This document shows positions 1 to 32,413 of a DNA stretch of 32,413 nt, one piece after another; the stretch's first letter is position 1; every line of letters starts with the position of its first letter. The notes below the pieces were generated by a model. That model saw only the letters and a list, made by a program, of their open reading frames with translations. It was not told the origin of the DNA and searched no databases. The DNA lies in the NCBI GenBank assembly GCA_021803655.1, contig JAJZLK010000033.1, positions 1-32,413 of the forward strand, given 5' to 3'. The translations under genes and the position numbers were made by a program. The stretch is from Thermoplasmata archaeon. Its GTDB lineage: Archaea; Thermoplasmatota; Thermoplasmata; Thermoplasmatales; Thermoplasmataceae.

Positions 1-1
1 G

Positions 2-94
2 AAGTTTTCGGTTGAAACCTACAGGAAATCTTTCCACTTTTCCAACTATTACCTGATGTTGCTGCTGATTGGCATATGCCTGGTGATTGTTTGA
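2..94 (+). CDS. UbiA-family prenyltransferase, C-terminal end only (heme o synthase-like)
   Basis: An open frame enters from the left edge and stops at the TGA at 92-94, so only the last 30 residues are present. They read as a basic-aromatic stretch (KSFHFSNYYL) followed by a hydrophobic helix to the end. This is the usual end of UbiA-fold prenyltransferases, especially protoheme IX farnesyltransferase (CtaB), whose last helix follows a K-x-F-x-x-S-x-x-YL pattern. Family assignment rests on this short tail, so the substrate (heme versus quinone or lipid head group) is not decided. The next gene starts at a TTG overlapping this stop (TTGA), so the two are probably co-translated. Confidence 0.5.
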   Translation, partial: KFSVETYRKSFHFSNYYLMLLLIGICLVIV

Positions 95-1557
95 ATGAAG
101 CAACAAAAAAAATCCTCTATTTCCTTGTTCTGGAAGCATCTCTAATAACATCTTTCTTCACACTTGTCAGAAGCGGGTTCTTCATTGAGCATTCGGTTGA
201 AACTGAATTCATCATACTGCTGGTATCGGTGAACATGCTTTCTATCCACCCTCTGTTTCCGGAAGGAAGCGGCAGTAAAGTCTATGTCTCTTCCATAGCG
301 TTTTCAATTACACTTCTATTGGCCATACTATCATCGGGTAACCTACCGGCTCTATCCATGCTTTCAGTGACCACAGTTCTTCAGGCTGCATGGATTGTCG
401 GGAGACCCAGGATACTAATCTATCGCTGGATAACTTCAGTATCGTTCTTCATTTTCATGGTCCTTGCCTCAACCCTTCTCAGAATTCTTCCAGGGAACCT
501 TTCCGGGACCGGACTCACGCTTATTGTCGGGTCTGTACTAGACAGCGAGAACCCCGCGGGGGTCCCGTTGCTGTTCAAATCAGCTCTGGTATTGTACGGT
601 TCATCCGTTGTCTTTACCTTAAGCTTCCAGTATCTGATTCTCATATCAGTGCTTTCATGGCTCATTCCGGAGAACTTTTACCTGATCTGGAAGCTCTTCC
701 TTACTGACAGGGGAGTTCGCGCAGCCGGGGGAACCGTGAGGGGAGTGCCATCCCTGATGAACTCCGCTGCAGTTGTGTTGAGTTGTCAATGTGAAGGTGT
801 CGTAGCGTCTGTGCCTGCCATCTCGTCCCTTCTAGTCGGTATTCTTATCCTTCCGCTGATAGCCGAATCCACCCTGATGCTGGTCGCTTCCAACCTGATA
901 TTTACCATGATGTTGAGAAGGGGAGAAACAGGCTTCAGGAGATTGAGGAGGGTATTGAACAGAATAATGCCGGTTCCAGCAGTGATCCTGCTGATCTTGC
1001 TTCCGCCGATCTCCATTTATGGTGCAATGACCGGAGCTGAAACCTCAATCTATTATTTCTACGGGCTGGCTGCAATCATGTTCCTTGCAGGAATCATTGC
1101 CGGATACTCCCTCTTTGACAGGTTCCTGAAGGCCGAGGCGAGACCATTCATCAGTATGCTGTCATTCTTCGCAAGCGCGACTGCAATGTTCATCTGGTTC
1201 TTACCGGTATTTTCCACCTATGCCTTTCTGAATTACGGCCTTTATGCATTGATGGATCTCAGCTCAATAGTGGCCGGGATAGTTGCCGCTCTTGGTGTTA
1301 AAACGTCAGGCAGAAATGGATCAGTACTCTTTACAGAATCGATATCGATGATGTTCCCGCTGGTAAGCCTGGTGATTTTTTATTATTCAATTTCCTCTCC
1401 CGATCCGATATGGTGGCAGTTCCCGGTAAGCAGCCAGATCCCATTTGCAATCATTATGCTTTTAATTTCTCTTCCCCTTCTCTGGCTGACTACTATTTTA
1501 TCAGTCAGTACCGCAGGCACAGGAGATGGTGATCATGCTAGAGGTCAGGAAACATAA
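91..1557 (+). CDS. polytopic membrane protein, unrecognised family
   Basis: A 488-residue, almost entirely hydrophobic protein with roughly 12 to 13 probable transmembrane segments. An in-frame ATG exists at 76, but TTG at 91 is preferred: it follows a GGTGAT Shine-Dalgarno-like element at 82-87 and overlaps the stop of the upstream gene as TTGA. I do not recognise the family. A striking feature is Cys232-Gln-Cys234-Glu235 at the head of a hydrophobic stretch followed by VVASVPAISSLL, where polar and small residues could line a pore or bind a metal or cofactor. Its position after a UbiA/CtaB-like gene leaves a role in haem or quinone handling possible, but this is inference from context only. 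Confidence 0.8.
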   Translation: MNEATKKILYFLVLEASLITSFFTLVRSGFFIEHSVETEFIILLVSVNMLSIHPLFPEGSGSKVYVSSIAFSITLLLAILSSGNLPALSMLSVTTVLQAAWIVGRPRILIYRWITSVSFFIFMVLASTLLRILPGNLSGTGLTLIVGSVLDSENPAGVPLLFKSALVLYGSSVVFTLSFQYLILISVLSWLIPENFYLIWKLFLTDRGVRAAGGTVRGVPSLMNSAAVVLSCQCEGVVASVPAISSLLVGILILPLIAESTLMLVASNLIFTMMLRRGETGFRRLRRVLNRIMPVPAVILLILLPPISIYGAMTGAETSIYYFYGLAAIMFLAGIIAGYSLFDRFLKAEARPFISMLSFFASATAMFIWFLPVFSTYAFLNYGLYALMDLSSIVAGIVAALGVKTSGRNGSVLFTESISMMFPLVSLVIFYYSISSPDPIWWQFPVSSQIPFAIIMLLISLPLLWLTTILSVSTAGTGDGDHARGQET

Positions 1558-2188
1558 GCCAGTGGTTATCCTTATCGCTGGAGAGGCACTTATCTTCATC
1601 CTCTTCTTCTCCTTCCTCTGGCAGGTAAACCTTCTTCACTTTGCTGCTGGAGACTTATTTTACTATCTTTACGTGGCTTTCACAATCTGCTTCATGATAT
1701 ATGTCTCTCTGACAGACAAGGACCTGCGGAGTTCTTTGGGGCAGCTTATCGGTTCAAAGGACATGATAGCCCTGATGATCATCATGGTTGCATGGATCTT
1801 CGTGTTTGCAATTGCCGGCCAGGATACATATCAGCTGTTCCTGTTTTACCCTGTATATCTGGATGAAATCAACTTCAGGTTTGTCATACAGAGGAAGGTC
1901 GCCTCCTATCTGGGGCCGGGTCGCGCTGTGGTGGTCCAGGCTGTACTTTTCACTCTGTTCTATTCCTCATACTTTATATTCGAGGTGCATGGGTATCCGT
2001 ACCCTTACAATTTCCTGGCAGTAATTGACACTTTTTCAATGGGAATCATTTACGGTCTGCTCTATTATTTCCGGAAGAACATTTACTGGGACCTTGCCCT
2101 CCACTTTTCGGCTATCGGCATCAGCTATGTGGCTCAGTTCTTGCCGGGATACCTGATATGGCTGCCGTACGTCCTGTCTCCGGACTAA
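1535..2188 (+). CDS. CPBP (Abi)-family membrane protein with degenerate protease motifs
   Basis: A 217-residue membrane protein with about six hydrophobic segments. It is placed in the CPBP/CAAX-protease-like family by DEINFRFVIQR, which matches motif 1 (EExxFR), and by a late HFSAI segment resembling motif 3 (HxxxN). The first Glu is Asp, motif 2 (FxxxH) appears as FTLFYSS with no His, and the motif 3 Asn is Ile. Most metal ligands are therefore missing and proteolysis looks unlikely; a scaffold or regulatory role is inferred. The start at 1535 is chosen over 1526 because GGAGATGGTGAT lies just upstream. The gene overlaps the previous one by 23 nt, indicating coupled translation, and overlaps the convergent gene at 2185. 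Confidence 0.65.
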   Translation: MLEVRKHKPVVILIAGEALIFILFFSFLWQVNLLHFAAGDLFYYLYVAFTICFMIYVSLTDKDLRSSLGQLIGSKDMIALMIIMVAWIFVFAIAGQDTYQLFLFYPVYLDEINFRFVIQRKVASYLGPGRAVVVQAVLFTLFYSSYFIFEVHGYPYPYNFLAVIDTFSMGIIYGLLYYFRKNIYWDLALHFSAIGISYVAQFLPGYLIWLPYVLSPD

Positions 2189-2643
2189 TCTCCAAGAAAT
2201 TTCAAAATAGCGTCGAATACCTGCTCCATTCTTCCGGAAATTTCTGAACTTCTGCACTTAATCCTCGCATGCTTCGATCCAGACGTGAGATCGTGATAGT
2301 TCGTCGCTGAGATGCACTCGGGGCTCGCATCGTCATTCCCGCTGATAAACAGAACAGGAACAGATATTCCGGACATCTTTTTCTTCAACCCTGAATCGAA
2401 TACAGGGTTGATGCAGACGGCGGCAGTGAAAGACTTGCTGCCGTACGAGGCGGCTTCAAGAACACCGTTGCAATGGATTCCAGTGGATATTATGACATAT
2501 TTCCCGGTGGAATCCAGCATAGTATTGTCTGCACCAGGAATTATGGAGTCGACCTTCATAGAAAGGATCCCCTTCGACCTGAAGAAGTCGGCAAGAAGTC
2601 CGGCGAGGGAATCCTCGTCCTGTGAAATCATGACCATTATCAT
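2185..2643 (-). CDS. small alpha/beta-hydrolase-like protein
   Basis: A 152-residue soluble protein. The segment VPVLFISGNDD (near residue 94) followed by a C-terminal helix resembles the acid-residue strand of dienelactone hydrolase-type alpha/beta hydrolases. GIHCNG at residues 55-60 lies where those enzymes carry the GxCxG nucleophile elbow, although the spacing is not canonical. The protein is well below the usual 200-plus residues of the family and lacks an obvious catalytic His, so it may be a reduced or non-catalytic fold. It is transcribed away from rqcH and appears to share one TATA element with it. Its stop overlaps the end of the CPBP-like gene. Function unknown; the hydrolase label is tentative. 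Confidence 0.6.
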   Translation of the reverse strand: MIMVMISQDEDSLAGLLADFFRSKGILSMKVDSIIPGADNTMLDSTGKYVIISTGIHCNGVLEAASYGSKSFTAAVCINPVFDSGLKKKMSGISVPVLFISGNDDASPECISATNYHDLTSGSKHARIKCRSSEISGRMEQVFDAILKFLGD

Positions 2644-2670
2644 TTCTCTGCTCAGTGTGGATGATGTAGA

Positions 2671-2683
2671 TTATTTATAATTC
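2671..2683. promoter_or_regulatory. shared bidirectional TATA element
   Basis: The AT-rich core TTATTTATAATTC reads as a TATA box on both strands. It sits about 26 nt before the rqcH ATG at 2704, giving a leaderless mRNA. On the other strand it sits about 34 nt before the ATG at 2643. The whole divergent gap is only 60 bp, so one element probably serves both genes. Confidence 0.5.
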
Positions 2684-2703
2684 TATTTTGCAATAGGCCA
2701 TGG

Positions 2704-4557
2704 ATGAAAGGAAAACAGTCCTCCATAGATTTCTATTCATTTATCAGCCTTTACCGTGACCAGATCAGGGACTGTTTTATCAAGAAGATATACCAGGTGA
2801 GCCAGAAGGAATTCTATGTGCAGATTTATCGATCCGATCTGAAGAGAAGGGGGCTACTGATCTCGCTCGAAAGAGGGATCGCGTTTCACGAACCGCTGCT
2901 GCCGGAACAGGCAAGTCCGCTTGCAACGACTCTCCGCCGGATGCTCTCAGAGCGAAAGATCATGAACATAGAACAGATAAATTTCGACAGGGTCGTGAGA
3001 ATCCAGCTTGCAACGGGGCAGGAACTGATTCTTGAACTGTTCAGGGAAGGGAACCTGATAATCACGAATGGCGGAAAGATAGAATGGGCTATGGCGCAGA
3101 GGGAATGGAAGAACAGGAAGATAATCAAGGGCGAGCCATATGTTCCGCCGGTTGCTAATAATCCGCTGACAATGGGTTCCGATGAAGTACAGGATATGCT
3201 GGCAAACAGCAAGGCATCCATCGTGCAGACACTCGCAACCAGGATGAACCTCGGAGGGGAGACAAGCGAGGAGATTGTCCGGCGCGCCGGCCTGAACAAG
3301 GACTCACCATCATCCGAAAACAGTGAGAACTCTTCGCTGATTCTTGACCGGTTCAGGGCTCTCCTTACTGAGAGCAGTGCGGGAAAAGCCTATTATTATG
3401 AGGAGGAAAAGATAGTTTCCCCCATTGAACTGACCCATCTGAACCACCCTCCTTCAAAGGTCTTTGATGATCTGAACGACGGGTTCTCATTCTACTTCGG
3501 GCAGTTCCCCTATTCACTTGAGCCTGAGGACCCCATGGAACGAAGGATCAGGTCACAGGAGAAGAGCATCGAGGAATTCCAGCGGATTTCCGCGGAGTAC
3601 AGGGAAAAAGGAACAATGGTGCTTTCAAACTTGAAAGAAGTCAGTAATTTTATCAGGAAGATATCGTCAACCAGAAGAGTAGACCCGTCAACAAACTATT
3701 CGCCTTTTTCTGAGATCTCGATCAACCAGGACAGGAAGACCGTTTCCGCCATGTTCCAGGGGATGGTGCTTGACCTGAGATACGACATGACCGCAGGTGC
3801 CAACGCAGACAACTTCTTCGCCACATCAAAGCAGTACAGGGATAAAATTGCTCATGCGAAGGTCGCACTGGATAATTCCAGGAATTCAATATCCACTGAT
3901 ACAAAGAAGGTCGTGAAGAAGAGAAGAAGACACTGGTTTGAGACATACAGGTGGTTCTACACATCCGAAGGTCTGCTGGTAATCGCAGGAAAGGACAGGA
4001 AGACAAATGAATCGGTGGTGAAGAAGCACATGTCATCCGGGGACCTTTACATTCACGCGGATCTTTACGGAGCGCCAAGCACAGTCCTTAAGGCCGAACC
4101 CGATCTGAAACCGGGTGAAGCCAGTATAAAGGAAGCCTGTAATTTCTCGGTGGCGATGTCCAGGGCGTGGCCGGCAGAGACTGCATCCGGAAGTGCATAC
4201 TGGGTACATCCGGAACAGGTGAGCAAGACTGCCGAGTCAGGAGAATACGTTTCCCACGGATCATGGATCGTCAGGGGAAAGAGGAATTACCTGTTTGACC
4301 TGCCGATGAAACTGGAAATTTCCCCTGTCGAGATAAACGGAGACAGGATTCCCATGATAGCACCAGTCAGTGAGTCTGTAAAGAATGGTCCTGTAATAAC
4401 AATCTCTCCCGGAGGAGAGAAGAGAACCGTAATTTCGAAGAAGATTGCGAAGACTCTTGGGGTTGACCAGGAAGAAATTGATCCTATCCTTCCTCCGGGA
4501 AATTCGAGCATAACAGGGATCAGGGGGCAGGCTCAAGAGACTGTTTCAGCCTCGTAA
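2704..4557 (+). CDS. rqcH: RqcH / NFACT-family ribosome quality control factor
   Basis: A 617-residue archaeal member of the Rqc2/NEMF/RqcH (formerly fibronectin-binding A-like) family. The N-terminal NFACT-N domain contains Asp95-Arg96 in INFDRVVRI, corresponding to the Asp-Arg pair needed for tailing activity in bacterial RqcH. Heptad-like charged helices follow around residues 275-400. The NFACT-R domain begins near residue 400 with HWFETYRWFYTSEGLLVIAGKD and contains HADLYGAPST. In characterised relatives the protein binds the large ribosomal subunit carrying stalled peptidyl-tRNA and promotes C-terminal alanine tailing for degradation. ATG 2704 is about 26 nt after a TATA box, so the message is probably leaderless. 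The 3' end overlaps the convergent sugar isomerase gene by 38 nt. Confidence 0.92.
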   Translation: MKGKQSSIDFYSFISLYRDQIRDCFIKKIYQVSQKEFYVQIYRSDLKRRGLLISLERGIAFHEPLLPEQASPLATTLRRMLSERKIMNIEQINFDRVVRIQLATGQELILELFREGNLIITNGGKIEWAMAQREWKNRKIIKGEPYVPPVANNPLTMGSDEVQDMLANSKASIVQTLATRMNLGGETSEEIVRRAGLNKDSPSSENSENSSLILDRFRALLTESSAGKAYYYEEEKIVSPIELTHLNHPPSKVFDDLNDGFSFYFGQFPYSLEPEDPMERRIRSQEKSIEEFQRISAEYREKGTMVLSNLKEVSNFIRKISSTRRVDPSTNYSPFSEISINQDRKTVSAMFQGMVLDLRYDMTAGANADNFFATSKQYRDKIAHAKVALDNSRNSISTDTKKVVKKRRRHWFETYRWFYTSEGLLVIAGKDRKTNESVVKKHMSSGDLYIHADLYGAPSTVLKAEPDLKPGEASIKEACNFSVAMSRAWPAETASGSAYWVHPEQVSKTAESGEYVSHGSWIVRGKRNYLFDLPMKLEISPVEINGDRIPMIAPVSESVKNGPVITISPGGEKRTVISKKIAKTLGVDQEEIDPILPPGNSSITGIRGQAQETVSAS

Positions 4558-5446
4558 TCACAGAAACGTCCTCAGGATCTATGCCCCTTTCCATTGCCAG
4601 ATAGTATGAAAGATAATCTCCGCAATGCACAAGGTAAAGGGTTCTGCTGACAACGTTCTTTCCCTTCTCCTCAATTGTCACATATCTGGTTCCCGTGAGT
4701 TCCATGGTGTTTCGAATGCGATCCGCGAGTCTCTTTTCTGAAGGTTTGCCTGCAAGAAGGAAAAAGAAACGGTCTTTTCCGTAGGTTTTCCATAACCCTG
4801 TGATCTCATTATGATCGAGTTCGGGGAAGTAGTGCGAGAAAGCAATTACCTTTGAATTCTCGTTGAACTGGGTTCTCCACCTGTAGGCAACGCTCTGATA
4901 CGGGCGGAATGAATAGATTACCGGTATCTTCTCGCCTTTTGATATCTGCAAGGCAATGTCTTTCAGGAAGGAATTGTCATTGTCCAGCTCATCGAGAACC
5001 TCATATGTCCCTTCCATCTCCTCTTCTCTCATGAAAGTCCTGACGAGTACTGACATGAAGTACCCCAGGGAACTGCGAGGCTGCTTACCTGATGGGATCC
5101 GGATCCACTGATCGCAGAGCCCTTCAAGCCTGCCGCCAGTGCCCATGCCGAGAACAACCATTCCTCTCCGCTTCGCCTCTGTGGCAGACGAAACAGTTTC
5201 TTCAGTATTTCCAGAGTAACTGGCAGCAATAACGATCGATTCTTTGCCTGCGTATTCCGGGAGCCCATAATCGTTCCAGACAAGAATCTCCCGGTCGCGA
5301 AATATCTGTGAAAAGATGGAACCGGCAATGCCGGAACCGCCCATTCCTGCATATATTATTCTATCAAAGCTAAGCCCTTCAAGGTTGAATTTAAAATTGA
5401 ATCCCGTCTGGTCTTTGAGCGACCTGATCTCCTCAAGGAGTGACAT
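4520..5446 (-). CDS. bifunctional phosphoglucose/phosphomannose isomerase
   Basis: A 308-residue protein of the archaeal/crenarchaeal PGI/PMI family in the PGI superfamily. It interconverts glucose-6-phosphate or mannose-6-phosphate with fructose-6-phosphate. Visible landmarks are GMGGSGIAG (about residues 35-43), the sugar-phosphate loop SYSGNTEET (about 75-83), and the catalytic region QFNENSK followed by PELDHNEITG, which supplies the family's Glu and His. Length matches the roughly 300-residue characterised enzymes of Thermoplasma, Aeropyrum and Pyrobaculum. It is the last gene of a minus-strand group with a LigB-like and a VOC protein, starting 24 nt after the LigB-like stop with AGGGGA before its ATG. 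The terminal 38 nt overlap rqcH on the opposite strand. Confidence 0.92.
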   Translation of the reverse strand: MSLLEEIRSLKDQTGFNFKFNLEGLSFDRIIYAGMGGSGIAGSIFSQIFRDREILVWNDYGLPEYAGKESIVIAASYSGNTEETVSSATEAKRRGMVVLGMGTGGRLEGLCDQWIRIPSGKQPRSSLGYFMSVLVRTFMREEEMEGTYEVLDELDNDNSFLKDIALQISKGEKIPVIYSFRPYQSVAYRWRTQFNENSKVIAFSHYFPELDHNEITGLWKTYGKDRFFFLLAGKPSEKRLADRIRNTMELTGTRYVTIEEKGKNVVSRTLYLVHCGDYLSYYLAMERGIDPEDVSVITRLKQSLEPAP

Positions 5447-5470
5447 TCCCCTGCATGTCGTTGTCCGGAT

Positions 5471-6250
5471 TTAATCTTTGATTTTTGTAGTTGCGACCAT
5501 CATCCCGAAATAGAGCGCAACGTAATAGTCTATGAACCTCATCCTTTTCCCTGAAGCCCTCAGGAGCCCGTCCATGATCATCAGGTTCCAGTAGCTGTCT
5601 GGCTTTGCCTCCCCCAGGAATGAATCCGGCAGGGATTGCAGATCCTGAGGATCGCCGCTTTCAATATACTTCCTCACAATTTCATCATATTCTGCAGCGT
5701 GGGGAGAATAGCCGTAAGGTCCTTCGGCAGAATGAGTATGGGCCTGATCGCAGCTGAATATCACGGAAACACTCTTTTCATAGTCGTTTATGGCCCTGAA
5801 CAATATCTCTCCCATTCTTCTCAATGCTGGTCTGTCATTGATCCTTGGCTGTCCGATCGCGCATATGTTTTTCACCTGGAAGAATGACAACGGAATGAGA
5901 GATCCGAAATCCAGGGGAAACACAGATTTCGTTCCTGACGAAGTTATGAAGTGGAATTTCTGGAATAGCCCTGAAGATTTCTCAGCAATTTCTTTCGCCA
6001 GGCCACGCTCATTATGGTATCTTCTGCGTATAATCCTACCGGAAAGGTTCGTGTACCCAGAAAGGTACTGGGTCATGGCGACGGAGGCCGAAGCTTCCAG
6101 TGTCAGTCCGTGCGGTGAAAGTATCACAATAACCTCTGCTGTCTCTGAAGCGGCAGTCTTGGTTATTACCGAGTTCAACCTCATGCTCTCCCTGTCAGGA
6201 AGATCAATCAGCTCATCTCCATGCGGAATCATGTGGACATTGAGAAGCAT
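5471..6250 (-). CDS. LigB-like (class III extradiol dioxygenase / MEMO-related fold) protein
   Basis: A 259-residue protein with the LigB-fold pattern: His10 in MIPHGDELI, LSPHGLT near residue 45, a DFGSLIPLSFF strand in the middle, and a Cys-Asp-x-x-His-Thr-His cluster followed by GPYGYSPHAAEYD in the last third. These histidines correspond to Fe(II) ligands and active-site residues in extradiol dioxygenases, while related MEMO-type proteins keep only some of them. The substrate cannot be told from sequence. Its ATG overlaps the stop of the upstream VOC gene by one base (TGATG), so the two are co-translated. VOC proteins also include extradiol dioxygenases, but the pairing here is not enough to define a pathway. 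Confidence 0.75.
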   Translation of the reverse strand: MLLNVHMIPHGDELIDLPDRESMRLNSVITKTAASETAEVIVILSPHGLTLEASASVAMTQYLSGYTNLSGRIIRRRYHNERGLAKEIAEKSSGLFQKFHFITSSGTKSVFPLDFGSLIPLSFFQVKNICAIGQPRINDRPALRRMGEILFRAINDYEKSVSVIFSCDQAHTHSAEGPYGYSPHAAEYDEIVRKYIESGDPQDLQSLPDSFLGEAKPDSYWNLMIMDGLLRASGKRMRFIDYYVALYFGMMVATTKIKD

Positions 6251-6600
6251 CAGTTCTCCCCCGCGATGTTCCTGAACAGCCCAAGCAGGTGTTCCTCATC
6301 GTCAGAAAAGTCGATCCACTCCACTTTGTCCTCATAATTCCTGACTCCGGACGTAGCAAATCCGGCCTGTGTGACCCTGGAGGATGCTGACGCAATATCC
6401 GTTGTTCCAAAACGTACTCGTGTGTAAGGAACCTTAGCCTTCGATATGATGATCCAGCTATTCGGAGAGACCTCCCACTCTGCCTTTTCTTCACCCGAAA
6501 TGAAGTCCGGCCCCCTTCCGAGAATGGTTTCAACCATCGCAAGAGTGCGGGCAAAGAATCTGGTGCCGAGACTTACTGATACTCCTTCATATTTTGTCAT
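6250..6600 (-). CDS. VOC (glyoxalase/bleomycin-resistance-like) family protein
   Basis: A 116-residue single-module VOC protein. The typical order is visible: a starting strand and helix (GTRFFARTLAMVETILG), the strand WIIISKAK, then RVRFGTTDIASASSRVTQAGF and a closing EWIDFSDDEEHLLGLF with the acidic residue often used as a metal ligand. Members include glyoxalases, epimerases, dioxygenases and binding proteins; the substrate is unknown. The ATG at 6600 is preferred over the TTG at 6606 because a GGGGGGTT element lies directly upstream. It is the first gene of a three-gene minus-strand operon with the LigB-like and PGI/PMI genes. A possible TATA box lies at about 6697-6706. Confidence 0.7.
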   Translation of the reverse strand: MTKYEGVSVSLGTRFFARTLAMVETILGRGPDFISGEEKAEWEVSPNSWIIISKAKVPYTRVRFGTTDIASASSRVTQAGFATSGVRNYEDKVEWIDFSDDEEHLLGLFRNIAGEN

Positions 6601-6970
6601 ATTCAACCCCCCTGTCCTTCAACATGGTTCGGGCCTCAAACTCATCTTTACGACCGAGACCTCACTGTCGCAAGACAGAGAATAAGAATGAGTGCAATAA
6701 TTATACCTCTCGGCAAACCTATCTCCTGTCTGTTGAAAGGCAGAAGTGAAAACTATGAACAATGCATTGATTCAGGCAATCCCGCATCTGTCAAGACAGA
6801 TTACCCGGTAAAGAGGACAGAAAGCTCTCAGGGAAGTGGAGAAGAGGACATCTAAAACTCAGTCTGCAACCTTCGATGTGAAATGTCCTTGCGAAAGCCA
6901 GTAGCGGAGGAAGTCGTCTCAAACCAAACAGTAATCCAGTGTTTTTCCCGTTATATCCTATGTTCGGGAA
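6601..6970. other. intergenic stretch with no gene seen
   Basis: About 370 bases between the VOC start and the EF-1 alpha promoter hold no convincing reading frame. The stretch contains the leader and promoter of the VOC operon on the minus strand and a run of short hairpins with CTGTC/GACAG stems, described separately. I could not fold it into any known structured RNA. Confidence 0.5.
6665..6801. repeat. three CTGTC/GACAG hairpins at about 61-nt spacing
   Basis: Three short inverted repeats share the same stem: 6665-6678 (5-bp stem with a GCAA tetraloop), 6726-6743 (5 bp including one G-T pair, 8-nt loop) and 6786-6801 (7-bp stem around AA). The CTGTC starts lie at 6665, 6726 and 6788, i.e. 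61 and 62 nt apart; a further CTGTC occurs at 6612 without a partner. The sequences between stems are not clearly repeated. Confidence 0.4.
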
Positions 6971-6985
6971 AGTAATATATATTCA
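6971..6985 (+). promoter_or_regulatory. TATA box of the EF-1 alpha operon
   Basis: The AT-rich core AATATATATT lies about 90-100 nt before the ATG at 7073. Transcription would start near 7003, leaving a leader of about 70 nt, unlike the leaderless genes elsewhere in the window. Confidence 0.5.
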
Positions 6986-7072
6986 CGCTCATTGAAGGTT
7001 AGCCCCTTGGAAATACCACATGCAGGGAAAATCCATATACGGGCTAAGAATGTCGAAAAAACGGTGAAGGTA

Positions 7073-8347
7073 ATGGCAACAAATAAACCACACATAAACC
7101 TGATAACGATCGGTCACGTTGATCACGGAAAGTCCACCCTTGTAGGAAGACTCATGTTTGAGCACGGAGAAGTCCCTGCTCACATTATAGAGGAATTCAA
7201 GAAGCAAGCTACTGAGAAGGGAAAGGCAACGTTTGAGTTCGCTTGGGTTATGGACAAACTCAAGGAAGAGAGGGAGAGAGGAGTTACCATCGATCTCAAC
7301 CACAAGAAGTTTGAGACAGACAAGTATTATTTCACGATCATCGACGCTCCCGGACACAGGGACTTCGTCAAGAATATGATCACTGGAACGAGCCAGGCTG
7401 ATGCAGCTATTCTTGTGATCTCTTTCAAGGAAGGAGAGGGAATAATGGCCCAGACCAGGGAACACGGTTTCCTGGCAAGAACGCTTGGAGTAAGACAGCT
7501 CATAGTGGCTGCAAACAAGCTCGATGCAACCCAGCCTCCGTACAGCGAGGAGAGATTCAAGACAGTGAAGGCTGAGGTCGAGAAATTCCTTGCATCAATT
7601 GGATTTAAGGACGTTCCTATTATCCCAATCAGCGGTTACAAGGGAGACAATATTACGAAGTCAAGCGCAAACCTTGGATGGTACAAGGGTCCGACCCTCC
7701 TCCAGGCCATTGACTCACTCAAGGTGCCGGAGAAACCAACAGACAAGCCTCTAAGGCTTCCAATCCAGGATGTTTATTCAATCACTGGAATTGGCACTGT
7801 GCCTGTAGGAAGAATAGAAACCGGAATCATGAAGCTTGGAGACAAGATCATATTCCTTCCGGCGGACAAGCAGGGCGAGGTCAAGACCATTGAAATGCAT
7901 CACGAAAACATGCCTCAGGCTGGCCCAGGAGACAACGTAGGGTTCAACGTCAGGGGAATTGCAAAGAATGATGTCAGAAGGGGAGATGTCTGCGGGAACG
8001 TATCAAATCCTCCTACCGTTGCAAAATCGTTTACTGCACAGATCGTGGTTCTCAACCACCCGAGTGTAATAGCAAACGGATACAAACCGGTATTCCACAT
8101 ACACACATCACAGGTCGCATGCAGATTTGAGGAAATCATCAAGACCCTCAATCCAGCCGACGGTACTACCAAGAAGGATAAACCAGACTACATCAAGACC
8201 GGGGACGTTGCAATAGTGAAAGTCATACCCGATAAGCCTCTGGTCATAGAGAAGGTCTCCGAGATTCCGCAGCTAGGAAGGTTTGCCATCAGGGACTCCG
8301 GGCAGACTGTGGCAGCGGGTCAGTGTATTGACGTAGAGAAAAAGTAA
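7073..8347 (+). CDS. tuf: translation elongation factor EF-1 alpha
   Basis: The 424-residue archaeal EF-1A, a GTPase that delivers aminoacyl-tRNA to the ribosome. The P-loop GHVDHGKS is at residues 14-21, followed by GVTIDL (switch I side), DAPGHRDF (G3), NKLD (G4) and the two beta-barrel domains. The true start is ATG 7073: it follows GGTGAAGGT and gives the standard N-terminus [14 protein letters not shown]. The frame is open up to a TTG at 6992, but that would add 27 unconserved residues. It is first in an operon with ribosomal protein S10 (9-nt gap) and EF-2 (33-nt gap). Confidence 0.98.
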
Positions 8348-8356
8348 GGTGAATGG

Positions 8357-8671
8357 ATGGCCTCCTACAGAGCAAGAATTTCATTGAGTGGCACCGAACA
8401 TAGAATCGTGGAGAACGTCTGCGAGGAGATCAAGGGAATCGCAAAGAGAACGGGCGTGGAGGTGCACGGACCCGTTCCACTTCCTACGAGGAGGTTAGTT
8501 GTCCCTGTGCGCAAGAGCCCGGATGGAGAGGGCTCCGCGACATGGGATCGCTGGGAGATGAGAGTCCACAAGCGCCTGATAGACGTGGACGCAGATGAGA
8601 GGACTCTGAGACAGCTTATGAGAATCCCGATACCGGATGGCGTGCAGATAGAGATACAGATTAAAGGCTGA
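8357..8671 (+). CDS. rps10: 30S ribosomal protein S10 (uS10)
   Basis: A 104-residue uS10 of normal archaeal length. The diagnostic loop [40 protein letters not shown] is spread over the middle of the protein and ends in the usual DGVQIEIQI strand. It binds 16S rRNA in the head of the small subunit. It begins 9 nt after EF-1 alpha, with GGTGA just ahead of the ATG, and is followed by EF-2, so the three translation genes form one transcription unit. Confidence 0.97.
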
Positions 8672-8704
8672 AGGCAGCCCTTCTAATTTGCTGAGTGATA
8701 ATAA

Positions 8705-10909
8705 ATGGGACGAAAAGAGGACAACATCGCCAGAGCAATGGCGGTGATGGAAGATTTCCCTAGAATCAGGAATATAGGAATAGCGGCTCACATTGACCAT
8801 GGTAAGACAACCCTGAGTGACAACCTCATTGCAGGGGCAGGAATGATGAGCGAGGAACTTGCCGGCAAGCAGCTTATGCTTGACTTTGATGAACAGGAGC
8901 AGGCAAGAGGAATCACGATAAACGCGGCTGTAGCCTCAATGGTTCACGTGTTTGATGGCAGGGACTTTCTGATAAATCTTATCGACACCCCGGGACACGT
9001 TGACTTTGGTGGAGACGTAACTAGGGCAATGAGGGCAGTGGATGGAGTTGTCATAGTAGTCGATTCCGTCGAAGGCGTAATGCCACAGACCGAAACCGTC
9101 ATAAAACAGGCTCTCAGGGAGAGAGTTCAGCCTGTGCTTTTCATCAACAAGGTTGACAGGCTCATCAACGAACTCAAGCTGAATGCAGACGAAATGCAGA
9201 AGCGTTTCATTAAGGTCATAACCGATGTAAACCGTCTCATTATCAAGCATGCCCCTCTGGAATTAAGACAGAAGTGGCAGGTAAATGTCCAGGAAGGAAA
9301 GGTTGCATTCGGATCCGCCTTCAACAACTGGGCCATTTCCGCTCATGCGATGGCCACGACCAAGGTGACTTTCAAGGACATCGTTGAAGATGTAAGAAAC
9401 GGGAAGCAGAAGGAACTTGCGAAGAAGACTCCTCTCCACAAGGTTATCCTTGATATGGTGATCAACCATCTGCCAAACCCCCAGACTGCTCAGGCATACA
9501 GAATTGAGCAGATATGGAAGGGAGACCTGGAATCCCAAATAGGCAAGGACATGCGCGCATGCAACAGGAAAGGTTCTGTCAGCATGATGATCACCAAGAT
9601 GATTATCGATCCCCATGCGGGAGAAATAGCCGTTGGTAGAATTTTCAGCGGATCCCTCAGGAAGGGTACTGAAGTCTACATATCCGGCACAGGAGGCTCC
9701 AAGTTCAAGATTCAGGTTCTCGCATTCATGGTAGGCCCGGACAGGGTTCAGACGGAACAGGTAACTGCGGGAAACATCGCTGCTATAATCGGGCTAAAGT
9801 CTGCAATTGCAGGTTCAACAATATCTGGAACAGCGGACATGGAGCCGTTTGAGCCGATGACACACTACACAGATCCGGTGGTTACACTTGCCATTGAGGC
9901 GAAGCATACCGCCGATCTTCCAAAGCTCATCGAGGTCCTGAGGAACGTATCAAAGGCAGACCCGTCCATCCAGGTGGATATCAACACTGAGACAGGTGAA
10001 CACCTCATCTCAGGAATGGGCGAACTGCATCTTGAAATCACGCTTTACAGGGTGAAGAATGACTACAAGGTGGAAGTCCAGACTTCAGACCCGATAGTTG
10101 TTTACAGGGAGACTGTAGATCACCTGGGCGGACCGTTTGAAGGAAAATCTCCAAACAAGCATAACAAGTTCTACATCAAGGCGCAGCCACTGGAGGAATC
10201 AGTTATTACAATGATCAAGGAGAATCAGATTCCGCAGGGTTCAAAATTCAAGGACAAGAAAGCATTAATTGACATGCTCCAGAAAGCCGGATTCACAAGA
10301 GAGGAGGCCAGAGGTCTTGAGTGCGTAGACGGGACCAATGTGTTTCTTGACACAACGAAAGGAATCCAGTATCTCGATGAAACCATGGAATTGCTTATAG
10401 AGGCTTTCCACGAGGTTTGCGCAAGAGGGCCGCTTGCCAATGAGAGAGTTTACGGTCTGAAATTCAGCCTTGACGACGCAAAGCTCCACGAAGACAGCAT
10501 CCACAGGGGACCAGCACAGGTTATTCCTGCTGGAAGGAACTCCATGTATGGGGCAATGTGCCAGGCGATGCGCGTTCTCATGGAGCCTGTTCAGAAGGTC
10601 TACGTCAGCGTACCAGTTGAGCTTATGGGATCAGTCACGAATGAAATCCAGCAGAGAAGAGGAATAGTCGAGGAAATGAACCAGGATGGGGACGACATGA
10701 TGATAATCGCAAGAGTCCCTGTTTCCGGAATGTTCGGGTTTGCTTCTGCAATAAGGGGGGCAACAGGCGGGAAGGTCCTTTGGAGTTCAGAGAATTATGG
10801 GTATCAGAGATCACCAGGGGAACTCCAGAAGGAAATAGTAGGAAAGATAAGGGAAAGAAAAGGTCTCAAGCCAGAGCCATACGACGAAGCCTACTACGCT
10901 GGTCTTTAG
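8705..10909 (+). CDS. fusA: translation elongation factor EF-2
   Basis: A 734-residue archaeal EF-2, the translocation GTPase. The P-loop AHIDHGKT is at residues 28-35, with RGITINAA, DTPGHVDFGGD and NKVDR following. Domain IV contains SIHRGPAQVIPAGR, placing the diphthamide histidine at residue 600, the same number as in Pyrococcus EF-2. The ATG at 8705 follows GTGATA and produces the standard N-terminus with about 20 residues before the G domain. It closes the EF-1 alpha/S10/EF-2 operon and is followed by a GC-rich hairpin. Confidence 0.98.
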   Translation: MGRKEDNIARAMAVMEDFPRIRNIGIAAHIDHGKTTLSDNLIAGAGMMSEELAGKQLMLDFDEQEQARGITINAAVASMVHVFDGRDFLINLIDTPGHVDFGGDVTRAMRAVDGVVIVVDSVEGVMPQTETVIKQALRERVQPVLFINKVDRLINELKLNADEMQKRFIKVITDVNRLIIKHAPLELRQKWQVNVQEGKVAFGSAFNNWAISAHAMATTKVTFKDIVEDVRNGKQKELAKKTPLHKVILDMVINHLPNPQTAQAYRIEQIWKGDLESQIGKDMRACNRKGSVSMMITKMIIDPHAGEIAVGRIFSGSLRKGTEVYISGTGGSKFKIQVLAFMVGPDRVQTEQVTAGNIAAIIGLKSAIAGSTISGTADMEPFEPMTHYTDPVVTLAIEAKHTADLPKLIEVLRNVSKADPSIQVDINTETGEHLISGMGELHLEITLYRVKNDYKVEVQTSDPIVVYRETVDHLGGPFEGKSPNKHNKFYIKAQPLEESVITMIKENQIPQGSKFKDKKALIDMLQKAGFTREEARGLECVDGTNVFLDTTKGIQYLDETMELLIEAFHEVCARGPLANERVYGLKFSLDDAKLHEDSIHRGPAQVIPAGRNSMYGAMCQAMRVLMEPVQKVYVSVPVELMGSVTNEIQQRRGIVEEMNQDGDDMMIIARVPVSGMFGFASAIRGATGGKVLWSSENYGYQRSPGELQKEIVGKIRERKGLKPEPYDEAYYAGL

Positions 10910-10917
10910 ATTCTGCA

Positions 10918-10937
10918 GCAGGGTTCCAGGACCCTGC
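10918..10937 (+). terminator. hairpin terminator after EF-2
   Basis: A perfect 7-bp stem (GCAGGGT with ACCCTGC) encloses a 6-nt loop nine bases after the EF-2 stop, and T-rich sequence (TTTTATTT) follows from about 10946. Archaeal termination relies mostly on T-runs, so the hairpin may also protect the 3' end. It also separates EF-2 from the convergent mscS gene. Confidence 0.5.
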
Positions 10938-10969
10938 AGTCATCATTTTATTTGGTCAGGATCAATATT

Positions 10970-11875
10970 TCATTTCTGTGGACTCTTCATGGGCTCTATG
11001 TAATTCATCATGAACTCCAGCATTTGCCCCCTCAAGACATCAGTGTTATCAGTTCTGAACTTTCCGAGGACTGCAATTATGTAAGTTGTCATGGTAGTTT
11101 CGTCTATGGATACGGACGGCATTCCAACAGATCCTTTTATTTTTGAAATCCCAGTAGTAATTCCCTCCTGGATCGAGGAGAATGGAATTGTTTTGGGGAC
11201 CTCGTATCTGGTCTTCACCCACAAGATTTTCCCGGGGATTGTGATTGAAGCTCCCAACATTACGCTGTTCGGAATCCTAACGAGGTTCCCGGAATTCTCT
11301 TCTATGGTGGTGTAGTTAATTGTAATAGTGACCACCGTTCCATTGTAAGATGGCCGTATCTCATCTTTTGAGAAGAATTTCGGAGGATAAGAGGGAAGAG
11401 CTATTCCATACTGCCATGCAAGAACGGCAACCCTGTCTCCAACCTTGAACGGCTTTGCAGAAATCAGGAGGAATCCCGCGAACATGTTTGCAAGAACGCT
11501 CTGGGCTGCAAGACCAAGGATAAGGGAGATGAATGTGCTTCCAAGGACAATTGAGGATACGTTAAGCCCCAGGGTCGAGAAGACGGCCAGTGCCAGCACA
11601 AAGTACCCCAGAATCGATACCACAAACTTGATTGGATGAACCCTGGAGATATCCATGAACCGAAGCAGGAATTTCTCGAGGTAACGCGTTACTATCTTGA
11701 TAATGATGTAAACGAAGAAGGCAACAATTGCCGCATAGATGAATTTGCTGAAACCGGCAGGCACGAAGTGTATGTAATATGTATTGATCATATCAACCAA
11801 TATTATTGCCGCTCCGAGTGCAAGAAGGATTCCAGCTATCATCGCTGCCATCCTGGCCGGACGACTGTTAACCAT
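10970..11875 (-). CDS. mscS: MscS-family mechanosensitive channel
   Basis: A 301-residue small-conductance mechanosensitive channel homologue. Two to three hydrophobic helices occupy residues 8-105. The Gly/Ala-rich pore helix, STFISLILGLAAQSVLANMFAG, is followed by LLISAKPFKVGDRV, the beta-domain entry typical of MscS. The cytoplasmic part contains NYTTIEENSGNLVRIPNS, close to the family's NxxIxxxxxxxxxIPNS. It releases solutes under osmotic downshock. A TATA-like TTTAATATC about 25 nt before the ATG suggests a leaderless, monocistronic message. Confidence 0.9.
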   Translation of the reverse strand: MVNSRPARMAAMIAGILLALGAAIILVDMINTYYIHFVPAGFSKFIYAAIVAFFVYIIIKIVTRYLEKFLLRFMDISRVHPIKFVVSILGYFVLALAVFSTLGLNVSSIVLGSTFISLILGLAAQSVLANMFAGFLLISAKPFKVGDRVAVLAWQYGIALPSYPPKFFSKDEIRPSYNGTVVTITINYTTIEENSGNLVRIPNSVMLGASITIPGKILWVKTRYEVPKTIPFSSIQEGITTGISKIKGSVGMPSVSIDETTMTTYIIAVLGKFRTDNTDVLRGQMLEFMMNYIEPMKSPQK

Positions 11876-12009
11876 AGTTTCTTTATGATGTATTGATATT
11901 AAACCATGGCTGATCCATGCACCCTGTCCATTCTGTAATCTTAGACAAGAGATCGCTTCCTGATTTTCCTTAGCACATGTATTTAGGCAACACTGGAATT
12001 ACGATCTGC

Positions 12010-12108
12010 ATGCAGAAACAGTCTCGCGCCACAATTAATGAAAAGTATTATGTAATGAAATCCGGATTAACTGAAATAACACCGTTTCTGGAGTATGAGA
12101 ACATATGA
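12010..12108 (+). CDS. small ORF (32 aa) overlapping the pcn start
   Basis: An open frame from ATG 12010 encodes 32 residues, charged and aromatic (…EKYYVMKSGLTEITPFLEY…), and its TGA overlaps the PCNA ATG as ATGA. The frame is open upstream to an ATG at 11977 (43 residues). A TATA-like TGTATTTAGG around 11979-11988 sits roughly 25 nt before ATG 12010, and the PCNA start has no Shine-Dalgarno of its own. Both points fit a leaderless first cistron that carries ribosomes into pcn. I recognise no family; it may be a true microprotein or only a leader peptide. Confidence 0.45.
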   Translation: MQKQSRATINEKYYVMKSGLTEITPFLEYENI

Positions 12109-12836
12109 GAATTAGTTTACCGGTAAGGAATCTTAAGGAAATCACAGACCTGCTTAATACGGTAGTGACGGAAGTGAAGTTGCAGGCTTCCCCGAATGGG
12201 ATTTCTGTTAAGGCCGTAGACCCGGCACATGTAGCAATGATCAGCCTGGAACTTCCGAGGCAGTCATTCTCTGAATACGATATGGACGGGGATGACGAGA
12301 TATCTATCGATGTTGAAAGACTAAAAAGCGTGCTGAAGATCGCCAGGGATTCTGACGATATATCCATAAGAAAGGAGAATGGGAAACTGGCATTCGAGAT
12401 CGGGACAATTAACAAGAAGATCAATCTTCTGGACAATTCCTCTGTTACCACCCCGAAGATCCCGCAGATAAGTTCGGAGTCGTTTGTGGTTTTGTCAAAA
12501 CACGACATCGAGAGGGGATTGAGAGCCGCTGAGGACGTTTCTGACGCTATTAGGTTCACTCTTTCACAGGACAATTTCGCAGCCAAGTCCTACTCTGACA
12601 CAGAGGAGTCTGAACTGGTACTTCCACGGGATATGCTTAAGGAAGTTTCCTGTAAAGGAACTGTGAAGAGCCTGTATCCGCTTGAGTATCTGCTCAGATT
12701 CATGAAATCTCTCTCCTCGTCTGAAGAGATTAAGATCAGTTTCAAGGACGACTACCCCATGGTTATAGAATTCAAGTTCGGTAAACAGGGAGATATGTCA
12801 GGTTCTTTCCTCCTTGCTCCACGGATGGAGCAGTAG
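12105..12836 (+). CDS. pcn: DNA polymerase sliding clamp PCNA
   Basis: A 243-residue PCNA of normal length. It has the two repeated clamp domains, with KAVDPAHVAMISLELP in the first (the family pattern is xAMDPxxVAxxxLxLP), the interdomain region near residues 115-130, and the C-terminal SGSFLLAPRMEQ that forms part of the PIP-box binding site. The trimer encircles DNA and tethers polymerase, ligase and FEN1. No Shine-Dalgarno is visible before ATG 12105; the ATG overlaps the stop of a small upstream ORF, so expression may depend on translational coupling. tRNA-Arg lies downstream on the opposite strand. Confidence 0.96.
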   Translation: MRISLPVRNLKEITDLLNTVVTEVKLQASPNGISVKAVDPAHVAMISLELPRQSFSEYDMDGDDEISIDVERLKSVLKIARDSDDISIRKENGKLAFEIGTINKKINLLDNSSVTTPKIPQISSESFVVLSKHDIERGLRAAEDVSDAIRFTLSQDNFAAKSYSDTEESELVLPRDMLKEVSCKGTVKSLYPLEYLLRFMKSLSSSEEIKISFKDDYPMVIEFKFGKQGDMSGSFLLAPRMEQ

Positions 12837-12909
12837 AGGCTGGAAAGACGGTCTGCATAACCAGAACCGTCATTGTTTCAATTTTATTATTTGGCCTGGA
12901 AACATTCAG

Positions 12910-12920
12910 AAAAAACAAAG
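12910..12920 (-). terminator. T-run after tRNA-Arg
   Basis: On the minus strand CTTTGTTTTTT follows the tRNA discriminator base directly, a typical oligo-T stop for archaeal tRNA transcription. Confidence 0.5.
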
Positions 12921-12995
12921 CGGGCGCGGGGGGATTCGAACCCCCGATCTACAGCTTAGGAGGCTGTTGCCATATCCAGACTGGGCCACGCGCCC
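12921..12995 (-). tRNA. tRNA-Arg (CCT anticodon)
   Basis: A complete 75-nt cloverleaf on the minus strand. The acceptor GGGCGCG pairs with CGCGCCC and the discriminator is G. There is a 3-bp D stem with GG in the loop. The anticodon stem ACAGC/GCTGT holds the loop CTCCTAA, i.e. anticodon CCT, reading AGG. The T arm is GGGGG-TTCGAAT-CCCCC. The 3' CCA is not encoded. AGG is a major arginine codon in this window. A TATA element (minus TTTTAAATAT, 13021-13030) lies about 30 nt before the 5' end. Confidence 0.95.
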
Positions 12996-13020
12996 CGGAG
13001 TTCTGGAAGATACCCAGACA

Positions 13021-13030
13021 ATATTTAAAA
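13021..13030 (-). promoter_or_regulatory. TATA box of tRNA-Arg
   Basis: Minus-strand TTTTAAATAT is centred about 30 nt upstream of the mature tRNA 5' end at 12995, so transcription would start at or just before the tRNA. Confidence 0.5.
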
Positions 13031-13446
13031 CATTCAATGAATCAGATTATCCCCAACCGGGTGACTACGATGCACCCCGTTAAAGCCTAACCTCTTTTTT
13101 CGGTCAACTCCGAAACACTTTCAAAAGGTAATCATGATTCACGTTGTATGCTTACTTGAACCTTAATGAGGCCTGGGACCTGTGCGCTTGCTGGTCTTCA
13201 GTTATCGAACATGGATTCTCAAAACAGAGAAAATCTCCTGATGTAGAAGTGCCGGATTGTATCGAGGCTGATGATCTATCGCAGAATGCTGGAAAGAAAA
13301 GGTAAGTCCGTTTCAGGATCGATCGAAGTCGTGAGCCGGGCCAAGACGCAACGGGCATCACTGGTCATATGGTCCTGCAATGTCTCGCCGGTTCCTGGAA
13401 ACGGAGTTGCTATTATGTTTGAGGTCCGTTGGATGCCGGAGAATGG
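13031..13446. other. gene-free stretch between tRNA-Arg and the surface protein gene
   Basis: About 415 bases without a supported gene. Short open frames occur on the plus strand (for example 13286-13450, 54 codons, overlapping the end of the surface protein gene), but none has a promoter, a recognisable product or clear coding character. The stretch could be decayed coding DNA. Confidence 0.4.
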
Positions 13447-14328
13447 TTAAGGGTTTCCCCCGGCCCTTTTTCTCCTGCGGGACAGATATACGACTGAACC
13501 AATTGCCGCTGCCACTGCTGCTACTCCACCTGCATAATATATGGTGGTAGAGGCGGAAGAAGGATTGCCCCCGCTGGATAGCTCCATATGGTAGACATTT
13601 CCATTCCCGAAACCGCTGCCGGAGCTGTGGTTCTGGTAGTACGCTGAAATGCCGACTGATTCTACGAGAAGCCCGGAACTGCTGTCAAACCAAAACGTTG
13701 ACGAACCAATCACAGTATTGTATACCTCACCATATACCCAGGTGGTTCCGTTCCAGTAACTACCAGTGTAATTATTGTAGTGAGCAGAGTGCTCCGATAA
13801 CATATCTGTGGTGTACTTGGCCGTTCCGATATTAACGGAGACGCCTGTGGCTACTGTCGCATTCATTCCATTGAACGCCATGTCATTTGTTGGGATCGTT
13901 CTGTTATTAAAGTCTTTCAGCAGTGTTACGTTAATTCCCAAAGAAAAACCCAAGGAAAAATAGGAATTATTGAATGCAACCTCCTCATAAGACGAGAAAT
14001 TATAATTACCGAAAATGGTAGACTTTGAAGCGCTCATCCTGACAAAGTAATTCTGTTGACTTATGTTCACATTGGATATGTCAAATTTAATGGCGTAATT
14101 GGTGGTTTGATTGGCGTAACTGTAATTCTGTCCATTGTAATTTGCACTGAAGTAAGTGCCGCTCGTGGCATACTCCCCAGAAGAACCGTTATAGACAAAA
14201 CCAGGTCTCCATGAGGCCTTTCCAGCAGGCTGTGTTGCGTAACTGCTGCTTGAGGCAGATGTTGCAACAAGGAGAAAAACACATGTCACCGACAGGGCTA
14301 TTGCTAAGAACAATTTTCTATTCCGCAT
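13447..14328 (-). CDS. secreted, membrane-anchored surface protein rich in N-glycosylation sites
   Basis: A 293-residue protein with a basic start (MRNRK), a hydrophobic signal or anchor helix (residues 5-25), a long Ser/Thr/Asn/Tyr-rich exterior domain, a C-terminal transmembrane helix (about 265-285) and a stop-transfer tail RRRKR. At least twelve N-x-S/T sequons are present, fitting the heavily glycosylated cell surface of wall-less Thermoplasmatales. The composition predicts a beta-rich extracellular domain. I recognise no enzyme motif; it may be a cell-surface or adhesion protein. A TATA box (TTTATAGA, minus strand, about 14353-14361) lies about 28 nt before the ATG, so the mRNA is probably leaderless. 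Confidence 0.75.
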   Translation of the reverse strand: MRNRKLFLAIALSVTCVFLLVATSASSSSYATQPAGKASWRPGFVYNGSSGEYATSGTYFSANYNGQNYSYANQTTNYAIKFDISNVNISQQNYFVRMSASKSTIFGNYNFSSYEEVAFNNSYFSLGFSLGINVTLLKDFNNRTIPTNDMAFNGMNATVATGVSVNIGTAKYTTDMLSEHSAHYNNYTGSYWNGTTWVYGEVYNTVIGSSTFWFDSSSGLLVESVGISAYYQNHSSGSGFGNGNVYHMELSSGGNPSSASTTIYYAGGVAAVAAAIGSVVYLSRRRKRAGGNP

Positions 14329-14545
14329 AGGGAAAACATCGCGTGAGTTTCTATAAAAGTTACCCGGAATTGTATCTGAACTTTATTTCTCAGGCACCCG
14401 TCAGGCGGTGTCACAGTGTATTTTTCCACGCATTCCCGAAGTTGTCAGGAAGAAAGTCCCTGTTAGCGTGTATACGAATGGAAACTATGGAAGTGGTCTG
14501 TAGGACAGCAAATAACATTATCATTGAAGTTCCAATCGTCTTCTC

Positions 14546-15022
14546 ATGTTCATCGAACTTGACGGTTGGAAGATTGATCTGCGGTTCTCAGCTGCGCACT
14601 TCATACCATCGCATGATAAGTGCTCCAGGCTGCATGGACACGATTATGGAATCAGGGTGAGGGTATATGGCGAGGTAGCCGAATCGTTCATCATAGACTT
14701 CCTTGAACTGAAGAGATACATCGAGGAGATCATCGGCGGTCTTGATCACAGGGTCCTTGTGCCTGAGAAGGACGGGATTTCAAAGCACAGCATATCCGGA
14801 GACCAGGTTACAGTGGAATATCAGGGAAAGAGATTCTCTCTTTTCAAGCCGGACGTCTATTTCATTCCTGACAGTTCCACGTCCAGTGAAGCACTGGCAA
14901 AATTCATAGGAAACAAGCTTCGTGACAGGATCGTTTCGAACCAAAACGTAAGCAAGATAGAGCTCTGTGTCGACGAAGGCCCGGGAATGGGTGCGTGGGT
15001 TGAGATCAGGATTGAAAAGTGA
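14546..15022 (+). CDS. queD: 6-carboxytetrahydropterin synthase-like protein (QueD/PTPS family)
   Basis: A 158-residue 6-pyruvoyltetrahydropterin synthase-fold enzyme. The zinc ligands His18, His30 and His32 are visible in SAAHF and CSRLHGHDY, with the catalytic Cys26 in the CxxxHGH spacing of QueD. GLDHRVL supplies the Asp-His pair and ELCVDEGPGMGAW the substrate-binding Glu. QueD makes 6-carboxy-tetrahydropterin on the way to preQ0, which archaea insert at tRNA position 15 and convert to archaeosine. The next gene, queC, overlaps its 3' end by 11 nt, confirming the pathway. QueE is not in the window. Confidence 0.92.
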   Translation: MFIELDGWKIDLRFSAAHFIPSHDKCSRLHGHDYGIRVRVYGEVAESFIIDFLELKRYIEEIIGGLDHRVLVPEKDGISKHSISGDQVTVEYQGKRFSLFKPDVYFIPDSSTSSEALAKFIGNKLRDRIVSNQNVSKIELCVDEGPGMGAWVEIRIEK

Positions 15023-15722
15023 TTCAGTCCTCCTTCTTTCCGGGGGACTCGATTCCTGTACTGTTCTGGGCATAGCCAGATCCGAGGGTTTAAATCCAGT
15101 TGCACTCAGCTTTTCATACGGGCAGAGGCATTCAAGGGAGCTCGAAAGCGCACGGAAGGTTGCGTCTAATTTCGGGGTTGAACACGTAATCGTGGGTGTT
15201 GATCTCGGGAAGACAGGAGGCAGTTCGCTAACGGACGCGAACATCGAAGTTGAGCACAGAAACATTGCAGAGATCGGCACCAGAATGCCCTCAAGCTATG
15301 TTCCAGCAAGGAATTCCGTCTTTCTTTCCGTTGCCTTCGGGCTTGCGGAGTCTCTTGGAGTCTCCAGGGTGTTCATTGGCGCCAACTCACTTGATTACTC
15401 TGGTTATCCGGACTGCAGGCAGGAATATTTCAATGCCATGGAAAAGGCCCTGAATCTTGGAACCAGCGACGCGAAGCCTGCAGAGATAAGGATCTCTGCT
15501 CCGCTTATCAGGCTGTCAAAAAAGGAGATCATACAGAGAGGTATGAGCCTTGGCGTACCATACTCAAAGACATGGTCGTGTTATGAGGGAGGGGAGAAGG
15601 CGTGCGGAAGGTGTGATTCCTGCATATTGAGATTGAAGGGATTCGCAGAAGCTGGATATGAAGACCCGCTGGAATACAGAGAATATCCTGAGTTCTATAC
15701 TGATTTCCTGAAAAAGAGGTGA
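15012..15722 (+). CDS. queC: 7-cyano-7-deazaguanine (preQ0) synthase QueC
   Basis: A 236-residue ATP-dependent enzyme converting 7-carboxy-7-deazaguanine to preQ0. The PP-loop SGGLDS is at residues 10-15. The C-terminal zinc site is CYEGGEKACGRCDSC, the QueC pattern C-x8-C-x2-C-x2-C. The frame is open upstream to 14967, but TTG 15012 is chosen because it places the PP-loop at the usual distance from the N-terminus and lies just after a purine-rich GAGATCAGG. It overlaps queD by 11 nt. The gene ends 9 nt from the convergent mdh stop. Confidence 0.95.
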   Translation: MKSDSVLLLSGGLDSCTVLGIARSEGLNPVALSFSYGQRHSRELESARKVASNFGVEHVIVGVDLGKTGGSSLTDANIEVEHRNIAEIGTRMPSSYVPARNSVFLSVAFGLAESLGVSRVFIGANSLDYSGYPDCRQEYFNAMEKALNLGTSDAKPAEIRISAPLIRLSKKEIIQRGMSLGVPYSKTWSCYEGGEKACGRCDSCILRLKGFAEAGYEDPLEYREYPEFYTDFLKKR

Positions 15723-15731
15723 GGATAAACC

Positions 15732-16700
15732 TCACTTTGATAGAAATTCGTCCACTTTTCTGCAGTTTTCCTGCACGGACGCGACAGTTTTCTTCCAGAG
15801 GGCAAGTTCTTCTTCACTGAAATCCATGTCGTAGACCTGCTCAATCCCGTTTGATCCGATCTTAACCGGAAGCCCGATAAATATCCCTTCTGCGCCGTAA
15901 TGCTTCGCGTGACTTCCCGTCAGGAATGCCGCACTCGGGATCATCCTCTTCTTGTCCCTGACGATGGATTCCACCATTGCTGTGATTGATATTCCAGGCG
16001 CATAGTACGCGCTTCCTGTCTTAAGGTAATTCACTATCTCGCCGCCTCCTGTCCTGGTTCTCTTAACTATCTCTTCTATCTTCTCTTTTGGAAGCAGCTT
16101 TGTTATCGGGATTCCTCCAGCACTTGAATACCTGATGAAAGGAACCATGTCGTCCCCGTGTCCGCCAATCACGAACGCATTGATGTCTTCCACTGAAACG
16201 CCAAGTTCCATCGAGAGAAAAGTCCTGAACCTGGAACTGTCCAGCGAACCTCCAAGCCCCATGATTCTCTCAGGCTTGAAACCGGTGATCTTGTAAAGTG
16301 CGTATGCCATTGTGTCTGCAGGATTCGTAACCACGACTATTTTTGCTTCCGGGGCATACTTCTTTATGTTCCTGGCCACGCCTGAAATTACCTCTACGTT
16401 CTTGCTCAGCAGGTCATCCCTGCTCATTCCGGGCTTTCTCGCTAGACCGGCTGTAACGATTATAACGTCAGATCCGGCCATGTGCTTGTAGTTCTCCTCG
16501 TTCTGGGTGGAGAATCCAACGACCTTCGAGTCTGTACCCCAGTGCGGGTTTCCTTCGTATATATCAAGGGCCTTTCCTTCGGGGACTCCTTCAACTATAT
16601 CAAAAAGATATATGTCGCCAAGCTCCCTGAGTGCAAGAAACTGTGCCAGGGAAGAACCCACATTTCCGGCGCCTACTATTGAAATCTTAGTTCTCGGCAT
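15732..16700 (-). CDS. mdh: malate dehydrogenase (LDH-like type)
   Basis: A 322-residue NAD-dependent malate dehydrogenase. The Rossmann glycine motif VGAGNVGSS is at residues 9-17, and Asp34 in YLFDIVEG predicts NAD rather than NADP. The active-site loop LARKPGMSRDD has the Arg that selects malate/oxaloacetate over lactate/pyruvate. NPAD and the catalytic His in GGHGDDMVP follow. It serves the TCA cycle. A TATA box (TAATATTTAT, minus strand, 16722-16731) lies about 27 nt upstream of the ATG, so the message is probably leaderless and separate from the zinc-ribbon gene 44 nt upstream. A 27-bp palindrome covers the predicted transcription start and the start codon. Confidence 0.96.
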   Translation of the reverse strand: MPRTKISIVGAGNVGSSLAQFLALRELGDIYLFDIVEGVPEGKALDIYEGNPHWGTDSKVVGFSTQNEENYKHMAGSDVIIVTAGLARKPGMSRDDLLSKNVEVISGVARNIKKYAPEAKIVVVTNPADTMAYALYKITGFKPERIMGLGGSLDSSRFRTFLSMELGVSVEDINAFVIGGHGDDMVPFIRYSSAGGIPITKLLPKEKIEEIVKRTRTGGGEIVNYLKTGSAYYAPGISITAMVESIVRDKKRMIPSAAFLTGSHAKHYGAEGIFIGLPVKIGSNGIEQVYDMDFSEEELALWKKTVASVQENCRKVDEFLSK

Positions 16701-16719
16701 GACAGGAAATCATGCCGAG
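16693..16719. promoter_or_regulatory. 27-bp palindrome over the mdh start
   Basis: CTCGGCATGA (16693-16702) and TCATGCCGAG (16710-16719) form a perfect 10-bp inverted repeat with a 7-nt spacer. One arm contains the mdh ATG (16698-16700). The repeat lies immediately downstream of the TATA box, over the predicted start of transcription, the expected place for a repressor operator. Confidence 0.55.
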
Positions 16720-16721
16720 TG

Positions 16722-16731
16722 ATAAATATTA
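16722..16731 (-). promoter_or_regulatory. TATA box of mdh
   Basis: Minus-strand TAATATTTAT is centred about 27 nt before the mdh ATG, consistent with a leaderless transcript. Confidence 0.5.
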
Positions 16732-16744
16732 TTGTCCGTGAAGC

Positions 16745-17776
16745 CTAATCGTTTCCAAAATTCCGGATTGTTCCGGCCGCGACGTAGATAACAGAACCAA
16801 CAAGCAGAAGGAGTCCGCTTATGGCCATAAGGACGCCAGTGGAGATGGCCAGACCCTGGAATGCCTGGAAAATATAGCTGTATTTCATTGCTTTGAAGAT
16901 ACTGAAATTTCTCAGCGTTCCAGAATTCACAAGGAAATATCCGTTGATCAGTTCTCCTGCGGAAAAGAGGATCAGCCCGATCCCGATAAATGTGTTAATG
17001 ACGTCCTTTGCCTTCTTCGGCATGTCAAAGGCATAGAAGATCGACACAACAAGCACAATGATCACGGATACAAACCCTATGTAGGAATAGGAATCGATGA
17101 AGCCGAAGAGATTGTAGATACCAGGCGGAAAGATGAAAAGTGAGGTTCCTGAAATAAGCCCTGCGGAAAACACGTTGGAGTAGGCAGGATTGGTGACAAA
17201 TCCAAGAAACGTCATCACGACCCCTATGATTGCGACGATTGGTGCGGAAACCCTGGCTTCCCTAGTGTCCATAATCGAAATATGTACTGCGACTATAATG
17301 AGCATTCCTCCAAATATGAGGAGTACTCCGTCGACAGGCTGGGCAGAAACAATGCTTCCAATACCGGCCAGGACAAAGAAGAAGAATATCAGGTACCCAA
17401 GGTAGCCGAAATTCTCAGGAAGCTTCATTTCAAGACCGATGAAAACAACCCTGATGCCTATCAGTACAAGGACTATTGAGGAGAATATTCCTATGAGCGA
17501 TGCCAGGAATAGATAGTTCGACGGTGAAACATTGAAAAGGATACCAATGAAGAACATCACGGTTGAAACGGCAGCAGCAATCAGGGCCACTCCCGCCAGT
17601 ATTCCTCCGATCCTCAGCAGTACGCCGGGATCAAATCTACCTGAAGATTTCGCTTTTTGTTTCTCATCCTTCGTGGAAGTCTTTTTCTGGACTTCATCCA
17701 GTTTTGTTCCGCAGTCCTTGCAGAAAGTAGCATTATCTTTATTATCGGTGCCACAGTTCGGACATTTCTTTACCAT
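16745..17776 (-). CDS. zinc-ribbon membrane protein, function unknown
   Basis: A 343-residue protein with an N-terminal zinc ribbon, Cys5-x2-Cys8 and Cys19-x2-Cys22 (CPNC…CKDC), a charged Lys-rich linker (about 28-46), and then roughly nine hydrophobic segments to the C-terminus. Zinc-ribbon plus multipass membrane proteins of this kind are common in Thermoplasmatales and mostly uncharacterised. The ribbon should face the cytoplasm. No catalytic motif is seen in the membrane part. It reads divergently from the DtxR-type regulator and lies upstream of mdh on the same strand, but mdh has its own promoter. Confidence 0.75.
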   Translation of the reverse strand: MVKKCPNCGTDNKDNATFCKDCGTKLDEVQKKTSTKDEKQKAKSSGRFDPGVLLRIGGILAGVALIAAAVSTVMFFIGILFNVSPSNYLFLASLIGIFSSIVLVLIGIRVVFIGLEMKLPENFGYLGYLIFFFFVLAGIGSIVSAQPVDGVLLIFGGMLIIVAVHISIMDTREARVSAPIVAIIGVVMTFLGFVTNPAYSNVFSAGLISGTSLFIFPPGIYNLFGFIDSYSYIGFVSVIIVLVVSIFYAFDMPKKAKDVINTFIGIGLILFSAGELINGYFLVNSGTLRNFSIFKAMKYSYIFQAFQGLAISTGVLMAISGLLLLVGSVIYVAAGTIRNFGND

Positions 17777-17865
17777 CGCTATTTATGTCGTCCATAATAT
17801 TGAATTATTCCTTTTGTTGGGGGACAGGAACATTCCAACGTATTATCTTCTAAAGCGTTGATATA

Positions 17866-17890
17866 CTTAAATAGATTAGTAGCATACTAA
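17866..17890 (+). promoter_or_regulatory. promoter and palindromic operator of the DtxR-type gene
   Basis: A TATA element (CTTAAATA, 17866-17873) is followed at 17876-17890 by the perfect palindrome TTAGTA-GCA-TACTAA, ending 4 nt before the ATG at 17895. The TTAG…CTAA outer bases match DtxR-type half-sites. A protein bound here would block transcription initiation, suggesting autoregulation. Confidence 0.6.
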
Positions 17891-17894
17891 ACAG

Positions 17895-18305
17895 ATGAGT
17901 GGAGACCATCAATTTACAAGGAGAGAGAGGGACTGCATCCTGCTGTTAGGATCAGAACTGAGGAACGGTTTTCCCGATAGGATCTCAGATATTGCCAGGA
18001 GAATGGGGATCAAGGCTCCCACTGTAATACAGATACTGAAGAGACTTGACGTTAAGGGAATCACCAGAAGCGAGAAAGGGATGGTAATTCTGACAGACAG
18101 TGGAAGGGAGGCTCACCGCAGGATACTTGAGAATCACAGGATACTTGAATGCATATTCTACAGGAACGGAATAACGGCCAACGAATCGTGTGTGGTCGCA
18201 GGATCAATTGACTACGTAATAGATGGTGACATAATAGGCAAACTGTCGCAGAGCCTTGGTATGCCGGAAAAATGCCCCCACGGAAGACCGGTAAGGGAGG
18301 CGTGA
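17895..18305 (+). CDS. DtxR/MntR-family metal-dependent transcription regulator
   Basis: A 136-residue regulator with a winged helix (ISDIARRMGIKAPTVIQILKRLDVKGI, about residues 28-54, and the wing to about 73). It is followed by a metal-binding and dimerisation domain with the family run HRILECIFYRNG…ESCVVAGSIDYVI and LGMPEKCPHGRPV. It lacks the C-terminal SH3-like domain, as in MntR-type members. It should sense Fe(II) or Mn(II) and repress uptake genes. The message is probably leaderless, and a 15-bp palindrome covers the promoter. The next gene begins 4 nt downstream and encodes a metal-transporter-like protein, so the two form an operon. Confidence 0.88.
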   Translation: MSGDHQFTRRERDCILLLGSELRNGFPDRISDIARRMGIKAPTVIQILKRLDVKGITRSEKGMVILTDSGREAHRRILENHRILECIFYRNGITANESCVVAGSIDYVIDGDIIGKLSQSLGMPEKCPHGRPVREA

Positions 18306-18309
18306 CAGA

Positions 18310-19263
18310 GTGTACATCGATATCTGGAACCCGCAATATGCCGGATTGTACGCGGCTCTTTTCATATCATTCCTTCTCGGGATAGTCCATGGTATAACTC
18401 CGGACGAGCACACATGGCCAATCACCTTCTCGTATGCCGTTGGAAGCTATTCGGTGAAGGGAGGTGCCAAGGCAGGGCTTATCTTTTCCTCCGGATTCAC
18501 ACTTGAAAGGGCCGTACTTTCCGAGTTATCGGCACTGCTTCTTGCCGGGTTCATGCTCTCTACGCTGTTCGATGGCATAGTATATGTCGCAGTCGGGACC
18601 GTAATGGCTCTTTCCGGGTTATACATAGCAAAGAAACTGAGATACCCGCACGTGCACCAGCTGGAGAGATTCCTCAACAGGCTGCTGCATATCCACCATG
18701 ATCACGGAGACGTGGAGAAGGAGGAACTAGAACACGAAGCCAACCCGATAATCGAGAAATCGGAAGGAACATACAGGGCCGTTCCGCTGAGACTTGCTTT
18801 CTTTCATGGAATCATTGCCGGGTTCGGGTTCGGTGCCTTCGCACTGATAATTTACTTTGTCATGGCACCACAGATGCCCTGGTATCTTGGGTTCATGCCC
18901 GGGCTTCTCTTTGGACTAGGAACAATGGTAATGCAGGTGCTTGCGGGATCATTGTTTGGAAAGTGGCTGTCAAGCACAAAGAAACTCACCATGGAAGGCA
19001 TAACGATGGTAGGAAGAGGCATGAGTTCTTACGTACTCTCGTACGGGGGGCTGGCATTCGTAATAGGCGGGTTTATCGCCATACTTTATCCTCCAATCTG
19101 GAGCTACAACCTCATAACTCCTGTCAACGTGCATAACCTTCACGCACTCGGCCTGCCATTCTTCATGGTTGTATTCAGTGTCGTGATAATCGGCTTCCTC
19201 GGATATAGAATAAACGTGAAAAAGGCCATGAAAATGGGATACACGAGGAAACCAGAGACTTGA
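18310..19263 (+). CDS. membrane transporter-like protein with HxxxxDxH motif and His-rich loop (NicO/NiCoT-like)
   Basis: A 317-residue protein with about seven to eight transmembrane segments, starting at GTG 18310. The first helix ends in LGIVHGITPDEHTWPI, giving His27-x4-Asp32-x-His34, which resembles the HxxxxDH metal signature of Ni/Co transporters (NiCoT, NicO/RcnA). A loop at about residues 118-146 is rich in His and Glu (HVHQ…HIHHDHG…EHE), a typical metal-buffering loop. The DtxR-type regulator gene ends 4 nt upstream, strongly suggesting transition-metal transport. Import versus export and the metal are not determined; the family match is by motif only. Confidence 0.65.
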   Translation: MYIDIWNPQYAGLYAALFISFLLGIVHGITPDEHTWPITFSYAVGSYSVKGGAKAGLIFSSGFTLERAVLSELSALLLAGFMLSTLFDGIVYVAVGTVMALSGLYIAKKLRYPHVHQLERFLNRLLHIHHDHGDVEKEELEHEANPIIEKSEGTYRAVPLRLAFFHGIIAGFGFGAFALIIYFVMAPQMPWYLGFMPGLLFGLGTMVMQVLAGSLFGKWLSSTKKLTMEGITMVGRGMSSYVLSYGGLAFVIGGFIAILYPPIWSYNLITPVNVHNLHALGLPFFMVVFSVVIIGFLGYRINVKKAMKMGYTRKPET

Positions 19264-19307
19264 GCCGGATGATCGTGCAGCATGGCAAACTCTCATGATA
19301 TACATTA

Positions 19308-19354
19308 GCCGTATAACTATGTAGAACTATAAATAGTATAAGCAGTTATACGGC
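19308..19354 (+). promoter_or_regulatory. 47-bp dyad promoter of the MFS exporter gene
   Basis: Perfect 11-bp arms, GCCGTATAACT (19308-19318) and AGTTATACGGC (19344-19354), flank the TATA box. Concentric with them is a smaller palindrome, ACTAT-AA-ATAGT (19326-19337), which is itself the TATA core (TATAAATAG). The gene's ATG is at 19362, about 30 nt after the TATA centre, so the downstream arm lies between the TATA box and the leaderless start. Confidence 0.7.
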
Positions 19355-19361
19355 ATTATCC

Positions 19362-20567
19362 ATGCTCCCATCTGGTTCATCCAACCCGGAGAGAAATTTC
19401 AGACTGGTCGTTCTTCAACTCGGAATATCCACCTTCGCATCCTCGATTTTCGTTATTTCCATACTGTGGATATCCATTTCTGCGACAGGATCAGCGGTGA
19501 TTACCGGGATCACAAGCAGCCTGATGGTTGCGCCGCTGATTATCGGGTTCGTGATTGGGGCTTTTGTTGACCGGGTAGTGAGGAAGAGACTCCTCGTGAT
19601 AATGATCTCTATCGGAAGAGGAATAGCCTCTCTCCTTCTTCTTCCTGCTGCGGTGCTTGGGAACTCATTGCCTGCAATCCTCTTTCTCTTTGCCAGCGCA
19701 ATTATCTATGGCCTGACCATGGCAATGATCGCGCCAGCCAGGATGATACTGAGCAGGAACTTCCTCAGGCAGAATGTGTTCATCAAGGGGATGTCCTTCA
19801 TGAACGTTGTGAGTTATTCCTCCAGGATAATGGGATACGCCGCATCAGCCATTCTAATGACATGGAAATTGGACATCGGAATAATTCTCATGTCCGCCAT
19901 CTTCTTCCTGTCAGCGATTCCGGTGGTTTTCCTGCCGGCGATGAATGGCGAGCTGTCCCACAGAGAGGGATTCTCGGCAAGCCTGAGGAAAGGATTCAGG
20001 CTTGTGAAGAACTCGGCGATGGTTTCACAGATCATTTTCATTTTTGTCGCTTCAGGGTTCTTCCTCGGTATGTCAGATACTGTCCTTACAGTTACTGTCA
20101 GGAAAACGCTGAACCTCGATGCCATGTTTCTCAGCACGATATTCATAGCCACGTCACTAGGAGGAATAGCCGGATCGATACTGATCTCCAAGCTGAAAGG
20201 AGCTGCCGGAAAGAGGCTTGTGATAGGCTACCTTGTTTCCGGATTTTCCCTGCTCGTGGCAGGGCTATTCATGAAGATTGTCATAGTCGTTCCCATGATG
20301 TTTCTGGTTGGGATATCATCCGGTCTCGCGTCCCCGACCATAACCACGCTGCTCTTTTCCAGTGTGGATAAGGAGAATATCGGGAGAATACAGGGTTTAA
20401 TGGATACTTTCGGGTTTTCATTTAATTCCATGTCTGCAGCACTGGCCGGTTTCATTATATTTCTCCTCACTCCATTCTACGTGTTTCTGTGCATGTCAGC
20501 GGGCCTCATCATCCTTGCAATGAGCATCTCACGCCTGAGAACCGTGAGTGCCGCGATGTTGACATGA
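19362..20567 (+). CDS. major facilitator superfamily transporter (probable exporter)
   Basis: A 401-residue, 12-helix MFS protein. The loop between helices 2 and 3 carries GAFVDRVVRKRLL, a version of the MFS signature GxxxDRxxRKxxL, and SPTITTLLFSSVDKENIGRIQGLMDT lies in the second half. The fold resembles the drug:H+ antiporter-type or EntS-like exporters; the substrate is unknown. The mRNA should start at the ATG, since a TATA box sits about 30 nt upstream. A large inverted repeat around that TATA box indicates tight control, perhaps by the substrate through a repressor encoded elsewhere. No SD motif precedes the start. Confidence 0.88.
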   Translation: MLPSGSSNPERNFRLVVLQLGISTFASSIFVISILWISISATGSAVITGITSSLMVAPLIIGFVIGAFVDRVVRKRLLVIMISIGRGIASLLLLPAAVLGNSLPAILFLFASAIIYGLTMAMIAPARMILSRNFLRQNVFIKGMSFMNVVSYSSRIMGYAASAILMTWKLDIGIILMSAIFFLSAIPVVFLPAMNGELSHREGFSASLRKGFRLVKNSAMVSQIIFIFVASGFFLGMSDTVLTVTVRKTLNLDAMFLSTIFIATSLGGIAGSILISKLKGAAGKRLVIGYLVSGFSLLVAGLFMKIVIVVPMMFLVGISSGLASPTITTLLFSSVDKENIGRIQGLMDTFGFSFNSMSAALAGFIIFLLTPFYVFLCMSAGLIILAMSISRLRTVSAAMLT

Positions 20568-20680
20568 GGAAGTAAGCATTGGAATTGAAAATCGGCCGCT
20601 TTTTCCGGACACTTTAAATGTGGACTTCCAGAACCCTATCATTATCGGAATTATTTAGACGGAATAGCAGATACTCCACC

Positions 20681-21220
20681 ATGCGGACGATAAACCTCAA
20701 GGATCAGGACGTTGAGATCTTTGCACCTATTACCGAAGAATGGGCAGAAACGATTTCACGACTGGCCAATGACAAATACGTCCGGGATAATATCGGCAGT
20801 CATTCCTTCCCATTCCCGTACGGGACAGAGGATGCCATGGGCTTCATCACAAAGAATCGGATGGACGGGTCAAAGCCGTTCGCCGTTGACTTCAGGATCA
20901 TGGTGAACTCGAGCATGGCTGGCGTAATCGGGCTGAGCGAGATAGATTACACAGACAGGAAAGCACACATAGGATACTGGATCGCAAAAGAATTCAGGGG
21001 GAGAGGCATAGCAACCAAGGCAACGAAGCTCGTCATGGGATATGCACAACAGGAACTGGGGATCAGGAGGCTGTTCACGAAGGTCCTTGCGACCAATCCC
21101 GCATCTGCAAGGGTTCTGCTGAAGTGCGGATTCGTGCTTGAAGGTGTTCTCAGGGAAGATTATCTTCAGGATGGAAGATTCCTGGATTTCATGATCTTTG
21201 GGTATCTGTTTCGTCCATGA
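20681..21220 (+). CDS. GNAT-family N-acetyltransferase (RimJ/RimL-like)
   Basis: A 179-residue GCN5-related acetyltransferase. The acetyl-CoA pyrophosphate loop is FRGRGIATKA, preceded by the strand KAHIGYWIAKE and followed by TKVLATNPASARVLLKCGFVLEGVLRED, the usual RimJ/RimL/SpeG-type ending. Substrates in this group include protein N-termini, ribosomal proteins and small amines; none can be assigned here. The frame extends upstream to 20618, but ATG 20681 is preferred because a TATA-like AATTATTTAG lies about 27 nt before it and the extra residues do not look conserved. Confidence 0.85.
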   Translation: MRTINLKDQDVEIFAPITEEWAETISRLANDKYVRDNIGSHSFPFPYGTEDAMGFITKNRMDGSKPFAVDFRIMVNSSMAGVIGLSEIDYTDRKAHIGYWIAKEFRGRGIATKATKLVMGYAQQELGIRRLFTKVLATNPASARVLLKCGFVLEGVLREDYLQDGRFLDFMIFGYLFRP

Positions 21221-21369
21221 ATCTATTATATTTCGGAATTGATGGACGATGGAGAAATTAGGAAACGTCATGGATGAAAGAGAATTAACAGGGTTTCTGG
21301 AAAAACCCCCCAGGAAAAGAAGGCAAATGAGCAAGTATACAAACTCGATAGACTCCTGGAATGGAGTAA

Positions 21370-21441
21370 TGGACTGGAGGGGATTTGAACCCCTGGCCTC
21401 TTCCATGCCAAGGAAGCGATCTACCTCTGATCTACCAGCCC
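21370..21441 (-). tRNA. tRNA-Ala (GGC anticodon)
   Basis: A complete 72-nt cloverleaf on the minus strand. The acceptor GGGCTGG/CCAGTCC contains the G3-U70 pair that identifies alanine tRNA, and the discriminator is A. The D stem is GATC/GATC. The anticodon stem CTTCC/GGAAG holds the loop TTGGCAT, anticodon GGC. The T arm is AGGGG-TTCAAAT-CCCCT. CCA is not encoded. A TATA-like TTTATAGA at about 21478-21485 would give a precursor with a short 5' leader. Confidence 0.96.
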
Positions 21442-21631
21442 GTCCAGAGTTGTTATTTAACCGTGAGAGGTTCTATTTCTATAAACTTTCTGACAGCTTG
21501 GCACAGAGAGGGTTTACGTTTCCTTGATAATCATCAGACGATTCCTAGTAACCCCCTCGCATGATCCCATTTCGGCGATTCCGTAGAATACACATTGAAT
21601 CCCGTAATTCTGTCAACAGCCGTTGACATCA

Positions 21632-22424
21632 ATGTACGGCAGCGTGGATGAGACCATGAAGAGGGAGATGTACGACCGTATTGATTTCATGAACTTTCTT
21701 GATTATCCCGACAGGATTCCGGATCCCAGGACCTTATGACTGTTCCGTGAGAGGCTCTCCGGCTCCGGCATGAACAAAAAGTTATGGGACATCATATGGG
21801 ATCAATTTGAGGCGGAGGGAATACGCATAGAGAAGGGCTCGGTCCAAGATGCCATGTTAGTCCATTCCGTTCCCGGATGGAAGGAAAATGACCGGGGAAG
21901 AGAAGAGACTGGCAAAGGTGATGGCGCCAGAAAGGAAGAGACAGGCAGCGGAGGAGAGGAAGTGTTCGAGGACGAGAAGATCCAGGGATGGCACATGGAC
22001 GAAGAAGGGTTCAGCCTCCCACTTCGGCTTCAAGATCCATACGGCACAGGGTACCGATCTGCCACTCATAAGGCAGTTTGTAGTGGGCACTGTGTCCTTG
22101 CATGATTCCCTGGTTGATCTGAGCATTCCCGGTATCGTTGACTAAATGGATAAGGGGTATCATGGAGCACCATGCAGGGGTATTGACGGCACGATGGATA
22201 GTGCATCAGGGAATACTCCACTAAACGTCGATCAGGTGAGACGGAACCTGCGAATATCAAGGAAGAGATCACCGGGCGAAAGAACATATTCCGTCATCAG
22301 GATGGTCATGCATGGCGGCCATGTGTTTGTGACCATGGTGAGGAGGGCCAAGGCCATGTTCCTCTGTCTCTGTTACAACATTATCACGCTTCTCGCCATA
22401 AAAAATAGGCGTGAAGCAGCGTAA
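21632..22424 (+). pseudogene. decayed IS5-like transposase
   Basis: The remains of one transposase are spread over two frames. Frame one (from 21632) reads MYDRIDFMNFLDYPDRIPD then TL-stop-LFRERL, where the TGA at 21737-21739 replaces the expected Trp of the PDxxTLWxFRERL motif. It continues through EGIRIEKGSVQDAM. After a frameshift between about 21860 and 21960 the other frame carries RRSRDGTWTKKGSASHFGFKIHT and LHDSLVDLS, a TAA at 22143-22145, then DKGYHG and ISRKRSPGERTYSVI. The DDE-type landmarks are recognisable, but the N-terminus is missing. Terminal inverted repeats were not found, so the element's ends are unknown and it must be inactive. Confidence 0.85.
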
Positions 22425-22587
22425 GCTAAGGGAAAACAGCGGAAAATGGATTGAAAAGGGGGATCAAATAGAGGCTATTTTACCACAATCCGACCTCTTC
22501 CTGCAGGAAAATCGTTCAAAATGAAGCAAACGCCGTATGAAGGGAGAAATTTACCAGGAGGAATAGTCGTATGTTAACAACTAACAG

Positions 22588-24018
22588 TTACTTCCCGCCG
22601 CCTTGAGATGCCATCCGATCAAACATCTCCGTTATTTCCTCAACCGATTTTCCCTTTGTGACTGGCATTATCATGTAGAAGACGACAGCTGCAGCAACGG
22701 AGAGTACACCGAATACTACAAGGGAACCAGCGATGTGTATTGTGCTGTCCATGAAGGGAAAAATCTCAACAATGGCAAAGTTGGATAACCAGTCTATGAA
22801 AGCTATCAACGACGCCATGGTGCCACGGTATTCTGTCGGAAAGTACTCGCCCTGTATTATCCAACCGGTTCCACCAACACCAAAGGCGAAGAACACTATG
22901 AAGAGAGACAAGGCCACAAGCATTCCAATGTCACTGTTAGCATACTTCAGGGCAGCGCCAAGGAAACCGAACACTGCCATTCCCGTGTATCCAGTTATGG
23001 CTAAAGTCCTTCGACCAGCCCTGTCAATGAGCTTAAATCCAATATATGTGGCCGCAACGTTTATCACGGCAAATATTGAAGCCGCCTCAACCGCAAATTC
23101 CTCAGTCATTACGCTGCCGCCTCCAGTGGAACCCACAAGATGCAGGCTGCTTATTATGAACGGGCCGTAGTAGAATGGTATGTTTATTCCAGTAATCTGC
23201 TGGAACATCATGAACAGGCCCACAATGATGAATGCCCTCTTCACCCCTGGTGTCATCCGCTTTTTCCGTGCAGATGAGAGAGGATACTCCATCTTCAGTT
23301 CCGCCTCGTTTGTATCCACGCCAAGCCTTTTCAGGGATTCAACTGCCTTCTCATATTTACCTTTGAGGACAAGCCACCTTGGGGATTCCGGCATTACAAA
23401 CCTGAGTCCCAGGCCGATAAGTGAGGGAACTGCTGCTATTCCAAGCATTATCCTCCAGTCAAGGTTGAATGCCTGTGAGGGTAAGCCATAAAGAACTGCA
23501 AGCCCGATGAGGTATGAACCAAGGATGCCGACGGTAATCATCCACTGCTGCAATATGCTGAAACTGCCCCTTCTCCTCTTTGGTGCCCATTCAGAAATGT
23601 ATGCAGTTGCAATGGCCGAATCAGCGCCGACAGCAATTCCTATGAGCGTCCTTGAGACCAGCAGCATGAAGAGGTCAACAGTTACCGCTGACAGGATTGC
23701 CCCAATGCTGTAAAGAAACGCATCGAATATGAGCATGTACTTCCTGCCGTATCTGTCAATCAGACCGGCGGCAAGCAGGGCACCAACTGCAGCCCCAAGC
23801 GACACTCCGGAGAACAGGTATCCCTTGATGAACGGATTAACCGTCACATAGCTTGAGGGGAGAAAGCCTTCCACAATACCGATATTTGATGTATCATAGC
23901 CAAACAGGAATCCCCCGATCGTTGACAGAATGGTTAGAAACCAGAAGAACCTTGAGGTCTTACCGTTATCAAGCCTTTCCAGAATCCTTTCACCGGTTCC
24001 AGCGCCTGCGGTTTCCAT
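22588..24018 (-). CDS. MFS sugar porter (SP) family transporter
   Basis: A 476-residue, 12-helix sugar porter. The diagnostic motifs appear in order: GGFLFGYDTSNIG in helix 1, GLIDRYGRKYM between helices 2 and 3, PESPRWLVLKGKYEKA before the central loop, QQITGINIPFYYGP in helix 7, DRAGRRTL between helices 8 and 9, and GEYFPTEYRGTMAS with PVTKGKSVEEI near the end. It should import a sugar or polyol by H+ symport. The ATG at 24018 is about 33 nt from the centre of a TATA box that is flanked by a 7-bp inverted repeat. It lies between a dead transposase and the ZIP-like gene. Confidence 0.93.
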   Translation of the reverse strand: METAGAGTGERILERLDNGKTSRFFWFLTILSTIGGFLFGYDTSNIGIVEGFLPSSYVTVNPFIKGYLFSGVSLGAAVGALLAAGLIDRYGRKYMLIFDAFLYSIGAILSAVTVDLFMLLVSRTLIGIAVGADSAIATAYISEWAPKRRRGSFSILQQWMITVGILGSYLIGLAVLYGLPSQAFNLDWRIMLGIAAVPSLIGLGLRFVMPESPRWLVLKGKYEKAVESLKRLGVDTNEAELKMEYPLSSARKKRMTPGVKRAFIIVGLFMMFQQITGINIPFYYGPFIISSLHLVGSTGGGSVMTEEFAVEAASIFAVINVAATYIGFKLIDRAGRRTLAITGYTGMAVFGFLGAALKYANSDIGMLVALSLFIVFFAFGVGGTGWIIQGEYFPTEYRGTMASLIAFIDWLSNFAIVEIFPFMDSTIHIAGSLVVFGVLSVAAAVVFYMIMPVTKGKSVEEITEMFDRMASQGGGK

Positions 24019-24033
24019 TGTCCCAGAGCCATT

Positions 24034-24066
24034 AGCTCGGAAATCAATTTATATTTTTCCCGAGCT
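24034..24066 (-). promoter_or_regulatory. inverted repeat flanking the TATA box of the sugar porter gene
   Basis: AGCTCGG (24034-24040) and CCGAGCT (24060-24066) are perfect 7-bp arms enclosing 19 nt with the TATA box (minus strand AAAATATAAATT). The arrangement resembles the larger dyad at the MFS exporter promoter. The repeat is short enough that chance is possible. Confidence 0.4.
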
Positions 24067-24557
24067 TCGCCGTATTGTGTTTCGAACAATTGGGAAAGAA
24101 AGGTCTCTCCAACGGAAAACCAATCCTCTTTTCGACCACAAACTTGATCTTGTTGATGATTCCCAGATTGGAAGAGTTTGTTGCTTCAACGGCAGTTGAA
24201 TAATGGCCACTACACTTCAACAACCTATATTTCTGATAATGACCCGAACCATCGAATTTCCTGAAGTATAACACGCAACAGACGTCTGTTGCCACGGACG
24301 GGGATCTCCCTCTGGCCGCCAGGATTACAATGCCGCATCGGGAGCTGGTGCAGAGATCAATGTCTTGGAAATCGAGACTACAGTATAGCCATGAACCCAA
24401 AGGAGATGGTCAAGATCAGGAAACTCCAGTATGCGATCTTGGACTTCCGTGATCCCGACCCCGAAGAGAATGCCCGAGTATTCTGCAACGTAGGTGATGA
24501 GGTCTGTCGCAGCCATAGGAAAGGAAGAACCGACGGAAACCTTTCTGGAGAACCTCA
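24067..24557. other. gene-poor stretch with a perfect 18-bp palindrome
   Basis: About 490 bases between the sugar porter promoter and the ZIP-like gene contain no recognised protein. Overlapping frames exist on both strands; the only one with gene-like context is the minus-strand frame coupled to the ZIP stop, listed separately. A TTCAAC-GGCA-GTTGAA repeat is at 24185-24200 and an 18-bp palindrome at 24275-24292. Confidence 0.4.
24275..24292. repeat. perfect 18-bp palindrome
   Basis: GCAACAGACGTCTGTTGC is identical to its own reverse complement with no spacer. A TATA-like GTATAAC (24266-24272) lies just to its left on the plus strand, but no supported gene starts downstream. It could be a regulator site or a remnant of a larger element. 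Confidence 0.5.
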
Positions 24558-24558
24558 T
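24325..24558 (-). CDS. hypothetical small ORF coupled to the ZIP-like gene
   Basis: A 77-residue minus-strand frame starts with ATG at 24558, overlapping the TGA of the ZIP-like gene (GTGATG), the kind of junction seen in genuine operons here. The product (MRFSRKVSVGSSFPMAATDL… to …APAPDAAL) has no recognised domain or clear membrane segment. Frames are also open on the other strand across the same bases, so it may not be real. Confidence 0.25.
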   Translation of the reverse strand: MRFSRKVSVGSSFPMAATDLITYVAEYSGILFGVGITEVQDRILEFPDLDHLLWVHGYTVVSISKTLISAPAPDAAL

Positions 24559-25307
24559 CACAGAACATTAACGATGAAACCCAGGAGGATACCCGCCAAT
24601 ATCCCTATATAGGTAATATTCTGCAGTTTCTTTCCATCACCGTTTCTCATCATGTGCATATTCACGCTGAACATCTCAAAGATAACGATCATTAGAACAC
24701 CAGTGGCAAGGGAGTTGAAGAGTTCAAGATAGTACTTCCCTGCAAGCATGAGCCCCAGTATAGCACCGGGGACGGTAGGCATACCGCCAATCAGAAGTGC
24801 ACCTCCCACGAATGCTATGCTCTTATTTCTTGCACCAGAGAAGGTAGTGGACAATATTGCGAACCCTTCGGTTGCATTCTGCAGGGTGAATCCGATGAAG
24901 AGTATCGCAAGAAGGTACCCGGATGTGCTCACCTGGGATTCGCCCAGCAGGAGACCCTCAGTCAGGTTCTGAAGCCCTATGCCTGCGGCGATAAGGATGG
25001 TTGTTATCCCGGTATCCGGCATGTCACGGGCGGTTCTCCAGTTCTTCATTGCCAGGATAAGAAGGAATGAGAGCGCAAGACCGGCAACATATATGATTTC
25101 GCTGGTGTCGATAGTGTATTCGGCGAAGTATACCGCAGATGATTCATACACGTCCATAATTATGTAAAAGATTATCCCGATTGCCAGGGCATTCATCAGC
25201 ACAAGGCCCCTTATCTTCTTCCCCCGGTAGAAGACAAGTGGAAGGGCAACAAAAATCGAAGCGCCCATAATCACTGAGAGAAGTATGATAAAGAGGTCAG
25301 ATGCCAT
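24558..25307 (-). CDS. ZIP-like divalent metal transporter
   Basis: A 249-residue membrane protein with about eight helices and the ZIP/GufA layout. The two metal-site helices read LQNLTEGLLLG (near residue 112) and LQNATEGFAI (near 143). They keep the Asn, Glu and Gly of the family pattern HNxxEG but have Gln instead of His at both first positions, so metal preference may differ from classical Zn/Fe ZIPs. A DtxR-box-like palindrome covers its predicted transcription start, linking it to the metalloregulator encoded at 17895-18305. It is divergent from the pilus-like operon. Confidence 0.75.
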   Translation of the reverse strand: MASDLFIILLSVIMGASIFVALPLVFYRGKKIRGLVLMNALAIGIIFYIIMDVYESSAVYFAEYTIDTSEIIYVAGLALSFLLILAMKNWRTARDMPDTGITTILIAAGIGLQNLTEGLLLGESQVSTSGYLLAILFIGFTLQNATEGFAILSTTFSGARNKSIAFVGGALLIGGMPTVPGAILGLMLAGKYYLELFNSLATGVLMIVIFEMFSVNMHMMRNGDGKKLQNITYIGILAGILLGFIVNVL

Positions 25308-25326
25308 GAAGATACCGCGTTCCTAT

Positions 25327-25342
25327 TTTAGGTAAACCTAAA
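25327..25342 (-). promoter_or_regulatory. DtxR-box-like operator of the ZIP-like gene
   Basis: TTTAGGT-AA-ACCTAAA is a perfect 7-bp inverted repeat and contains TTAGGTnnnCCTAA-type half-sites as in bacterial DtxR/IdeR boxes. The TATA box (minus strand GTATTATATT, 25361-25370) is centred about 30 nt upstream, so the operator covers the predicted start site. A further CTAATTAG palindrome lies at 25346-25353. Confidence 0.7.
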
Positions 25343-25461
25343 TTCCTAATTAGTGGAGCCAATATAATACTTAGTTTCACTCAAAACAGACAACCGCAGA
25401 GTATCTGTAAACTTGATATACTGGTATTGAAAAATCCGGCTCTTTGAGTGTGCAATCAACA

Positions 25462-25475
25462 AATGTATATATTTT
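25462..25475 (+). promoter_or_regulatory. TATA box of the pilus-like secretion operon
   Basis: The AATGTATATATTTT core is centred about 28 nt before ATG 25497, predicting a leaderless message for the first ATPase gene. Confidence 0.55.
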
Positions 25476-25496
25476 GATCACAATTAGCGTAATTGC

Positions 25497-27053
25497 ATGC
25501 CTGAGATTGCACTGAGGAGAAGAACAAGAGCCAGAAGACCGGTTGTAAAGACGGTTGAGGCGGAGAACTTCGACCTCGTTGACAGGTATGATATTTTCAA
25601 GGGATTTGGTTCAGTTGAAGTCCTGTGGAACAGGAATACACTGGAAAATGTATACACGGTGGTGGAACCGAAACTTAACGAATATGAAAAAAAACTCGCA
25701 CTGCTTCTTCCCAAGGAAATGGAAATGGTTATCCCAAACCTCAAGGGGTTCAAGGTGACCTCAAAGAAGCTGGACATAGGGAACCTCCTTGACGCCTACG
25801 TGGACGCCTTCAACGTTAAACTCACAAACGAATCTAAGGAGAAAATAAAGTACTACCTTAAGAGGGATTTCGAGGGACTTGGTCCCATAGAAGTCATTGT
25901 CAATGACCCCTATGTGGAAGACGTGTCATGCAATGGCTACCAGACTCCTATATTCGTGTATCACAGGAAGTACGGGTCTATCAAAACTAACGTCCAGTTT
26001 GCAACAAAGGAGCTCCTGAACTCCTATGTGATAAAACTGGCCCAGATATGCGGGAAAGAAATATCTGTCAGTGAGCCGATTCTTGACGGAGCAACACCAC
26101 ATGGCCACAGAATCCAGGCAATATACGGAGAAGAGATATCGACGAGGGGATCGACATTCACCTTCAGGCTCTTCAGGGAGAAGCCGTTCACACCGGTTGA
26201 ACTGATAAAGTTCGGAACCGCAAGCGCTGAGATGGTTACATATTTCTGGTACATGATTGAGAACCTTAACTCTGCCCTTATTGCAGGGGTTCCCGCTGTT
26301 GGAAAAACCTCGACGATGAATGCAATGCTCATGCTTGTCCCTCCGCAGACAAAGGTGTTCAGTATAGAGGAGACAAGGGAAATCAACATCCTCCACCAGA
26401 ACTGGGTGGCAACCTCCACGAGGGAAGGCGAATTCGACATTCAGGATACCGGCGAGGCGAGCAACATGAGGATTGACATGTTTGAGCTCGTAAAAATGGC
26501 AATGAGGCAGAGGCCAACATATATTGTGGTCGGGGAAGTGAGAGGCAGGGAAGCATCTTCACTATTCCAGGCGATGTCAACCGGTCACACCACCTATTCT
26601 ACCATTCACGCAGATTCCATGGAAGCTACCGTGAACAGGCTTGAATCAAACCCCCTCAACATACCCAGAATAATGATAACCTATCTTAACACGGTTATTT
26701 TTAACAAGTTCGTGCGGAGCGGTGACTCAGTCAACAGGAGGATAACGGAGGTCGATGAGATGTCCGGCTTCAACACTGAGACCGGGGAAGTCGTTTATAA
26801 CAAGGTATTCACATATGATGCTTACAAGGGAAAGCATTCATTCATGGGTTACAGCAACCTTTACAAGAAGGTACAGTTCCTCAAAGGATTGACTGCCTCC
26901 GAGTTCAAGCGCGAGTTTGATTTCAGGAAGAAACTGCTTGAGGAAATGACCAGGTCAGACATAACCAACTATGTTGAGATAAGCAAGATCATAAACACCT
27001 ACTACAAGGAACCTGAGAAAGCCATGGCTATGGCTTCTGGAGCGGAAGAATGA
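25497..27053 (+). CDS. type IV pilus/secretion ATPase 1 (GspE/TadA/ArlI-like)
   Basis: A 518-residue hexameric secretion ATPase of the GspE/VirB11 superfamily. The N-terminal domain ends near residue 250. The Walker A loop is GVPAVGKTS at 264-272, which fits GxxxxGKT but lacks the usual GxTGSGKT form. An Asp-box-like VFSIEETREI follows, then a Walker B-type region RQRPTYIVVGEVRGREA and a His box GHTTYSTIHA. It should power assembly of an archaeal type IV pilus-like filament from the cytoplasmic side. It is the first gene of an operon in which each junction overlaps or nearly touches; its stop overlaps the next start as ATGA. Confidence 0.9.
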   Translation: MPEIALRRRTRARRPVVKTVEAENFDLVDRYDIFKGFGSVEVLWNRNTLENVYTVVEPKLNEYEKKLALLLPKEMEMVIPNLKGFKVTSKKLDIGNLLDAYVDAFNVKLTNESKEKIKYYLKRDFEGLGPIEVIVNDPYVEDVSCNGYQTPIFVYHRKYGSIKTNVQFATKELLNSYVIKLAQICGKEISVSEPILDGATPHGHRIQAIYGEEISTRGSTFTFRLFREKPFTPVELIKFGTASAEMVTYFWYMIENLNSALIAGVPAVGKTSTMNAMLMLVPPQTKVFSIEETREINILHQNWVATSTREGEFDIQDTGEASNMRIDMFELVKMAMRQRPTYIVVGEVRGREASSLFQAMSTGHTTYSTIHADSMEATVNRLESNPLNIPRIMITYLNTVIFNKFVRSGDSVNRRITEVDEMSGFNTETGEVVYNKVFTYDAYKGKHSFMGYSNLYKKVQFLKGLTASEFKREFDFRKKLLEEMTRSDITNYVEISKIINTYYKEPEKAMAMASGAEE

Positions 27054-28645
27054 CAGAGGGGGAGCGAATAAGAGTAACGCAGCGCAGACGCCCGAAGAAG
27101 GGGCCATTACTTGACACGAATGAACCCGCTGTGCGTGATGAGACTCGGGCTGCAGTTGAACCTCCGCCCCCTGAGACAGAAAAGCAGCAGCCGGGTGAGG
27201 CTGCTACGCAACCGGCCGAGGAGACCTATGAACCAAAGGAGCACGTCACAGGGCCGATTATAGATACTTCGGAATCAATCATTGATGTTCAGCGTGATGA
27301 GGCACCGGCTGAGAAAGCCGGGAACGCCGCGAACACGGAAGCCGTAATTGAACCTTCCCAAACTGCTTCAGTTGAAGATACGGGATCCGGACAGGACCAG
27401 AACGTGACGGAATTCAGAACCGTGACCGGGATAGAGGAGTCCGGGATATCAGGAAAAGGAGAAGAGGTTGCGGAAGTAGAGCCGGGATTTCAGGAGAGAA
27501 GGTCCCGCAGCATTTCTGTAACAAAAAAAGGGAAGAAGAAGAAGGACGCCACTGCAGACACAATGGTGGTCCAGAAATCGACTGAAAAGCAGATCTCCGC
27601 GCGGGGAAAGTTTTCAAAAAGACGGACCGAGATGGAACAGATCTCGGCGCTGAATGCCTCCAACATTGGCGCTGTGAGCAGGGTCAAAATCAAGGCCCCT
27701 ACCCAGAGAGTCCAGTCGTTTTTCAGGAAATCCAACAAGGAAGAACTGGACGAAATGCAGGTACTCCTGAAGACTTTCAAGCAATCGTCTGCTCTCGTAA
27801 GAGTTTCATTGAAGTTCTTCCGCGGGTTTCTTTCCGGAAGAGTAGATAAGTACGAGAAGCTCGAAGAGAATCTTAAGAAGTCAAAGATGCCGTATTCCAG
27901 CATCCAGTACCTGTCCACGGTATATTTCGTCTCAACCGTCGTATCCATTGCTATAGGTGTGTTCGTGATCGTTTTCGCAGCACTGCTTGGGCCTTTCTGG
28001 ATTCTTCCAGTAATGTTTGGGGCAGTATCCATACTGGGGTTCGCCGGAGTATATATGAGCAGGCCCTCATCCCTTGCCAAGAAACGGAAGAAGGATATAG
28101 ATGCCAAGATCCCGATGGCAATAGGTTACATTGCGACGATGGCCTCCGCAGATATGCCCATAGACAACATCCTGTTTGAGCTTGGTGAAAGCAAGGAATA
28201 CGGAGAGATTGCCAAGGAGGCGAAGAGCATCTCCATGGGTTCAAGGTTCTTTGGAAGGGATATAATATCTGCCATGAGGGAAGGGGCGAAATATTCTCCT
28301 TCACCAAAGTTCTCCGAGTTCCTTCAGGGAATAGTCACCACCGTAACGTCAGGCGGAAACCTCAAGGTATATTTCAAGTCAAAGGCAGTGCAGTACCAGA
28401 ACGAACTGAGCACAGTGATAAGGACGAATGCGGAATCGATCGGGATACTGGCAGAGTCATACGTCACAGTGGGAGTGGCTTTCCCGCTGATGCTGATCGT
28501 GATACTTGGAGTCGTTGCCTCGCTTTCCGCAGGATCAGGCGGAATGATAATCGTTCTATACCTGATCGATTTAATGATAATTCCATTGATAACGGTGGCG
28601 TTTGCGTTCCTGATATCCAGCACCATTAAAGAGGTAAATCTTTGA
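27050..28645 (+). CDS. TadB/TadC-like pilus platform protein with long disordered N-terminus
   Basis: A 531-residue inner-membrane assembly protein. Residues 1 to about 190 are low-complexity, rich in Glu, Pro, Gln, Thr and Lys, without secondary structure signals. A basic helix region follows, then two transmembrane segments (about 285-345), one cytoplasmic T2SSF domain (IPMAIGYIATMASADMPIDNILFELGES…), and two C-terminal helices (about 465-525). Single-T2SSF organisation is like TadB or TadC rather than the two-repeat ArlJ/GspF. It would form the platform on which the ATPase acts. The start overlaps ATPase 1 by ATGA and the stop overlaps the next TTG start. Confidence 0.85.
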   Translation: MTEGERIRVTQRRRPKKGPLLDTNEPAVRDETRAAVEPPPPETEKQQPGEAATQPAEETYEPKEHVTGPIIDTSESIIDVQRDEAPAEKAGNAANTEAVIEPSQTASVEDTGSGQDQNVTEFRTVTGIEESGISGKGEEVAEVEPGFQERRSRSISVTKKGKKKKDATADTMVVQKSTEKQISARGKFSKRRTEMEQISALNASNIGAVSRVKIKAPTQRVQSFFRKSNKEELDEMQVLLKTFKQSSALVRVSLKFFRGFLSGRVDKYEKLEENLKKSKMPYSSIQYLSTVYFVSTVVSIAIGVFVIVFAALLGPFWILPVMFGAVSILGFAGVYMSRPSSLAKKRKKDIDAKIPMAIGYIATMASADMPIDNILFELGESKEYGEIAKEAKSISMGSRFFGRDIISAMREGAKYSPSPKFSEFLQGIVTTVTSGGNLKVYFKSKAVQYQNELSTVIRTNAESIGILAESYVTVGVAFPLMLIVILGVVASLSAGSGGMIIVLYLIDLMIIPLITVAFAFLISSTIKEVNL

Positions 28646-29466
28646 AGCAGAAGTTCGTTGCATTGCTCGGATCGTACTTTGCCGGTCTCATTTTTATGGT
28701 TATGTATATAATACTTACCATATCCTACGGCTGGACTTTCAACTATCTCCTGGTCTTTTCCATATTCTTTATCATTATCCTGATCCCGTACGGATTCTTC
28801 GACAACATAGAAATGAAGAGGTTCTATGAAGCCGAAAGGAGGGTGCCGGACTTCCTCAGGGACCTTGCAGAATATACCACTTTTGGAATGCCAATTTCAC
28901 ATGCAATTGTCAGGACGTCTTTTTCAGACTACGGACCGCTCTCTGACGAGATAAAGAGGGTTGCCTCGCTCATATCGTGGGGTCTTCCGGTTGAACAGGC
29001 TCTTTCAGATTTCGGAAAATCCATCGGTTCTGATAACGTGATAAGGGCCGGAAAGATCATCGTGAAATCCAGTGAGTCCGGAAGCAACATATCTGACGTG
29101 ATGACAATGGTGTCAGAATTCACCTCCCAGATGCAGTTGCTGAGAAACCAGAGGTTCTCGGAAATGAAGAATTACACAATGGTCATGCTGATCTCATTCG
29201 GCGTATTCCTCTTCGTGATCCTTGCACTGGACCTCGATTTCCTTCCGCAGCTGACTCACGGCGGATTCTCAATCGGCGGTTCAGGCGGCGGAGCAAACAT
29301 CGCTACCATTGAACAGATATTCAATATAGGAATGATCGTGCAGGGAGGCGGAACCGGTATCCTTTCCGGAGTTCTGAGGGATGGCAGGATCAGTTCCGGC
29401 CTTATGCTGTCGGGAATAATGATTGCGGTCAGCATAGTCATACTTCTGTTGATCGGGGTGGTCTAG
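28642..29466 (+). CDS. second TadB/TadC-like pilus platform protein
   Basis: A 274-residue single-T2SSF membrane protein, starting at TTG 28642 that overlaps the previous stop (TTGA). Two N-terminal helices (about 7-52) precede the cytoplasmic domain with RVPDFLRDLAEYTTFGMPISHAI and SWGLPVEQALSDFGKSI, and two further helices lie at about 175-195 and 250-274. It is about half the length of a full ArlJ/TadC platform, so it probably pairs with the product of the preceding gene, as TadB with TadC. The following ATPase gene starts one base after its stop. Confidence 0.85.
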   Translation: MKQKFVALLGSYFAGLIFMVMYIILTISYGWTFNYLLVFSIFFIIILIPYGFFDNIEMKRFYEAERRVPDFLRDLAEYTTFGMPISHAIVRTSFSDYGPLSDEIKRVASLISWGLPVEQALSDFGKSIGSDNVIRAGKIIVKSSESGSNISDVMTMVSEFTSQMQLLRNQRFSEMKNYTMVMLISFGVFLFVILALDLDFLPQLTHGGFSIGGSGGGANIATIEQIFNIGMIVQGGGTGILSGVLRDGRISSGLMLSGIMIAVSIVILLLIGVV

Positions 29467-29467
29467 A

Positions 29468-31018
29468 ATGATGCGGAGGGCGAGGAAGAAGCAGGATCAG
29501 CTCCAGGAAATAAGGATGAATGAGAACTCCGAACCGGATGATATCTCATTTGATGAAATTGAACAGGGACTCGTCTACTCAAGGGTGTTCCTGGACAAGA
29601 ATGACGGGGCGATAAAATACCACCTGATTGAACCGTACGTTGACGACCAGCTTATTGAAATTATCAATGACATTAAGACAATGATAATTGAAAAGGCCAG
29701 CTTCGACAGGCTGGCAACCGAGCACAGGGAGAAGGATTTCGAGATCGTGTATAAGTCCGTAATGGACAGCTACGGTCTCGAGTTTACGCCCTCGGAAGCC
29801 ACCATAGTCAAGTATTACGTCAAGAGGGACGTCGTGAACTTCGGCAGGATACAGGGGCTGATGCTTGACCAGAGCATAGAGGATATTTCATGCGATGCTC
29901 CCAAAATCCCGGTATTCGCATTCCACAGGGTCCATGGCTTCATACCTACAAACATCACCTTCAACGATGAGGAGGAACTCAACCGGTACGTGAAGAGAAT
30001 AGTGCAGGATTCCGGGAAGCACGTCTCCATCTCAGTTCCGATCATAGATGCGACCCTGCCAGACGGGTCAAGGCTTCAGGCTTCATACGGAAGGTACATC
30101 ACAAACAACGGTCCCGCGTTCACCGTGAGGAAATTCAAGGCAAGCCCCCTGAGCCCGGTGAGCCTGATCATGGCACAGTCTATCTCAGCAAAGATCATGT
30201 CGTACCTCTGGCTGCTCACAGAGTATGGAGCAAACATGATGGTTGCCGGAGGAACCGGTTCCGGAAAGACCACCCTTCTCAACGCCATCCTCCTTTTCAT
30301 ACCGCCGCAGATGAAGGTTGTGAGCATCGAGGACACAAGGGAGATCAACATTCCACATGAGAACTGGATTGCAACCGTAACCAGGTCCGGGTTCGGTGCA
30401 CTGAACAAGACCACAGGGAAGAGGGGAGGAGAGATCGACATGTTCGATCTCCTTGCTGCTTCTCTCAGGCAGAGGCCTAACTACATCATCATAGGGGAGG
30501 TCAGGGGAAAAGAAGCCTTCACCGTATTCCAGGCCATGTCTGCAGGGAGATACGGTTTCGGAACTTTCCACGCAGAGGACCCGAAGACGCTGATCCACAG
30601 GCTCGAATCCCCTCCGATAAACATTCCGAGAACGCTGATCACCGCGCTTGACGTGATAGTGATGCAGTCCCAGCTGAGCTACAAGAACAAGATAGTGAGG
30701 AGAGCCACGAGCATATCGGAAATAACCGGGCTGGAGCAGTCCACCAATGACATCATCGTCAACAACATATTCAAGTGGAATCCGGCAAATGACACCTTCA
30801 CCTTCTCCGGCTTCAGTTATGTTCTCAACAGGATAGCGGAAAGGATTGGAAAGACCGAGAGCGATCTCGAACGGGAAGTGGAATTCAGGGAACGCATCCT
30901 GAACCGCATGATAGAGAGGAAATTCTATACCTACAAGGACGTGACCAAGATGATTACCAAGTTCTACAAGGACCGTGAGAGCCTCATCAAGGAACTTGAG
31001 TTAAACCCGGAAACCTAG
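29468..31018 (+). CDS. type IV pilus/secretion ATPase 2 (GspE/TadA/ArlI-like)
   Basis: A 516-residue paralogue of ATPase 1. It has a canonical Walker A GGTGSGKTT (residues 261-269), VVSIEDTREINIPHENW, the Walker B-type region RQRPNYIIIGEVRGKEA and the His box as GTFHAED. All catalytic features are intact, and the proteins align over their full length, including IEDISCDAPKIPVFAFHRVHG in the N-terminal domain against VEDVSCNGYQTPIFVYHRKYG in ATPase 1. It either forms mixed hexamers with ATPase 1 or drives a separate step such as retraction; this is inference. The stop overlaps the convergent antiporter gene by 4 nt. Confidence 0.9.
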   Translation: MMRRARKKQDQLQEIRMNENSEPDDISFDEIEQGLVYSRVFLDKNDGAIKYHLIEPYVDDQLIEIINDIKTMIIEKASFDRLATEHREKDFEIVYKSVMDSYGLEFTPSEATIVKYYVKRDVVNFGRIQGLMLDQSIEDISCDAPKIPVFAFHRVHGFIPTNITFNDEEELNRYVKRIVQDSGKHVSISVPIIDATLPDGSRLQASYGRYITNNGPAFTVRKFKASPLSPVSLIMAQSISAKIMSYLWLLTEYGANMMVAGGTGSGKTTLLNAILLFIPPQMKVVSIEDTREINIPHENWIATVTRSGFGALNKTTGKRGGEIDMFDLLAASLRQRPNYIIIGEVRGKEAFTVFQAMSAGRYGFGTFHAEDPKTLIHRLESPPINIPRTLITALDVIVMQSQLSYKNKIVRRATSISEITGLEQSTNDIIVNNIFKWNPANDTFTFSGFSYVLNRIAERIGKTESDLEREVEFRERILNRMIERKFYTYKDVTKMITKFYKDRESLIKELELNPET

Positions 31019-32304
31019 ATCGCCATAGGCGGAAGCAGTTTTCTAGCAAGGTACGGTGCATAGATCGTCTGGAGAACAATCGACAGTATCACGACATAGG
31101 AGACGGTCACATAGATCATCTGTCCCCACTGCATCAGGAGCTGGTTATGGTAGGCAAGACCTATGGTGTACGGAACAAGCGACATTACCACCGATACCGC
31201 CCCCCTTGGACCTACCAGTCCCATGAAGGCCATGGTCTTCCCGTCGATCCTGTATCTCGAGGGGAGGCGATGCACCAGCCCGAGTGAAGCAAATACTGCA
31301 GCCGGTCTTGCGAGAAACATCACTGCCACAGAGAGAAGTATCCCCGGCACAAGGTACATGTACATCTCATTGAGTGTCAGGATTCCGCCCAGGAGAATGA
31401 ATATGATCGCCTTCGCAAGGAATGAGAGGCTCTGCTGGAAGTTAGCCTCCCGTTCCCAGAATATGCTCTTGTCGGAGAAGTTCCCCACGACCGCTCCCGT
31501 GGCTATGAGGGCAGGGAACGGGCTTATCCCGGCGCCTTCAAGGAGCGTGAACTCGAGGATGACTATTCCAAGGAGAAATCCCACAAGCAGGTTGTCAAAG
31601 TTGAATATCTTGTTGATGTAGATCACGAAGAAGCCGATTGCAACTCCCATCAGCGCAGGGACTGAGATCTGTATGAGCATGTACAGCACAGGACCGAGAA
31701 TGAACCCCTCCTGCGAGGTGAGGAATGAGAAGAATGATACATAAGCAGATCCGGGCACTATTATCGCCACCCCGAGGGAAACAAGCAGTATTCCAAGGGG
31801 ATCATTGAATAGACTTTCTCCCACAAGTATTCCCGAGATCTCCTCCTGGACCCGCACCTTCCTGAAAACCGGGATCAGGCTGGCCGGATCTGTGGGAGAG
31901 ATTATTGCGCCGAAGAGGAATCCTATGATCAGCGGAGCTCCGGTCAGGAGTGAGAAGAGAAGCGCGGCCGTCACGGCAGTGATGAACAGTCCAAGTGTGT
32001 CCAGGGCAACGATTCGTACGACTTCCCTGCTGATGATCCTGAAATTGATTGTGTGGCTCTCCGCGTACAGGATGATTACGATCCCGAGGAGACCGAATCC
32101 CACTCCGGAGTAGTCGGAGAGCAGGTAGATGGAGAAAGAATTGCTGAGGATTCCAAGTACCGGGCCGAAGATGAAGCCTATTGCGATCAGGACCGGGAGA
32201 TCAACGAGTGACATCCTTCTTGAAATAGGTATTGCAAAGGCTGCAAGAATCAGGATAAGGCTTATCTCAAGAAACCCGGGATAAGTCCCGAAGGTGTATG
32301 CCAT
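31015..32304 (-). CDS. CPA1-family Na+(K+)/H+ antiporter
   Basis: A 429-residue antiporter with about 12 to 13 transmembrane helices and no C-terminal regulatory domain. The ion-site segments are SPTDPASLIPVFRKVRV (the CPA1 TDP motif) and VGESLFNDPLG (the ND motif), with FMGLVGPRGAVSVVMSL in the last third supplying the conserved Arg region. NhaP-type members exchange Na+ or K+ for H+ and set internal pH, relevant for an acidophile. The ATG directly follows the stop of the upstream gene (TGAATG), so they are co-transcribed. Confidence 0.92.
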   Translation of the reverse strand: MAYTFGTYPGFLEISLILILAAFAIPISRRMSLVDLPVLIAIGFIFGPVLGILSNSFSIYLLSDYSGVGFGLLGIVIILYAESHTINFRIISREVVRIVALDTLGLFITAVTAALLFSLLTGAPLIIGFLFGAIISPTDPASLIPVFRKVRVQEEISGILVGESLFNDPLGILLVSLGVAIIVPGSAYVSFFSFLTSQEGFILGPVLYMLIQISVPALMGVAIGFFVIYINKIFNFDNLLVGFLLGIVILEFTLLEGAGISPFPALIATGAVVGNFSDKSIFWEREANFQQSLSFLAKAIIFILLGGILTLNEMYMYLVPGILLSVAVMFLARPAAVFASLGLVHRLPSRYRIDGKTMAFMGLVGPRGAVSVVMSLVPYTIGLAYHNQLLMQWGQMIYVTVSYVVILSIVLQTIYAPYLARKLLPPMAI

Positions 32305-32413
32305 TCAGGATATCCTCTCCAGCATGTTTCCGGGCGGCTTCCGCTTGTGCCAGGAATCCATGTAAAGATTCTCCACACGTTCATTCCGCGTACCTTTTCC
32401 TGATACGATTCGC
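32305..32413 (-). CDS. unidentified protein, C-terminal end only
   Basis: An open minus-strand frame enters from the right edge and ends in TGA at 32305-32307, giving the last 35 residues: basic, soluble and ending WHKRKPPGNMLERIS. I cannot name the family from this tail. Its stop directly abuts the antiporter ATG (TGAATG), indicating a shared transcript. Confidence 0.5.
   Translation of the reverse strand, partial: RIVSGKGTRNERVENLYMDSWHKRKPPGNMLERIS

Follow-up and report, generated by a model that had tools for sequence, protein, structure and literature searches.

The stretch of DNA analysed here, referred to as the window, comprises 32,413 nucleotides of a contig from an uncultivated Thermoplasmata archaeon (JAJZLK010000033.1). 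It encodes a DtxR-family regulator of 136 aa (17895-18305, plus strand; recognized by pfam domain PF02742, a structure model and alignment), which has no SH3-like tail and is called SHORT in the following. On the same strand lies a transporter-like polytopic membrane protein of 317 aa (18310-19263), characterized in its sequence by an HGxTPDEHTWPITFSY motif and a His-rich loop. This SHORT-transporter operon is preceded by a TATA box (CTTAAATA, 17866-17873, plus strand), and between the box and the SHORT start codon at 17895 we found a 15-bp dyad, TTAGTAGCATACTAA (17876-17890), reading TTAGTA-GCA-TACTAA and thus of a TTAG-N7-CTAA class (operator 1).

A ZIP-like transporter of 249 aa is encoded on the minus strand (24558-25307). 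Its match to pfam domain PF02535 (E=7.5e-4, 19.3 bits) stayed below the curated cut-off of 35.1 bits, and its QNLTEG and QNATEG stand at the positions of the HNxxEG motifs typical of ZIP proteins. Of 33 ZIP-like relatives, 30 carried two motifs of this QNxTEG type. Upstream of the gene lies a second dyad, TTTAGGTAAACCTAAA (25327-25342), which reads TTTAGGT-AA-ACCTAAA and contains a 14-bp TTAGG-N4-CCTAA core of the IdeR one-dimer class (operator 2). It is located 20 bp upstream of the ATG at 25307, and a TATA-like box (TATTATAT, 25362-25369, minus strand) precedes it by about 20 bp; these distances place the dyad over the expected transcription start. Two genomes of the same genus (G001 and G002) encode ZIP proteins above the PF02535 cut-off under the same operator class. 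The window further contains tRNA genes for Ala (GGC; 21370-21441) and Arg (CCT; 12920-12995), both on the minus strand.

A preliminary description of this DNA had pointed out both dyads and the one-base difference in their half-site spacing, and we could confirm both observations. The patterns TTAG-N7-CTAA and TTAG-N6-CTAA each matched three times in the whole 1.65 Mb genome versus 36 and 45 times, respectively, for the reversed control patterns, which is far from chance, and a stricter form of either motif occurred exactly once. The other genomic N6 matches were considered as regulon members and rejected, as they do not resemble promoters of metal genes. This whole-genome pattern search revealed no further regulon members at exact half-sites.

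A short and a long DtxR paralog

The genome encodes two proteins with pfam domain PF02742, SHORT in the window and a second one, here called LONG, on contig C72 outside of it. Genes with this domain were present in 78 of 81 genomes, most of which have one SHORT and one LONG gene. A phylogenetic tree separated SHORT from two LONG clades, clade A with the C72 gene and clade B with the IdeR of Thermoplasma acidophilum.

In SHORT the metal-binding and dimerisation domain PF02742 was clearly recognized (E=2.3e-13, 50.4 bits, cut-off 27), and the N-terminal winged helix PF01325 scored below its cut-off (21.9 versus 26 bits). The structure model (pLDDT 89.6) matched the folds of DtxR, IdeR and MntR with TM scores of about 0.7-0.84, the best PDB match being SSO2273 of Saccharolobus solfataricus (2X4H, TM 0.84). 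SSO2273 is also the best match by sequence, is of similar length and agrees with SHORT at the H, E, C, D and CPHG positions, although its host belongs to a different phylum. In the literature we found, SSO2273 is encountered solely as a repressor by annotation or as a template for modelling, with no description of its operator or metal. One published table has it as an iron-dependent repressor and, two rows further down, SSO2272 as a probable membrane transporter (PMC12529230).

Residues H81, E85, C127 and H129 were invariant in the SHORT alignment and C99 was nearly so. These conserved Cys, His and Glu residues look like a kept metal site. SHORT is without the canonical Glu-His pair of the primary site (E105/H106 in DtxR, E102/H103 in MntR), where most sequences carry Asp-Tyr or Asp-Phe and those of family f5 Ile-Gln; a Cys is found at the H98 position. 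Because this pair is missing while C99, H81, E85 and CPHG are nearly invariant, it is plausible that SHORT senses a metal different from iron or manganese, and we would guess at one suited to Cys/His ligands. A recognition-helix rule for SHORT, by which Arg at the third helix position would go along with GG half-sites, was discarded, as the protein of locus L181 has this Arg and yet a TTAGT half-site.

LONG resembles IdeR more closely. Both PF01325 (42.4 bits) and PF02742 (68.2 bits) scored above cut-off, the Glu-His pair is present, an HASVMEMEH segment aligns with IdeR, and the protein matches IdeR sequences in PDB. Its C-terminal tail of about 75 aa showed no match to the Pfam FeoA/SH3 domains, whereas T. 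acidophilum IdeR does match FeoA. The latter protein (PDB 4O5V, 4O6J) stems from a relative in the same GTDB family and lies on the same LONG branch, and genome G039 encodes a protein identical to it (4O5V). It belongs to clade B, with an RQS..DE recognition helix, whereas the window genome has a clade A protein, and this clade is paired with TTAGG sites. In two genomes the LONG gene is located directly upstream of the ZIP-like gene (G032, locus L156; G048, locus L143). A third candidate, a PF01325 match of about 334 aa on contig C5 (G000:C5:48775, L334), was weak and does not look like DtxR; this winged-helix protein is encoded near a nucleotidyltransferase-like reading frame.

The transporter family beside SHORT

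The membrane protein encoded next to SHORT could not be assigned to a family by Pfam, NCBIfam or PDB sequence searches, and its model (pLDDT 72.5) had no meaningful fold match in PDB (best E=0.25). It is nevertheless part of a large family in which the HGxTPDEHTWPITFSY motif is invariant. We found the transporter in 43 of 81 relatives, and genome contigs contained over 500 additional loci, the best 80 of which were for the most part archaeal and came from Thermoplasmata, Micrarchaeota, Marsarchaeota and Sulfolobaceae. A DtxR gene adjoins the transporter at the majority of the loci retrieved from relatives.

Some relatives showed weak Pfam resemblance to DsbD_2, LysE or NicO. For the nickel/cobalt permease family NicO (PF03824), 2 of 38 transporter relatives matched with a best E of 0.025, which did not place the transporter in this family. 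Nickel permeases carry the motif H-x4-D-H. The H-x4-D-x-H motif of the transporter resembles it, but in neither family searches nor PDB fold comparison did the window protein show a significant match to the NicO/UreH/DsbD_2/LysE-like proteins.

Dyad class matches the DtxR paralog

We compared 148 promoters from incomplete genome assemblies (54 SHORT, 59 LONG and 35 ZIP-like), with shuffled sequences providing the chance expectation (about 0.2 matches per set). An exact TTAG-N7-CTAA dyad was found upstream of 50 of the 54 SHORT genes and TTAG-N6-CTAA upstream of 26 of the 35 ZIP-like and 16 of the 59 LONG genes, so that both dyads of the window are conserved in related acid-loving archaea. Not a single SHORT promoter carried an N6 dyad, nor any LONG promoter an N7 dyad. 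The lone N7 match among ZIP-like promoters, at -87 in locus L057, is probably a chance site, and this locus also has a variant operator of its own.

The promoter geometry is likewise conserved. In relatives the N7 dyad mostly begins 10 or 13 bp past the first base of a TTTAAATA-like TATA box, and it lies 15-21 bp ahead of the SHORT start codon. It also stays with the transporter in Thermoplasma, where the transporter gene stands alone and the DtxR gene is located elsewhere (L004, L006, L007, L228, L229), which argues that operator 1 belongs to the neighbouring transporter as well. Among the wider loci, 42 of 80 contained an N7 dyad with exact half-sites, and at most of these 42 a SHORT gene adjoins.

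At ZIP-like and LONG promoters the N6 dyads conform to TTAGG-N4-CCTAA in the sites listed. Six more ZIP genes have TAAGG-N4-CCTTA or a TCAGG half-site with unchanged N4 spacing, and TTAGG-N4-CCTAA also precedes feoAB in genome G053. Some matches in relatives were not counted as operators, being either a recurrent identical sequence without adjoining metal gene or not positioned before metal genes. A 14-bp consensus, TTAGGNNNNCCTAA, has been proposed as the site of a single IdeR dimer in Saccharopolyspora erythraea (PMC8464063; PDB 7B1Y). The ZIP dyad agrees with it exactly, whereas operator 1 does not fit this one-dimer site. Here the dyad stands single and isolated in an archaeal core promoter, unlike the 19-bp two-dimer box of the bacterial system.

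The half-site of the ZIP dyad tracks the clade of the LONG protein. TTAGG was accompanied by clade A in 24 of 24 genomes in which a LONG gene was found, and TAAGG or TCAGG by clade B only (6 of 6), a match in all 30 informative genomes (Fisher p = 1.7e-6, ignoring relatedness) that may reflect no more than one or two evolutionary events, in two genera (g3 and g17). In the group with clade B only, those SHORT genes that we examined (L020, L179, L189) keep TTAG-N7-CTAA. In family f5 the SHORT dyad reads TTAGG-N5-CCTAA; its half-sites are those of the LONG class and the spacing alone differs. The spacing rule is not universal, since at two loci of TACK archaea (L272, L281) a SHORT-type gene beside the transporter has a 14-bp, N6-spaced dyad in place of the 15-bp one.

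Proposed regulon assignment and its alternatives

The preliminary description had proposed that one regulator governs itself, the adjacent transporter and the ZIP-like gene, and had suggested that the one-base difference in spacing may mean different affinity. The first two targets agree with our data, because SHORT has its own dyad and this dyad stays with the transporter in Thermoplasma. The third is not supported by them: the ZIP dyad is of the other conserved class, which relatives also have at LONG promoters, and it shows a half-site that varies with the LONG clade. We consider it likely that the window contains parts of two separate DtxR-type metal regulons, one of SHORT with the 15-bp dyad and one of LONG with the 14-bp ZIP dyad. 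SHORT would most likely repress itself together with the transporter of the unnamed family, and LONG is the most probable regulator of the ZIP-like gene. For the latter, the link was drawn from the relatives, because the LONG gene on C72 has no recognisable dyad in its own promoter. Spacing appears to mark the owning paralog rather than a graded affinity, since no SHORT promoter has N6 and no LONG promoter N7, the two classes differ by spacing alone in family f5, and the half-site of the ZIP dyad changes with the LONG clade, whereas the SHORT dyads examined keep N7.

From the promoter geometry, SHORT would bind the dyad at 17876-17890 and cover the stretch from the TATA box to the transcript start, by which transcription of its own operon would be blocked; when its metal is plentiful, less of the neighbouring transporter would be made. 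One LONG dimer would bind TTAGG-N4-CCTAA over the transcript start of the ZIP-like gene. The paralogs would be kept apart by the additional base between the half-sites and, in this genome, by a T instead of a G at the fifth position. Iron is our best guess for the metal of the LONG regulon, by analogy, because the same site precedes feoAB in G053.

There might also be two regulons of which that of SHORT is metal-insensitive or opposite in sense, so that the transporter would be an exporter. SHORT has other residues, mostly Asp-Tyr, in place of the DtxR/MntR Glu-His pair (E105/H106), and the unnamed transporter family might work in either direction, which would leave room for this reading. We regard it as unlikely, since Cys99, His81, Glu85, Cys127 and His129 vary hardly or not at all and resemble a kept metal site, and a metal-loaded repressor that acts on an uptake gene agrees well with the dyad's position over the core promoter. 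Equally improbable in our view is a partial overlap, in which SHORT and LONG each have a main site and cross-bind under some metal conditions; the half-sites are similar (in one family TTAGG is identical in both) and the spacing rule is broken at the two TACK loci, but the spacing classes were completely separate in the order examined. A single regulon, in which SHORT binds both dyads with an affinity that differs through the one-base spacing, is not supported and seems very improbable: TTAG and CTAA half-sites are common to both dyads and certain base substitutions in the half-sites are tolerated by an IdeR (PMC8464063), but no SHORT promoter among the 148 had an N6 dyad, no ZIP-like or LONG promoter had an N7 dyad at the operator position, and where the ZIP half-site changes, it does so along with the LONG clade, the SHORT dyad remaining in its class.

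The assignment of two regulons yields a rule that can be tested at the sequence level, namely that two DtxR paralogs in one cell may keep separate targets by means of a single spacing base. It also links operators to a subfamily of short DtxR proteins that is widespread, and ties this subfamily to a large transporter-like family that is nameless in Pfam and NCBIfam. Our literature searches found no paper on this pair of N7 and N6 operators. Acidophilic archaea inhabit metal-rich water, and their metal control is little described in the literature we found. It is conceivable, although we would put it at somewhat less than even, that in acid-dwelling archaea a short DtxR subfamily with a Cys/His site responds to neither iron nor manganese but to another metal, such as nickel, cobalt or zinc, and controls this large transporter family, a single additional base in the operator insulating it from the IdeR-like paralog in the same cell.

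Sites of the N7 class were also observed in other surroundings. Besides operator 1, both other matches in the window genome belong to a single tandem pair of a 29-bp hairpin on contig C46. The two copies of this inverted repeat, CCTGCGGTTAGCATAAAACTAACCGCAGG, lie 66 bp apart (G000:C46:10580-10690, L328), one with an altered 5' end, upstream of a short AbrB-like reading frame, and the pair is possibly an operator pair or a hairpin element. Three genomes in which we did not find the transporter of the window have the N7 dyad bracketing a cluster that encodes an amino-acid-permease-like protein and two Opp/Nik-type ABC ATPases (L323 in G029, L324 in G035 and L325 in G027).
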